Source: Saxibacter everestensis (GTDB lineage Bacteria; Actinomycetota; Actinomycetes; Actinomycetales; Brevibacteriaceae). Taken from it: a stretch of 64,000 nt of DNA. This document shows, one piece after another, positions 1 through 64,000 of the stretch. Each line of letters begins with the position of its first letter. Within the stretch, counting starts at the first letter, position 1. The translations under genes and the position numbers were made by a program. The stretch covers positions 1,269,856 through 1,333,855 of the forward strand of contig NZ_CP090958.1 of assembly GCF_025787225.1 (NCBI RefSeq). The letters are read 5' to 3'. Below the pieces are notes generated by a model. The model did no database searches. It saw only the letters and a list, made by a program, of their open reading frames with translations, and was not told where the DNA came from.

Positions 1-1683
1 GAAGCCGCAGGTACGCTGCCTGCCTTGCTGAGCGTCCTGCAGCCCTGGCGGCCACAGTTCATCGCCGCCGTCGTCGCGGGCGTACTGGCCTCCGCCGCGG
101 CGATCGCACTGACCGCGACCTCGGGGTGGCTGATTGTCCGGGCCAGCCAGCAGCCGCCGATCCTGTACCTGCTGGTGGCGATAGTCGCGGTTCGCTTCTT
201 CGGAATAGCCCGCTCAGTCCTGCGCTATTGCGAACGCCTGTGGCTTCACGACTCGCTGCTGAGCTCGCTCACCGATTTACGAGTCCGGTTGTGGCAGACG
301 CTTAGCCGGCAGGGAATGCGTGATCGTCGGCTGCTTCGGTCCGAAGGCGTCGTGGAGCAGCTGGTCGGCACGGTCGACGACGTGCGCGACGTTGCGCCCC
401 GCACGGTGCTGCCGCCGCTTGTCGGACTGCTGACCGGGCTGGCCGCAATCGTTGCGCTGGCGGCGATCTACCCCCCTGCCGCTGCTGTGCTCGGCGTTGT
501 GGTCTTCGTCTGCGTGCTGGTCGCGCCGTTGGCCGGCTTGTGGGCGGATCGGGCGGCCAGCAGGGGAGAGCTGCTGATTCGTTCCACCGTGCTTCGTCGG
601 CTTGCCGCGATCGTTCTCGCGGCGGAAGACCTCGCCGCCAACGGCCGGGGAAAGAGCATCGCCGGTGAACTCCGCACCCTGGACGAATCCGCGACCGCGG
701 AAGCCAAACGCGGCGCCTGGGCGCTTGGTGCCGCGCACGGGCTGGTGATTGTCTCGTGTTACGCCGGCGCGTTCCTGATGCTGGCGGTCACCGCGCGTGG
801 AGTTGCCGCGGGAAGCCTCGCGCCGGAGTTCGTCGCGGTATGTTCTCTGATCAGTCTTGCACTTGTGGAGCCGCTGAGTGAGATTACCTCGGCGATCCGG
901 AACTGGCCGGCGTTGTCGGCCCTGCTTGGCCGGATGCCGAGGCTTGTCGATGCCGAGCAGACGCTGCCCGATGCCCTCGGTCATCCGCCGCTGATTCGCG
1001 CCGGCGCGACCGCGCCCCACGTGCTCCGGCTCGATGACCTAACCCTTCGCTGGCCGACGGCCGCCATGCCGGTGTTCTTTGGCCTCACCGCAGAGGTGCG
1101 TACCGGACAATGGCTAGTCGTCACCGGGCCGTCCGGTTCGGGAAAGTCAACGCTGATCAGCGCCCTGATGGGCTTCCTGAAGCCGGAAGCAGGGCGGATC
1201 TTTCTGGACGGCGAAAACCTGGCCGGCCGGACGCCGGAGCAGCTCAGCCGCAGGATTGCCTGGTGTCCGCAGGAGGGGCACATATTCGATTCCTCGCTTC
1301 GGGCTAATCTGCTGCTCGCCCGAAGCCGGGACGAGCGACCTGGCGACGATGAGCTTACTCAGGTGCTGCACCGGGTGGGGCTCGGGCCGCTGCTGCGGGA
1401 ATTGTCTGATGGGCTGGACACCGGCCTGGGCGCTGCGGGCGCACAGCTCTCCGGCGGGCAGCGGCAGCGAGTTGCTGTCGCCCGAACGCTACTTGCCTCG
1501 GCGGATCTCGTCGTGCTCGACGAGCCGTGCGCTCATCTCGATGCCGAGTCCAGCCGGGCTCTGATGGCGGACCTCCGAGCCGGCCTGGCCGACCGGATGG
1601 TCCTCCTGGTCACGCATCAGCACGATCAGATCACTGCCGACGACGTTCGGCTCGAGTTGGGCGCCGAACGAGTTCTAACCTAG
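1..1683 (+). CDS. cydC: CydC-type ABC exporter subunit (5' end may lie left of the window)
   Basis: Half-transporter of the CydDC type, an inner-membrane ABC exporter of cysteine/glutathione-type thiols needed for cytochrome bd assembly. The N-terminal ~300 residues are an ABC transmembrane domain with repeated hydrophobic helices. The C-terminal ATPase has a Walker A (GPSGSGKST, about residue 367 counted from the TTG at 25), a signature LSGGQRQR (about 474), a Walker B ending in LDEP (about 500) and a switch His in VTHQH. The frame stays open to base 1 and the TTG at 25 has no ribosome site, so the true start is probably upstream. The cydD partner would be expected to the left. Assignment to CydC over another exporter rests on the overall match and is fairly secure. 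Confidence 0.82.
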   Translation, partial: EAAGTLPALLSVLQPWRPQFIAAVVAGVLASAAAIALTATSGWLIVRASQQPPILYLLVAIVAVRFFGIARSVLRYCERLWLHDSLLSSLTDLRVRLWQTLSRQGMRDRRLLRSEGVVEQLVGTVDDVRDVAPRTVLPPLVGLLTGLAAIVALAAIYPPAAAVLGVVVFVCVLVAPLAGLWADRAASRGELLIRSTVLRRLAAIVLAAEDLAANGRGKSIAGELRTLDESATAEAKRGAWALGAAHGLVIVSCYAGAFLMLAVTARGVAAGSLAPEFVAVCSLISLALVEPLSEITSAIRNWPALSALLGRMPRLVDAEQTLPDALGHPPLIRAGATAPHVLRLDDLTLRWPTAAMPVFFGLTAEVRTGQWLVVTGPSGSGKSTLISALMGFLKPEAGRIFLDGENLAGRTPEQLSRRIAWCPQEGHIFDSSLRANLLLARSRDERPGDDELTQVLHRVGLGPLLRELSDGLDTGLGAAGAQLSGGQRQRVAVARTLLASADLVVLDEPCAHLDAESSRALMADLRAGLADRMVLLVTHQHDQITADDVRLELGAERVLT

Positions 1684-1787
1684 TCACGCTTGGTCGGCGA
1701 ACATCTGTGGCGGACCACCGCCCGCGCAGGGCAGAGTGCAGCACGATGATTGGTGCGTTCCGGCTCGTCGACGCCGTTGTCGTGCGG

Positions 1788-2474
1788 TTACGATTTTTCG
1801 CCGTAGAGAGCGGCAATATCCGGAGAGTCGGGCCATTTGCTGTACGCAGGTGACTGCGGCCAGCCGGAAGGGGAATCCTGCCAATCCTCCTGGCGCCCCC
1901 ACGGCAGCAGGTCGATGAGTGGGAAGATGTGGCTGAGCTGCTCGGTTCCACGTCCATCGCTGTGCCAGGTGCGGTAGACGGTGTCGCCGTCTCGGAAGAA
2001 CACGTTGAGCGCGAATCCGCCTCCTGCCGGGGCGTCGACATCGGCACCGAAGTCGCTGTTCGCTGTCGAGTACCACGTCATCTTATTGCCGACGCGGCGG
2101 CGATAGTCCAGCGCATCGTCGATCGGTCCCTGAGTGACGACCACGAATCGAGCGTCGTAGTTGCCGAGGAAGTCCAGCCGGGTGAACTGCGAGGTGAACA
2201 TGGTGCAGCCCCCGCACTGCCATTCATCGCCGGGGAACCACATGTGGTGGTAGGTAATCAGCTGGGTCTTCCCGTCGAAGACGTCGACGAGCCGGACGGG
2301 ACCGTCGTCGCCCTCAAGTGTGTAGTCCGGCAGCTCTACCATTGGCAGCCGCCGCCGCTGGGCGGCGATCGCGTCCAATTCGCGGGTCGCGGTCTTTTCG
2401 CGGACGCGCAGTTCGTCGAGCTCTAGCTGCCAGGTGTTCTGATCGACGACGCGGGGCGATCCGTTGGCGGTCAT
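1788..2474 (-). CDS. DUF899 family protein (thioredoxin-like fold)
   Basis: 228-residue cytosolic protein of the DUF899 family, whose members have a thioredoxin-like fold and no firmly established reaction. The segment LPDYTLEGDDGPVRLVDVFDG followed by the GDEWQCGGCTMF region is the family hallmark, with a CxxC pair in the place of a thioredoxin active site. I start it at the ATG at 2474 because a strong GGAGGT lies just upstream; the frame could extend further 5' but without a ribosome site. It diverges from the TetR gene at 2664, so that regulator may control it. Confidence 0.85.
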   Translation of the reverse strand: MTANGSPRVVDQNTWQLELDELRVREKTATRELDAIAAQRRRLPMVELPDYTLEGDDGPVRLVDVFDGKTQLITYHHMWFPGDEWQCGGCTMFTSQFTRLDFLGNYDARFVVVTQGPIDDALDYRRRVGNKMTWYSTANSDFGADVDAPAGGGFALNVFFRDGDTVYRTWHSDGRGTEQLSHIFPLIDLLPWGRQEDWQDSPSGWPQSPAYSKWPDSPDIAALYGEKS

Positions 2475-2605
2475 CGCTGTACCTCCTGCTTCGATTCGGG
2501 TCGATAAGCGGCGTTGCTGATCCCAGCCGAGAAGGATCGCGCCTCGAGCAACCGCAGCCGTGGACGACATCGCCGTCGGCTGCAATGGAATATGACGTAA
2601 AGTTA

Positions 2606-2644
2606 ACACCGTGAACACCTTGAATGTCTACACCGTACACACCT
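2606..2644. promoter_or_regulatory. Direct repeat, candidate TetR operator
   Basis: Two 15-bp direct copies of ACACCGTnnACACCT (2606-2620 and 2630-2644) sit 24 bp apart in the intergenic region between the divergent DUF899 and TetR genes. They differ only at the two central bases. The placement suggests binding sites for the adjacent regulator; binding itself is inference. Confidence 0.45.
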
Positions 2645-2663
2645 GGCCGGAGATCTGACAAGG

Positions 2664-3278
2664 GTGGGGAGCAGACGAAATTCGTATCACCACGGGGACC
2701 TGCGCCACGCCTTGGTCGAGGCAGGTCTCACCGCCACGCGGTTTCGCGGCCCCGCTGGCCTCGGACTGCGCGAAGTTACCCGGCGGGTTGGCGTCTCGCC
2801 AAACGCGGCCTACCGCCACTTCGGCGACCGGCAAGCGCTGCTGACTGCCGTCGCCCGTGAGATCCAGGACAAGATGGCTGACACGATGCGTTCGCGGATG
2901 CCGGCCTCAGTGAGCGGCAAGACTGCGGAAAAGGCGCGACGCCTCCGAGGAGTCGGACTGGGGTACATTGCTTTCGCCACGGCCGAGCCAGGGTGGTTCG
3001 AGACGGCCTTCTTCGGCTCCGCTGCCGAGCGTGACAGTATGCCCGACCAGGACCGCACTCCACCGCCGTTCACACTGCTGGTCGATGCACTCGACGCAAT
3101 GGTCGAGTCGGGTGAACTTTCAACCGAACGGCGGGAGGGTGCTGAGTGGGCGTGCTGGAGCACGGTACACGGCTTCGCCGAACTGGTGGTCCATGGACCG
3201 TTACGGCAGCTGGAGGCCGAGACCGTATCGCGGTGGGCGGAACGCGTCGTGGACGACATCATCTCAGGCATCACCTGA
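2664..3278 (+). CDS. TetR/AcrR family transcriptional regulator with WHG-type C-terminal domain
   Basis: 204-residue regulator. The N-terminal helix-turn-helix is at about residues 30-55 (LGLREVTRRVGVSPNAAYRHF followed by DRQALLTAVA). The C-terminal ligand domain resembles the WHG subgroup (TetR_C_33-like): a long helix ending in GLGYIAFA and then EPGWFETAF. The start is GTG with GGAGA about 12 nt upstream. It is transcribed away from the DUF899 gene, with direct repeats in the gap that could serve as its operator. The ligand is unknown. Its last 15 bp overlap the convergent YqeB-like gene. Confidence 0.85.
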   Translation: MGSRRNSYHHGDLRHALVEAGLTATRFRGPAGLGLREVTRRVGVSPNAAYRHFGDRQALLTAVAREIQDKMADTMRSRMPASVSGKTAEKARRLRGVGLGYIAFATAEPGWFETAFFGSAAERDSMPDQDRTPPPFTLLVDALDAMVESGELSTERREGAEWACWSTVHGFAELVVHGPLRQLEAETVSRWAERVVDDIISGIT

Positions 3279-3989
3279 GTGGATGCAGGGGCCAGATACC
3301 GGGCGCCAGTACTGGCCCTTGTTCTGATCTCGAACGACAACGCCCAGTTTCGCCAGCTCGGCGTTCAGCTCCCGCACATCGGCCGAGTCCTTCTTTTCCG
3401 CGGCGTGGGAGCGGGCTTGAAGCAGAGCGTTCGCGCCGGTCGGCAGCCCGGGCATGTCGGGCACCCAGCGCTTGAACTCCGCTGCATGTGGATCCGTAGG
3501 GGCCCACATGTAGCCGTTGTCGGTAAAGGCGTCTCTCAACCTTGCTGGGTCGAAGTCGCCGCGTTCGCGCACGAATTCTCGTCCTGCAGCGTCCTGCGCG
3601 ACCAGTGACTTACCATCGATGAAAACTATCTGAACAGCGGATCGCGGGATGTCCTGAAGGTCGTCTTCGCGCCCCACCGAAAACCGCTCTGGGCCCACGC
3701 GGACAACGACGTGCTCTCCGGCCGAAATGAACGCGAGAACAAGTCCGGCGATCACGCCAAGAACTATTGCGCCGACCTGGGCGAACGGAACATTGTCCAG
3801 CACGCTCAGGGCCATCTCCGCCGCGCCGGGAAGCGGAATCCATGAGACCGTCGCCAGCTTCCGGAGTAGCCAGGTGACGAACCAACCCAGCAGGGCGCCC
3901 GCCATCGGCAGCCCACCCCATAACACCGCCATCTCTACCGGACGCATCCCGACCACGGTCTCCTCGCGTCGGCGCGGACGTTCCGTCAC
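3264..3989 (-). CDS. YqeB-like membrane protein with PH-type domain
   Basis: 241-residue protein with two N-terminal transmembrane segments (about residues 20-45 and 70-92). A cytosolic region follows that begins HVVVRVGPERFSVG and resembles bacterial PH-like domains. The C-terminus, LGVVVRDQNKGQYWR, is the conserved end of YqeB-family proteins. Function is unknown. The start is GTG behind an AGGGG. It diverges from the TetR gene at 4084 and the two share a palindromic intergenic region, so it is the likeliest target of that regulator. Confidence 0.72.
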   Translation of the reverse strand: MTERPRRREETVVGMRPVEMAVLWGGLPMAGALLGWFVTWLLRKLATVSWIPLPGAAEMALSVLDNVPFAQVGAIVLGVIAGLVLAFISAGEHVVVRVGPERFSVGREDDLQDIPRSAVQIVFIDGKSLVAQDAAGREFVRERGDFDPARLRDAFTDNGYMWAPTDPHAAEFKRWVPDMPGLPTGANALLQARSHAAEKKDSADVRELNAELAKLGVVVRDQNKGQYWRPVSGPCIHSGDA

Positions 3990-4007
3990 TGTGACCCCTA
4001 TTTGCTA

Positions 4008-4044
4008 TGATTAATAAACCGAGTACTCGCTCTAGTATTAATCA
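4008..4044. promoter_or_regulatory. Nested palindromes, candidate TetR operator
   Basis: The divergent gap between the YqeB-like gene and the second TetR gene contains a perfect 9-bp inverted repeat, TGATTAATA (4008-4016) and TATTAATCA (4036-4044). Inside it is a perfect 10-bp palindrome, CGAGTACTCG (4020-4029). The AT-rich arms could also supply -10 elements for both directions. This arrangement is typical of an autoregulating TetR site. Confidence 0.55.
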
Positions 4045-4083
4045 ACGCGATGCGATTGTCCAAGGTAATTAGCTAAGGAAGAA

Positions 4084-4719
4084 ATGGCGCGAACGACGGA
4101 TCCGATCCAGCACGAGAAGCGGCGCGCTCACATCAAGGGCGTGGCCAGCTTCCTGATCTCAAGCCAGGGTTATGACAACACGAGCACGGCGCAGATCGCC
4201 AAGGCGGCGAAGATCAGCTCCGGGAGCTTCTTCCACTACTTTCATACCAAGCGGGACCTATTCATTGCTATCCTCACCGACGACACGGCCAAGGACACGG
4301 AAGACGAACTGGCTTCGGCGCTGGCCGATCCTGATCCATGGCAGGGCCTGGTGGGTTACGTGACCCGACGACTTGCCGGTGCGTCCACGATCCCTTTCGT
4401 GCCCGGGCTGGTCATTGAAGCGCTGCTACAGGCCAAGCGAGATCCTGAACTGGCAGAGCTTTTGGACAAAGATGCCCGGAATGAGGCCACCGGACTGCGC
4501 CAGTTGCTGGAGCGCGCCCGGGCTGCCGGGGTGATTGACTCTGGCCTTGAGCTGGCTCGCGCCGAACGCTGGCTGGTCGCCCTGTCAAACGTCATGTATC
4601 TGGAGGGAGCGCTGAACGACGAATTCGATCCGGCGCAGGAGATGGAAACCTTGAAGCTCCTGCTCGGACGCTTCCTGCGGTCACCGCGGACTTCAGACGA
4701 ACAGCGACCGCTCGCCTAG
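4084..4719 (+). CDS. TetR/AcrR family transcriptional regulator
   Basis: 211-residue TetR regulator. The DNA-binding helix-turn-helix is at about residues 30-53 (TSTAQIAKAAKISSGSFFHYF, followed by TKRDLFIAIL). The rest is the helical ligand-binding and dimer domain. The ATG start is preceded by AAGGAAG. Upstream nested palindromes suggest it represses itself and the divergent membrane protein. It converges on sepH with a 4-bp overlap of stop codons. The ligand cannot be inferred. Confidence 0.88.
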   Translation: MARTTDPIQHEKRRAHIKGVASFLISSQGYDNTSTAQIAKAAKISSGSFFHYFHTKRDLFIAILTDDTAKDTEDELASALADPDPWQGLVGYVTRRLAGASTIPFVPGLVIEALLQAKRDPELAELLDKDARNEATGLRQLLERARAAGVIDSGLELARAERWLVALSNVMYLEGALNDEFDPAQEMETLKLLLGRFLRSPRTSDEQRPLA

Positions 4720-5861
4720 TCGCGCTTGGCCCCGAACATGATCTCTTCCCAGCTCGGCACGCTTGGCCGCTTGGACTTCCGTGCATCGTGGTGTTCCGGT
4801 TCGGCTGCCTCGTCTTTGGGTCGCGCCGCTGGGCCGCTGTCCTTTGGTCGCGCCGCCCGGCCGTTGCTCTCGGCATCCTGACCCTCATCGTCGAGCAGAG
4901 AGGGCTGGTCGTCGAGAGTTGTCCTTCGCTTCCGTGCGCCGCCAGTCTGCGCAGGCAGGGCGAATACCTCGGCGTCGGTGGCTTCTTCCGGCGCAGATCC
5001 GGCGGGATGCGCACCGGGAATGTTATCGCGCCAGTGCGACCGGAACGGTACGGACTCTTCCTCCGGCGCAGGCTCGTCGAGCAGATCGCCCAGCGGGTCC
5101 GAGTCGTTGGCGTCCAGGTCTATTGCCACCCGGCGGCCCCTGCGCTGCCGAAGTCCGTCAAGGATCCGGCTGGTCTCATTCAACGATTCGTCGTCGGCGC
5201 TGCCCGATTCGCGCACGCCGCCGTCGGCATCGACGTTGTACACCCGGTCGCTGACTGCCGCGAGCTTACGGGACGGAATAGGCCCTGAGTCGTTGGGCCC
5301 TGAATCGCTGAGCCAGCGGGCTTCGTCGTCTTCGGCTACGATCGAGCCACGGTTGTAGGTCCAGCTTGCGCTCCGGATCTTCGTCCCGACGCTGAAGGAC
5401 AACTCGACGAACCAGTGGCCGTCGGGCTTGCGCCAGGCGTCCCAGCTGGCCGAGTCCAGATCGACGTCTCGTAGCCGCAGCCGCTCGGAGACCAGCTCGA
5501 TCAGCGGTCGCGGCTTATCGTTGGGGTTCTCGACCGAGTAGACGAGCACGCGCCCGGCCTGTTCTGCGATATGCGCCCGCTCGCCGAGCACAGGGCCTTC
5601 GTAGCGGCGCACCTGTTCAATCGGCACTCCCGCCTGCTCGGCGACTTCCTCCGCGGTGAGCCCGCCTCGGATCTTCGCCTGGATGTCCCTCGGTCTGGCT
5701 GGGTCCTGCTGGGTTTGCAGCTTGCCGAGCTGAGTGCGATCGCGGCGCACGGCAGCGTACAGGGACTCGTCGATTGCGAGTGAGAACTTGTTCCCGCCTG
5801 AATCGACGAGGGTCAGATGTTCTTCGTCATCATGGACGCCAAGCAACTTTAGCTCGGACAT
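4716..5861 (-). CDS. sepH: Septation protein SepH
   Basis: 381-residue SepH (formerly DUF3071), an actinobacterial cell-division protein that promotes FtsZ assembly. The N-terminus MSELKLLGVHDDEEHLTLVD is characteristic. It is followed by the conserved helix-turn-helix GLTAEEVAEQAGVPIEQVRRYEGPV at about residues 65-90 and a second globular part to about 190. The C-terminal half is low-complexity, acidic and basic, as in the family. I chose the ATG at 5861, which has AGGAAGG upstream, over a longer frame. Confidence 0.88.
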   Translation of the reverse strand: MSELKLLGVHDDEEHLTLVDSGGNKFSLAIDESLYAAVRRDRTQLGKLQTQQDPARPRDIQAKIRGGLTAEEVAEQAGVPIEQVRRYEGPVLGERAHIAEQAGRVLVYSVENPNDKPRPLIELVSERLRLRDVDLDSASWDAWRKPDGHWFVELSFSVGTKIRSASWTYNRGSIVAEDDEARWLSDSGPNDSGPIPSRKLAAVSDRVYNVDADGGVRESGSADDESLNETSRILDGLRQRRGRRVAIDLDANDSDPLGDLLDEPAPEEESVPFRSHWRDNIPGAHPAGSAPEEATDAEVFALPAQTGGARKRRTTLDDQPSLLDDEGQDAESNGRAARPKDSGPAARPKDEAAEPEHHDARKSKRPSVPSWEEIMFGAKRD

Positions 5862-6032
5862 AGTGCACCTTCCTGCGCTGAACACGGTGTATTGACGATG
5901 GTGTCATGCATGGCGATGAATCCGTCGAAGGCTGGTGGGCGTGCCGCGGAGCAGAAATCCCGACCGGTAGCCTTGGAAGGGATTCGCCCGTGCCAGGTTG
6001 TGCGAATCAAACCAGCCACCGAAGAGGGGACC

Positions 6033-7133
6033 ATGACCGAGTTACGCCCAATCGACGCCGTTTTGCTGATGTCATTTGGCGGCCCAGAGCAGCCGGACGA
6101 GGTGCTGCCGTTCCTGCAGAACGTGACCCGTGGCCGCGGCATACCTGATGAGCGTCTGGTCGAGGTGGGTGAGCACTATTACGGCTTCGGCGGAAAGAGC
6201 CCGATCAACGATCAGAACAAGGACCTGCTGAAGCTGCTGGAGGCCGAATTGGCCAGCAGGGAGATCGACGTGCCGATCTACTGGGGGAATCGCAACTGGA
6301 CCCCTTACCTGATCGACAAGCTTCGCGAAATGCACGCCGCCGGCCATCGCCGGATCCTTGGCCTCACCACGAGCGCGTACTCCTCGTACTCGAGCTGTCG
6401 CCAGTACCGCGAAGACTTCGGTATGGCGCTGGAAACGCTCGCCGCCGAAGGGATCGACCTCGAGATCGACAAGATCCGGCAGTACTACAACCATCCGGGG
6501 TTCGCCGACGCCCAGGTGGATAGCGTCACGCGTGCCCTGGACGAACTCGGCGCCGACGACCGGGCCCGGCTGGTCTTCGTGACGCACTCGATCCCTGACC
6601 CGATGCAGGCCGCGAGCGCACGCACCACGCCCGGCTACCTGGCGCAGCACGAAGCGCTCGCCCAACTCGTGGCTGAACAGGTCGCTGAGCGGACCGGCGT
6701 CGAGCGGCGGTGGGACCTGGTGTTCTGCTCACGCTCAGGAGCGCCGGGCAGCCCGTGGCTCGAACCGGATATCAACGATCATCTGGAGGAGCTGGCCGAT
6801 GCCGGCGAGACCAGCGGGGTGGTGGTCGTCCCGATCGGATTCATTTCGGATCACATGGAGGTCAAGTTCGACCTGGACACCGAAGCCAAGGCGACCGCCG
6901 CGGGGCTCGGGCTGCCGTTTGTCCGTGCGGCTTCGGTCAGCACGCACCCGGCCTTCATCTCGGGCTTGTGCGACCTGGTGGAGGAGCGTGCCGCGCAGTT
7001 GAGAGGCGAAACGCCCGCAATGCCCTCGGTGACGCCGCTGAGGGCGGAAGGGCCGGGCAGCGGAGCCTGCAGCGCCGGCTGCTGCCTGGGCCGGGTGCTT
7101 AAGCCGGTTCGTCCGCAGTGGGCGGAATCGTAG
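6033..7133 (+). CDS. cpfC: Coproporphyrin III ferrochelatase
   Basis: 366-residue ferrochelatase that inserts iron into the porphyrin ring. Actinobacteria use coproporphyrin III as substrate, and the hemY-chdC pair at 30-32.7 kb supports that route here. Visible motifs include the N-terminal LLMSFGGP, TSAYSSYSSCRQYRED (Cys near residue 122) and the C-terminal CSAGCC (Cys 346, 350, 351). These fit the four-cysteine [2Fe-2S] site known in actinobacterial enzymes. FVTHSIPDPM carries the active-site His. The ATG at 6033 has GAGGGGA upstream. The 3' end overlaps the opposite-strand gene by 35 bp. Confidence 0.92.
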   Translation: MTELRPIDAVLLMSFGGPEQPDEVLPFLQNVTRGRGIPDERLVEVGEHYYGFGGKSPINDQNKDLLKLLEAELASREIDVPIYWGNRNWTPYLIDKLREMHAAGHRRILGLTTSAYSSYSSCRQYREDFGMALETLAAEGIDLEIDKIRQYYNHPGFADAQVDSVTRALDELGADDRARLVFVTHSIPDPMQAASARTTPGYLAQHEALAQLVAEQVAERTGVERRWDLVFCSRSGAPGSPWLEPDINDHLEELADAGETSGVVVVPIGFISDHMEVKFDLDTEAKATAAGLGLPFVRAASVSTHPAFISGLCDLVEERAAQLRGETPAMPSVTPLRAEGPGSGACSAGCCLGRVLKPVRPQWAES

Positions 7134-7380
7134 CGGCGTTAGAGAATTGCCCTTTGAGTGGCTGCGATTCTTCGACGACCGGAATAGCGCCGGTCTCGAC
7201 GGCCAGCATGTGGTGCATTCCCTCGATTTCCAGGTCGTTGTTGTATGCGATCGTCACCAGCGACTCCAACTCGCCCAGTAATACCTCGACCAGATAGTCG
7301 TCCTCGGCCTCCCGGGCCTCGGCCAATGAGGCGCGTGTTTGAGCAATTCGTTCTTCTACTCCCAGTGCGAACTCACTCAT
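7099..7380 (-). CDS. Small conserved hypothetical protein
   Basis: 93-residue soluble acidic protein that I do not recognise. The first ~65 residues are predicted helical with heptad-like leucines (RIAQTRASLAEAREAEDDYLVEVLLGELESL), then a short disordered tail. ATG start with GAAAGGGG upstream supports expression. It overlaps the cpfC stop by 35 bp on the opposite strand. Confidence 0.6.
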   Translation of the reverse strand: MSEFALGVEERIAQTRASLAEAREAEDDYLVEVLLGELESLVTIAYNNDLEIEGMHHMLAVETGAIPVVEESQPLKGQFSNAATIPPTADEPA

Positions 7381-7773
7381 AGTTGCACCCCTTTCTGTTT
7401 TTGGTCATCCGCACTAGCTTACGTGCTTACGCGGTGCCGTCCTGCGCGTCCATCGTTCGGGACTACCCTGTACCGTGTCTGTCGTCTTGGGTCATAGACG
7501 ATTATTTCGAACAACTTTTGCCCGATGTCTCGGCCACCATCTGTCCATTTCGTGATGCAGGCTTGCGCTTTGCATCGTTCATAGGGCAGAATCTGGCCGC
7601 TGGGCAGAAAATCGAGCGTCGTGTTGTTACCCTCTCGTGAGCCGGTTTCGTCGCTATGACGGGAACGCTGATAGGGGAGCAACATTGTAAGAATTTTCGA
7701 GTACGACCAGTGCTTATCGAGACTTTTTCGACTAAGCGATCACCCACGAGCCGATCCGGAGTGTGACCGATAA
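7381..7773. other. Intergenic region without a convincing gene
   Basis: This 393-bp divergent gap between the 93-residue protein and the DUF4193 gene is less GC-rich than its surroundings. It contains short open frames in several phases, but none has a ribosome site together with a protein-like sequence. It presumably carries the promoters for both neighbours. I see no recognised riboswitch or small RNA. Confidence 0.5.
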
Positions 7774-8073
7774 ATGGCGACGGACTACGACGCGCCGCGC
7801 AAGACCGACGATGACCTCAGTGAAGACTCACTGGAGGAGTTGAAGTCCCAGCGCACCCAAAAGCAGTCGAGCAGCGTTGATGTTGATGAGACCGAGGCGG
7901 CCGAAGGCTACGAACTGCCTGGCGCCGATCTTTCAAGTGAGGAACTCTCCGTCCGGGTTCTGCCCAAGCAGTCGGATGAGTTCACGTGCATGGAGTGCTT
8001 CCTGGTGCGCCATCGTTCGCAGCTTGCCTCGGAAGACGGCGGAGTGTTGATCTGTAAGGACTGCGCAGCCTAG
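7774..8073 (+). CDS. DUF4193 family zinc-ribbon protein
   Basis: 99-residue protein of the actinobacterial DUF4193 family. The opening MATDYDAPRKTDDDLSEDSL, the central VDVDETEAAEGYELPGADLS and the closing FTCMECFLVRHRSQLA...CKDCAA match the family along its whole length. The two CxxC pairs at the C-terminus should bind zinc. Its function is unknown. The start ATG follows a weak GGAGTG. Confidence 0.9.
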   Translation: MATDYDAPRKTDDDLSEDSLEELKSQRTQKQSSSVDVDETEAAEGYELPGADLSSEELSVRVLPKQSDEFTCMECFLVRHRSQLASEDGGVLICKDCAA

Positions 8074-8081
8074 GCTCGCGG

Positions 8082-8540
8082 TTAACCGTTCAGGATCGTG
8101 CTGAGTTTTTGCGGCTCTCTTGTGGAGAAAAGCCAGTAGGGAGCCGGATCCTCATGATCGATGAGTTCAACCTCCACCACATCGCGAACCCAGCCGCGAA
8201 TGCTGAGGAACGCCCGTACGTCCAGACCCGGACCGCGGGCGTTCGTTGCGTCCGGCCCCAGGTGCGGCTTAGCCGGGCCGAGAAACTTCCTTTCCACCCG
8301 CGCCTTGCCTACCTGCAGGGTGTCCGCGGTGACCTCGATCTTCAGCGAAATGCTGACCAGCCACCAACAGAACAGGCCGAAGACCACGATCGGTGTGACG
8401 ATGGCGGCCGGCGTGGAAAGCGGAATCAGAACCAGGACGGTTGCACCGGAAACGAGTAGCGCGCTGGTCCAGACCCACCAGGCCGGCCACAGTCGCTCGG
8501 AGTAGATGATGGCAGGCGAGTCTGGCGATGGCTGTGACAT
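8082..8540 (-). CDS. DUF3093 family membrane protein
   Basis: 152-residue DUF3093 protein with two transmembrane helices (about residues 18-40 and 45-65) followed by a soluble PH-like region containing [19 protein letters not shown]. Function unknown; the family sits next to dut in many actinobacteria, as here. The ATG at 8540 is the start consistent with the family, and the longer upstream frame overlaps the dut promoter. It converges with the DUF4193 gene and diverges from dut. Confidence 0.85.
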
Positions 8541-8599
8541 GATGCCAAGCTTTTCACCTTTCGGCGATGCTGAGCTACTCAGGGTGCCCCCGATGCGAC

Positions 8600-8616
8600 T
8601 AGAGTCTAAGCTCGTG
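8600..8616 (+). promoter_or_regulatory. Leaderless promoter of dut
   Basis: TAGAGT (8600-8605) lies 8 bp before the GTG start, placing transcription initiation at or next to the start codon. No Shine-Dalgarno is present. This decides the GTG at 8614 over the longer upstream frame. Confidence 0.55.
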
Positions 8617-9105
8617 AGTGATCTACAAGCAGCAGACAGCGACGTGCCGGTACTAATAGTCCAGCTGGACCCCGAAATGCCGCAGCCGGGATACGAGCAC
8701 CCGGGCGATGCGGGGGCCGATCTGCGCACAACGGAGCCGATTAGCCTCGGCCCTGGTGAGCGGCGCACCGTCGGAACCGGAATAGCGCTGGCCCTGCCAA
8801 ACGGGTACGTCGGGCTGGTGCATCCGCGATCCGGGCTGGCGTCGCGTCACGGGCTGACCATTGTCAATGCCCCGGGAACGATCGACGCGGGCTATCGTGG
8901 CGAGGTTCGGGTGACCCTGGTCAATACCGACCGAACGGAGCCGATAGTCCTGCAGCGCGGCGACCGGATCGCGCAACTCGTTATTCAGCGGGTGGAACGG
9001 GCGAAGTTTGTCGTAGTGCAGGAATTGCCGGGCTCGCAGCGCGGCTCGGGCGGCTTCGGGTCCACCGGCGGATTCGCGAGCACAGCACAGGGAGTTGAGA
9101 ACTGA
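8614..9105 (+). CDS. dut: dUTP diphosphatase
   Basis: 163-residue trimeric dUTPase that hydrolyses dUTP to dUMP and pyrophosphate. All five motifs are present: GDAGADL (motif 1), PRSGLA (2), [15 protein letters not shown] (3, with the catalytic Asp and the Tyr that selects deoxyribose), [10 protein letters not shown] (4) and [10 protein letters not shown] (5, the flexible C-terminal arm). Start at GTG with a leaderless promoter. Its stop overlaps the next start (TGATG), indicating an operon with the DUF3710 gene. Confidence 0.95.
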
Positions 9106-10070
9106 TGGGAATTTTTGGCCGGCGTAAGAACCAGGCCTCGGCGGATTCGGTCAAGGGTAAGCGCGCCAAAGCGAAATCCGGCATCGAGGAAGTCGACCAG
9201 CCTGAAGACGACTTGAAGTCGGCCGCAGTCGAAGCGGAGGCCGGCGACGAGAAGGCGGCGAGCCCCTCGGACCTGACAGACGACGCGGACGGCCTGAACG
9301 ACGCAGACGACGCTGACGACGCAGACCAGGACGATGCGGACGATGCGGACGGGGCTGACGAGGACGACGCTGACCAGGACGATGCGGACGATGCGGACGG
9401 GGCTGACGAGGACGTCGCTGACGAGGACGAACCGGCAGCCAAGTCGGGCCCGCTCGACCGCGCGGACAATGGCCCGTTCGATGAAGCGGAGGCCGACGAT
9501 GCCGTCCGGATCGATCTCGGCGCCTTGCGGATCAAGCCGGTCGACGGGATGCAGCTGCGGCTCGATGTGGATGAAAGCGGTAACCGGATCGTCTCGGTCA
9601 CCCTGATCGTCGAGGGGGCCACGCTTCAGCTGCAGGCATTCGCCGCCCCGCGGTCGGAAGGATTGTGGCGCGAGATCCGTAAACAAATCTCCGCCTCGGT
9701 AAGCCGCCAGGGCGGCACGGTCGACGTGCTGCACACCAAGTTCGGCAAAGAGGTCCTGGCTAGAATCCCGGCGCGGACCGACGATAACCGAACCGGAGTC
9801 CGGCAGGCACGTTTCATCGGGGTCGACGGCCCGCGCTGGTTCCTGCGCGCAGTTGTCGGCGGGAAGGCGCTCACCGATGACGACGCGAAAGATCAGATCG
9901 AATCGCTACTGCGTTCCGTCGTCGTCGTGCGCGGTGACGAGCCGATGCCGCCACGTGAGCTGCTGAAGGTCACGGCGCCCACCCAGGAAACTGACGACGA
10001 TGAGGACGAGGAGCAGAAGGACTCGTTGAACCCCTTCGAGCGCGGCCCCGAGATCACCGAGATCCGGTAA
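9105..10070 (+). CDS. DUF3710 domain protein with acidic repeat region
   Basis: 321-residue cytosolic protein. Residues ~1-30 are basic and ~35-125 are a very acidic, Ala/Asp-rich low-complexity stretch. The DUF3710 domain follows from about 135 to 285 (RIDLGALRIKPVDGMQLRLD... TVDVLHTKFGKEVLARIP ... RWFLRAVV). The acidic stretch holds two near-identical 16-residue units encoded by a 48-bp tandem repeat. It is translationally coupled to dut. Function is unknown, though the order dut-DUF3710-OB-fold is conserved in actinobacteria. Confidence 0.9.
   Translation: MGIFGRRKNQASADSVKGKRAKAKSGIEEVDQPEDDLKSAAVEAEAGDEKAASPSDLTDDADGLNDADDADDADQDDADDADGADEDDADQDDADDADGADEDVADEDEPAAKSGPLDRADNGPFDEAEADDAVRIDLGALRIKPVDGMQLRLDVDESGNRIVSVTLIVEGATLQLQAFAAPRSEGLWREIRKQISASVSRQGGTVDVLHTKFGKEVLARIPARTDDNRTGVRQARFIGVDGPRWFLRAVVGGKALTDDDAKDQIESLLRSVVVVRGDEPMPPRELLKVTAPTQETDDDEDEEQKDSLNPFERGPEITEIR
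9327..9422 (+). repeat. 48-bp tandem repeat within the DUF3710 gene
   Basis: Two 48-bp copies begin at 9327 and 9375 and each encode QDDADDADGADEDxAD. They differ by only one or two bases, suggesting recent slippage. Shorter GAC/GAT-Ala repeats precede them. Confidence 0.75.
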
Positions 10071-10077
10071 TGCGTGG

Positions 10078-10461
10078 ATGGCCGGTGGTGCAACAGCGGT
10101 GAAGAAGAGATTACTTGCGTTCCTCAACTCGCGCGATGAGATCGAGGCCCATGACGATGCCGCGCTTCGGCGCAGCAGTGGCTCGACGTCGATCTCCGAG
10201 TTGTCCGGCCGTGGCCCCGTCCGGCTCGGAGGCATCGTTGCGACCGTTACTGAAAGCACGCCGGAGGAGTCTCCCTCACTGTGGATCGAACTCTCCGACG
10301 GCTCCGGGGTGGTCCGGATCTGCTGGCTTGGACGACGCAAGATCCGCGGCATCCATCCCGGCCGACAGCTGGAAGTAGAGGGCATGGTCAGCTACAAGCG
10401 CGGCCGCCCCACCCTGTTCAACCCCACGTACACGTTAATTGACTCCGACCGGGAACGGTGA
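10078..10461 (+). CDS. OB-fold nucleic-acid-binding domain protein
   Basis: 127-residue protein with an OB-fold at about residues 45-125 (RLGGIVATVTESTPEESPSLWIELSDGSGVVRICWLGRRKIRGIHPGRQLEVEG), similar to the wedge domain of RecG and to tRNA-anticodon-type OB folds. It probably binds nucleic acid; no specific role is known. It lies 7 bp after the DUF3710 gene and touches the DUF3159 gene, so all three belong to the dut operon. Confidence 0.82.
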   Translation: MAGGATAVKKRLLAFLNSRDEIEAHDDAALRRSSGSTSISELSGRGPVRLGGIVATVTESTPEESPSLWIELSDGSGVVRICWLGRRKIRGIHPGRQLEVEGMVSYKRGRPTLFNPTYTLIDSDRER

Positions 10462-10463
10462 GA

Positions 10464-11210
10464 ATGACTGAATCGCACGAACGGCCTGACGTCGGAGCGG
10501 ACAGTTCCGACGCGACCCGGCGTGACGTGGACCCGGAGCAACCGGCTGCGACGCTCGGAAAGGCCTTGGGCCGCGGAGCGCTGGGGCGAGCAGGTTCCGG
10601 CAGCGTCAAGGAAGCGATCGGCGGCCCGTGGGGCGTCATCAACTCGGTTCTGCCAGGCTTGCTGTTCGTCATCGTGTATTCGGTGACATCCGAGCTGAAG
10701 CCATCGCTGATTTCGGCAATCGGAGCGGGCGTCGGGCTAATGATCGTCTCGCTGTTCCGGCGGCAGCCGGTGAGCCAGAGCATCGGCGGCCTGATCGGCG
10801 TTGCGCTCTGCGCGTTCGTCGCGATGCGAAGCGGCAAAGCCGAGGACTATTTCCTGATCGGGCTGTTCACCAACGCCGGCTCGATCCTGATCTTTCTGAT
10901 CTCGATTCTGATCCGCTGGCCGCTTATCGGGCTGATCGCCGGCTACCTCACCGGCGAGGAGCTGCGCTGGCGCAACGATCCGGCCCGGCTGCGGTTGTTC
11001 CAGCGGATCAGCTGGATGTGGATCGCCGCTTTCGCGCTGCGGCTCATTGTGCAGGTACCGCTCTACCTCAGCGGCAACGTAGCCGCGCTCGGCACGCTGC
11101 GGCTGGCGCTGGGCCTGCCACTGTTCGCGCTCGTCGCCTGGCTGTCGTGGCTGCTTATTCGGAAGGCGCCAACAGCTCGAGAAGAGGAACCTCTCCGCCC
11201 GGCGTCGTGA
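10464..11210 (+). CDS. DUF3159 family membrane protein
   Basis: 248-residue integral membrane protein with a hydrophilic N-terminal ~50 residues and about six transmembrane helices after KEAIGGPWGVINSVLPGLLFVI. The pattern matches DUF3159. Function unknown. ATG 10464 is taken as the start; a GTG six bases earlier overlaps the previous stop and is an alternative. Its last 56 bp overlap antisense with the TrkA-type gene. Confidence 0.85.
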   Translation: MTESHERPDVGADSSDATRRDVDPEQPAATLGKALGRGALGRAGSGSVKEAIGGPWGVINSVLPGLLFVIVYSVTSELKPSLISAIGAGVGLMIVSLFRRQPVSQSIGGLIGVALCAFVAMRSGKAEDYFLIGLFTNAGSILIFLISILIRWPLIGLIAGYLTGEELRWRNDPARLRLFQRISWMWIAAFALRLIVQVPLYLSGNVAALGTLRLALGLPLFALVAWLSWLLIRKAPTAREEEPLRPAS

Positions 11211-11817
11211 TGAAGAACAGCTCGTCGCCCGCCTCGAGAATGTCATCAGGGGTCGGTGCGAGCGCACGCGAGCTGCGCAGCACCGCAACCAGAACGGCAT
11301 CCTCCGGCAGAGCCAGCGATCCCACCGGCTTCCCGACAATCGGCGAATCCTGATGAACTGTGAATTCAACCAATCCGGACTTGCCCTGTTCGAAGGTGAG
11401 CAGGCGTACCAGGCCGCCGATTTCCACCGCCTCCTCGACCAGTGCGGTCATCAGCCGCGGCGTTGACACCGCAACGTCCACACCCCAGGACTCGTCGAAG
11501 AGCCACTCATTCTTCGGATTGTTGACCCGGCCCACCGTCCTGGGCACGGCGAACTCGGTTTTGGCGATCAACAGCATCACCAGATTTGTCTTGTCATCAC
11601 CGGTCGCGGCCACCACGACGTCAGCGTCCTCCAGCTGGGCCTCGTTCAGACCGGCCATCTCACACGCATCGGCAAGCAACCAGCGGGCGCTCGGCACCCG
11701 GTCGCGTTTCATCGCGGCGGCCGACTTGTCGATCAGCAGCACCTCGTGGTGGTGCGCAATGAGCTCCCGGGCTATGGAGCGGCCCACGCTTCCCGCCCCT
11801 GCGATGACTACTTTCAC
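11155..11817 (-). CDS. ceoC: TrkA-family potassium uptake regulatory protein (second of pair)
   Basis: 220-residue cytosolic RCK/KTN protein. The Rossmann N-domain (MKVVIAGAGSVGRSIARELI, then LLIDKSAAA and VVVAATGDDKTNLV) binds NAD(H) or ATP. The C-terminal TrkA-C domain is at about residues 140-215. Proteins of this type gate potassium transporters, probably together with CeoB. The start overlaps the end of ceoB by 4 bp (ATGA), so the two are coupled. Naming follows the mycobacterial ceoBC pair in the same neighbourhood. Confidence 0.82.
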   Translation of the reverse strand: MKVVIAGAGSVGRSIARELIAHHHEVLLIDKSAAAMKRDRVPSARWLLADACEMAGLNEAQLEDADVVVAATGDDKTNLVMLLIAKTEFAVPRTVGRVNNPKNEWLFDESWGVDVAVSTPRLMTALVEEAVEIGGLVRLLTFEQGKSGLVEFTVHQDSPIVGKPVGSLALPEDAVLVAVLRSSRALAPTPDDILEAGDELFFITTPGGEVPLLELLAPSE

Positions 11818-12479
11818 TCCGAGCTCTCCTTCAATGAACCAAGTGCCGCCGCAATCTCATCGCGCTTTTCTATCGGCATCATCACGTGCAGCAGGTCGCC
11901 CTCCTGAATAAGCATCCGGTCACTGGGCATGGTGCCCTCGCCCGTCCTGGTCAGGTACGCCACCCGCACCGGCACCGTGCCCTCGATCGCCTTAAGCGGC
12001 TGACCGACCCAGCTTTCGTGCAGATGAACCTCTGCCAGCATCAGCCGGCCGGAGGGTTCGCGGAACTCGCTGGCCGACCCCTGCGGAATCAGTCGCCGCA
12101 TCACCTGGTCGGCGGTCCACCGGACGGTCGCCACGGTGGGGATGCCGATTCGCTGGTAAATCTCGGCCCGGCCCGGGTCGTAAATCCGTGCCACCACGTG
12201 GGAAACGCCGAAGGTCTCCCGGGCAACCCGGGCGGCAAGAATGTTGGAGTTGTCGCCGCTGCTGACAGCTGCCAGGGCGTAAGCATCTGTGATGTTCGCC
12301 TCCTGCAGGGTTTCGCGGTCGAAGCCGATACCGGTCACGGTGGTGCCGGAAAAACTGTCCGACAACCGCAGAAACGCGCTCTCATTCTGGTCGATCACCG
12401 CGACCGAATGCCCCGAGGCATCGAGGGTCTGAGCGATCGTGGTCCCTACTCGACCACACCCCATTACAACAAAGTGCAC
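11814..12479 (-). CDS. ceoB: TrkA-family potassium uptake regulatory protein (first of pair)
   Basis: 221-residue paralogue of its partner with the same architecture: Rossmann domain MHFVVMGCGRVGTTIAQTLDASGHSVAVID at residues 1-30 and TrkA-C domain from about 140. The variant nucleotide loop is GCGRVG. It is the first gene of the pair, diverging from the APC permease at 12535 with only a short shared promoter region. The neighbouring permease is the obvious candidate partner for these RCK proteins, though that link is inference. Confidence 0.82.
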   Translation of the reverse strand: MHFVVMGCGRVGTTIAQTLDASGHSVAVIDQNESAFLRLSDSFSGTTVTGIGFDRETLQEANITDAYALAAVSSGDNSNILAARVARETFGVSHVVARIYDPGRAEIYQRIGIPTVATVRWTADQVMRRLIPQGSASEFREPSGRLMLAEVHLHESWVGQPLKAIEGTVPVRVAYLTRTGEGTMPSDRMLIQEGDLLHVMMPIEKRDEIAAALGSLKESSE

Positions 12480-12520
12480 TTTCCAACCGCCTTCCGCGCG
12501 TCAAACCAGTCAATAGGTTC

Positions 12521-12537
12521 TAGCATTGATCCTCGTG
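12521..12537 (+). promoter_or_regulatory. Leaderless promoter of the APC permease
   Basis: TAGCAT (12521-12526) is followed after 8 bp by GTG 12535, the same spacing as at dut. No Shine-Dalgarno is visible. A second candidate, TAGGTT, lies just upstream. Confidence 0.45.
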
Positions 12538-14562
12538 GCAACATTTACAGACGCGCTTAAGAGGGTAATCGTTGGGCGACCCTACCGGAGCGATCGCCTT
12601 AGCGAAACTCTACTTCCCAAACGCATCGCGCTGCCGGTGTTCGCCTCCGACGCGCTTTCCTCCGTTGCTTACGCCCCGGACGAGATCCTGCTGACCCTGT
12701 CGCTCGCCGGGATCACCGCAATGACGATATCGCCGCTGGTCGGTGCGGCGGTGGCTGTCGTCATGCTGGTTGTCGTCGCGTCCTACCGACAGAATGTGCG
12801 CGCCTACACGTCAGGCGGCGGTGACTACGAGGTCGCCGCTACCAACCTCGGCCGTCCGGCCAGCATTACCGTGGCCAGCGCACTACTGGTTGACTACGTT
12901 CTGACTGTGGCGGTATCCATCTCATCGGCCGCCCACTACGCGGCAACCGCGGTCTCAGCGCTGCGCGGCACCGAGCCATACATTGCCGTGACCCTCGTGC
13001 TGATCATCACCGCAGCCAACCTGCGGGGAGTGCGCGAATCGGGCCGCGCCTTCGCAGTCCCGACCTACATCTTCATCATCTCCATCCTCGGGATGTGCAT
13101 CTGGGGCCTGATCCGGCTGTTGATCGGGGATGTGCCGCAGGCCGCGTCCTCCGGTTACACAGTCGCGCCGGGCGCCGGGTTCGACGCCGGGTTGCTTGGC
13201 CTGGCCGGGGCGCTGCTGGTGATGCGGGCGTTTTCGTCGGGCTGTGCCGCGCTGACCGGTGTGGAGGCGATCAGCAACGGCGTGCCGGCGTTCCAGAAGC
13301 CGAAGAGTAAGAACGCCGCGACGACTCTGCTGTTGCTGGGCGTGATCGCGGTTTCGATGCTGATGGGCATCATCTTCCTGGCCAGCCAGACCAGGCTGCA
13401 TTTCGTCTCCGATCCTGCCACCCAGCTGATCGGTCCGAACGGTGAGCCGGCGGGCGATTCCTATATCCAGGACCCGGTGATCGGACAGCTGGCCGAGGCG
13501 ATCTTCTCCGACTTTCCGCCGGCGTTCTATCTTGTCGCCGTGGTCACCGGGATCATCCTGGTGCTTGCCGCGAATACAGCGTTCTCCGGGTTTCCCGGCC
13601 TGGCCTCGATCCTGGCCAGGGACGGTTTCCTGCCTCGCCAGCTGAATACTCGTGGAGACCGGCTGGCATTCTCCAACGGCATCATCGCCCTTGCCATCGC
13701 GGCGATTGTTCTTATTCTCGCCTTCGGCGCCGACACAACTTCCTTGATTCAGCTCTACATCGTCGGGGTGTTCGTCTCCTTCACAGTCGGACAGTTCGGC
13801 ATGGTCAAGCACTGGACGGCCAAGTTGCGGCTGAGCACCGACCGGGCAGAGCGGGCCACGTTGCGTAGGTCGCGGGTAGTGAACTTCATCGGCCTGCTGA
13901 TGACCGGCGTCGTCCTGATCGTCGTCCTGGCCACGAAATTCCTGCTCGGCGCCTGGATCGCAATTGCCGCGATGGCAGTCCTGTTCGTCATGATGGGCGC
14001 GATCCGGAAGCACTACGATCGGGTCGCGGACGAACTGACTCCCGGCGATGAGGACTCCGCGCGGCTGCTGCCGCCCAATGTGCACGCCATAGTGCTGGTC
14101 TCCAAGGTGCACAAGCCGACGTTGCGGGCGCTCGCCTACGCCAGGGCCGCGCGTCCGACGGTCCTGGAAGCGGTCACGGTCGGCGTTGACCGGGCCGAAA
14201 CCGAGGCGCTGCGCGAGCAATGGGATTCTGCGGACCTGCCGGTGCGGCTCACCAGCCTTGACTCGCCGTACCGGGAGATCACCAGGCCGATCCTGCAATA
14301 CGTGCGTCGGATCCGGCGGGAATCTCCCCGGGACCTGATCATCGTGTATATCCCGGAGTACATCGTGGGCCACTGGTGGGAGCACCTGTTGCACAACCAG
14401 ACGGCGCTTCGGCTGAAGTCGCGCCTGCTCTTCGTCAGCGGCGTGATGGTCGCCAGCGTGCCATGGCGGCTCAGCTCCTTCGAGAAGGTATCCGAGGTCG
14501 TCGAAGAGCAACGGGTCCAGGAGCGGGCACGAGCCAAGGAGCGGGCACGAGCCAAGGAATGA
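12535..14562 (+). CDS. APC superfamily permease
   Basis: 675-residue inner-membrane protein. A 12-helix amino acid-polyamine-cation permease core occupies about residues 30-490, opening FASDALSSVAYAPDEIL, a motif shared with KUP/APC-type transporters. A cytosolic C-terminal domain (about 500-640) resembles a universal-stress-like fold. Placement beside ceoBC, as in mycobacteria, makes potassium or amino-acid transport likely, but the substrate is not shown. The C-terminus ends in two exact 18-bp repeats encoding ERARAK. Confidence 0.82.
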   Translation: MATFTDALKRVIVGRPYRSDRLSETLLPKRIALPVFASDALSSVAYAPDEILLTLSLAGITAMTISPLVGAAVAVVMLVVVASYRQNVRAYTSGGGDYEVAATNLGRPASITVASALLVDYVLTVAVSISSAAHYAATAVSALRGTEPYIAVTLVLIITAANLRGVRESGRAFAVPTYIFIISILGMCIWGLIRLLIGDVPQAASSGYTVAPGAGFDAGLLGLAGALLVMRAFSSGCAALTGVEAISNGVPAFQKPKSKNAATTLLLLGVIAVSMLMGIIFLASQTRLHFVSDPATQLIGPNGEPAGDSYIQDPVIGQLAEAIFSDFPPAFYLVAVVTGIILVLAANTAFSGFPGLASILARDGFLPRQLNTRGDRLAFSNGIIALAIAAIVLILAFGADTTSLIQLYIVGVFVSFTVGQFGMVKHWTAKLRLSTDRAERATLRRSRVVNFIGLLMTGVVLIVVLATKFLLGAWIAIAAMAVLFVMMGAIRKHYDRVADELTPGDEDSARLLPPNVHAIVLVSKVHKPTLRALAYARAARPTVLEAVTVGVDRAETEALREQWDSADLPVRLTSLDSPYREITRPILQYVRRIRRESPRDLIIVYIPEYIVGHWWEHLLHNQTALRLKSRLLFVSGVMVASVPWRLSSFEKVSEVVEEQRVQERARAKERARAKE

Positions 14563-14627
14563 CGCGGGTGCCCAGCGAGGCCACGCAGCGCAGGACAAGT
14601 GGACATTTTCAACGAAAGGCGGGACCC

Positions 14628-16049
14628 ATGGAGCTGACGGTTACGATCGAGGCCGTTGGCCAGGGCGGCATCTGCATAGCACGCCACGAGGGCCGCGTCG
14701 TGTTCGTGCCCGATGTGCTTCCCGGCGAAACTGTCCGGGTTGTAGTGCCGGAGCCGGCGGAGAATGCGAAATTCTGGCGTGCCGAGCTGCGCGAGGTTCT
14801 TGAACCCTCGCACTCTCGGATCGCCACGCGATGGAGCGAGGCCGGGCCGGGCGGTGTCGGTGGTGCAGAGCTTGCCCACGTCGAGCTCGAAGCCAGTAGA
14901 CGCTGGAAGTCATCGGTTATCGCCGAACAGCTTTCCAGGCTGGCCGGCCTGGAACTGGCCGTCGAGGTCGAGGCAGCTGAAGGTGACGTCGAGCGTGACG
15001 GCCTGGGATGGCGAACCCGCGTGCAGTTCGCCGTGGCGCGCGACGGCCGGCTCGGCGGCCTGGCACCGCGGTCACACCGGATCGTGCCTCTGACGCGAAT
15101 GCCGCTGGCGACCAGCCGGATCGAGGGACTCGGTATCCTCGGCCATCGTTTTCCGGGCGCCGATCGGGTCGAGGTCATCGCTCCGGCCTCGGGGGCACAG
15201 GCCCTCGTGGTCGTCTCGTACGGCCAGCCACCGAAGGACGCCGACGGCCAGGCCCCGAAGGACGCCGGCTTCCAGGCCAGACGCAAACAGTCGTTGACTG
15301 CATTCGCCGAGCTGAACCCCGATGTGTCACTCGTCGCGGTGGACGAACCGAACCGACGGTCCGGTACTCGGCGACCGCGTGGACGCCGGCAGGGCAGCTC
15401 GCGGACCCAGCGACCCAGACGCGAACTGATCTCCGGCCAGGACTTCGTCGAGGAAGCGGTGGCCTTCACCCTGGCCGGCGATCGTGTGGAACGGCAATTC
15501 CGGGTAACCGGCGGCGGCTTCTGGCAGGTGCACCGGGCAGCACCGGGCATATTGACTCAGGCGCTGCTCGACGCCGTAGCTGTCCAGCCGGGGGAGAAGG
15601 TGGCCGACCTCTACTCCGGGGCGGGCCTATTCACTGCTGCGCTGGCCATTGCCGCCGGTGCGGACGGCCAGGTCACCGGGATTGAGGGAGACCAGCAGGC
15701 CGTTTCCGACTCGGAACGAAACCTTGCGGATCTTCCGACCGTGCGGCTGCACCGGGGCCCGGTAGAAAAAGAGCTCGCGGGAATCCCCGTGGGTCAAGCT
15801 GTTCCGGCCCTCGACGTGGTCACGCTCGACCCACCACGCTCGGGCGCCGGGAAGGCCGTCGTCGAACAAATCGTCGCGCACAGACCCCGGATCGTTGGCT
15901 ACGTTTCCTGCGATCCGGCAACCCTTGCCCGCGACATCGCCTATTTCGCCGAACGAGGTTACCGGCTGTCGTCATTGCGCGCGTTTGATCTGTTTCCGCT
16001 GACCCACCATGTGGAGAGCCTCGCCGTTCTGACGCCCGGACCGAACTGA
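14628..16049 (+). CDS. TRAM-domain class I SAM-dependent RNA methyltransferase (TrmA/RlmD-like)
   Basis: 473-residue uracil-C5-type RNA methyltransferase. An N-terminal TRAM domain (residues 1-60, VGQGGICIARHEGRVVFVPDVLPGE) binds RNA. The C-terminal Rossmann domain has ADLYSGAGLFT for SAM, TLDPPRSGAG, and YVSCDPATLARD with the catalytic cysteine. The iron-sulfur cysteines of RumA are not evident. Between the domains, about residues 195-270 hold a repetitive Lys/Asp then Arg-rich insertion. ATG has GAAAGGCGGG upstream. The substrate (tRNA or 23S rRNA) is undecided. Confidence 0.88.
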   Translation: MELTVTIEAVGQGGICIARHEGRVVFVPDVLPGETVRVVVPEPAENAKFWRAELREVLEPSHSRIATRWSEAGPGGVGGAELAHVELEASRRWKSSVIAEQLSRLAGLELAVEVEAAEGDVERDGLGWRTRVQFAVARDGRLGGLAPRSHRIVPLTRMPLATSRIEGLGILGHRFPGADRVEVIAPASGAQALVVVSYGQPPKDADGQAPKDAGFQARRKQSLTAFAELNPDVSLVAVDEPNRRSGTRRPRGRRQGSSRTQRPRRELISGQDFVEEAVAFTLAGDRVERQFRVTGGGFWQVHRAAPGILTQALLDAVAVQPGEKVADLYSGAGLFTAALAIAAGADGQVTGIEGDQQAVSDSERNLADLPTVRLHRGPVEKELAGIPVGQAVPALDVVTLDPPRSGAGKAVVEQIVAHRPRIVGYVSCDPATLARDIAYFAERGYRLSSLRAFDLFPLTHHVESLAVLTPGPN

Positions 16050-16071
16050 GCCGACCCGGGCGACAGGAGAC

Positions 16072-17244
16072 CTAGCGGAACGCCGCCTGTCCGGTCAGCG
16101 CCTGGCCGATCACGAGCTGATGCACCTCTGAGGTTCCCTCGTAGGTGAGCACAGACTCGAGGTTATTGGCGTGCCGAATCACCGGGTACTCCAGCGTGAT
16201 GCCGTTGGCGCCGAGAATCGTGCGGCATTCGCGCGCTATCGCAATTGCCTCGCGGACGTTGTTGAGCTTGCCCGTGCTGACCTGCTCGCTCGCGACCTCA
16301 CCCTTTTCCTTCAACCGGCTCAGGTGGATGGCGAGCAGCTGGCCCTTGCCGAGTTCCAGAGCCATGTCGGCAAGTTTTGCCTGAGTTAGCTGATACGCCG
16401 CCAGCGGCTTGTCGAAGACATCGCGGTCCTGCGCGTAGCTGATCGCTGTCTCCAGGCAGTCCCGGGCAGCGCCCAGTGCGCCGAAGATGATGCCGAAGCG
16501 CGCCTCGTTCAGGCAGCTGAGCGGCCCGCGCAGCCCCTTGGCCTTGGGCAGTTCGGCGGATTCCGGCAGCCGGACGTTCTCCAGCACCAGCTCGGAGGTG
16601 ACCGAGGCTCGCAGCGACAGCTTTGCCTTGATCTCCGGAGCGGAGAACCCCGGTGTATCGGTTGGCACGACGAAGCCGCGCACGCCGTCATCCGTGCGCG
16701 CCCACACGATGGCGACATCAGCGATCGACCCGTTGGTGATCCACATCTTTGTGCCGTTCAGCACCCAGTCGCTGCCGTCCTTCTTGGCGTTGGTGCGCAT
16801 GCCGCCCGGGTTCGACCCGAAGTCAGGTTCGGTAAGCCCGAAGCAGCCGATCGCCTCGCCGGCGGCCATCTTCGGCAGCCATTCGTTCTTCTGGTCTTCG
16901 CTTCCCCAGTTATGGATGGCGAACATCGCCAGCGAACCCTGGACGGAGACCAGGCTGCGAATGCCGGAATCGACGGCCTCCAGTTCAAGGCAGGCCAGCC
17001 CGTAGGACGTCGCGTTCAAGCCGGCGCAGCCGTATCCCTCGAGGTGCATGCCGAGCACGCCCAGCTGGCCGAGCTCCTTGGCCAGTTCGCGGGCCGGCAG
17101 CTTACCTTCTTCGAACCACTCGGCAATATGTGGACGGATCTTGTCCGCGCCGAAGCGGCGGACGGTCTCCTGAATGGCGAGTTCTTCGGACGTGAGCAGC
17201 GAATCGATGGCGAAGAGCTGGGAAACGGATTGTGGGGCGGGCAT
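16072..17244 (-). CDS. Acyl-CoA dehydrogenase, glutaryl-CoA dehydrogenase-like
   Basis: 390-residue FAD flavoenzyme of the acyl-CoA dehydrogenase family. CFGLTEPDFGSNPGGM and WITNGSIADVAIVWAR form the FAD/acyl-CoA site. The C-terminal YEGTSEVHQLVIGQALTG holds the catalytic glutamate in the position used by glutaryl-CoA dehydrogenase, which the whole sequence most resembles. It would act in lysine/tryptophan-type or dicarboxylate degradation. ATG follows AAAGGAA. It diverges from a LacI regulator, and the intergenic operator suggests local control by it. Confidence 0.85.
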   Translation of the reverse strand: MPAPQSVSQLFAIDSLLTSEELAIQETVRRFGADKIRPHIAEWFEEGKLPARELAKELGQLGVLGMHLEGYGCAGLNATSYGLACLELEAVDSGIRSLVSVQGSLAMFAIHNWGSEDQKNEWLPKMAAGEAIGCFGLTEPDFGSNPGGMRTNAKKDGSDWVLNGTKMWITNGSIADVAIVWARTDDGVRGFVVPTDTPGFSAPEIKAKLSLRASVTSELVLENVRLPESAELPKAKGLRGPLSCLNEARFGIIFGALGAARDCLETAISYAQDRDVFDKPLAAYQLTQAKLADMALELGKGQLLAIHLSRLKEKGEVASEQVSTGKLNNVREAIAIARECRTILGANGITLEYPVIRHANNLESVLTYEGTSEVHQLVIGQALTGQAAFR

Positions 17245-17336
17245 CGCATTCCTTTGGATAGAGCTTGGACAGAGCCGTTAAGCGGACATCAACGTTGTGT
17301 CGCCGACTGTCGCTCCGATAGCCTTTAGAGAACGTT

Positions 17337-17354
17337 TGCGCAATCGATTGCACA
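17337..17354. promoter_or_regulatory. LacI-family operator
   Basis: TGCGCAATCGATTGCACA is an 18-bp palindrome with one mismatched pair and a central CG, the classic form of LacI-family operators. It lies between the divergent acyl-CoA dehydrogenase and lacI-type genes and could control both. Confidence 0.65.
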
Positions 17355-17409
17355 TTCAATACGTTAAGGAACCGTACTGCGGTTCGTCAACAAGCTTAAG
17401 GATGTAGGC

Positions 17410-18461
17410 ATGGGCGAGCAGAACGGCGGCTCGGCAGCAAAACCTTCCCGGCCATCGACGCTCCGGCAGATCGCGCAGACGTCCGGCGTGCACGTTTCCA
17501 CCGTTTCCCGGGTGCTGCGCCAGCAGGAGCCGCCGGACGGCTGGTCTGAATCCGCGCGGCGAATCCGTGAGGTCGCCGAGGATCTCGGCTACCAACCCAA
17601 TCTGTGGGCGGCGAGCTTGCGCACCAGGCGGACCACCACGATCGGCGTGGTGATGTCGCGGCTGACGGACGGGGTGATCGCCACGACGTATCAGGGCATC
17701 GAGTCCGCAGCAGGCGACGCCGGATACTCGGTGCTGTTGTCGAGCCCTGACGATGAGCTCGAGGCGCAGCGCCGATCAATCGAACTGCTGCTGAGCCGAC
17801 AGGTAGACGGCTTGATCCTGAGCAGCATGCACGAGCCGGCCGACGAGTTCCTGGCTACCCTTTCGCTCGGCGATGTTCCCGTGCTGCTGATCAACCGGCA
17901 TGCGGACAGTGCGCAGGTATCGGTGACCAGCGATGATCACCACGGCGGTTACCTCGCGGCTCGGCATTTGCTGGAGCTCGGTCACACCAAGTTCGGCGTG
18001 ATTGCCGGGCCGGAGCATGCCAGCACGGCTCGGGACCGGGTGGCCGGCTTCCTGGCGGGGCTCCGGGAATCCGGCGTCAGCTTGCGAGATGACTTCCTGG
18101 TGCGTTCCGACTTCGAGGTCGCCGGCGGTGTTTGCGCGGCAAAGAAGCTTCTGGATCGCGCCGATCGTCCGACCGCCATCTTTTCGGTGAACGATACCGC
18201 TGCCATCGGAGTGCTCGGGGTGGCTCGCGATCTCAGGCTTTCAGTGCCGGAGGACCTGTCTCTGATCGGGTACAACGACATCCCGGTTGTGTCGCAGTTG
18301 CCCGTGCCATTGACGACTCTTAGGTCTCCGGCGAGGAATATCGGCGTAACCGGCGTAAAGCTGCTGCTTGAGCTGATTCGTGGCCGGGATGTCGATTCGG
18401 TCCGATTGCCGGTTGAACTGATCAGACGCGCTTCGACTGGCGCTCCGGCTAACCGAAGGCG

Positions 18462-18465
<4 letters not shown>
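17410..18465 (+). CDS. LacI family transcriptional regulator
   Basis: 351-residue regulator. The N-terminal helix-turn-helix and hinge are at about residues 15-70 (STLRQIAQTSGVHVSTVSRVL ... AEDLGYQPNLWAASLRTRRTTTIGVVM). A periplasmic-binding-like effector domain runs to ~335. Effectors of this family are usually sugars or small metabolites. With an acyl-CoA dehydrogenase as divergent neighbour, the effector here is unclear. A near-perfect operator upstream implies autoregulation. Confidence 0.9.
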
Positions 18466-21643
<3,178 letters not shown>

Positions 21644-21656
21644 CATACGTACACCG

Positions 21657-21708
21657 GCGATGGGCGGTGACCGCGCGGCCCCAGGGCAGCGTAGTCACCG
21701 CCCATCGC
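21657..21708 (+). terminator. Terminator-like hairpin after acnA
   Basis: A perfect 15-bp stem, GCGATGGGCGGTGAC (21657-21671) pairing with 21694-21708, encloses a 22-nt GC-rich loop 13 bp after the acnA stop. There is no long T-run, as is common in high-GC actinobacteria. Confidence 0.65.
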
Positions 21709-21720
21709 ATTTCCCTGAAT

Positions 21721-21792
21721 CGGTGCTGCTCCGAGTCGGTACTTTCCTGAGTCGGTGCCTCCCCACGACGGTGCTGTCCCGCGCCGGTGTCG
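21721..21792 (+). repeat. 16-bp imperfect tandem repeats before dxs
   Basis: The motif CGGT recurs at 21721, 21737, 21753, 21769 and 21785, exactly 16 bp apart. Consensus within a unit is approximately CGGTGCTnTCCnGAGT. The array lies between the acnA hairpin and dxs and does not encode an evident protein. Confidence 0.65.
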
Positions 21793-21893
21793 TATTCCAC
21801 TTCGCGCATAATGTGCTCATTGTCGCCATACCTCCTAGAATGAAGAGTCAGCCTCTTAGAGGAATGAGGAGCGCGTAAGTGGGACGAGGACGC

Positions 21894-23798
21894 ATGAATC
21901 TCTTGGACGGCATCAACGAGCCGGACGATGTAAAGCGTCTGAGCGGTCCCGAATGCGCAACGCTTGCCGAGGAAATCAGGGCGCTTCTTGTCGCCGAGGT
22001 TTCAAGAACCGGCGGCCATCTCGGCCCCAATCTTGGCGTGGTCGAGCTGACCATGGCGATCCACCGCAGCTTCGATTCGCCGAACGACGATGTGCTGTTC
22101 GACGTCGGACACCAGGCCTATGTGCACAAGATCCTGACCGGTCGGGCGGGGGATTTCGCCACGCTGCGGCAGCGGCACGGTCTTTCCGGTTATCCGAGTC
22201 GGGCGGAAAGCCCGCACGATGTGATCGAGAACTCGCACGCCTCGACCGCTCTGTCATGGGCTGACGGGATAGCCAAGGCGCACCAGCTGAAAGGCGAACA
22301 CGACCAGCACGTGGTCGCCGTTATTGGTGACGGTGCGCTGACCGGCGGCATGGCCTGGGAAGCGCTGAACAATATCGCTGCGGATACCAGTTTCCCGCCG
22401 CGGAAACTCGTCATCGTGGTCAACGACAACGGCCGCTCGTACGCCCCGACCGTTGGCGGAATGGCGCACCATCTCAATACGCTGCGCACAACCGGCGGGT
22501 ACGAAAAGTTCCTCAGCTGGGGCAAGCAGGCATTGCAGAAGGGCGGCGCACCGGGACGCTTCGCCTACGATGCGCTGCACGGCATGAAGAAGGGCATCAA
22601 GGACGTTATTGCGCCGCAGGGCCTGTTCGAGGACCTGGGCCTGAAGTACATCGGGCCGGTCGATGGCCATGACCTGGCCGCCCTGGAAAAGGCGCTGCAC
22701 CAGGCAAAGAGCTACGCCGGACCGGTGATAGTGCACGCGCTGACCGAAAAGGGCCGTGGGTATGCCCCGGCTCTCGCCGATGCGGCGGACCAGTTCCACG
22801 CGGTTGGCATCATCGACCCCGAGACGGGGGAGTCCGCGCAGAAGAAGTCGACATCGTGGACCAGCGTTTTCAGCGACGAGATCGTGGAGATTGCCGATCG
22901 GCGCAAGGATATCGTCGGGATAACGGCCGCGATGATGATTCCGGTCGGGCTGCACAAGTTCGCCGCCAAGTACCCGGAGCGGGTTTTCGATGTCGGCATC
23001 GCCGAGCAGCACGCCGTCACCTCGGCGGCCGGACTTTCGCATGGCGGCCTGCACCCCGTGGTGTGTCTCTACGCCACATTCCTGAATCGCGGATTCGACC
23101 AGTTACTGATGGATGTCGCACTGCACCGGGAGGGCGTGACCTTCGTCCTTGACCGAGCCGGCGTGACCGGCCCGGACGGCGCGAGTCATCACGGAATGTG
23201 GGATATGGCCATTCTGCAGGTCGTGCCGGGACTTCACCTGGCCGCCCCGCGCGACGCGGCACGGCTGCGCGAGGAGGTCACCGAAGCGGTCGCTATCGAG
23301 GACGGGCCGTCGGTCGTGCGGTTCTCGCGCGGTTCGGTCGGAGCGGACGTCGAGTCGCTTGAGCGGCTGACCGACGGCGTCGACGTGCTGGCTCGTGGCG
23401 GTAATGACGTGCTGATCGTGTCGGTGGGTGCCCTGGCCGAGCGCGCCCTGGACGTGCACGGAAAACTCGCCGCCAAGGGAATTGGCTCAACGGTTATCGA
23501 CCCGCGCTGGGTTCTCCCGGTGCCTGGCAGCGTGATCACGCTCGCCGGATCTCATACCCTGGTGGCCGTGATCGAGGATGGCGTGAAAGTCGGCGGGGTC
23601 GGTGCGCGGGTGCGCCAGGATCTCCGGGCGGAGGGTCTGCGGACCGGCGTGCTGGAACTTGGGCTGCCAACCGAATTCCTGCCGCATGGCACCCGAGAGG
23701 AAGTGCTGGCCGAGGCCGGCCTCGATGTCGACAGCATGGTAGAGCGGATAATCGCCGAGCTGCCCGAGCAGCTCGCGCGCCCCCGACGGGCCGGCTAG
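21894..23798 (+). CDS. dxs: 1-deoxy-D-xylulose-5-phosphate synthase
   Basis: 634-residue thiamine-diphosphate enzyme that makes DXP from pyruvate and glyceraldehyde-3-phosphate, the entry step of the MEP isoprenoid pathway. Seen: [11 protein letters not shown], the ThDP/Mg site [16 protein letters not shown] (about residues 144-160), [12 protein letters not shown] and the catalytic glutamate in [11 protein letters not shown] (about 371). The start MNLLDGIN at ATG 21894 is the family's usual N-terminus. A GTG five codons upstream, with GAGGAG before it, is a real alternative. Confidence 0.94.
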
Positions 23799-23867
23799 CT
23801 CGCCGGCCCGAGGGGCGAAACGTGGGTTTGTCGGCGAAACACAGAACGCGAACTTCGTGCCAAGCCG

Positions 23868-23885
23868 CGCGCGTATTCACGCGCG
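23868..23885. terminator. Candidate bidirectional terminator between dxs and fadB
   Basis: CGCGCGT, a 4-nt loop and ACGCGCG form a compact 7-bp GC stem followed by TTCT on the plus strand, in the gap between two convergent genes. The hairpin is short but well placed. Confidence 0.4.
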
Positions 23886-23917
23886 TTCTGACCTGAGGCT
23901 CGCGTCCTGCGGACTGG

Positions 23918-26089
23918 CTATCCCTCGGTGCGCTCAGCCGGATGGAATTTCCGTCCGGTGACCCGTTCGCTGGCGCCGATCCGATCCAGAAACGGCGTGA
24001 TCCCGCCAAGATGGAATGGCCAGCCGGCGCCGAGGATCAGGCAGAGGTCGATATCCTCGGCCGCTGCGACGACGCCTTCATCGAGCATCCGGCGGATCTC
24101 GTCGGCGAGAGCGTCGGCGACCCGGGTGGCCAGCTGGTCGCCGGTAGCCGGGGAATCGCCCTGTTCGAACAGGGCCGCGGTCTCCTCCGAGAGGTACCTT
24201 TCGCCATCCGAGCGATACGACCAGACGCCCTTATTGCCAGCGGCGACAATTCGCCGCAGGTTTTCCGAGATCGGGAAACGATCGGCGCCGAAGGCCCGCT
24301 CCAGGGTCTCGTTGACGTGCAGCGCGATAGCGGGACCGACAAGCTGCATGAGTTCGAAAGGCCGCATCGGCAGCCCCCAGGAATCCAGGGCATGCTCGGC
24401 GACCTCAAGCGGGGTTCCTTCGTCCACTGCCTGATTGACCGCTGCGGCAAACCTGATCAGCACCCGGTTCACCACGAACGCAGGCGCATCGGCGGTCAGC
24501 ACGGCATTCTTCTTCAGCTTCTTCGCCACGGCAAGCGCGGTCGCCGTCGTCGGGTCGTTCGTACTCTTGGTGCGGACCACCTCGAGTAGCGGGAGGACGG
24601 CGACCGGGTTGAAAAAGTGGAAGCCGATGACTCGGTCCGGGTACCGCAGATCAGCGGCCATTTCCGTGACCGACAGCGATGACGTGTTGGTCGCCAGCAC
24701 CGCCTCGGGCTTGATGACCTCCTCGATCTCGGCGAAGACCCGCTTCTTGACGTCGAGTTCCTCGAAAACAGCTTCGATGATGAAGTCCGCATCGGCGAAC
24801 GGCTGCTTCGACACGGTGCCGCTGACCAGGCCGCGGAGCCGATTCGCCTTATCGGCCGAAACCCGGCCCTTGGCCAGGAGCTTGTCGATTTCGCTCTGAA
24901 CGTAGGCGATTCCCTTATCCACCCGGCCCTGATCGAGGTCGGTCAGCAGCACAGGCACGTCGAGCCGGCGCGCAAACAGCAACGCAAGCTGGCTGGCCAT
25001 CAGGCCTGCGCCCAGGATTCCCACCTTGCCCACCGGCTGGGCCAAGGCCTTGTCCGGCGCACCGGCCGGTTTCTTTGCCCGGAACTGCGCTAGCTCGAAG
25101 GCATACAGGCAGGCCTTGCTCTCCGGACTTTCAGCCAGGTCCGCAAGCGCTTCATCCTCTGCGGCGAACGCCGTTTCCCGATCGCTGGTGCGGGCAGCAG
25201 AGATCAGCTCAAGGGCACGATAGCCGGCCGGTGCCGCGCCATGTAGCTTCTGGTCGAGCATCGTCTTTCCGCGGGCCACGGCCGCATCAAACGATCGCTG
25301 GTCGGCAACGGGTGCGCGATCCACTGTCACTTCCCGGTTAAGCACGGCCGCTGCCCACAGCAGCGACTGCTCAAGGAAGTCAGCGGGTTCGAAGAGGGCG
25401 TCGGCGATCCCGAGCTCAAATGCCTCGGGCCCACGCAGAACCCGATTGTTGTTCTGCGCATTGACTATCATCACGTCGACGGCGCGTTCCGGCCCGATCA
25501 GCCGGGGGAGCAGATAGGCCCCGCCCCATGCCGGAAGGATGCCGAGGAACGTTTCTGGCAGGGCAATCGCCGCAACGTCTGCGGAGACGGTTCGGTAGGT
25601 TGAATTGAGTGCGACCTCCAGGCCGCCGCCCAAAGCCACGCCGTTGATGAAGCAGAACGTCGGCACGCCTAGCGTTCCCAGCAAGCCGAGTGCCGTGTGG
25701 CCCAGCCGGCCCAGGGTTAGCGCATCCGCACGACTTGCGGTCGAGCCGAGCACGGAAAGGTCTGCGCCGGCCGCCAGGAAATACGGCTTCCCGGTGATGC
25801 CGACTGCCGCGATTTCGCCGGCGTGAGCCCGTTGCTGCAGACTCTCGAGAGTTTGCATGAGTTCCAGCAGGCCGTTCGGGCCGAAGCTGCTTGGCCTGGT
25901 GTGGTCCCGGCCATTGTCAAGAGTCACCAGGGCAAGCGTGCCGGCGCCATCCGGAAGGTCGATATCGCGGACCCGCGAGTGAGTCACCACCTCATCCGGG
26001 AAGCCGGCCCCGATCTCGGCAAACCTATCCGGGCTCCCGGTGCTGCTGGCGATACCGTCAGTGCTGTAAGTGCTGCCGTCGCTGTTCAC
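23918..26089 (-). CDS. fadB: Fatty acid oxidation multifunctional enzyme (enoyl-CoA hydratase / 3-hydroxyacyl-CoA dehydrogenase)
   Basis: 723-residue fusion for two beta-oxidation steps. The N-terminal crotonase domain (about 1-300) shows GKPYFLAAGADLSVL and NGVALGGGLEVAL, the oxyanion-hole regions. After a linker comes the NAD-binding domain VGILGAGLMASQLALLFA, then the 3-hydroxyacyl-CoA C-domain with GFHFFNPVAVLPLLEVV. I start at GTG 26089, whose GTGA overlaps the thiolase stop, so the genes are coupled. The longer frame upstream lies inside the thiolase gene. Confidence 0.9.
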   Translation of the reverse strand: MNSDGSTYSTDGIASSTGSPDRFAEIGAGFPDEVVTHSRVRDIDLPDGAGTLALVTLDNGRDHTRPSSFGPNGLLELMQTLESLQQRAHAGEIAAVGITGKPYFLAAGADLSVLGSTASRADALTLGRLGHTALGLLGTLGVPTFCFINGVALGGGLEVALNSTYRTVSADVAAIALPETFLGILPAWGGAYLLPRLIGPERAVDVMIVNAQNNNRVLRGPEAFELGIADALFEPADFLEQSLLWAAAVLNREVTVDRAPVADQRSFDAAVARGKTMLDQKLHGAAPAGYRALELISAARTSDRETAFAAEDEALADLAESPESKACLYAFELAQFRAKKPAGAPDKALAQPVGKVGILGAGLMASQLALLFARRLDVPVLLTDLDQGRVDKGIAYVQSEIDKLLAKGRVSADKANRLRGLVSGTVSKQPFADADFIIEAVFEELDVKKRVFAEIEEVIKPEAVLATNTSSLSVTEMAADLRYPDRVIGFHFFNPVAVLPLLEVVRTKSTNDPTTATALAVAKKLKKNAVLTADAPAFVVNRVLIRFAAAVNQAVDEGTPLEVAEHALDSWGLPMRPFELMQLVGPAIALHVNETLERAFGADRFPISENLRRIVAAGNKGVWSYRSDGERYLSEETAALFEQGDSPATGDQLATRVADALADEIRRMLDEGVVAAAEDIDLCLILGAGWPFHLGGITPFLDRIGASERVTGRKFHPAERTEG

Positions 26090-27327
26090 GAGTTGTCCTG
26101 TCCGTAGTCCGCGTGGTGTGGGTTCTCCCAGATCACGGTTCCGCCCATGCCGATACCGACACACATCGTGGTGATGCCGAACCGGACGCCGGGATTCTCC
26201 TCGAATTGACGGGCCAGCTGAGTCATCAGTCGAATGCCGGACGACGCCAGCGGGTGCCCGACTGCGATCGCGCCGCCGTACTTGTTCACCCGCTCGTCGT
26301 CGTCGGCAATGCCGAAGTGGTCGAGAAATGCCAGCACCTGCACCGCGAAGGCCTCATTGATCTCAAACAGCCCGATATCGGTGATGTCGAGGCCGGCCTT
26401 TGCCAGCGCCTTCTCGGTGGCCGGCACCGGGCCGATTCCCATCACTTCTGGTTCGACGCCCGCGAAGGCGAAGGACACCAGCCGCATCTTCGCCGGACAG
26501 CCCAGCTCGGCTGCAGTGCCGGCATCGGCGAGCAGCGCGGCAGTCGCGCCGTCATTAAGTCCTGCGGCGTTACCGGCGGTGACATTGCCGTGGGCGCGAA
26601 ACGGTGTTTTCAGCTCGGCCAGGTCATCGACCGTGGTACCGGGTCGTGGCGGCTCATCTGCGGTGGCGAGTCCCCAGCCGCGTTCCGTCGACCGGGTAGC
26701 CACCGGCACCAGATCGGGTTGAATCTTGTGTGCCCGGTACGCCTCGGCGAGTTTGTGCTGGCTGCCGGCGGCGAAAGCGTCGGCACGTTCCTTGGTGATC
26801 GCCGGATAGCGGTCGTGCAGGTTCTCCGCCGTCGAGCCCATCACAAGCGCGGATGGATCAATGATCCGCTCGGAAACGAAACGCGGATTGGGATCGACGC
26901 CTTCACCCATCGGGTGATGGCCCATATGCTCGACTCCGCCGGCGATCACGAGATCGTAAGCGCCGAAGGCTACCCCGGACGCTGCCGATGTCACGGCGGT
27001 CATCGCGCCTGCGCACATCCGGTCGATTGCGAATCCGGGTACTGATTTCGGCAGTCCCGCCAGCAGCGCTGCCGTGCGCCCCAGGGTCAAACCCTGGTCG
27101 CCGGTCTGGTTCGTCGCGGCGACGGCGACCTCATCGATCCGCTCGGCCGGAACGTCGGGATTGCGCCTGAGTAACTCACGGATGGCCTTGACCACCAGGT
27201 CATCCGCACGGGTCTCGGCGTACATGCCCTTGTCGCCGGCCTTACCGAACGGGGTGCGAACGCCATCGACGAAGACGACGTCCCTGCCGTAGGTGCTTTT
27301 GGGTTTTGACGAACCGGTGTCGACCAC
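26086..27327 (-). CDS. fadA: Acetyl-CoA C-acyltransferase (thiolase)
   Basis: 413-residue thiolase that releases acetyl-CoA in the last beta-oxidation step and partners with the coupled FadB. The acylated cysteine lies in DRMCAGAMTA (about residue 95), followed by NEAFAVQ, GGAIAVGHPLASSG with its histidine, and CVGIGMGG with the second cysteine. GTG 27327 has TGGAGGC upstream. An inverted repeat just 5' may be an operator for the fad pair. Confidence 0.92.
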   Translation of the reverse strand: MVDTGSSKPKSTYGRDVVFVDGVRTPFGKAGDKGMYAETRADDLVVKAIRELLRRNPDVPAERIDEVAVAATNQTGDQGLTLGRTAALLAGLPKSVPGFAIDRMCAGAMTAVTSAASGVAFGAYDLVIAGGVEHMGHHPMGEGVDPNPRFVSERIIDPSALVMGSTAENLHDRYPAITKERADAFAAGSQHKLAEAYRAHKIQPDLVPVATRSTERGWGLATADEPPRPGTTVDDLAELKTPFRAHGNVTAGNAAGLNDGATAALLADAGTAAELGCPAKMRLVSFAFAGVEPEVMGIGPVPATEKALAKAGLDITDIGLFEINEAFAVQVLAFLDHFGIADDDERVNKYGGAIAVGHPLASSGIRLMTQLARQFEENPGVRFGITTMCVGIGMGGTVIWENPHHADYGQDNS

Positions 27328-27357
27328 TGTGCCTCCAGGTTGAGTGATTAACCTGAT

Positions 27358-27373
27358 GTTACTGGTCGGTAAC
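27358..27373. promoter_or_regulatory. Inverted repeat upstream of fadA
   Basis: GTTAC-TGGTCG-GTAAC is a perfect 5-bp inverted repeat with a 6-bp spacer, squeezed into the 46-bp gap between the rnd stop and the fadA start. Its form suits a TetR-type fatty-acid regulator; the identity is a guess. Confidence 0.4.
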
Positions 27374-28624
27374 TTAGTCGGACAACCCCGGGTTGCGAAG
27401 CGCTTCGGTGAGTGGGCCGGCGACAAGAGACAGTTGCCAGTTCCGGGCGCCGAGCGCGCTCAGACTTGTCGCCACCGACTGCTCGCTGATCTCTTCCGGT
27501 GGCCTCCAGCAGAGCCGACGCAAAAAGTCGGGCGTGAGCAGGTTTTCCGGCGGCAGGTCATATTCCTCAACCAGATCCGCGATGACCAGCTTGGCGGCGC
27601 CCAGCCGGGCCGCGGCCTGGGGATCCTTTTCCGCCCATAGCCGTGGCGGAGGCGGGTTGTTTGTCCGGACTGTCACAGCGGGCAGCTCGGATTCGTCGAC
27701 GGCCAGTCCGGCTTCGACTGCTGAATACCAGCGTGTGATCTCGGATTTGGCGGCCCTGCCATTGAAGCTCTTGCTGCCGAGTAACTCGCCCGGTGACGAC
27801 GGGACGCTCTTCGCCGCCCCGACGATGGCCGAATCCGGCAGCAGGCGGCCGGGGGAGACGTCCCTGTCCCGGGCAAGCTGCTCGCGACTCTCCCACAGGC
27901 TGCGCGCGACGGCGAGGTTACGCGGGCGGCGCACCGAGTGAATGCCGGAGAGCCGCCGCCACGGCTCCGCGCGTTGGGCCGGGATGAACCGGCGGGCATG
28001 GTCGAACTCCTCCGCCGCCCATTCCGCCTTGCCAGAGGCCTGCAACTCGATCGTCATCCGGTCGCGGATCTTGACCAGCACCTCGACATCGAGGGCTGCG
28101 TACCGAAGCCACGGTTCGGGCAGCGGCCGGGTCGACCAGTCGACGGCTGAGTGCTCTTTGGCCAGTCGGAGACCGAGGACACGCTCGACGACGGCGCCAA
28201 GTCCGACCTTGGGCCAGTTGAGCAGCCGGGCGGCCAGCTCCGTGTCGAAGAGCCGGGTCGGCGTCATGCCCAGCTCCGCCAGGCATGGCAGGTCCTGGGT
28301 TGCTGCATGCAAGACCCATTCGATATCGGCCAGCGCCTGATTGAGCTGCGAGAGGTCAGGGAGCGCCTGCGGATCGATCAGGAAGGATCCGGCACCCTGT
28401 CGCCTGAGCTGGACCAGAAATGCGCGCTGGCCGTAGCGGTAACCGGATGCACGTTCGGCGTCGATAGCGACCGGGCCGTGGCCGATTGCCAGCGCGGCGG
28501 TGGCCTCACCCAGTTCCTTCGTGCTGGTAAGCACGGGGGGCACGCCACCGCTCGGCTCGGCGAGCAGCGGCAACAGTTCTTCGGCACTTTCGGCAGGCAG
28601 GTCGGCGGCGTGCTCAGGAATCAT
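27374..28624 (-). CDS. rnd: Ribonuclease D
   Basis: 416-residue 3'-5' exoribonuclease for RNA maturation and turnover. The DEDD-type exonuclease domain shows VAIDAERASGYRYGQRAFLVQL (first acidic pair), HAATQDLPCLAELG, DTELAARLLNWPKVGLG and RYAALDVEVL (DEDDy tyrosine region). An HRDC domain follows at about residues 225-300. The start overlaps the DUF3000 stop by 4 bp, so both are in one operon, as in other actinobacteria. Confidence 0.9.
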   Translation of the reverse strand: MIPEHAADLPAESAEELLPLLAEPSGGVPPVLTSTKELGEATAALAIGHGPVAIDAERASGYRYGQRAFLVQLRRQGAGSFLIDPQALPDLSQLNQALADIEWVLHAATQDLPCLAELGMTPTRLFDTELAARLLNWPKVGLGAVVERVLGLRLAKEHSAVDWSTRPLPEPWLRYAALDVEVLVKIRDRMTIELQASGKAEWAAEEFDHARRFIPAQRAEPWRRLSGIHSVRRPRNLAVARSLWESREQLARDRDVSPGRLLPDSAIVGAAKSVPSSPGELLGSKSFNGRAAKSEITRWYSAVEAGLAVDESELPAVTVRTNNPPPPRLWAEKDPQAAARLGAAKLVIADLVEEYDLPPENLLTPDFLRRLCWRPPEEISEQSVATSLSALGARNWQLSLVAGPLTEALRNPGLSD

Positions 28625-29235
28625 CGGCGGCGACCGGGCAACGCACTTACCCCGTCAGGTAGTGGTGGCAAGCCGGCGACGGTACACAGCAGCTGCGCCC
28701 AGGCTTTCAGATGCGCGCCGATATCGGCGCTGCTGGCATCGTGCGGTGTCCAGGACGACCGAAGCTCGAGGTCGACCGTGGCTGGGCGCGTGCTCAGACT
28801 GCCGAAGCTCTCAGAAAGCACGCGGGTCACCGTACCGCCTTCTGCGCGGTAAAGCGCACCATGAGCGGCCAGCGCTTCCTGCAACCAGGACCAGGCCACG
28901 GAGCCGATCAGGCCGTCCTGACCCAATTCGTGCTCAAGCTCTGCTCGCACATAGCTAACTACCCGGAACTTGCCACCCCATTCCGGAGGCGCCGAGGGAT
29001 CGTAGAGCACGACCAGCCGGCCGGTGGCCAACTCATCGATATCCTCCCCACTCGCGGCGGCGAAGTCGTTTGGAGCGACGACCTCGGCGCTCATCGCCAC
29101 CGAGTACGGTGCAAGCCGCGCCGGCGGCGGGATCTCGGTAATGGTGATCTCGGATCGAAGCGTGGCTGCACGCAACGCGTCACAGGCCTGGGCGAACTCC
29201 CGGGGCAGGTGCTGTAAAGACTCACTGGCATTCAC
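28621..29235 (-). CDS. DUF3000 family protein
   Basis: 204-residue cytosolic protein matching DUF3000 throughout, for example RLAPYSVAMSAEV, GRLVVLYDPSAPPEWGGKFRVVSYVRAELE and the closing WAQLLCTVAGLPPLPDGVSALPG. Function unknown. GTG 29235 is chosen because TACCGT lies 7 bp upstream, consistent with a leaderless start. It diverges from hemE and is coupled to rnd. Confidence 0.88.
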   Translation of the reverse strand: MNASESLQHLPREFAQACDALRAATLRSEITITEIPPPARLAPYSVAMSAEVVAPNDFAAASGEDIDELATGRLVVLYDPSAPPEWGGKFRVVSYVRAELEHELGQDGLIGSVAWSWLQEALAAHGALYRAEGGTVTRVLSESFGSLSTRPATVDLELRSSWTPHDASSADIGAHLKAWAQLLCTVAGLPPLPDGVSALPGRRR

Positions 29236-29344
29236 AAAACCTACGGTAGATCCCGGCACTGACAGTTCGACGGCACCACGCCGGGATTGAGCGAAGGTTA
29301 GCCGGGAATGCACGGCTGAGATTCTTCCTGGCCGACGTCGATGG

Positions 29345-29360
29345 GAGAATGTCAGGTATG
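29345..29360 (+). promoter_or_regulatory. Leaderless promoter of hemE
   Basis: GAGAAT (29345-29350) is 7 bp upstream of ATG 29358. Together with the absence of a good ribosome site for the earlier ATG at 29349, this favours 29358 as the start. Confidence 0.4.
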
Positions 29361-30410
29361 ACGACTCACGATGACCCGCCGAATCCCGCCGACTCCCAGC
29401 TGGTCCGTGCCGCACGGTGCCAGCAGGTCGATTACACCCCGGTCTGGTTCATGCGGCAGGCCGGACGCTCCTTGCCCGAGTACCGGGAGCTGCGCAAGAA
29501 CACCACCATGCTCGAGGCGTGCCGTACGCCCGAACTGGTCACCGAGATAACCCTGCAGCCGGTGCGCCGGCTGGGTGTCGACGCCGCAATCTTCTTCTCC
29601 GACATCGTGGTTCCCCTGCAGGCCGCGGGCGTCGGTGTGGAGATTGTTGCCGGTGTCGGTCCGGTGATCGAACATCCGGTGCGCACCGAAGCCGATGTCG
29701 ACGCGCTGCCCGAGTTGTCGCCGGAACAGATCGAGGACATCACGGAATCGGTGCGATTGCTGACAGCCGAGCTCGGCGCGAAGCCGCTGATCGGATTCGC
29801 CGGAGCGCCGTTCACCCTGGCCAGCTACCTGATCGAGGGCGGCCCAAGCAAGAACCACGAGAAGACCAAGTCGATGATGATCGGCGAGCCGGCGCTGTTC
29901 GCGAAACTGCTGGCCAAGCTGGCCAGGATCTCGACGACCTTCCTCACCACCCAGATCGAGGCCGGCGCAAGCGCGGTCCAGCTCTTCGATTCCTGGGCCG
30001 GCTACCTGAGTGCGGCCGACTACCGCCAGCATGTGCTGCCGCATTCACGGAACGTGTTCTCGGCGCTGGCCGGCACAAACGTGCCGACAATCCATTTCGG
30101 GGTGCAGACCGGCGAGCTGCTGGCAGCGATGGACGAGGCTGGGCCGGATGTGGTCGGCGTCGACTATCGGGTCAGCCTCCGGGACGCCGCGAAGCGGGTA
30201 GATCCCGCCAAGGCACTGCAGGGAAACCTCGATCCGGCGATGCTCTTCGCCCCATGGGAGGCACTGCAGGAAAAGGTGGCCGACATCGTCGGCGCGGGTC
30301 GTGAATTACCCGGTCACATCTTCAATCTTGGCCACGGAGTGCTGCCAGACACCGATCCCGATATGTTGCGGCGCGTCGTCGATGAGGTGCACCGGCTCTC
30401 TGCGCGATGA
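29358..30410 (+). CDS. hemE: Uroporphyrinogen decarboxylase
   Basis: 350-residue cytosolic enzyme that decarboxylates uroporphyrinogen III to coproporphyrinogen III. The N-terminal signature PVWFMRQAGRSLPEYR and the second, GFAGAPFTLASYLIEGG, are intact, as is DSWAGYLS. An in-frame ATG nine bases upstream is possible. The stop overlaps the next start (ATGA), forming the hemE-hemY haem operon, with chdC 71 bp further on. Confidence 0.95.
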   Translation: MTTHDDPPNPADSQLVRAARCQQVDYTPVWFMRQAGRSLPEYRELRKNTTMLEACRTPELVTEITLQPVRRLGVDAAIFFSDIVVPLQAAGVGVEIVAGVGPVIEHPVRTEADVDALPELSPEQIEDITESVRLLTAELGAKPLIGFAGAPFTLASYLIEGGPSKNHEKTKSMMIGEPALFAKLLAKLARISTTFLTTQIEAGASAVQLFDSWAGYLSAADYRQHVLPHSRNVFSALAGTNVPTIHFGVQTGELLAAMDEAGPDVVGVDYRVSLRDAAKRVDPAKALQGNLDPAMLFAPWEALQEKVADIVGAGRELPGHIFNLGHGVLPDTDPDMLRRVVDEVHRLSAR

Positions 30411-31888
30411 GCCGGCCGGCGATGAATGATCGGCAACGCCTGAGAATCGCGGTGATTGGCGGCGGTATCAGCGGGCTGAGCGCCGCGTGGTTCGTCCGGC
30501 GTCAGTTGGTAGACGCCGTCCAGCCGGGCGAAGTCACTGTTTTCGAGGCGAGTGACCGGCTTGGTGGCTGCCTGCGCTCGACGACGCTGCACGATGCCCT
30601 GCCGATCACCGCCGACACGGGGGCCGAGGCAGCACTGGCCCGGCGACCGGAAGCGGTGGAACTTGCCGATCGGCTCGGCCTGGCCCGGCAGACCCCGGGG
30701 ACAACGCGGTCCGGAATCTATTCCAGCGGCAAGCTGCGGCCGATACCCACAGGCACCGTGATGGGTGTTCCCGGCGATCCGGCCGGGGCCATCGGAGTCC
30801 TCACGCCTGACGAAGTCGCCAGAGCCGAAGCCGAACGCCTCACCGAACCGGTCGACGATGACACGTCGGTCGGTGATTGGATTGCAGCCAGGCTGGGCGC
30901 GGCCGTGACAGATCGGTTGCTCGATCCGCTGCTTGGCGGCGTCTATGCGGGAAACGCCCGGCTGTTGTCGCTCCGGGCTACCGTCCCCGCGCTCTGGCCG
31001 GCCGCTCAGGCCGGAACGTCGGTGCTGGAGGCAGTGCGGCACAACAATGCTGCCGTCGCCGCAAAAGCCGCCGAGGCCCGCGCCCGAGGTGAGGAGGCCC
31101 AGCCGGTCTTCATGGGGCTCGAGGGCGGGATGGCACGGTTGATTTCCGAGCTGGCACGAAGGCTCGCCGCAACCGCGGACCGTCCGGCCGCAGAGGTGCC
31201 GGTCAACATCAGAACCTCGACGCCGGTGACACACCTGGCCAGGACCGCAACGCCTGGCAGCGGGGCAGCGGAGGAATGGCGACTGGTCGCAGGGGGAGAG
31301 CCGCACGTCTTCGATGCCGTCATCGTCGCCCTGCCCGCGCATGCGGCGTCCCGACTGCTCAGCGACGCCGTTCCGGCAGCGACAGGCGAACTGTCCCGGA
31401 TCGAGCATGCATCATCGGCGGTGGTGACCGCGCTGGTGAACCTCGAAGGTGGGCAGCTTGAAGGATCCGGACTACTCGTTCCGCCTTCGCAAACCACCGT
31501 GATCAAGGCGGCGACGTTCTCTTCGAACAAGTGGCCATGGCTGCGCCGGCACCTTCCGGCGGGGACGGCACTGCTCAGGACATCGGTCGGCCGGTTCGGT
31601 GACCCCGGCTGGCTGCACAGCGATGACGACAAGCTGACCCGGGCCGCACTCGGGGATCTCGAGCGGATCGTCGGGCGCCGGCTTCCGGTCGTGGCATCGG
31701 AGCTGACCCGCTGGGACGAGTCCCTGCCGCAGTACGCGGTCGGGCATCTCGACCGGGTGGCAAGGATCCGGCGTGCGGTGTCCGCGCAGGCCGGACTGGC
31801 ACTGGCCGGGGCCGCGTACGACGGGGTCGGCATTCCGGCCTGTGTCGCATCCGCCGAGCGGGCCGCCCGGATCGTCACGGCCAGCTGA
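30407..31888 (+). CDS. hemY: Coproporphyrinogen III oxidase (HemY/CgoX type)
   Basis: 493-residue FAD enzyme. The dinucleotide fold is at residues ~13-40 ([17 protein letters not shown]). The C-terminal FAD segment ends [24 protein letters not shown]. Sequence alone does not separate protoporphyrinogen from coproporphyrinogen oxidase, but the adjacent chdC and the cpfC at 6 kb imply that coproporphyrinogen is oxidised. Translationally coupled to hemE. Confidence 0.9.
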
Positions 31889-31947
31889 TCCCGGCTGCCG
31901 AGCCTACCGACCCGGCACCCGGGCACAGCCGGACAGGACGTGACCGC

Positions 31948-31962
31948 GATAATGGGGCTATG
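31948..31962 (+). promoter_or_regulatory. Leaderless promoter of chdC
   Basis: GATAAT (31948-31953) stands 6 bp before the ATG at 31960 with no ribosome site, suggesting that chdC also has its own transcript inside the haem cluster. Confidence 0.45.
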
Positions 31963-32706
31963 AGCACCGACGACCAGACCACACCAGCATCCGTACCCGA
32001 TCCAACCGCGGCGGAGTCGCCGCGCGTCACGGCACGCCAGATCAACGACACGATCCGGTATACGGCATGGTCAGTTTTCAAGGTGTCCAGCCCGCTGCCG
32101 GAGGATCGCGTCGCGCTGGCTGCCGAGGTCGCCGATCTGATCGAAGAGCTGTCGGCAGAGGACCTTGTGGTTCGCGGATACTACGATCTGGCCGGCCTGC
32201 GTGCGGACGCCGACATCCTGATCTGGTGGCACGCGCCGGAAATCGAAACCGTGCAGGGCGCCTACCACCGCCTGCGCCGCACCGCACTGGGCGAACACCT
32301 GGAGCCAGTCTGGTCGAACGTTGCTCTGCACCGCCCAGCTGAGTTCAACAAGGGACACATTCCGGCCTTCATGGCCGGCGAAGAGTCGCGGAAGTACATC
32401 TGCGTGTACCCATTCGTCCGCTCCTACGACTGGTACCTGCTTCCCGACGACGAACGCCGGAAAATGCTGGTCGACCATGGGATGGCGGCACGGGAGTTTC
32501 CCGACGTCCGGGCAAACACCGTCGCATCATTCGCGCTCGGTGACTACGAATGGATCCTTGCCTTCGAGGCGGATGAATTGCATCGGATCGTGGATCTGAT
32601 GCGTGAGTTGCGGGCCACGGAAGCACGGCGGCACGTGCGGGAGGAAGTGCCGTTCTTCACCGGTCCGAAGCGCGAGCTGCTTGACCTGCTGGAGGACCTT
32701 CCCTGA
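31960..32706 (+). CDS. chdC: Coprohaem decarboxylase (HemQ)
   Basis: 248-residue actinobacterial-type chlorite-dismutase-fold protein that decarboxylates coprohaem to haem b with peroxide. The probable catalytic tyrosine is Tyr150 in [15 protein letters not shown], and the proximal haem ligand is His183 in [10 protein letters not shown]. The first ~25 residues are disordered. It completes the coproporphyrin route with hemE, hemY and cpfC. Confidence 0.93.
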
Positions 32707-32803
32707 TATTGCTCGGCCACTCGTGGGTTTGTGGGCCACTCGATCGTTTGAACCGAGGTTTGGGCGACATACGGAAGATTCATCCGCCACGATGCCGGCT
32801 ACC

Positions 32804-33319
32804 TCAGCGGCCTGGACGGCGCATCGGCACGTGCCGGATGTCGTCTTCGATGAAGACCGGCCCGCTGGCCTGGAACCCGTACCGGGCATACCAGGATTCG
32901 AGGCGTTCCTGAGCGTTGAGCGTCAACAACTGGTCGCCATGCCTGTCGATTGCCGCTTCGAGCAATTGCCCGGACAGCCCCTGCCCGCGGGCGTCCGGCC
33001 GGGTGGTCACCCGGCCGATGCTCCGGCCCTCCTCGCTGCTGGCCGGCCCGTCGGCGTAGCCGCGCGGCAGCAGCCGCAGGTAGCTGGAGACACCGTGGTT
33101 GTCGGCGTGGAAGTAGTGCTCGGTTTCCGGATGCAGGTCTGCGCCGTCGGCGTCGAGGAAAACGCAGCCCTGCTCGACCACGAAGATCTGGCTGCGCAGC
33201 CTGAGCACTGAATAGGCCTGGGTCGCGGTCAGCTCAGACCACGGCAGGCCAAGTGTCGTCAGCCAATTCTGTGCCCGCGGTTCCTGCGTCTGCCCCGTTG
33301 TATCTGCCGACGCGGTCAC
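32804..33319 (-). CDS. GNAT family N-acetyltransferase (ElaA-like)
   Basis: 171-residue acetyltransferase of the ElaA type: LRSQIFVVEQGCVFLDADGADLHPETEHYF, then SIGRVTTRPDARGQGLSGQLLEAAI, which holds the acetyl-CoA loop (RxxGxG-like). Substrate unknown. GTG 33319 overlaps the msrB stop as GTGA, so it is co-transcribed with msrB; the open frame further upstream lies within msrB. Confidence 0.85.
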   Translation of the reverse strand: MTASADTTGQTQEPRAQNWLTTLGLPWSELTATQAYSVLRLRSQIFVVEQGCVFLDADGADLHPETEHYFHADNHGVSSYLRLLPRGYADGPASSEEGRSIGRVTTRPDARGQGLSGQLLEAAIDRHGDQLLTLNAQERLESWYARYGFQASGPVFIEDDIRHVPMRRPGR

Positions 33320-33720
33320 TTGTCGTCCGCCGGAACCAGAGTGAGGCTGATCGAGTTGATGCAGTAACGCTGATCGGTGGGTGTGCCGTACCCCTCGCCC
33401 TCGAAGACATGCCCGAGGTGCGAATCGCAATTGGCGCAGCGGACCTCGACGCGTTCCATTCCAAGTGTGCGGTCGTGAATGTAGCGGACCCGGTCCTCGG
33501 CCAGCGGCGCATAGAACGACGGCCAGCCGCAATGCGAGTCGAACTTGGTGTCCGAGGTGAAGAGTTCCGCTTCGCAGGCACGACACCGATAGGACCCGAC
33601 GGTCTTCGTGTCAACGTATTCACCGGTGTAGGGCCGCTCGGTACCCGCTTTGCGGAGCACCTGAAATTCCTCGGCGCTCAGTTCTTCGCGCCACTGTTCA
33701 TCGGTCTTATTGATCGTCAT
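33316..33720 (-). CDS. msrB: Peptide-methionine (R)-S-oxide reductase
   Basis: 134-residue MsrB that repairs methionine-R-sulfoxide. Zinc ligands are the pairs Cys46/Cys49 and Cys95/Cys98. The catalytic cysteine is Cys120 in QRYCINSISL, and Cys64 in SHCGWPSFY is a possible resolving residue. Length is standard. It heads a two-gene unit with the acetyltransferase. Confidence 0.95.
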   Translation of the reverse strand: MTINKTDEQWREELSAEEFQVLRKAGTERPYTGEYVDTKTVGSYRCRACEAELFTSDTKFDSHCGWPSFYAPLAEDRVRYIHDRTLGMERVEVRCANCDSHLGHVFEGEGYGTPTDQRYCINSISLTLVPADDK

Positions 33721-33826
33721 GTCTGCTCTACTTAGCTTCGAGGTTCAATTGTCTCTGAGTTTCATTGTCGCTTCCGGTGGAATCAACGCCGGGCGCTGCC
33801 GGGCTGTTCCCGATTGTCACCGACGT

Positions 33827-33848
33827 GCCGTGCCCTGCAGGGCACGGC
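33827..33848. promoter_or_regulatory. Perfect 22-bp palindrome at the hydrolase promoter
   Basis: GCCGTGCCCTG is followed directly by its exact reverse complement, with no spacer. It ends 10 bp before the likely -10 (CAGAAT, 33859-33864) and so covers the -35 region of the alpha/beta hydrolase. It may be an operator; a rho-independent hairpin for nothing upstream is less likely. Confidence 0.5.
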
Positions 33849-33870
33849 GGCCGGATGACAGAATGAGACC

Positions 33871-35151
33871 ATGGCAGGTAATTCTACGGCTCAGCGAAGT
33901 GCGGATGGCGAGACCGCCCGGCGTGCAGGAGCGAAATGGGCAATTCTCGGCATCAGCGTCGGCGCGTCGGTCGCCGCCGTGCTGACCGCGGCGACATCCG
34001 GGCTTGCCGCGTTCTACGCGCGGCAGATCGTGGTGCCGGTTGGCGCCACGGAGGAGCTCGAGATTCTGCACGTCTCCGGCTTCGACGACGAGATGACCGT
34101 GCTGCTGCCGGCCGACGACGAGACGACGGTCAACGGCGTATACAGCCTCTGGTTCGATGAGGGCCGCGGCCACGCCAGGATCGGCAACGTCATCGAATAC
34201 GACCCGACCTCCCGCACGGTGCTGCGCGAGGTGCTCGGCGTCGACTCCGGCGACCTGCGCGCCGCGCGGATCGGACGCTGGAACGGCACCTACTACCGCA
34301 ATCCGCAGGCGCTGCAGGTTCCGAGCGAGGACGTCGTCCTGCACACTGATGCCGGAGACCTCCCGGCGTGGTACATACCCGGAGACCCTTCCGCGGTAGC
34401 CGCGGAGGACGCCGAGGCGACCGAGAAGACCTGGGCGATCCTGATTCATGGACGCGGCGGCACAAGGGCCGAGGGGCTGCGGGCCGTGCCGACGCTCCGT
34501 GCCGCCGGTATCTCATCGCTGTCCATTTCGTACCGGAACGACCCGGAGGCCCGCTCCGGTAGCAGCAGCCGCTACGGGCTCGGCGACACGGAATGGCTCG
34601 ACGTCGACGACGCGATCGAGTTTGCGATCTCCCGGGGGGCGGAGCGGGTCGTGCTGTTCGGCTGGTCGATGGGCGGCGCCATCGCATTCCAAGCCGCTGC
34701 GCGGGGCCGCTACAAGGACAGGATCAGCGGGATGGTGCTTGACGCCCCGGTGGTGGACTGGTTCTCCGTGCTCGACGAACAGGCGCGGATAAACCGGCTG
34801 CCAACCCCGATCGCCCGGCTCGCGCTGGAGATGATTTCACAGCCCTGGGCTCGCTGGATAACTGGTCTCGAGACGCCGCTCGACCTGAACCGGATGGACT
34901 GGGTGACGCGCGCGGCCGAGCTCCGGGTTCCGGTGCTGCTGATCCACAGCGACGACGACGACTTCGTGCCGTCCGGCCCTTCGCACCGACTGGCCACGGT
35001 CCGGTCGGACCTGGTCACGATGCCACGCTACGACAAGGCCCGGCACACCAAGGAATGGAACGTGGATGCCGAGCGCTGGTCGGACGACGTCAGAAGCTTC
35101 CTGCAGAAGATCGTGGTCAGCGATCGCGAAGGGTCAGCCAGCGTCCGATAA
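33871..35151 (+). CDS. Membrane-anchored alpha/beta hydrolase
   Basis: 426-residue serine hydrolase. An N-terminal hydrophobic helix (about residues 22-48) anchors it or serves as a signal. The hydrolase domain (about 185-420) has the oxyanion HGRGG, nucleophile elbow GWSMGG (Ser near 269), the acid in LLIHSDDDDFVPSGPS and the histidine in KARHTKEWNVD. Substrate unknown. CAGAAT lies 6 bp before the ATG (leaderless). Its 3' end overlaps the RibD-like gene by 35 bp. Confidence 0.85.
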   Translation: MAGNSTAQRSADGETARRAGAKWAILGISVGASVAAVLTAATSGLAAFYARQIVVPVGATEELEILHVSGFDDEMTVLLPADDETTVNGVYSLWFDEGRGHARIGNVIEYDPTSRTVLREVLGVDSGDLRAARIGRWNGTYYRNPQALQVPSEDVVLHTDAGDLPAWYIPGDPSAVAAEDAEATEKTWAILIHGRGGTRAEGLRAVPTLRAAGISSLSISYRNDPEARSGSSSRYGLGDTEWLDVDDAIEFAISRGAERVVLFGWSMGGAIAFQAAARGRYKDRISGMVLDAPVVDWFSVLDEQARINRLPTPIARLALEMISQPWARWITGLETPLDLNRMDWVTRAAELRVPVLLIHSDDDDFVPSGPSHRLATVRSDLVTMPRYDKARHTKEWNVDAERWSDDVRSFLQKIVVSDREGSASVR

Positions 35152-35926
35152 GCGCGTCATCACCGGTCAGCAGGGTGTGCTGGGCCAGCCTGGTATCAAG
35201 CGGGTATCCGTCGAGGATCCTGCCGGCGTTTCCGCCGGAGAGTCGCGGGCTGAGCGTGAGGTCGAGTTCGTCGAGCAGCCCCTCCCGGGCAAACGCCGTG
35301 AGCGTCCGCGGGCCACCTTCGCTCAGCAGCTGGACCAGGCCGCGTTCGGCCAGCGCGTCGAGGCCTCGCCGCAGGTCAACGGATTCATCGCCCACCGGCA
35401 GGACTGAGTCGCTGCCTGCCCGGTCCCGAATCGCATCGAGTCGCTTCCGGTCAGCGGTGGCAGAGGTCAGCACGACAAGCGGCGAGCTGCCGGCCGACAG
35501 CAGATGATCGAGATCGACGTTAGCCCGTGAACTGACGATCACGAGCGTCGGCACCACGTCCTGCCCGGCGTCCAGGCGCTGTTGCCGGTGCGCCGGCTTG
35601 GCGCTCAGTAGCGTGTAGCGCTCCGCATTGATTGTGCCTGAGCCAACGACGACGGCGTCGGCAACGGAGCGCAGTACAGAAAAGACCCGCTTGTCGGCCT
35701 TGCCGGATATGCTGCCGGACAGCCCGTCGGAACCCATCGCCGCGCCATCGATGGTCGAGACCATATTGCAGCGCAGCCAGCGGCTGCGCTCGGCCCAGCC
35801 GGTGCCTTCCCGGTAGAGCGCGACCAGGGACGCTTCGTCCTGGCTTCTGGCGACCTCGCGTCCAGCACCGGAGAGCGGCAGCAGTTGATGCAGTGTGGTC
35901 TGTTTCGTGCTCGCATCGGCGTCCAT
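35117..35926 (-). CDS. Pyrimidine reductase family protein (RibD C-terminal domain)
   Basis: 269-residue NADPH-dependent reductase resembling the C-terminal domain of RibD, which reduces the ribosyl-aminopyrimidine intermediate of riboflavin synthesis. Seen: MVSTIDGAAMGSDGLSGSISG, ADAVVVGSGTINAERY and LLSEGGPRTLTAFAREGLLDELDLTLSP. The RibD deaminase domain is absent and no other rib genes are nearby, so a role outside riboflavin synthesis is possible. It directly abuts the L,D-transpeptidase gene upstream. Confidence 0.85.
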   Translation of the reverse strand: MDADASTKQTTLHQLLPLSGAGREVARSQDEASLVALYREGTGWAERSRWLRCNMVSTIDGAAMGSDGLSGSISGKADKRVFSVLRSVADAVVVGSGTINAERYTLLSAKPAHRQQRLDAGQDVVPTLVIVSSRANVDLDHLLSAGSSPLVVLTSATADRKRLDAIRDRAGSDSVLPVGDESVDLRRGLDALAERGLVQLLSEGGPRTLTAFAREGLLDELDLTLSPRLSGGNAGRILDGYPLDTRLAQHTLLTGDDALIGRWLTLRDR

Positions 35927-36802
35927 CTATGCGGAGATGATCTCGTCAGATCCCAGGATGATCATCGGCTTGTTCGCCGGATCCAGGTTCTTCAGCAGCC
36001 AGCGGACACCGTCTTCTGGGATGGTGATGCAACCGCGGGTTGGAGAGTCGTGGTCGACGTGCAGCCAGATCTTGCCGCCCTGTTCGGAGCCGTCCGGACG
36101 TTCGCCGTCCGTCGGAGGCTCGCCGGTCCTGCGATTGAAATTGATCGCAATAACGTAGTTGAAGACGTCCTTCATCGAATTTCCGTACGCTCCGACAGCC
36201 TCGTCACGGTAAGTATCGTCCCGGGTGTAGGGCAGTTTGCTGCCCGGGTTCTTCTTGTATCCGCCGGCATCGCTGATCGAGAAGACGCCGGCCGGTGATG
36301 TTTTGTCACCTTCGGTCCGGTTGGTCGCCCAGCCGTTTCCGCCGTTATGTCCGCGCCACGACTTCACTTTCGACCAGTTTCCGTCGGCATTGCGTTCGTA
36401 GAGCATCGTCGTCGCATTGCTCTGTTTGGTTTCTTCGGTACGGGAGACGAGGACCTGGCTGGTTTCCTTCGGAATCTTCGACCAGGTCTTGTCGCCGACG
36501 CCGTCGATCGGTGAGTCCGCGCTGCCGCCAGGGCTGCGCTGGCTTGGTGCGGGGAATGTCGTTGTTCCCTTCCCAGCCGGATTGGCGTTCGCCTCGGCGC
36601 TTGCCGTCGCGGTCGGCGGTGCGGAGCTTGCCGTCGGGGCGGAGCTTGCCTGGGCGCTGCCCGATTTCGATGGCGCGGCCGTCGCCGTATTCAGCTCCGC
36701 AGCCTGTGCCGGATCGGGGCTACTGCTGACGGTCGCCGAGCCACAGCCCGTCAACAGCAGGGCTGTCACGGCAAAAACGGACGTCAGCAAAGGCTTCGAC
36801 AT
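35927..36802 (-). CDS. L,D-transpeptidase (YkuD domain) lipoprotein
   Basis: 291-residue exported enzyme that makes or modifies peptidoglycan cross-links. The N-terminus is a lipoprotein signal with lipobox LLTGC (Cys20). Residues ~25-100 form a Ser/Ala/Pro linker. The YkuD catalytic domain ends in LHVDHDSPTRGCITI with His248/His251 and the nucleophile Cys258. It acts outside the membrane. Its stop is immediately followed by the RibD-like start, suggesting co-transcription. Confidence 0.9.
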   Translation of the reverse strand: MSKPLLTSVFAVTALLLTGCGSATVSSSPDPAQAAELNTATAAPSKSGSAQASSAPTASSAPPTATASAEANANPAGKGTTTFPAPSQRSPGGSADSPIDGVGDKTWSKIPKETSQVLVSRTEETKQSNATTMLYERNADGNWSKVKSWRGHNGGNGWATNRTEGDKTSPAGVFSISDAGGYKKNPGSKLPYTRDDTYRDEAVGAYGNSMKDVFNYVIAINFNRRTGEPPTDGERPDGSEQGGKIWLHVDHDSPTRGCITIPEDGVRWLLKNLDPANKPMIILGSDEIISA

Positions 36803-36862
36803 GCTTGCAACTTTGCCATGAGTCGGCAGGATGCAGCGGCAGGCGTTAGGGCGTGGCGTCGG

Positions 36863-37324
36863 TCAGGACACGGTTTCGCGGATCTGGCGCTGGATCCGGC
36901 CAAGCATTGCCGACATTCCCCGCATCCGTAGCGGGGAAACCGCCTCGGTCAGGCCGAGCCGGCCGGGTAGGTCTGCCGGCAGATTCAGGATTGTATCCGC
37001 GCTCTCGCCGTCAAGGCCCTCGAGCAGGATGCCGGCAAACCCCTTGGTGGTCGGCGCCTCGGCGGGCGCATGGAAGAAGAGGTGCACGACGTCGTCCGCC
37101 GTGGCTGCGCGGTCCGGATCACCGACCTCGATCTTGAGAAACAGGGGAGTCTGGCACTCCTCTACCCGCTCCAGCAGTTCGGGGTGTTCGGCGTACCGGT
37201 CGGGCAGATCCGGGAGTCCCTGAGAGAACTCCAGAAGCAATTGCAACCGATCCTTGGCGGACAGCGCCTGGAAGTCATCGATGATCTCTTCGAAGGCGGC
37301 CGGTATCTGGTCTGTCGCTGGCAT
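36863..37324 (-). CDS. sufE: SufE family protein
   Basis: 153-residue sulfur acceptor. The SufE motif VEECQTPLFLKIEV contains the sulfur-accepting cysteine, and the later KGFAGILLEGLDG and SPLRMRGMSAMLGRI are conserved. It lies 4 bp after the sulfurtransferase gene, so the pair probably relays persulfide sulfur together. GGAGGC precedes the ATG. Confidence 0.9.
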   Translation of the reverse strand: MPATDQIPAAFEEIIDDFQALSAKDRLQLLLEFSQGLPDLPDRYAEHPELLERVEECQTPLFLKIEVGDPDRAATADDVVHLFFHAPAEAPTTKGFAGILLEGLDGESADTILNLPADLPGRLGLTEAVSPLRMRGMSAMLGRIQRQIRETVS

Positions 37325-37328
37325 GCCC

Positions 37329-38237
37329 CTAGCCTCCTGTTGCGCTGACGCTGCCCGGTTCCGGGCCGCGGACGATCGGCACCCGCACCAGCGAGCCCCA
37401 TTCAGTCCATGATCCATCGTAGTTGCGCACCTTGTCGAAGCCCAGAAGATGCTTGAGTACGAACCAGGTGTGGCTGGAACGCTCGCCGATCCGGCAGTAG
37501 GCGATGACGTCATCATCGTCGGTCAGCCGCGCCTCGCCGCGGTATAGCGCCTCGAGCTCGCCATGGCTCCTGAATGAGCCGTCGTCGGCGGCCGCCCGGC
37601 CCCAGGGAATGCTCACCGCGGTCGGGATGTGGCCAGCGCGCAAGGCGCCTTCCTCAGGGTAGGCGGGCGCCGTTGTTCGTTCCCCGCTGTATTCCTCCGG
37701 CGAGCGGACGTCGATGAGCGGGCCTGTGCCGAGATGCTGCAGCACGTCGTCGCGGAAGACGCGCAGGCCGGTGTCGTTCCGTTCGACGCTCGGGTAGCTC
37801 GTGGCTGGCCGGAGGGTTGCTTCGGTGGTGTACTCGCGCCCCTCCGCTTCCCACTTCGCGCGCCCTCCGTCGAGCAGCCGGACGTCCTGGTGGCCGAATA
37901 GCGAGAAGACCCACAGTGCATAGGCGGCCCACCAGTTGCTCTTGTCGCCATAGATCACCACGGTGTCATCGCGTGAAATTCCCTTTGCGGAGAGCAGCCT
38001 GGCAAAACCTTCACCGTCCACGTAGTCACGGGTTACCGGGTCATTGAGCTCGGTGTGCCAATCGATCTTGACCGAGCCGGGGATGTGGCCGGTCTCATAC
38101 AGCAGCACGTCTTCATCGGATTCAACCACCACCAGGCCCGGCGAGTTCAGGTTCTCGGCAAGCCACTCGGTGGACACCAGTTTTTCCGGGTTCGCGTACT
38201 GCGCGAACTTCTGATTGCTCTCTGCTGGAACGGTCAT
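37329..38237 (-). CDS. sseA: Thiosulfate/3-mercaptopyruvate sulfurtransferase
   Basis: 302-residue two-rhodanese-domain protein. The N-domain (about 20-145) is inactive; the C-domain carries the active-site loop [11 protein letters not shown] with the persulfide cysteine. [21 protein letters not shown] is typical of the SseA group. I prefer ATG 38237, which has AGG eight bases upstream, over ATG 38243. It forms an operon with sufE. Confidence 0.9.
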
Positions 38238-38332
38238 GTTCATAGCCTGACACAGCCTGCGTGGCTCCGCGCAGGCCGGTGTTACTGTGCGCAATATTCG
38301 CGTCTTGGTTAAGAACCGGTAACATTTATGCA

Positions 38333-39322
38333 ATGAATATTCCGCCGCCGCCCGCAGTCCCGCCACGGATCCCGGGTGACGACGAGGAGAATGACGGTGC
38401 CTCGCTGACCGGGGAAATCTTTGCTTCTCGTTCCGATCGACCCGAAGGCCAGGACCTGTTCTCCGCCAGCGACACCGTCGACCTGCATCGGCAGAATCAG
38501 CAATTGGCAGCCCAGTATTGGGCGCCGACCCAGGTTCAGCGGACGGTCTCTCCTTCCGTAGCCAGCCCGATGCCGGACGCCTCGTCGGGGGCGCAGCCCG
38601 GGCTCCAGCACACTCATGTTCTGCCGGCCGAGCCCGTCGGGCAACCCGGGCAGCACCGGTACCCGGAAACAACGCAATATCCGGTCAATGAATATCCGGC
38701 GGCCCGGCTACCGGTGAGTCAGCCCCGGCGTCCGCAGAAGGGCGCGCAGAGTGCTGCGCCGAGCCGGCCGGGCGACCAGCTGAAAGCCAAACGGCGCGGA
38801 TCGATGTTCGTGCTCTTTGGCGGCGTCGCGCTATTTGCCCTGCTGATCGGTGCGCTGATCGGGATGGCCGCGGCTCCGTCGTCCGACCGGACCGCGAACA
38901 CCGGCTCGAACACGCAGGCCGCGCGGGAGAGTTCGCCAGGTTCGGAGTCCGAGGCGGGAAGTGGCTCGGGACCGGACGGCCAGGCGGAGCGGTTCACGTC
39001 GCCGTCAGGCAACATCAGCTGCCAGATATCCCAGGACGGCAGTGCCCGTTGCGACATCAGGGATGCGTCGTTCGATCCGCCCGAGAAGCCGGCCGATTGT
39101 TCCGGCGCATTCGGAAAGTCGATCACAGCGGCGTCGAACACGGTGCAATTCACCTGTGTGACCGACCCCGTCGACGGTTCCGATGCGCCAGAGCTGGGCT
39201 ATGGCCAGAAGAAGTCGGTCAAGGGTGTGACTTGTTCCAGCGCGAAGACCGGGATGACCTGCACGTCCGATGCCACCGGACGTGGTTTCACCCTGGCCAA
39301 ACAGAAGTACGAGATCTTTTAG
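38333..39322 (+). CDS. Membrane protein with extracytoplasmic SPSGNI domain (DUF6636-like)
   Basis: 329-residue protein. Residues 1-145 are a Pro/Gln-rich disordered cytosolic region, ~150-175 a transmembrane helix after KAKRRGS, then a Ser/Gly linker. The outer C-terminal domain of ~95 residues begins [22 protein letters not shown] and has six cysteines probably in disulfides. That motif resembles actinobacterial DUF6636 proteins. Function unknown. The ATG at 38333 is the first in frame; an ATG five bases earlier gives only a two-codon frame. Confidence 0.7.
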
Positions 39323-39390
39323 CTGAGGGCTGAGGGCTGAGGGCCGCGGCGGCCCGGCGCGTTCGTGACCGGGTTCCGGCTGGAACGAAC
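39322..39390 (+). repeat. GCTGAGG triplet and hairpins upstream of leuA
   Basis: Three exact copies of the heptamer GCTGAGG (39322-39342) run into the GC hairpin GGGCCGC/GCGGCCC (39341-39355). A second stem follows, GTTCG (39361) with CGAAC (39386) enclosing GTTCC/GGAAC. They follow the stop codon of the upstream gene and may terminate it. Confidence 0.45.
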
Positions 39391-39404
39391 ATCCCACCAT
39401 GTAG

Positions 39405-39540
39405 TACCGTGGGTCTCATGCATTGGCAGCAACTCCTCCTTCGTTGCCGCGGCGGGGACCTCTAAGAGGCCGCATCCCTGTCGCGGAGTTTGTGCTGTCC
39501 GGTCAAGTCCCACGTACAAATTTTAGACAACGAGGATCCA
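39405..39540 (+). promoter_or_regulatory. leuA leader region (probable leucine attenuator)
   Basis: A candidate -10 (TACCGT, 39405-39410) lies 7 bp before a Leu-rich 15-codon leader peptide. The stop codon sits inside the short hairpin CCTCT-A-AGAGG (39459-39469). GGGAC (39455-39459) can also pair with GTCCC (39507-39511) just ahead of leuA, giving mutually exclusive folds. Ribosome stalling at the Leu codons would select between them. Confidence 0.6.
39418..39465 (+). CDS. leuL: leuA leader peptide
   Basis: The 15-codon frame encodes MHWQQLLLRCRGGDL, with three consecutive leucine codons (CTC CTC CTT, 39433-39441) and a terminal fourth. It ends 75 bp before leuA. It has no Shine-Dalgarno and appears leaderless. 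Leader-peptide control of leuA is known in actinobacteria, and this fits that pattern; expression is inferred. Confidence 0.7.
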   Translation: MHWQQLLLRCRGGDL

Positions 39541-41319
39541 ATGCCACGCTCAACGAGCAACAATCAACAGCCGTGCGGAATGCCGATCCATAAGTACCGG
39601 CCTTTTCATACCCACGTCGACGCCGATCTGCCGGACCGCACCTGGCCGTCGAAACGGATCGAGACGGCTCCCCGCTGGCTCACCACCGACCTGCGTGATG
39701 GCAATCAGGCACTCATCGACCCGATGACTCCCGCGCGCAAGCTGCGGATGTACGACCTGTTGATCGACATGGGCTACAAGGAAATCGAGGTGGGTTTCCC
39801 CGCTGCCAGCCAGGTCGACTTCGACTTCATCCGGCAGCTGATCGAGGGGGATCGGGTCCCGGACGACGTGCGGATTTCGGTCCTGACCCAAGCCCGCGAG
39901 GACCTGATCGAGCGCACAGTTCAATCGCTTGAGGGTGCCAAGAACGCCACTGTGCATATGTACAACGCGGCCGCCCCTGTCTTCCGCAAGGTCGTATTCG
40001 GCTTCGATGGCGACGGGCGGGCGGAATGCCGTAATATCGCGGTCCAGGGCACCCAGGCAGTGATGAAATACGCCTCCGAGTACCTGCCGGGAACCAACTT
40101 CGGCTATGAGTATTCGCCCGAGATCTTCATGGACACCGAGCGGGACTTTGCGCTCGAGATCGTCGGCGCCGTGCTGGACACCTGGGGGCCTGCCGCCGAT
40201 CGGGAAACCGTGATCAACCTGCCGTGCACTGTCGAGCGGTCCACCCCGAATGTCTACGCCGACCAGATCGAGTGGATGAGCCGGAACATGCCGTACCGCG
40301 ACGATGTCGCGCTGTCGGTGCACACCCACAACGACCGGGGCACAGCCGTCGCCTCCGCCGAACTGGCCGTTATGGCCGGGGCGGACCGGGTGGAAGGCTG
40401 CCTGTTCGGCAATGGCGAGCGGACCGGAAACGTCGACCTGGTGACGCTCGGACTGAATCTGTACAGCCAGGGCATCGACCCGCAGATCGACTTCTCCGAC
40501 ATCGACGAGATAGTTCGCACCGTCACGTACTGCAACCAGATCGGCGTGCACGAGCGGCATCCCTACGGCGGAGACCTGGTCTACACCTCGTTCTCCGGTT
40601 CGCACCAGGACGCGATCAAGAAGGCTTTCGACGACCGGGAACGCCGCGCCGCCGACGAGGGCATCAGCGTCGACGACTTCGAATGGCGAGTACCGTATCT
40701 GCCGATCGACCCGAAGGATGTCGGCCGCAGCTACGAGGCAGTAATCAGGGTCAACTCGCAATCCGGCAAGGGCGGAGTCTCGTACCTGCTGAAGAGCGAG
40801 TACCAGTTGGACCTGCCGCGCAGGCTGCAGGTTGAGTTCTCCCAGGTTGTGCAGCGGCAGACCGAATCCGAGGGCGGCGAGATGTCAGCGGCCGCGCTCT
40901 GGCGGATCTTCACCGACGAGTACCTGCCGGCGGAAGAGGGCGACACCTGGGGTCACTACGCGCTGCGCGGTGTGCGGACCGAATCCGGCATCAGCGATGC
41001 CGGTGAGGACGCCAGTCCACGGCACAGCGAGTTGCTCCAGGCGGCACTCACCGTCGATGGCGAGGATGTCACTGTCGAAGGTCGCGGCAACGGACCGCTC
41101 GCGGCGCTGGTAGGAATTTTCTCCGAGCAGTTCGATGTTGACCTGCGAGTCCAGGACTACGTGGAGCACGCGATGGGGGCAGGTGGCGACGCCGAGGCTG
41201 CCGCGTACGTTGAATGCGCCATCGGCGACCGGGTGCTCTGGGGGGTCGGTATGGATTCCAACATCACCACCGCCTCGCTCAAGGCGGTTATCTCCGCAGT
41301 CAACCGCTATATGCGCTGA
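39541..41319 (+). CDS. leuA: 2-isopropylmalate synthase
   Basis: 592-residue enzyme joining acetyl-CoA and 2-oxoisovalerate in the first committed step of leucine synthesis. It is the long actinobacterial form (LeuA type 2): TIM barrel with TTDLRDGNQALIDPM (metal-binding Asp), SVHTHNDRGTAVASAELA (metal histidines) and GCLFGNGERTGNVDL. A C-terminal leucine-sensing regulatory domain runs from about residue 450. ATG 39541 has GAGG upstream and lies behind the leader peptide. Confidence 0.95.
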   Translation: MPRSTSNNQQPCGMPIHKYRPFHTHVDADLPDRTWPSKRIETAPRWLTTDLRDGNQALIDPMTPARKLRMYDLLIDMGYKEIEVGFPAASQVDFDFIRQLIEGDRVPDDVRISVLTQAREDLIERTVQSLEGAKNATVHMYNAAAPVFRKVVFGFDGDGRAECRNIAVQGTQAVMKYASEYLPGTNFGYEYSPEIFMDTERDFALEIVGAVLDTWGPAADRETVINLPCTVERSTPNVYADQIEWMSRNMPYRDDVALSVHTHNDRGTAVASAELAVMAGADRVEGCLFGNGERTGNVDLVTLGLNLYSQGIDPQIDFSDIDEIVRTVTYCNQIGVHERHPYGGDLVYTSFSGSHQDAIKKAFDDRERRAADEGISVDDFEWRVPYLPIDPKDVGRSYEAVIRVNSQSGKGGVSYLLKSEYQLDLPRRLQVEFSQVVQRQTESEGGEMSAAALWRIFTDEYLPAEEGDTWGHYALRGVRTESGISDAGEDASPRHSELLQAALTVDGEDVTVEGRGNGPLAALVGIFSEQFDVDLRVQDYVEHAMGAGGDAEAAAYVECAIGDRVLWGVGMDSNITTASLKAVISAVNRYMR

Positions 41320-41422
41320 CTCGGTTAAGCAGACGCCGAAGCCATGCACATCCGCCAATCAGATCGAGGTGGAGGTGCGTGGCTTCGCTGCGTGGACGGC
41401 ACGAAGCTGAGAGAATGAGAAC

Positions 41423-42151
41423 GTGACACTTTATCGCGACGAAGCCATCGTGCTGCGCACCCACAAACTGGGCGAGGCCGATCGCATCGTCACGCTGCTC
41501 ACCAGGCAGCACGGCCAGGTCCGGGCCGTGGCCAAGGGTGTGCGGCGCACCAAGTCGAAATTCGGTTCGCGGCTTGAACCTTTTATGCTGGTCGACGCCC
41601 AGCTGCATCAGGGGCGGAACCTCGACATCGTCACGCAGGTCGCCACGCTTGAACCTTTCGGCGGCGCGATCGTCGCCGATTACGGCAGCTACACGGCCGC
41701 TTCGGCGATGTGCGAGACCAGTGCCCGGCTGACCGAGGCCGACAGCGCCACGCTGCAGCAGTTCCTGCTGCTCAGCGGAGCGCTGCGATCGCTGAGCCGT
41801 CGTGAGCACGCCGCAAGCCTGATCCTGGACGCGTATTTGCTCCGCGCGCTGGCCATCGCGGGCTGGGCGCCATCCTTCACCGAATGTGCGCGTTGCTCGC
41901 GTCCCGGACCGCATCGTGCCTTCGTGCCGGTACTTGGCGGGGCGGTTTGTTCCGGCTGCCGTCCGCCGGGGGCCGCGGCTCCGGCCCCCGAGACGGTACT
42001 TCTGCTGGCCGCGCTGCTCAGCGGAAACTGGGCCTCGGCCGACAGCGCCGACGCACGGACCCAGCGAGAGGCGAGCGGCCTGGTTTCGGCGTACCTGCAG
42101 TGGCATCTGGAACGAGGACTGCGGTCGTTGCGGATGGTCGAACGCGCATGA
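41423..42151 (+). CDS. recO: DNA repair protein RecO
   Basis: 242-residue RecF-pathway mediator that loads RecA and anneals DNA. The N-terminal OB-fold starts [38 protein letters not shown]. The C-terminal helical domain contains a zinc site, CARCSRPG...CSGC. GTG is 6 bp after GAGAAT (41411-41416), a leaderless start. Its stop overlaps uppS (ATGA). Confidence 0.93.
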
Positions 42152-42972
42152 CGGCTCGCGTGCCCCGGCGGGATCCGGCAACGGTCAGCCCCCCGCCGCC
42201 GCATCTTAGTGGCGCCGTGCCGCCGAACATTCCGCGCGCGGTGCTGCCGAAGCACATCGCGATCGTGATGGACGGAAACGGACGCTGGGCCAACGAGCGC
42301 GGACTACCACGAACCGCAGGCCATACCGCAGGTGAGGCCTCGCTGCTCGACGTCATCCACGGCGCGATCGACCTCGGTGTGCCGTACCTTTCGGCCTATG
42401 CGTTTTCCACCGAGAACTGGAAGCGATCACCGGATGAGGTGCGCTTCCTGATGGGCTTCAATCGAGACGTGATCCGCAGAAGGCGGGACGAGCTGCACGC
42501 GATGGGCGTCCGGGTCGTCTGGTCCGGGCGGCCGGGGCGGCTATGGAAGAGCGTGATCTCCGAGCTGCAGACCGCCGAGGAGCTGACCCGCGGAAACTCA
42601 ACGTTGACCCTGCAGTTCTGCGTGAACTACGGCGGCCGCGCCGAGATTTCCGATGCGATGGAACGCATTGCGGCGGACGTCGCACGCGGCGTGCTGAAGC
42701 CGGGCAAGGTCAATGAGAAGCTGATCTCGAAATACCTCTATGCGCCCGAGGTTCCCGATGTGGATCTGTTCCTGCGCTCGTCGGGGGAGCAGCGGCTCTC
42801 CAACTTCCTTCTCTGGCAGAGCGCGTACGCGGAGATGGTGTTTCAGGATGTACTGTGGCCGGATGTGGACCGGCGCACGCTCTGGGACGCGGTCGAAACC
42901 TATGCCCGCCGGGATCGACGATACGGCGGCGCCGTCGACCGAGCCGAGCAAACAGGCGAAACGGTCCGCTAA
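42148..42972 (+). CDS. uppS: Polyprenyl diphosphate synthase (isoprenyl transferase)
   Basis: 274-residue cis-prenyltransferase that makes the lipid carrier for cell-wall synthesis. Motifs: [13 protein letters not shown] with the Mg-binding Asp, [11 protein letters not shown], and [24 protein letters not shown] near the C-terminus. Coupled to recO by ATGA. The last codons (ETVR, stop) contain GCGAAACGGTCCGCT, a sequence repeated inverted 2.2 kb downstream at the far side of the acquired-looking island. Confidence 0.94.
42957..42971. repeat. 15-bp island-flanking sequence, left copy
   Basis: GCGAAACGGTCCGCT at the uppS stop. The reverse complement occurs at about 45185-45199 and a near-copy in the same orientation at about 45126-45140. 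These bracket the short-gene island. Confidence 0.45.
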
Positions 42973-43072
42973 GGCGGAGCACGTCATCATCACGCAGACG
43001 CGCGAAGTCTCGCCGGGGCTGACACGCAAGGCACTGAAGGCGATCGACGAGCCGAAGGGGGAGCAGCAGTGA
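42973..43072 (+). pseudogene. 3' remnant of an unidentified gene
   Basis: An open frame runs through this stretch with a protein-like end (AEHVIITQTREVSPGLTRKALKAID, then EPKGEQQ), and its stop overlaps the next start as GTGA, the coupling used through the rest of the island. No start codon lies in the non-overlapping part: the frame only continues backwards inside uppS in another phase. I read it as the tail of a gene whose 5' part was lost at the junction. Confidence 0.4.
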
Positions 43073-43254
43073 GCACGACCATTGACGTCACCGCCACGAG
43101 GTGGAGCGGGGGATGGGAACTCGCGATCGACGGCGATCCCGTCACGCAGGTTCGCACCCTCGTGCGCGAGCAGCAGGTGAGCGTCGCGGACGCCGCGGCC
43201 CTTCTCGGCGTCTCCCGCGGCCGCGTCAGCCAACTCGACGAGGAGCACACATGA
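43069..43254 (+). CDS. Small HicB-like/helix-turn-helix protein
   Basis: 61-residue protein. The N-terminal half, TIDVTATRWSGGWELAIDG then DPVTQVRTL, resembles the beta-strand core of HicB-type antitoxins. The C-terminal half, QVSVADAAALLGVSRGRVSQL, is a helix-turn-helix. It could be an antitoxin-like DNA-binding protein. GTG start overlaps the previous stop, and its stop overlaps the next ATG. No intact toxin is adjacent, so the assignment is tentative. Confidence 0.5.
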   Translation: MSTTIDVTATRWSGGWELAIDGDPVTQVRTLVREQQVSVADAAALLGVSRGRVSQLDEEHT

Positions 43255-43841
43255 GCGCCCGTCCGATCTTCACCGGCCTCTCCCAGCTCCCCCCATCCGC
43301 TCGCGACTCGCTCGCTCGCGGTGAGGAGCCGCTGGCATGGGACACGGTGGCGCTGTGGGGTGAAGATCGCATAGGTCGAAGCGCACCTCCCAAGGCGATC
43401 GAGGGATTCGACCTCAACCCGATCAGCGCCGTATTGAGCGGACCGGTCGTGCTCGACCCGGGACTGTTCGAGCGCTGGGTCTGCGGGGTGGCGCTCACTG
43501 GGCACACGGGGTCCGTGGCAGCGAGCCTGGGACGCGCGCTACGGCCGCTGGGTGAGGCGCGACTCGCGGTAACCACTGAGCGGCTCATCGTCTACGAAGA
43601 GGGCGATCTGATCACGAGCAAGGACCTGGTGAGCGGGCGCAGGCTCGCTCACCGGGAGGCCACCGAAGTGTGGTCCATCGCGCGATCCGCCGTACTCGAT
43701 GCCACCCGTCGATCGCGCCCATTCATGACCGGGCGGCTCATCATCAGGTTCACAGACTTTTCGAGCGCGGCTTTGATGTGCGGAATCTTCAGTCCGCGCG
43801 GCGCCCACCGCCTTCGCGACGCCCTGCGCGCCGGAGAATGA
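43251..43841 (+). CDS. Hypothetical protein with PH-like C-terminal region
   Basis: 196-residue soluble protein I do not recognise by name. Residues ~110-195 read like a bacterial PH/GRAM-type fold: ARLAVTTERLIVYEEGDLI, EVWSIARSAVLDATRR, GRLIIRFTDFSSAA and a closing helix HRLRDALRAG. The N-terminal part is helical and polar. ATG overlaps the previous stop (ATGA) and the next start overlaps its own stop, so it is in the middle of a tight operon. Confidence 0.55.
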   Translation: MSARPIFTGLSQLPPSARDSLARGEEPLAWDTVALWGEDRIGRSAPPKAIEGFDLNPISAVLSGPVVLDPGLFERWVCGVALTGHTGSVAASLGRALRPLGEARLAVTTERLIVYEEGDLITSKDLVSGRRLAHREATEVWSIARSAVLDATRRSRPFMTGRLIIRFTDFSSAALMCGIFSPRGAHRLRDALRAGE

Positions 43842-44019
43842 ATGAACTCACGGCCGACAACGTCCGCTTTCGTGATCGCGAGCGGATCGCCGAACTGTCG
43901 GTGGGGCCAAGGCCGAGTACGGCGACTCAACGCCCCGTGGGCAGTTCGCGAAGATGCAGCTCTACCTCGAGCTGCTCGGCCTGCTGCCTCTGCCCGGCGA
44001 TGCTAGCCTGGGGCGATGA
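43838..44019 (+). pseudogene. Frameshifted short gene
   Basis: The frame opens with MNELTADNVRFRDRERIAEL at an ATGA overlap. Near 43904 the protein-like sequence moves to another phase (AKAEYGDSTPRGQFAKMQLY then LELLGLLPLPGDASLGR). That second phase ends in a TGA overlapping the ATG at 44016. One base appears to be missing around 43904; restored, it would encode ~60 residues. Family unknown. A sequencing error is the alternative. Confidence 0.5.
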
Positions 44020-44249
44020 GCGAGCAATCAGACGCCGCCGCGGAGCAGCGTCCGGTGAAGAAAAACGGCTGGAAACGGACTGCGAGCGCGGTGAGCGGCG
44101 GCTTGGGTTGTCTGGCACTGCTCGTCGGGTTGGCCGTCGCAGCCATCGGGGTGTTGGCCATCTTTTTCGATGACCCCACCTTTTGGATCGCGGCGGTGGC
44201 GCTCGTCGTCGCCTTTGCCGCCTTCAAGAATCGCAAGCGCGGCCCGTAG
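44016..44249 (+). CDS. Small two-helix membrane protein
   Basis: 77-residue protein with a polar basic N-terminus and two hydrophobic helices, LGCLALLVGLAVAAIGVLAI and FWIAAVALVVAFAAF, ending NRKRGP. No family recognised. ATG overlaps the end of the frameshifted frame, and the next gene follows after 42 bp. Confidence 0.6.
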   Translation: MSEQSDAAAEQRPVKKNGWKRTASAVSGGLGCLALLVGLAVAAIGVLAIFFDDPTFWIAAVALVVAFAAFKNRKRGP

Positions 44250-44291
44250 GTCGTCGCCGCCGCCCGAAGGGGGCGCCGGTATGATCGACGC

Positions 44292-44843
44292 ATGGACGGA
44301 CTCTTCGAAGACAACCAGCTGTTCATGCAGCGGGAGTCCTTCGACTACGTGATCACGGGGGCCGCCGGGGTCTCCCGTGCCGACTGGCGAATCACGGAGG
44401 GGAAGCAGGATGTCAAGCACCTGCTGCGGAGCCTGCTCACTCGATTCGCCACGCCGGGTGCCGAGTTCGGCCTGGTCGACGGTCAGGGTGTGCACCGCCT
44501 GGACATCGCGAGCGCGGCCGGAAGCACGGGAAAGGTGGACCTCACCGTCAGTGAGCCGGGAGGTGAGCTGGTGGGATCCGCCGCCACCGACGGTCGGAAG
44601 TTCACGGTCTTTCCGACCATCGTGCTCAGCGACGGTGCGGGGGAGCCTGTGGGCCACATGACGACGCGGCGAGAGCTGCGCGCCTACGACGTGTTCAGCC
44701 AGGAGACGGCTGTAATCGCCTTCGGCAGCTCGAGGCCGGTGTTCGGCAGGATGGTCTACGAGGTGAGTTTCACCGACAACGTGCCGACACGATCGCGGGT
44801 GCTGATCGTTGCTGCGCTGATTGGCTGGGACCTCTCGCGCTGA
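44292..44843 (+). CDS. Possible Tubby/LURP-like beta-barrel protein
   Basis: 183-residue protein. The opening LFMQRESFDYVITGAAGV, alternating strands through residues 40-165 and the closing hydrophobic stretch RSRVLIVAALIGWDLSR recall LURP-one/scramblase proteins (Tubby-like C-terminal fold), in which a beta-barrel surrounds a C-terminal helix. This is fold-level resemblance only and no motif proves it. Last gene of the island operon. Confidence 0.5.
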   Translation: MDGLFEDNQLFMQRESFDYVITGAAGVSRADWRITEGKQDVKHLLRSLLTRFATPGAEFGLVDGQGVHRLDIASAAGSTGKVDLTVSEPGGELVGSAATDGRKFTVFPTIVLSDGAGEPVGHMTTRRELRAYDVFSQETAVIAFGSSRPVFGRMVYEVSFTDNVPTRSRVLIVAALIGWDLSR

Positions 44844-44893
44844 CGAGCGCGCCCGTTCTCGGTCGCTGCCCCGATGCCGGCGACCCGAGGATT

Positions 44894-44935
44894 CAGCCGC
44901 AGCCGCAGCCGCAGCCGCAGCCGCAGCCGCAGCCG
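44894..44935 (+). repeat. (CAGCCG)7 hexamer repeat
   Basis: Seven perfect tandem copies of CAGCCG, a slippage-prone microsatellite just after the last island gene. Confidence 0.85.
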
Positions 44936-44974
44936 ACCCGACGTCCCGGCGGGTCGGGTGCGTCGTCGCTCATG

Positions 44975-45120
44975 CTCACATGGCTCAAAGGGGCGTTAGT
45001 GTGAACCATGAAGGCCTCCGTTTGGACGAGCGAGCTTGGTAACCCACATCCTCCAGGGAGGCCTTCACTCAACCCGAGCGATCACAACCTCCCGGGGAAG
45101 TACAACTAGGCCGCGAAGAA
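44975..45120 (-). mobile_element. Probable insertion-sequence end fragment (IS481-like)
   Basis: On the minus strand an ATG at 45009 begins MVHTNAPLS, which resembles the N-terminus of IS481-family transposases, then loses similarity after about nine codons near the hexamer repeat. Upstream of that start is the inverted repeat TGAAGGCCTCC (45009-45019)/GGAGGCCTTCA (45057-45067), possibly from the element's end. No other part of the element is present. Family assignment is weak. Confidence 0.35.
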
Positions 45121-45126
45121 TCAACC

Positions 45127-45199
45127 GAAAACGGTCCGCTTTCTGGCTGAGGTCTGCCCTTATGAGGGCATGTTTCAACTAGAAAGCGGACCGTTTCGC
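45127..45199. terminator. Large nested hairpin downstream of the helicase
   Basis: AAACGGTCCGCTTTCT near 45129 pairs with AGAAAGCGGACCGTTT ending near 45196, with an inner stem GCCCT-TATG-AGGGC. It begins 27 bp after the helicase stop (minus strand) and could terminate it, or mark a mobile-element end. Confidence 0.5.
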
Positions 45200-45225
45200 G
45201 TGAGTGGACGCCGGGGTGGACCTAG

Positions 45226-47058
45226 TTAGTACGTCTTGCGTCCGGCTACTTTGTGCCGTGGCTTGCGGCCTGGGCCGTCGGAGCTCTTGCCCCCGCGGTA
45301 CTCCCGGTCGCCGCCACGGGACTCGTCCCGGTCACGGCCACCGAAGTCACGGCGCCCGCTGTCGTCGCGTCGTCCGCCGTGTTCCGGACGGCCCGGACGA
45401 CCGGAGTCACGGCGAAGCCGGATCAGCTCACCGGCAACCCGGGTGCGCTTCAGTGCCTGCCAGGTCGAGTCGGGAAGCTCGCTCGGAAGTTCGACCAGGC
45501 TGTGGTCGGAGCGGATGTCGATGTGGCCGATGTCGGACGAGTTGATGCCGCCCTCGTTCGCGATCGCACCGACGATGGCGCCGGGCTGTACCCGGTGCGC
45601 ACGGCCGACATCGAGCCGGTAGGTGGTGCGGTTTCCCGCCGGACGACGGTCGCCCCGGCTGCCCGGGCGACCCGCGCCAACACCCTTGCTGCGGCTGCCT
45701 GGTTCGGGCAGCGGCTCAACCGACAGCGACTGACCGTCGAGGACCATGGCCGCAAGCGCGGCAGCGATCTCGGTGGCCGGTACGTCGTGGGTGCGCTCGT
45801 ACTCCTCGACAACGGAACGCACCGTGCTGAGGTCCTCAGAGCTGAGTGCCTCGGTGATGCGCGCTGCGAAGCGCTCAGCCCGGGATGCATTGACGTCTTC
45901 GACGCTTGGCATCTCCAGTGGGCTGACCGGCTGACGGGTTGCGCGTTCGATGGAACGCAGCAGGTGCTTTTCCCGCGGCGTGACGAACAGGATCGCGTCG
46001 CCGGTACGTCCGGCGCGGCCGGTGCGGCCGATGCGGTGCACGTATGACTCGGTGTCGTGCGGGATGTCGTAGTTGACAACGAGGCTGATTCGCTCGACGT
46101 CAAGGCCGCGGGCCGCGACATCTGTCGCCACCAGGATGTCGATCTGGCCATCGCGCAGCTGATTGATCGTGCGTTCACGAGCCTGCTGGGGGATATCACC
46201 GTTGATTGCCGCCGCCGTGTAGCCGCGAGCCCGCAGCTTGTCGGCGAGGTCCTCGGTCGCTGACTTCGTCCGGACAAACATGATGATGCCGTCGTACTCT
46301 TCGACCTCGAGGATGCGGGTCAGCGCATCGAGCTTGTGCGAGTGCATGACGGACAGGAAGCGCTGACGGGTGTTGGCGCCGGTCGTGGTCTTCGACTTGA
46401 CCGTGATTTCACGTGGGTCGTTGAGGTACTTCGACGCAATCTTGCGGATCGAGCTGGGCATCGTCGCGGAGAACAGCGCAACCTGCTTGCTGTCCGGAGT
46501 CGTCGCCAGGATCTCTTCGACGTCCTGCTGGAAGCCCATCCGCAGCATCTCATCGGCCTCGTCGAGTACCAGGTACTCGAGCTGCGAAAGGTCCATGGTG
46601 CCCTTTTTCAGGTGGTCGATGACCCGGCCTGGGGTTCCGACAACTACCTGTGCGCCTCGGCGCAGACCCGCCAGCTGCGGACCGTAGCTCTGCCCGCCGT
46701 AGACGGGAAGAACGGTGAAACCTGGAAGGTGGGTGGCGTATGAGGCGAACGCCTCGGCGACCTGCAGGGCGAGCTCACGGGTTGGGGCCAGAACCAGTGC
46801 GGCCGGCGCCTTGCCGTGATGGCCACGCTCGGCCAGGTGCGAAAGAACGGGAACGGCGAACGCCGCGGTCTTGCCGGTACCGGTCTGCGCCAGTCCGACG
46901 ACGTCGCGGCCCTCAAGCAGTGGGGGGATGGTCACGGCCTGGATCGGCGTCGGCGTTTCGTAGCCGACGTCGCTCAGTGCGCGCAGTACCTTTTCGTTGA
47001 TTCCGAGTTCGGAAAACGGCGCGCGCTCGGTCTCGGTGGATGTTGGGGTATCAGACAT
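45226..47058 (-). CDS. deaD: DEAD-box RNA helicase with DbpA-type RNA-binding domain
   Basis: 610-residue ATP-dependent RNA helicase of the DeaD/CsdA type, acting in cold-adapted ribosome assembly and mRNA turnover. Core motifs: Q-motif PTPIQ, AQTGTGKT (I), PTRELALQ (Ia), VLDEADEML (II), SATMP (III), VATDVAARGLD (V), HRIGRTGRAGR (VI). A DbpA RNA-binding domain follows (TTYRLDVGRAHRVQPGAIVGAIANEGG), then an RG/D-rich tail. ATG 47058 follows only a weak ribosome site and a long upstream region. Confidence 0.93.
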   Translation of the reverse strand: MSDTPTSTETERAPFSELGINEKVLRALSDVGYETPTPIQAVTIPPLLEGRDVVGLAQTGTGKTAAFAVPVLSHLAERGHHGKAPAALVLAPTRELALQVAEAFASYATHLPGFTVLPVYGGQSYGPQLAGLRRGAQVVVGTPGRVIDHLKKGTMDLSQLEYLVLDEADEMLRMGFQQDVEEILATTPDSKQVALFSATMPSSIRKIASKYLNDPREITVKSKTTTGANTRQRFLSVMHSHKLDALTRILEVEEYDGIIMFVRTKSATEDLADKLRARGYTAAAINGDIPQQARERTINQLRDGQIDILVATDVAARGLDVERISLVVNYDIPHDTESYVHRIGRTGRAGRTGDAILFVTPREKHLLRSIERATRQPVSPLEMPSVEDVNASRAERFAARITEALSSEDLSTVRSVVEEYERTHDVPATEIAAALAAMVLDGQSLSVEPLPEPGSRSKGVGAGRPGSRGDRRPAGNRTTYRLDVGRAHRVQPGAIVGAIANEGGINSSDIGHIDIRSDHSLVELPSELPDSTWQALKRTRVAGELIRLRRDSGRPGRPEHGGRRDDSGRRDFGGRDRDESRGGDREYRGGKSSDGPGRKPRHKVAGRKTY

Positions 47059-47488
47059 GGTCAATGTGTGCTCTCTTCTGCTCGCGGGATATTCAACACG
47101 CTTATGCCGCTGCGGATTAGCGGCCGTCCCTCAGTGGCCGAATGCCTTGAGGGCTCACAATGAAGAGCACAACGTCCCTTGCAACCGATTTAGGTCGCGA
47201 CGCTAGGAAGGCATGGAAATGGCCAAATAAAGTTTGGGTGTGTGACCAGTCTAGCGGCTGCGTCGCCGATACCGTGCATCGACGGGACCGAAGTGACCGA
47301 CGCCTCATTTAGGAGCTGACGCTGGTTGGTGCCCCAGGCGTCGGTTGTGTCGCGCCCCAGGCGTCCGTTGTCTGGTGCCTCGGGCGTCGCGATTCCGGGC
47401 TTAAGGCGTTGTTGGATACCCTTGAGGTTCACACCACATTGGGCATCACCTTCCAAGGTTGGCCTGTCGATAATTAGGAGTAATTAAC
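47059..47488. other. Divergent intergenic region between deaD and glyS
   Basis: This 430-bp gap probably contains a long 5' untranslated region of the helicase on the minus strand, as is common for cold-inducible deaD genes. On the glyS side it holds three 23-bp repeats. I see no T-box hallmark (AGGGUGGNACCGCG-type sequence) ahead of glyS and no supported gene. Confidence 0.5.
47331..47396 (+). repeat. 23-bp imperfect tandem repeats upstream of glyS
   Basis: GCCCCAGGCGTCsGTTGT occurs at 47331 and 47354, and a diverged third copy starts at 47377, all with a 23-bp period. Function unknown; they lie about 90-160 bp before glyS. Confidence 0.6.
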
Positions 47489-48874
47489 TTGGCTTCTCCC
47501 AGCCGGCTCGATTCCGTTGTAGCGCTGGCCAAGCGCCGTGGCTTCGTCTTTCCTGCAGGTGAGATCTACGGCGGTACCCGGTCGGCCTGGGACTATGGAC
47601 CCCTCGGCGTCGAGTTGAAGGAAAACATCAAGCGCCAGTGGTGGCAGTCTGTTGTCAGGGGTCGCGACGATGTCGTCGGGCTCGACTCCGCAGTCATCCT
47701 GCCGAAGCGGGTCTGGGAGGCCTCCGGCCACGTGGAGGTGTTCACCGATCCGTTGGTGGAGTGCACCAATTGCCACAAGCGTTACCGCGCCGATCACCTG
47801 GTCGAAGAGTACGAGGAGAAGAAAGGGCGCGCCCCGGAGAACGGCCTGGCGGATGTCAACTGTGCGAACTGCGGCGTCAAGGGCGCCTGGACCGAACCGC
47901 AGAACTTCTCCGGCCTGCTGAAGACCTACCTCGGCGCCGTCGACAACGAAGAAGGCCTGCACTACCTTCGGCCTGAAACTGCGCAGGGTATCTTCGTTAA
48001 CTTCGCGAACGTGCTCGGCACCTCACGGAAGAAGCCGCCGTTCGGCATCGGTCAGATCGGTAAGTCATTTCGGAATGAGATCACCCCGGGAAACTTCATC
48101 TTCCGTACCCGCGAGTTCGAGCAGATGGAAATGGAATTCTTTGTCAGGCCGGGCGAGGACGAGGAATGGCACCAGTACTGGATCGATGAGCGGTTGTCCT
48201 GGTACACGGAGCTCGGAATCAACCCGGACAACCTGCGTCTGTACGAACACGAGCAGGACAAGCTCTCGCACTATTCCAAGCGCACCGTCGACATCGAGTA
48301 CCGGTTCGGCTTCACCGGCTCCCAGTGGGGCGAGCTGGAAGGCGTGGCGAACCGCACCGACTTCGACCTCAGCACGCATGCCGAGCATTCCGGCGCCGAC
48401 CTGTCGTACTTCGACCAGGCGTCCGGCGAACGCTGGACACCGTTCGTCATCGAGCCCGCCGCCGGCCTTACCCGTTCGCTGATGGCGTTCCTTGTCGACG
48501 CGTACACCGAGGACGAGGCGCCGAACACCAAGGGTGGGGTGGACAAGCGAACCGTGCTGAAGCTCGATCCACGGCTTGCGCCGATCAAGGCTGCGGTGCT
48601 TCCGCTGAGCCGCAATGAACGGCTTTCGCCAAAGGCCAAGGAACTCTCCGCTGAGCTTCGCAAGACCTGGAACGTCGACTTCGACGATGCGGGCGCTATC
48701 GGCCGGCGCTACCGCCGGCAGGACGAAATCGGAACGCCATTCTGCATCACCGTCGATTTCGACACCCTGGATGACGACGCCGTGACCATTCGGAAACGCG
48801 ATGACATGAGCCAGGAGCGGATTTCACTCGACAAGGTTCGAGGCTATCTGGCACAGGGTCTACTCGGGGCCTGA
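47489..48874 (+). CDS. glyS: Glycyl-tRNA synthetase (alpha2 type)
   Basis: 461-residue class II synthetase that charges tRNA-Gly. Motif 1 region, [15 protein letters not shown], motif 2 [25 protein letters not shown] and motif 3 [15 protein letters not shown] are intact. A Cys zinc insertion, CTNCHKRY...CANCG, lies at about residues 92-130. The anticodon-binding domain occupies the last 100 residues. The start is TTG, supported by AGGAG eight bases upstream. Confidence 0.94.
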
Positions 48875-48902
48875 CCGGTTCCATCCAGGGGGCACCGAAA
48901 CG

Positions 48903-50156
48903 ATGGCGGCAGGACACTCACACGGCGCTGACCTGCGTCCGGCGACCAGGCGTGACCGGATCAGACGCCGCAAGGCGATGCTCGGCATGCTGGTCATCAT
49001 TGTCCCAATCGGCGTGGCAACCGTCATCGGTCTGTTCGCGTTGTGGCCGAGTGGCGAACCGCCGCGGGTCGACTTCAACGATCCCACGTCGCTGGCACCG
49101 GGGGTCTCCTATTCGGAGGCGACAGTTTCCGCGGTGGAACACCGCCCCTGCACAGAGGAGGAAGGCGGCGGCGACTGCGTCGACGTCGACATCACGGTCG
49201 CCGGCGGCCAGACCGGCTCGATGTACGTTCCGCCCGAGGTGGCGGCATCCGGCATCGACCCCGGCGACGATCTCAAGGTGCTGTCGTTCCCCGATGCCGA
49301 GACCCAGGAAGCTTCCAACAGCAACTTCGAGTACATTTTCGTCGACTTCGATCGTGACTTCCCGTTCGTTGCTCTCGCGGTCGCCTATGCGGTAGTCGTC
49401 GTCGCGGTCGCTAGGTTGCGCGGGCTCAGGGCGCTGGTCGGACTGGTCATCGCCTATCTCGTGATGGTGAAGTTCATGCTGCCTGCCCTGGTCGCCGGCG
49501 AGCAACCGGTCCTCGTGGCACTCGTCTCATCGACTGCCATCATGTACGTCGTGCTGTACCTGGCTCACGGTGTCTCGGCCAGGACGACGACCGCACTGCT
49601 GGGCACGCTCGCCGGCATCGGGCTCACAGTCGGCCTCGGGTTCTGGGCAGCCGACGCGGCTCATCTGAACGGCATTGGCAGTGAGGACAGTTACACGCTC
49701 GCGTCCAATACCGATATGCAGCTGGGGTCGCTGGTGCTCTGCGGCATGATCATCGCGGGACTCGGCGTGCTGAACGATGTGACGATTACCCAGGCCTCGG
49801 CCGTCTGGGAGCTTTCAGAAGGCGCAAGGAACCGCAGCGCCAGAGAGCTTTACGGCTCGGCGATGCGGATCGGCCGGGACCATATCGCCTCGACCGTGTA
49901 CACGGTCGCGTTCGCGGTTGCCGGCGGCGCGTTGCCGGCAATGGTGCTGATCACTATGTACAGCCGGTCGTTCCTGGAGTCCCTGACCTTCGGCGAGTTG
50001 GCCGAGGAGCTCGCCCGGACGCTGGTTGGTTCGATAGGGCTCGTGTTGGCGATCCCGATCACCACGCTGATCGCCGTCGTCGTGGTGCGGGCAGTGTCCA
50101 GGCGTGAGCCGGACGATGAGCGAATGCCGGATCCGCTGCCGGCCTCCGGCGGCTAG
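48903..50156 (+). CDS. YibE/F family membrane protein
   Basis: 417-residue protein with one N-terminal helix, an extracytoplasmic segment (~60-150, with YSEATVSAVEHRPC) and about seven C-terminal helices. FPFVALAVAYAVVVVAVARLRGLRALVGLVIAYLVMVKFMLP and NDVTITQASAVWEL are family hallmarks. Function unestablished. AGGGGGC precedes the ATG, 28 bp after glyS, so co-transcription is likely. Confidence 0.87.
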   Translation: MAAGHSHGADLRPATRRDRIRRRKAMLGMLVIIVPIGVATVIGLFALWPSGEPPRVDFNDPTSLAPGVSYSEATVSAVEHRPCTEEEGGGDCVDVDITVAGGQTGSMYVPPEVAASGIDPGDDLKVLSFPDAETQEASNSNFEYIFVDFDRDFPFVALAVAYAVVVVAVARLRGLRALVGLVIAYLVMVKFMLPALVAGEQPVLVALVSSTAIMYVVLYLAHGVSARTTTALLGTLAGIGLTVGLGFWAADAAHLNGIGSEDSYTLASNTDMQLGSLVLCGMIIAGLGVLNDVTITQASAVWELSEGARNRSARELYGSAMRIGRDHIASTVYTVAFAVAGGALPAMVLITMYSRSFLESLTFGELAEELARTLVGSIGLVLAIPITTLIAVVVVRAVSRREPDDERMPDPLPASGG

Positions 50157-50230
50157 CCCGCACAGGTTGCTGGTGTTCCGCGGAGTTCGCCGCCGCGCGT
50201 AATTTGCAGGGACTTGCGACAATAGATGGC

Positions 50231-51394
50231 GTGAGTGTTCTTTTGGAGCAGGCGAAGCCTTTGCAGATTGGGCCGATGACGCTGCCGACCCCCGTTGTGT
50301 TGGCGCCGATGGCTGGTATCACCAACGCCGCATTTCGCAGGTTGTGCCGTGAGTACGGCGGGGGACTGTACGTGTCCGAGATGGTGACCTCCCGCGCCCT
50401 GGTGGAGCGCACCCCGGAATCCATGCGGCTGATTCACCATGACGACGACGAGCGCCCCCGCTCGGTCCAGCTCTACGGAGTGGACCCGGCGACCATTGCG
50501 GCCGCGATCCGGATGCTGGTCGACGAGGACAGAGCCGATCACATCGACCTGAACTTCGGCTGTCCGGTGCCCAAGGTGACCCGCCGCGGCGGGGGGTCGG
50601 CGCTGCCCTGGAAGATCGACCTGTTCACCGCGATCGTAACCTCGGCAGTGCGTGAGGCATCCCGCGGCGGCATCCCGCTCACTGTGAAGATGCGCAAGGG
50701 GATCGACGCCGATCACCTGACCTATCTCGATGCCGGGCGGATCGCGCGGGATGCCGGCGTGGCGTCCATCGCGCTGCACGCCCGGACCGCCGCCGATTTC
50801 TACTCCGGTACGGCCGACTGGTCGTCGATCTCCCGGCTGAAGGATTCCCTGGGCGACACGGTGCCGGTGCTCGGCAACGGCGACATCTTCTCCGCCGAGG
50901 ACGCACTTGACATGATGGCCCAGACCGGCTGCGACGGGGTCGTGGTGGGGCGTGGCTGCCAGGGTCGGCCATGGCTTTTCGGTGACCTGGCCGCCGCTTT
51001 CCGGGGTGACCCGACGCGGATCCGACCCGGTCTCGTAGACGTCGCCGCGACGGTCTACCGGCATGGCGAGCTGCTGGCCGAGCACTTTGCCGACGAGAAC
51101 CGGGGCATGCGTGACCTGCGCAAGCACATGGCCTGGTACTTCAAAGGCTACGCGGTCGGCGGCGATGCGCGGCGCGCGCTGGCAATGGTTTCAAGTCTTG
51201 CCGAGCTGCGCGAGCGTCTCGACGCGCTCGACCTGAGCGTTCCATACCCGGGCGCCGATGCCGAAGGCTCGCGCGGACGTGCGGGGAGCCCGAAGAAGCC
51301 TGCGCTGCCTGAAGGCTGGCTGAATGATCGGGAACTCAGCGGTGAACGGCGTGCCGTTCTGGCCGGCGCCGAATTAGACATTTCAGGAGGATGA
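50231..51394 (+). CDS. dusB: tRNA-dihydrouridine synthase
   Basis: 387-residue FMN enzyme that reduces uridine to dihydrouridine in tRNA D-loops. The TIM barrel has PVVLAPMAGITNAAFRRLCREYG, IDLNFGCPVPKVTRRGGGSAL with the catalytic cysteine, and GNGDIFSAEDAL...VVGRGCQGRPWLF for FMN phosphate. The C-terminal helical domain binds tRNA. GACAAT is 7 bp before GTG 50231 (leaderless). It is 3 bp from dgt. Confidence 0.92.
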   Translation: MSVLLEQAKPLQIGPMTLPTPVVLAPMAGITNAAFRRLCREYGGGLYVSEMVTSRALVERTPESMRLIHHDDDERPRSVQLYGVDPATIAAAIRMLVDEDRADHIDLNFGCPVPKVTRRGGGSALPWKIDLFTAIVTSAVREASRGGIPLTVKMRKGIDADHLTYLDAGRIARDAGVASIALHARTAADFYSGTADWSSISRLKDSLGDTVPVLGNGDIFSAEDALDMMAQTGCDGVVVGRGCQGRPWLFGDLAAAFRGDPTRIRPGLVDVAATVYRHGELLAEHFADENRGMRDLRKHMAWYFKGYAVGGDARRALAMVSSLAELRERLDALDLSVPYPGADAEGSRGRAGSPKKPALPEGWLNDRELSGERRAVLAGAELDISGG

Positions 51395-51397
51395 CGA

Positions 51398-52714
51398 GTG
51401 AGCCAGTCCTCACGCATGGGTGATACGGTCACGCCCGTTGCGCAGTACAGCGACTTCGATCAGGAACGGTGGATCACCGAAACGGCCAAGAATCCGCGGC
51501 GAAGCGCCTTTCAGCGGGACCGTGCCCGGGTCGTGCACTCTTCCGGGCTGCGTCGGCTCGGCGCCAAGACCCAGGTGGTCTCGCCGGGCAGTGACGATTT
51601 CGTCCGTACCCGGCTGACCCACAGCCTCGAGGTAGCGCAGGTCGGCCGTGAACTTGCCCGCTACTTGGGCTGCGACCCGGACGTGGTCGACGCTGCCTGC
51701 CTGTCCCACGATCTTGGCCACCCGCCGTTCGGTCACAATGGCGAGATCGCACTGGCGAGCCTGGCCAAGGACATCGGGGGATTCGAGGGCAATGCCCAGA
51801 CGCTGCGCCTGCTCACCCGGCTGGAGGCGAAGGTGCTCGCTCCCGGTGAGAACGGTCCGTCAGCCGGCCTGAACCTGACTCGCGCCACTCTCGATGCAGT
51901 GTCGAAGTACCCCTGGCCGCGATCCCAGGCACCGGAGATCGCCGGCGAATCGTCCAGCGTGCAGAAGTTCGGCGTATACGAGGATGACCGTGAGGTGTTC
52001 GCGTGGCTCCGCCAGGATGCGCCGATCAGGGTTCGCTGCCTGGAAGCCCAACTGATGGACCTCGCGGACGATATCTCGTATTCAGTCCATGACGTCGAGG
52101 ACGCCGTAGTGGGACGCTCGCTCGACCTGGGCTCACTCGACGATGCCGACCTCCGAGACGAACTGGCCTCGACGACCAGGCGCTGGTATCTGCCCGAGGT
52201 CGGGGAAGACGAGCTGCTCGCCTCACTGGACCGGCTGCGTTCCGCTGCCTACTGGCCGAGAGCGTGGGACGGCAGCCGGCGGGCCCAGGCCGGGCTCAAA
52301 CACATGACGTCACAGCTGATCGGGCGCTTCGCCGCCGCTGCCGAACATGCCACCCGGGAAGAGTACGGCTACGAGTCGCTCAACCGCTATGCCGGTAACC
52401 TCGTGGTGCCGCGTGACACCCTGACCGAGATCAGCGTGCTGAAAGGACTCGCTACGGTGTCGGTTATGGTTGCCGCCGACCGGCAGCAGATCCAGAAGTA
52501 CCAGCAACAGGTCCTGGTCGATCTGGTCGGATACGCCGCCGACCATCCCGAGTCGCTGGAGCCGATGTTCTCGGCCGACTATGCCGTTGCCGACAACGAC
52601 GACGCTCGTTTGCGGGTGGTCATCGACCAGGTGGCTTCGCTGACCGACAACTCCGCCTGGGGCTGGTATCACGCCATCCACGCGGGCGACGGCGACTTGT
52701 CCGGGCTAGGGTAA
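51398..52714 (+). CDS. dgt: Deoxyguanosinetriphosphate triphosphohydrolase-like protein
   Basis: 438-residue HD-domain dNTP triphosphohydrolase. Metal ligands: RLTHSLEVAQV (His), SHDLGHPPFGHNGE (HD) and the later Asp in MDLADDISYSVHDVEDA. It cleaves dNTPs to nucleoside and triphosphate, which controls dNTP pools. GGAGG precedes the GTG. Adjacent to dnaG, as in most actinobacteria. Confidence 0.92.
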   Translation: MSQSSRMGDTVTPVAQYSDFDQERWITETAKNPRRSAFQRDRARVVHSSGLRRLGAKTQVVSPGSDDFVRTRLTHSLEVAQVGRELARYLGCDPDVVDAACLSHDLGHPPFGHNGEIALASLAKDIGGFEGNAQTLRLLTRLEAKVLAPGENGPSAGLNLTRATLDAVSKYPWPRSQAPEIAGESSSVQKFGVYEDDREVFAWLRQDAPIRVRCLEAQLMDLADDISYSVHDVEDAVVGRSLDLGSLDDADLRDELASTTRRWYLPEVGEDELLASLDRLRSAAYWPRAWDGSRRAQAGLKHMTSQLIGRFAAAAEHATREEYGYESLNRYAGNLVVPRDTLTEISVLKGLATVSVMVAADRQQIQKYQQQVLVDLVGYAADHPESLEPMFSADYAVADNDDARLRVVIDQVASLTDNSAWGWYHAIHAGDGDLSGLG

Positions 52715-52721
52715 AGGCGTG
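52707..52721 (+). promoter_or_regulatory. Leaderless promoter of dnaG
   Basis: TAGGGT (52707-52712) overlaps the dgt stop and lies 6 bp before the dnaG GTG; there is no ribosome site. Confidence 0.4.
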
Positions 52722-54590
52722 GCAGGACTGATCAGACGTGACGACATCGATGAGGTGCGCTCACGGGTGCGGATTGACGAAGTCGTCGGCCATCATGTGA
52801 CGCTGAAATCTGCCGGTGTTGGCTCGATGAAGGGGCTGTGCCCATTCCACGATGAACGCTCACCGTCGTTCCACGTGCGGCCACAGGTTGGGCTGTACCA
52901 CTGCTTCGGCTGCGGCGAAAGCGGAGACGTTTTCACCTTTCTGCAAAAGATTGACCACGCAACCTTCAGTGAGGCTGTCGAACGCCTGGCGGCACAGGTC
53001 GGTGTGCAGCTGCGCTACGAGGACGGGGACGGGCCAAAGCGGGAGGACGTGGGGCGCCGGCAGCGCCTGATCCAGGCTAACCAGGCGGCCGACACGTTCT
53101 TCCAGCAACAGCTGGGCAGCGCCGAGGCGGCAGCCGGGCGCCAGTTCCTTGCCGAACGCGGGTTCAGCAAGCAGGCCGCCGAACACTTCGGCGTCGGCTA
53201 CGCGCCAAAGGGTTGGGATTCCTTGCTGAAGCACTTGCGCGGCCGGGGGTTCACCGAGGCCGAGCTGAGCGCGTCCGGGCTGATGAGCCAAGGAAACCGC
53301 GGACTCTACGACCGTTTCCGCGGCCGGCTGATCTGGCCGATCCGCGACCTCACCGGCGACACGATCGGGTTCGGCGCCCGCAAGCTTTACGAAGATGACC
53401 AGGGGCCGAAGTATCTCAACACCCCGGACACCGCGCTGTACCGCAAACAGCAGGTGCTCTACGGTATCGACCTGGCAAAACGGGACATCGGCAAGAAGCG
53501 ACAGCTTGTTGTGGTCGAGGGCTACACCGACGTGATGGCGTGCCATCTTGCCGGCGTCACCACGGCGGTTGCGACCTGCGGCACGGCGTTCGGCACGGAT
53601 CACATCAAGGTCGCCCGCCGGCTGATCTCTGACTCACAGACCTTCGGTGGCGAGGTGGTCTTCACCTTCGATGGCGATGCCGCTGGCCGAAAGGCGGCGC
53701 TGCGCGCGTTCTCCGAGGACCAGCGTTTCGTCGCTCAGACGTTCGTCGCGGTGGAGCCGAGCGGCGCCGATCCGTGCGAGCTGCGGCAACAGCACGGCGA
53801 TGCGGCCGTGGTCAATCTGGTGAAGTCCCGTCGTCCGCTGTTCGAGTTCGCCATCGTGTCGACGCTTGCCAGCTTCGATCTCAACACGGTGGAAGGGCGC
53901 GTTGCCTCCCTTCGTGCGGCCGCGCCCGTTGTGGCCGGCATCCGGGACAGTGCGCTGCGTCCGGGCTATGCACGGTTTCTGGCCGGAAGGATCGGCATCG
54001 ACGTCGAAGAGGTGCTTCGCGCCGTTCAGGCGGCATCCCGGCGCGGTTCGGGTTCCCAGGGCGAGGACGGCCGGCCCCAGGGCTCATCTTCGGCGACGGG
54101 CGGACGCCGGCAGGACTCCACGGACCCGGTCGCCCAGGTCGAGCGCGGGGCGCTCCAGGTGGTGCTGCAGCACCCCTTGTCGGTGAAGGCCGAGGCTTTC
54201 GACCTGCTCGACGGACAGGTTTTCCGCTCGCCGGCGCACCGTGCCGTCCATGACGCGATCCGGGCCGCCGGCGGGCTGGCCGCGGGACAGCAAAGCCCTT
54301 CAGCCTGGCCGGAGAAGGTGCGGACGGCTGCCTCGGAGGTGGTGTCGAACCTGGTCGGCGAGCTGGCCGTGCGTCCGCTGCCAACCGATGACGAGGGCAT
54401 CGAGCGCTACTGCCGGGCAATCATGGCCAAGCTACTCGACCTGGACATGACCCGGATCGCCGCGGAACTACACGGCAGGCTGCAGCGGCTCGACCCGACG
54501 ACCGACGCTGAAGAGTCGCTGAAGGTGCTTACTCAGCTGCAGGAGCTTGAGGCGCGGCGGGCTCGGAACCGGGCCGATAGTCAGGGCTGA
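52719..54590 (+). CDS. dnaG: DNA primase
   Basis: 623-residue replicative primase that makes RNA primers at the fork. The N-terminal zinc site is CPFHDERSPSF...YHCFGCGESGDVF (CHC2 type, residues ~41-70). The Toprim core has VVEGYTDVMA (catalytic Glu) and FDGDAAGRKA (Asp pair). The C-terminal helicase-binding region follows a linker rich in Gly/Ser. Complete and of usual length. Confidence 0.95.
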   Translation: MAGLIRRDDIDEVRSRVRIDEVVGHHVTLKSAGVGSMKGLCPFHDERSPSFHVRPQVGLYHCFGCGESGDVFTFLQKIDHATFSEAVERLAAQVGVQLRYEDGDGPKREDVGRRQRLIQANQAADTFFQQQLGSAEAAAGRQFLAERGFSKQAAEHFGVGYAPKGWDSLLKHLRGRGFTEAELSASGLMSQGNRGLYDRFRGRLIWPIRDLTGDTIGFGARKLYEDDQGPKYLNTPDTALYRKQQVLYGIDLAKRDIGKKRQLVVVEGYTDVMACHLAGVTTAVATCGTAFGTDHIKVARRLISDSQTFGGEVVFTFDGDAAGRKAALRAFSEDQRFVAQTFVAVEPSGADPCELRQQHGDAAVVNLVKSRRPLFEFAIVSTLASFDLNTVEGRVASLRAAAPVVAGIRDSALRPGYARFLAGRIGIDVEEVLRAVQAASRRGSGSQGEDGRPQGSSSATGGRRQDSTDPVAQVERGALQVVLQHPLSVKAEAFDLLDGQVFRSPAHRAVHDAIRAAGGLAAGQQSPSAWPEKVRTAASEVVSNLVGELAVRPLPTDDEGIERYCRAIMAKLLDLDMTRIAAELHGRLQRLDPTTDAEESLKVLTQLQELEARRARNRADSQG

Positions 54591-55010
54591 GGCGGGGCCA
54601 GCGGCTGGGCGGCTATGGACCCGGCGACGGGACGCATCGTCTCGCCCATCTCGCTCGTTCCTCGCTCGAAATGCCCGGCCACACCATGACGACGCGCCCC
54701 GACGCCGGTTGGGTGTCGCCACTCGCTGGTCCCTCGCTCGAAATGCCCGGCCACACCATGACGATGCGCCCCGCCGCCGGCGGGGTGATCTGGCGGAGCG
54801 TCGTATTGCCTATCTCGCTGGTTCCTTGGTGGAGGTGCCCGGCCACACCATGACGATGCGCCCCGCCGCCGGCGGGGTGATCTGGCGGAGCGTCGTATTG
54901 CCTATCTCGCTGGTTCCTTGGTGGAAGTGCCCGGCCACACCGTGACGATGCGTCCCCGTCGCCGGCTTGGTATCGACGAACTCTAACCGCCGACTACCGG
55001 CGCCGTTGCT
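54591..55010. repeat. Intergenic tandem repeat array after dnaG
   Basis: A 420-bp gap between convergent genes. A core beginning TGCCCGGCCACACC recurs at 54671, 54743, 54835 and 54927. Units two and three are 92 bp each and differ at only two bases; the first is 72 bp and the fourth is diverged and partial. Units two and three include CCCCGCCG-C-CGGCGGGG, a perfect 8-bp hairpin. It could terminate both flanking genes. Open frames across it are products of the repeat and not genes. Confidence 0.8.
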
Positions 55011-56240
55011 TCAGCGTCTATGCCCGGCCGGAATCGACCGGTAGATCTCCTCGAAGCTCTTCAGCGTGTTTCCGATGTCGTGTTTGGCGACCATGGTCGC
55101 ACTGGCCTCGCCCATGGCGGCGAGCGCATCGGCATCGAGCGCCGCAATCTTGCTGATCTGTTCTGCCAGTTCTACTGTCACCCCCGGCGTGAAGAGGTAG
55201 CCGTTGTAGCCTTCGCGGACCAGGTGCGGAAGCGCGACGGCGTCGGCCAGCACGACGGGCTTTCCGGTGGCCATCGCCTCAAGGGTGGCGATGCTTTGCA
55301 GCTCGGCGGTGCCGGGAAGGCAGAACAGGGTGCAACGAGCGTATGCCTTGGCAAGTTCTTCGTCGGAGATCTTACCGAGGAACGAGACCCGGTTGGCTAC
55401 TCCGAGGGAGCGGGCGAGGTTTTCCAGATTCTCCAGTTGTTCGCCCGACCCGACGATTTCCGCGCGTACGTTCAATGCCGGATCGGTGAGCGCCACCGCC
55501 TTGATGATCTGGTCGACGTGCTTCTCCTCCGCGAGGCGCCCAACGAAGAGCACTGTCCGAGCGTCCTTGTCCTTCGCTGCGGCGGAAGTGTCCACGGTCG
55601 CCGGGGTAAAGCCGGAGAGGTCGATCCCGCAGGAGATCGCCCGGATCTCGTGGTTGAAGCCATGTTCCGTGAGAAGGTCGGCGGCAAGTTGGGTCGGAGT
55701 TGTGATCACGTCCGCCTTCTGGAACTGCTTGCGCAAGTCTCGCCAGGCCCAGCGGATGCCGGCATCCAGAATTGGCTTCGGTACCGAAACGTAGGGGGCC
55801 ACGTTGTCCGGCATGAAGTGGTTGGTGGCGGCGAGAGGGATGCCGCGCCGCTTCGCCCCCTTGATCAGGAAGCGACCGATTACGAAATGCGCCTGAACGT
55901 GAACCACGTCGGGCTGTATCTCTTCGAGCAGCGCTTGTACGGCAGGTTTGGTCTCCCACGGGAAACAGATCTGCCAGGTCGGATGCGGGTACCAGCGGTG
56001 CGATCGCAACCGGTGGACGATGACGCCATCTTCCTCGGTGTCGGAGACGGTGCCGGTGGCCGCGGGGCAGATGACGTGAACCTCATGGCCGTGCTGCGCC
56101 AACCCGGTCGCCAGACGCTGGGCGAACCGCGCCGCACCATTGACCTCAGGGGCATAAGTTTCGGCACCGATGACGATGCGGAGTGGCTCGGAACTCTGTT
56201 GAGGAAACATACCGTCTTTCGTAGTTGGGGGGAGACTCAT
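55011..56240 (-). CDS. Glycosyltransferase family 4 protein
   Basis: 409-residue GT-B fold glycosyltransferase. The acceptor-side N-domain begins RIVIGAETYAPEVNGAARFAQRLATGLAQHGHEVHVICP. The C-domain has VLFVGRLAEEKHVDQIIKA and the nucleotide-sugar site FCLPGTAELQSIATLEAMATGKPVVLAD. Similar proteins glycosylate membrane lipids or phosphatidylinositol; the substrate is open. ATG overlaps the upstream transporter stop (ATGA), so the two genes are one unit. Confidence 0.88.
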   Translation of the reverse strand: MSLPPTTKDGMFPQQSSEPLRIVIGAETYAPEVNGAARFAQRLATGLAQHGHEVHVICPAATGTVSDTEEDGVIVHRLRSHRWYPHPTWQICFPWETKPAVQALLEEIQPDVVHVQAHFVIGRFLIKGAKRRGIPLAATNHFMPDNVAPYVSVPKPILDAGIRWAWRDLRKQFQKADVITTPTQLAADLLTEHGFNHEIRAISCGIDLSGFTPATVDTSAAAKDKDARTVLFVGRLAEEKHVDQIIKAVALTDPALNVRAEIVGSGEQLENLENLARSLGVANRVSFLGKISDEELAKAYARCTLFCLPGTAELQSIATLEAMATGKPVVLADAVALPHLVREGYNGYLFTPGVTVELAEQISKIAALDADALAAMGEASATMVAKHDIGNTLKSFEEIYRSIPAGHRR

Positions 56241-57127
56241 GGGGATTTTGTCGATGGTCCGATACTGGTGGTCTCACTTTTTGATTCGAGTACATCGGGG
56301 TGGTAGCGGGAGAGGACGAGCACGCCGCCGACTGCGCAGGCGCCGCACACAATCATCAGGGTCAAAATTACAGGAGAGACCTTGCTGGCTTCCTGCAGGA
56401 CGATTGCCCCGATGATGACGGCAACAATCGGGTCGATAACGGTCAGGCCAGCGATCACCAGCTCGGGTGGGCCGGAAGCGTACGCGGTCTGGACGAACCA
56501 CGAGCCGAGCAGCCCCGCGGCGATGATGCCGATGAAGCACTCCCAGCTGACGGTGTCCAGGCCATTGAGTAGTTGCTGGCCGACCAGGTGGACGCTCGCC
56601 GCCACGCAACCGAACAGGACGCCGGCAGCAATGATATAGAAGAGATTGCCTGACTTCTTCCGAAGCAGGGCGACGAGACCGAAAACAGCGCTCACTGTCA
56701 GCGTCAGGACGGTCACCGGCAGGGCTTCAGGACCGGTGAGCAGTGGTGAGTGCGCGTTGAGCGCCGACAGCGTGACGAAGAGCCCCAGGCCAACTGTGCA
56801 GACGAGCACGGCGGCGAGTACACGGCGCTTGAACTTGAGCCCGCGGAGAGTCATGCCCATGAGTACGGCCACAATTAGAGAAAACGTTCCCATCGGCTGA
56901 ACCACCATCACTGGCGCGATGGACAGCGCCACGACGTTCAGCAGCATCCCCAGTCCGAGGACGCCGAGCCCGAGCAACCAGCGCCGGTCCTTCGCAAGCT
57001 CGAGCAGGTGCTTGAACTTGAAGCTCCCGGTTCGCTCCTGAGTCTGCACCGCGCCATGTTGGAAATGCGCACCGAATGCCAGGCAAACCGCCGAGGTGAG
57101 GGCGAGGACCACAGCAAGAGCTGTCAC
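56237..57127 (-). CDS. DMT family transporter
   Basis: 296-residue integral membrane protein with about nine or ten helices in two EamA-like halves, of the drug/metabolite transporter superfamily. Distinct stretches are LLNVVALSIAPVMVVQPMG and PPELVIAGLTVIDPIVAVIIGAIVLQE, typical of the actinobacterial branch. Start GTG 57127 is set by where the hydrophobic N-terminus begins; its ribosome site is weak. Coupled to the glycosyltransferase, it may flip or supply that enzyme's lipid or donor. Confidence 0.78.
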   Translation of the reverse strand: MTALAVVLALTSAVCLAFGAHFQHGAVQTQERTGSFKFKHLLELAKDRRWLLGLGVLGLGMLLNVVALSIAPVMVVQPMGTFSLIVAVLMGMTLRGLKFKRRVLAAVLVCTVGLGLFVTLSALNAHSPLLTGPEALPVTVLTLTVSAVFGLVALLRKKSGNLFYIIAAGVLFGCVAASVHLVGQQLLNGLDTVSWECFIGIIAAGLLGSWFVQTAYASGPPELVIAGLTVIDPIVAVIIGAIVLQEASKVSPVILTLMIVCGACAVGGVLVLSRYHPDVLESKSETTSIGPSTKSP

Positions 57128-57438
57128 TGTTTCACGCGCCTCTCGGTGGGAAGTGCCGGATAGGTTGTCATTGTCTCTAATCGTAGTTCGTTGGGCCTGG
57201 GCCGGCGGGTGAAATGCGGGTAAATGGGGGATCTCCCGACATAGTTGGGTGCTATACCCCAGTCTTCGATAAGGGTCACCCCTGGCGCCAGCTACCTCTG
57301 GGTGAAAATCCGTACTACTTGAAGGTCTTGACATTCTCGCGGCGAGCGGCTAATGGCGTCTCGCTTTGTGGCACCATCACCCGGCGGGGCCGCGATTTCG
57401 CCGCAGCATTAATCTTTGCTAGTGTTTTCTCTGCGTGA
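57128..57438. other. Divergent region between the transporter and tRNA-Asn
   Basis: This 311-bp gap holds the tRNA promoter and presumably one for the transporter on the other strand. I see no supported gene or recognised riboswitch. Confidence 0.45.
57328..57356 (+). promoter_or_regulatory. Promoter of tRNA-Asn
   Basis: TTGACA (57328-57333), 17-bp spacer and TAATGG (57351-57356) give a near-consensus housekeeping promoter about 80 bp upstream of the tRNA. Confidence 0.55.
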
Positions 57439-57984
57439 TCCCCTGTAGCTCAGTTGGCAGAGCATTCGACTGTTAATCGAAGGGTCGCTGGTTCGAGCCC
57501 AGCCGGGGGAGCAGTAGAAGGGCCTCTGACCTGCAGGAATGCAGGTCAGAGGCCCTTCATCTTTCGGGTGTGCATCCGGCGCCCGGGCCCGCCGTCGGTA
57601 TCCGTCGCCGTCGCCGAATATGAAGTGCTCCGCGTGTGCGACTGCCTTTTTAAAACCATCGTTTCGTAGCGCAACCTGGACCTCATCGGCCTGCACGCCC
57701 AGGTCGATGTACTGCGTGTACCCGGGGCGAAGAATCCAGACACCCTCGGCCGGCGGCAGGTAGAACACAGCGAAGGACCGATGGCCCTCCTGGTCTTCCC
57801 ATACCGGAACCACCGCGACCGCGGCACCGGTGTCGACGTTGATCCATTGCGCGCGGGGCCGCGGCTGATCCTCGTCGGGCACCGCCGGATCGAGGAACGG
57901 TGCCGAACCCTTACCCCAGTGCTGTTCATAGCGCTGGTGGAAGATTGGAAACAGGGTCGCGTCGTACCGGCGCCAGCTCGTCAT
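57409..57984 (-). CDS. Hypothetical protein whose frame runs through the antisense of tRNA-Asn
   Basis: 191-codon frame starting at ATG 57984 with AAGGAGG upstream. Residues 1-130 look like a real soluble protein (MTSWRRYDATLFPIFHQRYE, VPVWEDQEGHRSFAVFYLPP). The last ~50 codons are the reverse of the tRNA terminator and of tRNA-Asn itself and are unlikely to be native sequence. The normal stop was probably lost. It follows a truncated hsp20, so both damaged ends may stem from rearrangement next to the tRNA. No family recognised. Confidence 0.55.
   Translation of the reverse strand: MTSWRRYDATLFPIFHQRYEQHWGKGSAPFLDPAVPDEDQPRPRAQWINVDTGAAVAVVPVWEDQEGHRSFAVFYLPPAEGVWILRPGYTQYIDLGVQADEVQVALRNDGFKKAVAHAEHFIFGDGDGYRRRARAPDAHPKDEGPLTCIPAGQRPFYCSPGWARTSDPSINSRMLCQLSYRGSRRENTSKD
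57439..57511 (+). tRNA. tRNA-Asn (GTT)
   Basis: A full cloverleaf can be drawn: acceptor TCCCCTG/CGGGGGA, D-loop AGCTCAGTTGGCAGAGC, anticodon stem TTCGA/TCGAA with loop CTGTTAA (anticodon GTT) and T-loop GGTTCGAGCC. The discriminator is G; CCA is not encoded. A strong terminator follows. Confidence 0.97.
57518..57557 (+). terminator. Terminator of tRNA-Asn
   Basis: A perfect 18-bp stem (57518-57535 with 57540-57557) has a GGAA loop and is followed by CATCTTTC. It lies 6 bp after the tRNA. Confidence 0.88.
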
Positions 57985-57988
57985 GACC

Positions 57989-58300
57989 TCACCTCCTTCG
58001 TGGATAGCACGTGTCACCCAGGATCAGCTGACGGCTGAAGCTGCCTCGCGGCCGCTCGGCGGCGATCATCTCGGTCCGGTCGTCCGGTGTCGCCTTTCGT
58101 TCGGCCCGTACGGTGAGTACATTGCGCTCCACGTCCAGGTCGATTGAGTCCGGGTCCGCGCCAGGCAGGTCGAACTCGACCACGAAGTCTTCGCCATCAC
58201 GCCAGGCGTCCATGGGCATCGCTGTGGGGTGGGCTACCGTTCCGAAGACCTGCTGGCTCAGCCGGTCGAGCTCCCGGAACGGATCGGTTCGCATCAACAT
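57989..58300 (-). CDS. Hsp20-family small heat-shock protein, C-terminally truncated
   Basis: 103-residue alpha-crystallin-type chaperone. [18 protein letters not shown] and [41 protein letters not shown] are the normal N-region and first strands. The domain reaches [10 protein letters not shown] and then ends after CYPRRR, whereas the family continues for ~35-40 residues with the last strands and the IxI tail. Its stop codon lies in the ribosome site of the next gene. It diverges from a MerR regulator, the usual HspR-like arrangement. It may be non-functional. Confidence 0.75.
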
Positions 58301-58324
58301 GGTGACCTCCAGTATCAGTTCCTC

Positions 58325-58352
58325 ACATCAGCCGATGTGCATTGGCTGATGT
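58325..58352. promoter_or_regulatory. Inverted repeat between hsp20 and merR
   Basis: ACATCAGCC (58325-58333) and GGCTGATGT (58344-58352) form a perfect 9-bp inverted repeat with a 10-bp spacer. It is the probable operator of the MerR protein and differs in sequence from the classical HAIR element. Confidence 0.6.
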
Positions 58353-58409
58353 AGATATTTTATAGCAGCCATGGCAGACTGTGACAAGGGGCAGATGGAG
58401 GGAAAATTG

Positions 58410-58721
58410 ATGACCAAGAAGATGGTTGGCCAATCCGCGGCCGTGTATGGGATATCCGTTGCCGCAGAGCTTGTCGGCCTCGGGCAGCAGACCCTTCGGC
58501 AGTATGAAAACAAGGGCCTGATAGAGCCGGAACGCACGGCAGGCGGTACCCGCCGTTACAGCGACCTGGACCTGGTCCGACTGCGCCGGATAGCCGAGCT
58601 GCTGGCCTGCGGTTTGAACCTCGCCGGAATCCGAATGGTACTGGGCCTGGAAGCGGCCAATCTCAAGCTTCGTCGCGAACTGAAAGATGCCAGGCAATTA
58701 TCAGCCAAAGGAGACGAGTGA
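58410..58721 (+). CDS. MerR-family regulator (HspR-like)
   Basis: 103-residue MerR regulator: VYGISVAAELVGLGQQTLRQYENKGLIEPERTAGGTRRYSDLDLVRLRRI is the winged helix, followed by a short dimer helix. The wing motif and the hsp20 neighbour resemble HspR, the heat-shock repressor. ATG 58410 has GGAGGG seven bases upstream; in-frame ATGs at 58371 and 58395 are alternatives. Its stop overlaps the next ATG (TGATG). Confidence 0.85.
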   Translation: MTKKMVGQSAAVYGISVAAELVGLGQQTLRQYENKGLIEPERTAGGTRRYSDLDLVRLRRIAELLACGLNLAGIRMVLGLEAANLKLRRELKDARQLSAKGDE

Positions 58722-58864
58722 TGAGCAGGAGCCCAGAAGACGATCCGGACAGTGAGCCGCCGGGTGCCGAACTGGTGATTCCGGACGACGTCGACGAGGC
58801 AGATATTCTTGAACAGGCTGCTCCGGTGCCCGAGGGCGAAGAGGAAGACTATCCGCATGGTTAA
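58721..58864 (+). CDS. Small acidic protein
   Basis: 47-residue protein, strongly acidic, with GAELVIPDDVDEADILEQAA near its centre and GEEEDYPHG at the end. The DEADxxEQA-VP-EDDYP pattern occurs at the ends of several small actinobacterial proteins of unknown role. It has GGAG upstream and a TGATG overlap with merR, which argues that it is translated. Confidence 0.6.
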   Translation: MSRSPEDDPDSEPPGAELVIPDDVDEADILEQAAPVPEGEEEDYPHG

Positions 58865-58882
58865 AGCAGTGAGACGAGGCGT

Positions 58883-59761
58883 TTGCAGTTGAGCGGCAAG
58901 GACCCGCAATCGAGGTTTACCAGTGCCTCGAATCCGCTCGAGCTGCGGGCGGACTGCGCCAACTGCTTCGGACTGTGCTGTGTGGCTTTGCCTTTTCAAG
59001 CCTCGGCCGACTTCGCGATCACCAAGGATGCGGGCACTCCATGCCACAATCTGCAATCAGACTTCGGCTGTGGCATCCACATGCGTCTTAGGGACGAAGG
59101 GTTCCAGGGCTGCACTGTTTTCGATTGCTTCGGCGCCGGGCAAAAGACAGCGCAGGTCACCTTCGGCGGCGAGGACTGGCGCCGGGCTCCGCAAACCGCG
59201 ACCCAGATGTTCAGCGTGTTCGGCGTGATGCGACAACTGCACGAGTTGCTCTGGTACCTGACCGAAGCGCTGTCGCTGCTTCCTGCGCGCACGCTCCATG
59301 GTGAGCTTCGCAGGTCGATGGACGAGACCGAACGCCTGACATTTCTCAGTGCCGACGAACTCCAGCTGCTGGACCTGCCGGCGCATCGTGAAACGGTGAA
59401 CTCCCTGTTGCTGCGCACAAGCGAACTCGTCCGGGCGACTGCCAGGAGCCGATCGGCGAAGGGTGCCCCGCGGCAGAAAAAGAACCTCAGGGGCGCCGAC
59501 CTGATGGGTGCCGCCCTGAAGGGGGCAGACCTCAGGGGCGGCAATCTTCGAGGCGCTTACCTGATCGCGGCGGATCTCAGCGGAGCAGATCTGCGAATGG
59601 CAGACTTGATCGGCGCCGATTTTCGCGATGCGGACCTTAGTGGGGCGGACCTCTCGGAGAGCTTCTTCGTCACCCAGCCGCAGCTCAATGCGGCAAAGGG
59701 AGATGCCGCCACGAAGCTGCCGCCATCCCTGATGCGTCCGACGCACTGGACCGCTGCCTAG
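58883..59761 (+). CDS. Cys-rich pentapeptide-repeat protein
   Basis: 292-residue protein. The N-terminus has eight cysteines in the first 82 residues (25, 28, 32, 33, 54, 63, 77, 82), beginning CANCFGLCC, similar to YkgJ-type metal or Fe-S binding regions. A helical middle follows, then about a dozen pentapeptide repeats of the A(D/N)LxG type at ~200-262 forming a right-handed beta-helix. Start codon TTG is uncertain (58883 or 58889). It follows merR and the small acidic gene in the same direction. Function unknown. Confidence 0.75.
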   Translation: MQLSGKDPQSRFTSASNPLELRADCANCFGLCCVALPFQASADFAITKDAGTPCHNLQSDFGCGIHMRLRDEGFQGCTVFDCFGAGQKTAQVTFGGEDWRRAPQTATQMFSVFGVMRQLHELLWYLTEALSLLPARTLHGELRRSMDETERLTFLSADELQLLDLPAHRETVNSLLLRTSELVRATARSRSAKGAPRQKKNLRGADLMGAALKGADLRGGNLRGAYLIAADLSGADLRMADLIGADFRDADLSGADLSESFFVTQPQLNAAKGDAATKLPPSLMRPTHWTAA

Positions 59762-59774
59762 TGGCACTGCCCGA

Positions 59775-60335
59775 TCAGACGTGTTCCGAGACCAGAATCG
59801 CAACCGTCTCGGATTCCAGCGCATTGAAGACGTGCGGCTCATCTCCCGGGTACGCGATGTAATCGCCCGGCCGTAGTTCGACTGCTTCGCCAACTATGCC
59901 GACGGTTGCTCGCCCGGTGCTAAGGATCACGTGCTCGACAACTCCGGGCAGGTGAGGAGCAGAATCGCGCGGTGCCCCGGGCTGCGCGGACACCAGGTAG
60001 ATATCGCGGCGGGCATTGGGTGGACAGGACGCCAGTAGCGTCGCAGCGTAGTGGGCGTGCTCGGCGGTGAGCTGCGGACCGTCTCCAGCTCGGATCACCT
60101 GCACCCGTGGGCGTGCGGGCTCGACCAGTCGGGAGAATGGGACCTCTAGTGTGACGCTTAGGGCCCACAGTGTCTCCACGCTGGGATTTCCAGTAGCTGA
60201 TTCGAGCTGGGAAAGGGTGGATTTTGCGATGCCAGCCCGGCGGGCGACTTCGGTCAGGGAGAGTCCGACGCGTCGGCGCTCGCGCTGGAGGCTGGCGGCG
60301 ATGACGTCAAGCGGCGGGCCGTTCTGCGGCTTCAT
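59775..60335 (-). CDS. XRE-family regulator with C-terminal cupin
   Basis: 186-residue regulator: helix-turn-helix at ~10-65 (LQRERRRVGLSLTEVARRAGIAKSTLSQLESATGNPSVETLWALS) and a cupin at ~105-183 (VVEHVILSTGRATVGIVGEAVELRPGDYIAYPGDEPHVF). It is divergent from azlCD, which such regulators often control. ATG 60335 has GGAG upstream; the longer upstream frame overlaps the azlC promoter. Confidence 0.88.
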   Translation of the reverse strand: MKPQNGPPLDVIAASLQRERRRVGLSLTEVARRAGIAKSTLSQLESATGNPSVETLWALSVTLEVPFSRLVEPARPRVQVIRAGDGPQLTAEHAHYAATLLASCPPNARRDIYLVSAQPGAPRDSAPHLPGVVEHVILSTGRATVGIVGEAVELRPGDYIAYPGDEPHVFNALESETVAILVSEHV

Positions 60336-60358
60336 TCGTTTTCTCCAGAAGTCGGTTC

Positions 60359-60395
60359 GTTCGGTTTGACGAACACGGGCGGTGATGTTCATTAT
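60359..60395 (+). promoter_or_regulatory. azlC promoter with inverted repeat
   Basis: TTGACG (60366-60371), 18 bp, CATTAT (60390-60395), then ATG 60403 eight bases on (leaderless). GTTCG-gtttga-CGAAC (60359-60374) overlaps the -35 and is a candidate operator for the divergent XRE regulator. Confidence 0.5.
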
Positions 60396-60402
60396 AAACG
60401 AC

Positions 60403-61074
60403 ATGAGTTCTTTATGGCGAACACTTGACGGACGGCTGCGCCGGGATATTGCGCTCGTCTGCCTCGCCGACGCCCTGGTCGGCGTCTCGTACGGGGCAAT
60501 CGCGGTAGATGCGGGCTTTGAGTTCTGGCTGGTGCTTGCGTTGAGTGTGCTCGTGCTGGCCGGCTCGGCCGAATTCCTGTTCGTCGGGCTCATTGCCGCC
60601 GGCGGAAGTCCGATAGCGGCGATGTTTGCCGGGCTGCTGGTCAATGCCCGCCATCTTCCGTTCGGGCTGGCGGTCCATGATGTCATCGGCCGCGGCTGGC
60701 GGCGGGTTCTCGGCAGCCACCTGATGAACGATGAAAGTGTTGTCTTTGCGCTCGGCGAGCGCATGTTCGAAAGCAAACGGGCGGCCTATTGGGCGTGTGG
60801 CCTCGGTATTCTGATCTGCTGGCCGGTTGGCGCAATGATCGGAGCTTTTGTCGGAGGGATTGTCGGCGACACCGATGCGTATGGGCTGGACGCGATGTTC
60901 CCGGCGGTTCTCTTGGCGTTGATCTTTCCGTCGTTACGCAACCGGAGTACCCGGCGGGTTGCACTGTTTGGAGGCGTGATCGCGCTGCTGGCCACCCCGG
61001 TTCTGCCGGCCGGCTTGCCGGTCCTGCTGGCGCTGTTCGGCCTGGTCTTCAGGAAGAAAAGGGCGGCGGAATGA
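60403..61074 (+). CDS. azlC: AzlC family amino-acid exporter subunit
   Basis: 223-residue membrane protein of the AzlC (branched-chain amino-acid exporter large subunit) family, with about six to seven helices. LADALVGVSYGAIAVDAGFEFW, SAEFLFVGLIAAGGSPIAAMFAGLLVNARHLPFGLAV are the family signature. The start at ATG 60403 is set by the promoter. It overlaps azlD (ATGA). Confidence 0.9.
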   Translation: MSSLWRTLDGRLRRDIALVCLADALVGVSYGAIAVDAGFEFWLVLALSVLVLAGSAEFLFVGLIAAGGSPIAAMFAGLLVNARHLPFGLAVHDVIGRGWRRVLGSHLMNDESVVFALGERMFESKRAAYWACGLGILICWPVGAMIGAFVGGIVGDTDAYGLDAMFPAVLLALIFPSLRNRSTRRVALFGGVIALLATPVLPAGLPVLLALFGLVFRKKRAAE

Positions 61075-61397
61075 TGAGCAGCTCGCCAATATTGGTCGTT
61101 GCCGTGCTGATTCTGGCGGCCGGAACCTTCGCGTTTCGCTACGCAGGCCCGGCGCTTCGAAGTCGTCGCCCGGTATCGCCCCGGATGCAGAAGGTGCTGG
61201 AGGGTGCCCCTGTGGTGCTGCTCTTCGCGGTGCTTTCTACCGCCGCGTTGACTGCGGATGGCGACTTCTCGGGCTTTGCCCGGCCCGCCGGTGTACTTGT
61301 CGCGGGAGTATTCGCCTGGCGACGGGCGCCATTCGTCGTAATTGTCCTGGCCGCTGCCCTCACCACTGCCGGGCTCCGGCTGCTAGGGGTTCCCTGA
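61071..61397 (+). CDS. azlD: AzlD family amino-acid exporter subunit
   Basis: 108-residue small membrane partner of AzlC with three to four helices; AAGTFAFRYAGPALRSRR and the closing VLAAALTTAGLRLLG match the family. Start at 61071 (overlapping the azlC stop) or 61074. Confidence 0.88.
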   Translation: MMSSSPILVVAVLILAAGTFAFRYAGPALRSRRPVSPRMQKVLEGAPVVLLFAVLSTAALTADGDFSGFARPAGVLVAGVFAWRRAPFVVIVLAAALTTAGLRLLGVP

Positions 61398-61453
61398 CAA
61401 TTATCCTCCGATCATGCTAGGTACCGTCAGCCACTGCGCCGCCAGTTTATATA

Positions 61454-61499
61454 GTTGACCTATTCAACACGGTTCTCTATAGTTGCCGAGGGCAACTAT
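61454..61499 (+). promoter_or_regulatory. marR promoter with two overlapping inverted repeats
   Basis: TTGACC (61455-61460), a 17-bp spacer and TATAGT (61478-61483) form a near-ideal promoter. GTTGA-cctat-TCAAC covers the -35 (61454-61468), and the 9-bp-arm repeat ATAGTTGCC-GAG-GGCAACTAT covers the -10 (61479-61499). This is the layout of a self-repressed MarR promoter. Confidence 0.75.
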
Positions 61500-61546
61500 C
61501 TTGGGGATGCATCATTTCGGTAGAACAACGCACGGCGTCAGAGCTC

Positions 61547-61963
61547 GTGCACCACATTCTTGACCTGCAGCGGACTCTGCGCAGCGTGAACGCGGCGCGG
61601 CTATCGGATCTCGGCGTGGCGCTGGAAGGCGTACTGCGGTACGTGGGGGAGGGCGGCGAATCCCGCGCGAGCGCTGTCGCTGCGCGGCTGGGGGTCGGCG
61701 CCCCGGCACTGAGCCGTCAGATCGCTGATCTCGAAGAGCGCGGCCTGGTTGTGCGCAGGCCGGATCCGGCGGACGGCCGCGCGCACCTGCTTTCGCTGTC
61801 GGAGACAGGGCGGGGTTATCTGGCCGAGGTCGAACGTCGCCGGGCGGAGACGATCCAGGAGTTGCTTGCAGGGTGGAGTGAGTCCGAGGTCTCGGCCGCA
61901 GCGACAAGTATCGAGCATCTCAGTGCGGCACTGCGTGCCGCACTGGAAACAGGAGTGAAGTAA
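61547..61963 (+). CDS. MarR-family regulator
   Basis: 138-residue regulator: winged helix ASAVAARLGVGAPALSRQIADLEERGLVVRRPDPADGRAHLLSLSETG with flanking dimer helices. GTG 61547 has no good ribosome site. The frame upstream still looks protein-like (VEQRTASEL), so a rare start such as ATT 61514, behind GGGGA, is possible. Its stop overlaps the exporter start (TAATG). Confidence 0.85.
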   Translation: MHHILDLQRTLRSVNAARLSDLGVALEGVLRYVGEGGESRASAVAARLGVGAPALSRQIADLEERGLVVRRPDPADGRAHLLSLSETGRGYLAEVERRRAETIQELLAGWSESEVSAAATSIEHLSAALRAALETGVK

Positions 61964-64000
61964 TGGCGAACCACGTCACATCCGGGTCGGCTCCGAAGGG
62001 TGCCACAGCAGACGAGCCGGAAGCACCGATGACGCACCGCCAGGTCCTCGAGGCGCTGACCGGCTTGCTGGCGGCACTGTTCACCGCGATTCTGAGCAGC
62101 ACGATCGTGGCCAACGCACTGCCCACGATCATGTCGGAACTTAAGGGCACACAGACCGATTTCGCCTGGGTAATCACCGCATCGCTGCTTGCCAATGCCG
62201 CAACGACCCCGATCTGGGGCAAGCTGGCTGACCTGTTCAACAAGAAGGTCCTGGTGCAGCTCAGCATCGTCATCTTCGTGGGTGGTTCGGTCCTGGCCGG
62301 GCTGTCCGACTCGATCCCCATGCTACTCACCGCGCGGGTGATTCAGGGCGTGGCGATGGGTGGTTTGACTGCTCTGGCCCAGGCCGTGATCGGCACCATG
62401 ATTCCGCCCCGGGAACGGGGACGGTATTCCGGCTACATGGGCGCGGTGATGGCGGTCGCCACCGCTGGCGGTCCGCTGCTTGGCGGGTTCATCGTCGACA
62501 GCTCTCTGGGATGGCGCTGGACGTTCTTCGTGTGTGTGCCGCTTGCCGTCGTCGCCCTGATCCTGCTTCAACTCACCCTGAAGCTGAAGCACGTCCGTCG
62601 TCCGGCGAAAATCGACTGGCTGGGGTCACTCCTGCTGACCGCCGGTGTCAGCCTGCTGCTGATCTGGGTCTCCTTCGCAGGCAAAGACGAGTACTACGAC
62701 TGGATATCGCATGAATCACTCTTGATGGTTGGCGGCAGCGTCGTACTACTGCTCCTGCTGCTCCTGGTTGAGGCAAAGGTGTCGCACCCGATCATTCCGC
62801 TGAAGATCATCAGTCAGCGGACCACTGCTCTGGCGATTATCGCGTCCATTGCTGTTGGCGTGGCGATGTTTGCCTCATCGAGCTACCTCGGCCAGTATTA
62901 CCAGCTCGCCCGGGGCGCCACGCCCACCGAGGCCGGCCTGCTCACGATGCCAATGATCGCGGGGAACCTGATCGGGGCGGTCGTCTCCGGGCAGCTGGTC
63001 AGCAGGTTCGGCAAATGGAAGCGCTTCCTGGTGATGGGTTCGGTGCTGCTGATCGCCGGACTTGGTTTCGCCGGGACCATCGATCACGCCACCCATATGT
63101 GGCTGGTCGGGCTGTACACCTTCGTCTTCGGACTCGGGCTTGGCCTGCTGATGCAGAACCTGGTCCTTGCCGTGCAGAATACAGTTGCGGTCAAGGACAT
63201 CGGCTCTGCCAGCGCGTCAGTTGCGTTCTTCCGATCTGTCGGCGGCGCTGTCGGGGTCTCCGTACTTGGCGCAATTCTTGGCACCCACGTCAGCGACCTG
63301 ACCACAACAGGGCTCAACGACGCCGGTATCCCTGCGTCGGCCGCCGCTTCAGGATCCGGAGCGTCGATGGACCTGGGTGGTCTGCCTGACCCGATCGCGG
63401 AGATAGTCCGGGCAGCCTATGGTGACGGCACGGCTTTGATCTTCTCGATCACCGCGGGCGTTGCCGTGCTCGCGTTCATCTCTGTGCTGTTCATCAAGGA
63501 GCAGGCGTTGCGCCGGACCATCGACATCCGCCCGGACGCCGAGCACTCGCCGGCCGACGCAGCGACCTCGCCGGCCGACGCCGAGCCGGCCGACGCCGAG
63601 CTGGCCGACGCAGCGACTTCGCCGACAGATCCCGAGCCGGAGAACGATCTGGATCGCGAATTCGCCGATGTGCTTAGCGGACGTGCCGGGGCGGGGGAGA
63701 GCCGGCAGTTCCGGATGGAGCCTGAACGGCGGGCCGCGCTCCGCAACGAGGACCTATCGGAGTCTGCTCAGCGGGCCGAGGCCGATGCGCAGCTGGAACT
63801 GGCCACCCAGCTGCAGGCGACCCAACGCCTGCTCGGGGCGCAGCAGCTGCAATTGAGCGAAGCCTTGCATGCCGTGGGTGAACAGGCTGCCCAGCAGCGG
63901 GACATCGCGGAACGACAAGCAAAGACTGCCGAGCGGTTGACGGCGCTGGAAGCCGACCTTGCCCGGGAGCGGCAGCTGCAACAGGCGGCAGCGCACTATC
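61963..64000 (+). CDS. MFS multidrug exporter (DHA2 type) with long coiled-coil tail, cut by the window end
   Basis: At least 679 residues, open at the right edge. Residues ~25-510 form a 14-helix DHA2 exporter (EmrB/QacA type): LSSTIVANALPTIM (motif D1-like), IWGKLADLFNKKVL (motif A) and RVIQGVAMGGLTALAQAVIG (motif B region). From ~512 the chain is Ala/Asp/Glu/Pro-rich, then from ~590 strongly heptad-patterned (ATQLQATQRLLGAQQLQLSE) and still open. ATG has AGGAG seven bases upstream and is coupled to marR, which probably represses it. Confidence 0.88.
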   Translation, partial: MANHVTSGSAPKGATADEPEAPMTHRQVLEALTGLLAALFTAILSSTIVANALPTIMSELKGTQTDFAWVITASLLANAATTPIWGKLADLFNKKVLVQLSIVIFVGGSVLAGLSDSIPMLLTARVIQGVAMGGLTALAQAVIGTMIPPRERGRYSGYMGAVMAVATAGGPLLGGFIVDSSLGWRWTFFVCVPLAVVALILLQLTLKLKHVRRPAKIDWLGSLLLTAGVSLLLIWVSFAGKDEYYDWISHESLLMVGGSVVLLLLLLLVEAKVSHPIIPLKIISQRTTALAIIASIAVGVAMFASSSYLGQYYQLARGATPTEAGLLTMPMIAGNLIGAVVSGQLVSRFGKWKRFLVMGSVLLIAGLGFAGTIDHATHMWLVGLYTFVFGLGLGLLMQNLVLAVQNTVAVKDIGSASASVAFFRSVGGAVGVSVLGAILGTHVSDLTTTGLNDAGIPASAAASGSGASMDLGGLPDPIAEIVRAAYGDGTALIFSITAGVAVLAFISVLFIKEQALRRTIDIRPDAEHSPADAATSPADAEPADAELADAATSPTDPEPENDLDREFADVLSGRAGAGESRQFRMEPERRAALRNEDLSESAQRAEADAQLELATQLQATQRLLGAQQLQLSEALHAVGEQAAQQRDIAERQAKTAERLTALEADLARERQLQQAAAHY

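Follow-up and report, generated by a model that had tools for sequence, protein, structure and literature searches.

The leuA gene of Saxibacter everestensis lies within the 64,000-nucleotide stretch of DNA analysed here (the window) and is preceded by a very short, leucine-rich reading frame. This arrangement raises the questions of whether translation of the frame could sense leucine supply, how it might act on leuA, and whether it is peculiar to this genome.

The leuA leader and its predicted RNA folds

The frame singled out by the first-pass annotation, 15 codons with three consecutive Leu codons, is exactly present on the plus strand at 39418-39465 (ATG CAT TGG CAG CAA CTC CTC CTT CGT TGC CGC GGC GGG GAC CTC TAA), with 75 bp between the end of its stop codon and the leuA ATG at 39541. 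Its Leu codons form a run at 39433-39441, with one more at 39460-39462. The product of the downstream gene is 2-isopropylmalate synthase, with HMGL-like, IPMS_D2 and LeuA_dimer domains. The features of the locus, with those of the RNA predicted from base pairing, are as follows:

39381-39386, plus strand: weak -35 candidate, TGGAAC
39405-39410, plus strand: -10 promoter element TACCGT (TAnnnT), 7 nt 5' of the leader ATG
39418-39465, plus strand: leader ORF encoding MHWQQLLLRCRGGDL and a stop, probably leaderless, with a predicted transcription start at 39417-39418
39433-39441, plus strand: putative core sensing codons CTC CTC CTT (Leu-Leu-Leu), in part also the strand that pairs with the Shine-Dalgarno (SD) sequence
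39439-39446, plus strand: 5' strand of the base stem, CUUCGUUG, which with a bulge reaches UCC at 39437 and pairs with the leuA SD strand
39447-39458, plus strand: 5' arm of the P1 hairpin, CCGCGGCGGGGA, its pairs kept with compensatory changes
39459-39469, plus strand: conserved stop-codon hairpin CCUC-UAA-GAGG within the P1 loop
39468-39472, plus strand: 5' strand of the pseudoknot, GGCCG, in the P1 loop, whose complementarity to the downstream strand covaries
39475-39486, plus strand: 3' arm of the P1 hairpin, UCCCUGUCGCGG
39500-39504, plus strand: 3' strand of the pseudoknot, CGGUC
39528-39536, plus strand: 3' strand of the base stem, CAACGAGGA, including the leuA SD GAGGA at 39532-39536
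39541-41319, plus strand: leuA, 2-isopropylmalate synthase, 592 aa

The neighbouring gene at 38261-39322 (plus strand), which ends about 80 bp 5' of the leuA promoter, encodes an uncharacterised, apparently membrane-anchored protein, and recO- and uppS-like genes lie 3' of leuA from 41423.

Comparison across 191 elements bears out the proposal that leuA is preceded by a leucine leader peptide: the Leu frame is kept in 99% of them, ending within the loop of P1, while the other two frames do so in 4% and 0%. In most of these elements the leader start has a TAnnnT hexamer 6-7 nt to its 5' side (a spacing of 6 nt in 61 and of 7 nt in 78), and few have a spacing of more than 10 nt. Since this spacing peaks so sharply, the transcripts are probably leaderless, and that of the window probably begins at the leader ATG. 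The -10 element therefore points to a start at 39417-39418 rather than near 39411, where the first-pass annotation had placed it.

The 150-nt region of the window folds at z -2.7 relative to shuffles. Each of the 11 pairs of P1 is retained in 87-92 of 92 copies, and compensatory changes occur, for example from G-C to A-T. The hairpin that had been noted over the leader stop codon, 4 bp between CCUC (39459-39462) and GAGG (39466-39469), is both present and conserved, with a mean of -7.3 kcal/mol versus -3.6 kcal/mol in shuffles. As this hairpin and the pseudoknot have bases in common, the two are mutually exclusive. The longer-range helices were evaluated in a way that needs no hand-picked alignment: for each genome, the duplex energy of its two strands was set against the energies obtained with mismatched partners. 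The codon run paired with the SD more stably in its own genome (-13.2 versus -11.6 kcal/mol; z -6.2), as did the P1 loop with the downstream strand that forms the pseudoknot (-15.5 versus -14.2 kcal/mol; z -4.8). These permutation z-scores carry no correction for phylogeny, and the contribution of shared ancestry and base composition is given by control pairs with unrelated regions, which reached z -2.8 at most and were exceeded by both helices. In the window, the base stem CUUCGUUG/CAACGAGG joins the leucine codons to the SD through 8 bp without interruption. Neither this pairing nor the pseudoknot had been noticed in the first-pass annotation. No terminator-like site was found in 39330-39700 of the window.

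The LEU element and its spread in the order

An element of this kind has been described. In 2005, Seliverstov et al. (PMC1262725) reported, upstream of actinobacterial leuA, a LEU element composed of a leucine leader frame, a hairpin with a pseudoknot, and a base stem formed by leucine codons and the leuA SD. The window copy shares with it the leader ORF with its Leu run, the pseudoknot, the alternative hairpin, the base stem, the downstream leuA and the lack of a terminator, and we found no structural difference between them; the alternative hairpin was equated with the stop hairpin CCUC-UAA-GAGG from the description given in the text of that report. Further, a Streptomyces-like copy of the element encodes exactly the LeuL1 peptide of S. 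lividans, MRFGLLLLSCRGEGL. As the leader, hairpin, pseudoknot and base stem match, and a related copy encodes the LeuL1 peptide, the window feature can be identified as the LEU element that belongs to leuA in this genome. It is ordinary in itself and, contrary to the first-pass annotation, not specific to this genome. Short Leu-rich peptides before leuA have likewise been reported for S. lividans, where leuL1 is described as transcribed leaderless and lacking a terminator (PMC8079986), for C. glutamicum (cg4015; PMC4046766) and for C. diphtheriae (leu leader; PMC5784534). In their accounts of these leaders, which belong to other genomes, the three sources treat them as peptides and do not cover the wider family. 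What goes beyond PMC1262725 is the leaderless spacing across 191 copies, a preference for rare codons, and copies at other genes with target-matched codons; it is this extension of the family that is novel.

We aligned leuA upstream regions and built a covariance model from 35 training sequences, the window among them. In this 4.05-Mb genome the model gave one strong match (E 1.7e-11, 68.9 bits; next best 0.35) and no second LEU element. Within the order, 254 of 297 genomes, from 83 of 95 genera, have a match, and the matches in genomes outside the training set provide independent support for the profile. Weak, chance-like matches at 19 loci, mostly in coding regions, were omitted from the counts. 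The model found no element in some mostly small-genome members of the order, namely one family and parts of three others. LEU elements of Sinomonas, Nesterenkonia, Enteractinococcus and Yaniella have a much longer P1 apical loop. No Rfam family matched the element at the gathering score or at E 10, including the T-box and Leu_leader, the leader of the enterobacterial leu operon. The sole Rfam match at the gathering score in the window is a tRNA gene at 57439-57511 (plus strand).

Copies ahead of other genes and their codons

Many genomes contain two or three strong matches to the covariance model, which was trained on leuA copies only and is therefore biased against finds at other genes. Beyond the first leuA, the downstream genes are of four kinds: leuC, a second leuA (leuA2), a micro-ORF followed by leuB, and an orphan gene for a LeuA regulatory domain. 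The leuC class occurs in the family that includes Microbacterium (leader of Microbacterium sp. AK031: MRRVFLLLSGRDETSN), where elements with LLL leaders stand directly 5' of leuC at seven loci in Microbacterium and its relatives. At five loci, a second LeuA paralogue has a LEU element of its own; the C-terminal domain of the one copy of this paralogue that was tested did not reach the LeuA_dimer threshold. Leaders of the micro-ORF/leuB class mix Val, Leu and Ile (MARQLVILSSRGEFR, MTRRVVLLIPGRGEVR, MRHALILRCRGGA). In the orphan-domain class, the leaders read Leu-Val-Val (MKRVLVVHRRSGV) and precede a free-standing protein similar to the allosteric domain of LeuA (PF08502). Of four such LeuA_dimer-like proteins tested, two matched PF08502 (E 2e-6 and 8e-6), while Pfam gave no name to the other two. 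This combination was seen in a mycobacteria-like family at seven loci and others besides, and a few elements of the class, including two with MKRVRVVSRRSGA, have Val-only leaders. We found no description of the leuC, leuB or LeuA_dimer copies in the open-licence literature searched.

The microprotein between the Val/Ile/Leu leader element and leuB is conserved (..ARQALQESMDLRD..) and was seen in many families, at 53 loci. Its consensus is MxEEAxxARQALQESMDLRDQGHxDx and it is mostly 20-41 aa long. In 22 copies, conservation at third codon positions was 78%, versus 95-96% at the first two, a pattern like that of a coding frame. Of 148 genomes of the class, 39 gave matches to a profile of the micro-ORF, weak ones in some cases; this genome gave none. 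Among 30 micro-ORF loci that were fetched, 16 had a LEU-like element, which lay ahead of the micro-ORF/leuB region at 15 and ahead of leuA at one; at 12 of the 15 the leader was clear, with abundant Val, Ile and Leu. One family has a terminator-like hairpin between micro-ORF and leuB, with leuB preceded by its own promoter-like hexamer; at other loci leuB directly follows the micro-ORF. Neither NCBIfam nor Pfam has a name for the microprotein. The extension of the family draws attention to unannotated genes that may be controlled by branched-chain amino acids, this leuB-adjacent microprotein foremost among them.

The identity of the core codons follows the downstream gene. Where the target is leuA (355/360, from 120 elements), leuA2 (51/51) or leuC (15/15), 421 of 426 core codons in all encode Leu, whereas 77 of 141 encode Val or Ile where it is the micro-ORF/leuB unit or the orphan LeuA_dimer gene; the former class has 33 Leu, 23 Ile and 7 Val (n = 63), the latter 45 Val, 26 Leu and 2 Ile (n = 78). 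The same contrast exists within single genomes, namely G751, G771, G121 and Actinomadura sp. NBRC 104425. G751 alone has ALLLG before leuA, GLLLG before leuA2 and LLVVH before the dimer gene. The background for codon choice was taken from long ORFs in the window and at the fetched loci. In leuA elements of these high-GC genomes, CTT makes up 47% of core Leu codons, versus 1.2% in neighbouring genes. Similarly, GTA provides 34 of 45 core Val codons (3.5% of Val in neighbouring genes) and ATT 14 of 23 core Ile codons (0.8% of Ile). As CTT accounts for 10.9% of Leu codons in the window, the rare-codon effect is milder there. Pairing with the SD partly forces the core codons to be pyrimidine-rich, but it does not so force GTA.

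Taken with the shared scaffold, these codon swaps make it quite likely that the LEU element forms one branch within a set of reprogrammable actinobacterial sensors. In such sensors a leaderless ORF would sit in a conserved hairpin-pseudoknot, and evolution would have rewritten three or four mostly rare codons according to the gene controlled: Leu where this is leuA, leuA2 or leuC, a Val/Leu/Ile mixture for the microprotein and leuB, and Leu-Val-Val where it encodes a free-standing LeuA regulatory domain. The codons of the leuA branch are also its anti-SD strand.

Leader translation as the probable sensor

For leuA itself, we think it fairly likely that the LEU element, a leaderless leucine leader ORF with a hairpin-pseudoknot and a base stem reaching the SD, senses charged tRNA-Leu through translation of the leader. 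Sequence and comparison show the components of this predicted device, namely the frame with its leucine codons, the spacing of the -10 element, the P1 and stop-codon hairpins, the pseudoknot and the base stem, and show that it lacks an intrinsic terminator; the steps that would connect them are as follows. When leucine is plentiful, the ribosome would clear the run, leaving the codon strand (39437-39446) to pair with the SD, and leuA translation would be low. When leucine is scarce, a ribosome stalled on CTC/CTT would cover the codon strand, since the run is the anti-SD strand in the leuA branch, and the SD would become more accessible. Exchange between the stop hairpin and the pseudoknot probably tunes the refolding. 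Folding calculations, with a model that omits pseudoknots, lend partial support to SD release by a stalled ribosome: the SD core had a mean unpaired probability of about 0.02 in the window leader and about 0.25 when a ribosome block covered 39418-39450, while with a simulated ribosome at the stop codon the SD was still paired. Pairing between codons and SD is weak in the leuB and LeuA_dimer classes (P 0.054 and 0.029), so their output step may differ.

Leader translation might instead act on transcription, with Rho terminating the transcript in the leader region unless the ribosome stalls. Rho-dependent termination has been suggested for the mycobacterial cys leaders, which likewise have no terminators (PMC1262725), and the window leader also contains no intrinsic terminator, yet the conserved pairing is directed at the leuA SD, which a purely transcriptional device would not need. 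We consider this reading unlikely for the element as a whole, although a Rho-dependent arm may accompany control at the SD.

The proposal made in 2005 was that the element binds a protein, the M. leprae DEAD-box protein ML1624 being the candidate, and that the leader frame is of little importance. Its basis was a phylogenetic pattern together with codon mutations that failed to act as expected; in the account given in PMC1262725, mutations of the S. coelicolor leuA codons did not act as in classical attenuation, and leader translation was set aside because of these odd results. Strong conservation of P1 and the pseudoknot would suit a binding site. Such a site would not, however, predict pathway-matched changes from Leu to Val or Ile, nor does it fit the near-universal retention of the frame and the leaderless spacing. 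Because the codons double as the anti-SD strand, the old mutations would have altered both functions together, which offers an explanation for their odd results. As codon identity tracks the target gene while the scaffold stays constant, sensing by leader translation is favoured over protein binding, which we regard as quite improbable. The mechanism of the LEU element has been at issue since 2005, and these natural codon swaps argue for codon sensing.

A third fold, the pairing of GGGAC (39455-39459) with GUCCC (39507-39511) that the first-pass annotation put forward as the alternative structure, is very unlikely to have that role. Both strings are present and the corresponding segments gave z -3.2, but this is barely above the -2.8 reached by controls, the exact partner occurs in only 8 of 89 relatives, and GGGA also belongs to P1; across the related elements, the Leu codons are kept and this pairing is not clearly conserved. 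We therefore rejected it as the main alternative fold. The cognate codons and competing hairpins of the leader might suggest classical trp-type attenuation, in which a terminator hairpin alternates with an antiterminator. This reading is exceedingly improbable and largely refuted, since no intrinsic terminator was found in 39330-39700 and, according to the description of leuL1 in PMC8079986, S. lividans leuA lacks one too.

Two other systems resemble the window element in part. The Corynebacterium ilvB-II motif, or ilvBNC attenuator (PMC10272879), is also a branched-chain amino acid uORF controlling a biosynthetic operon; its terminator consists of a hairpin and a U tract, whereas the window leader has no terminator but an SD-directed stem. 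The mycobacterial polycysteine uORFs (Canestrari 2020), as cited in PMC13236596, differ from the window leader in their amino acid, cysteine, and in the genes they precede, and are likewise leaderless short ORFs that sense an amino acid.
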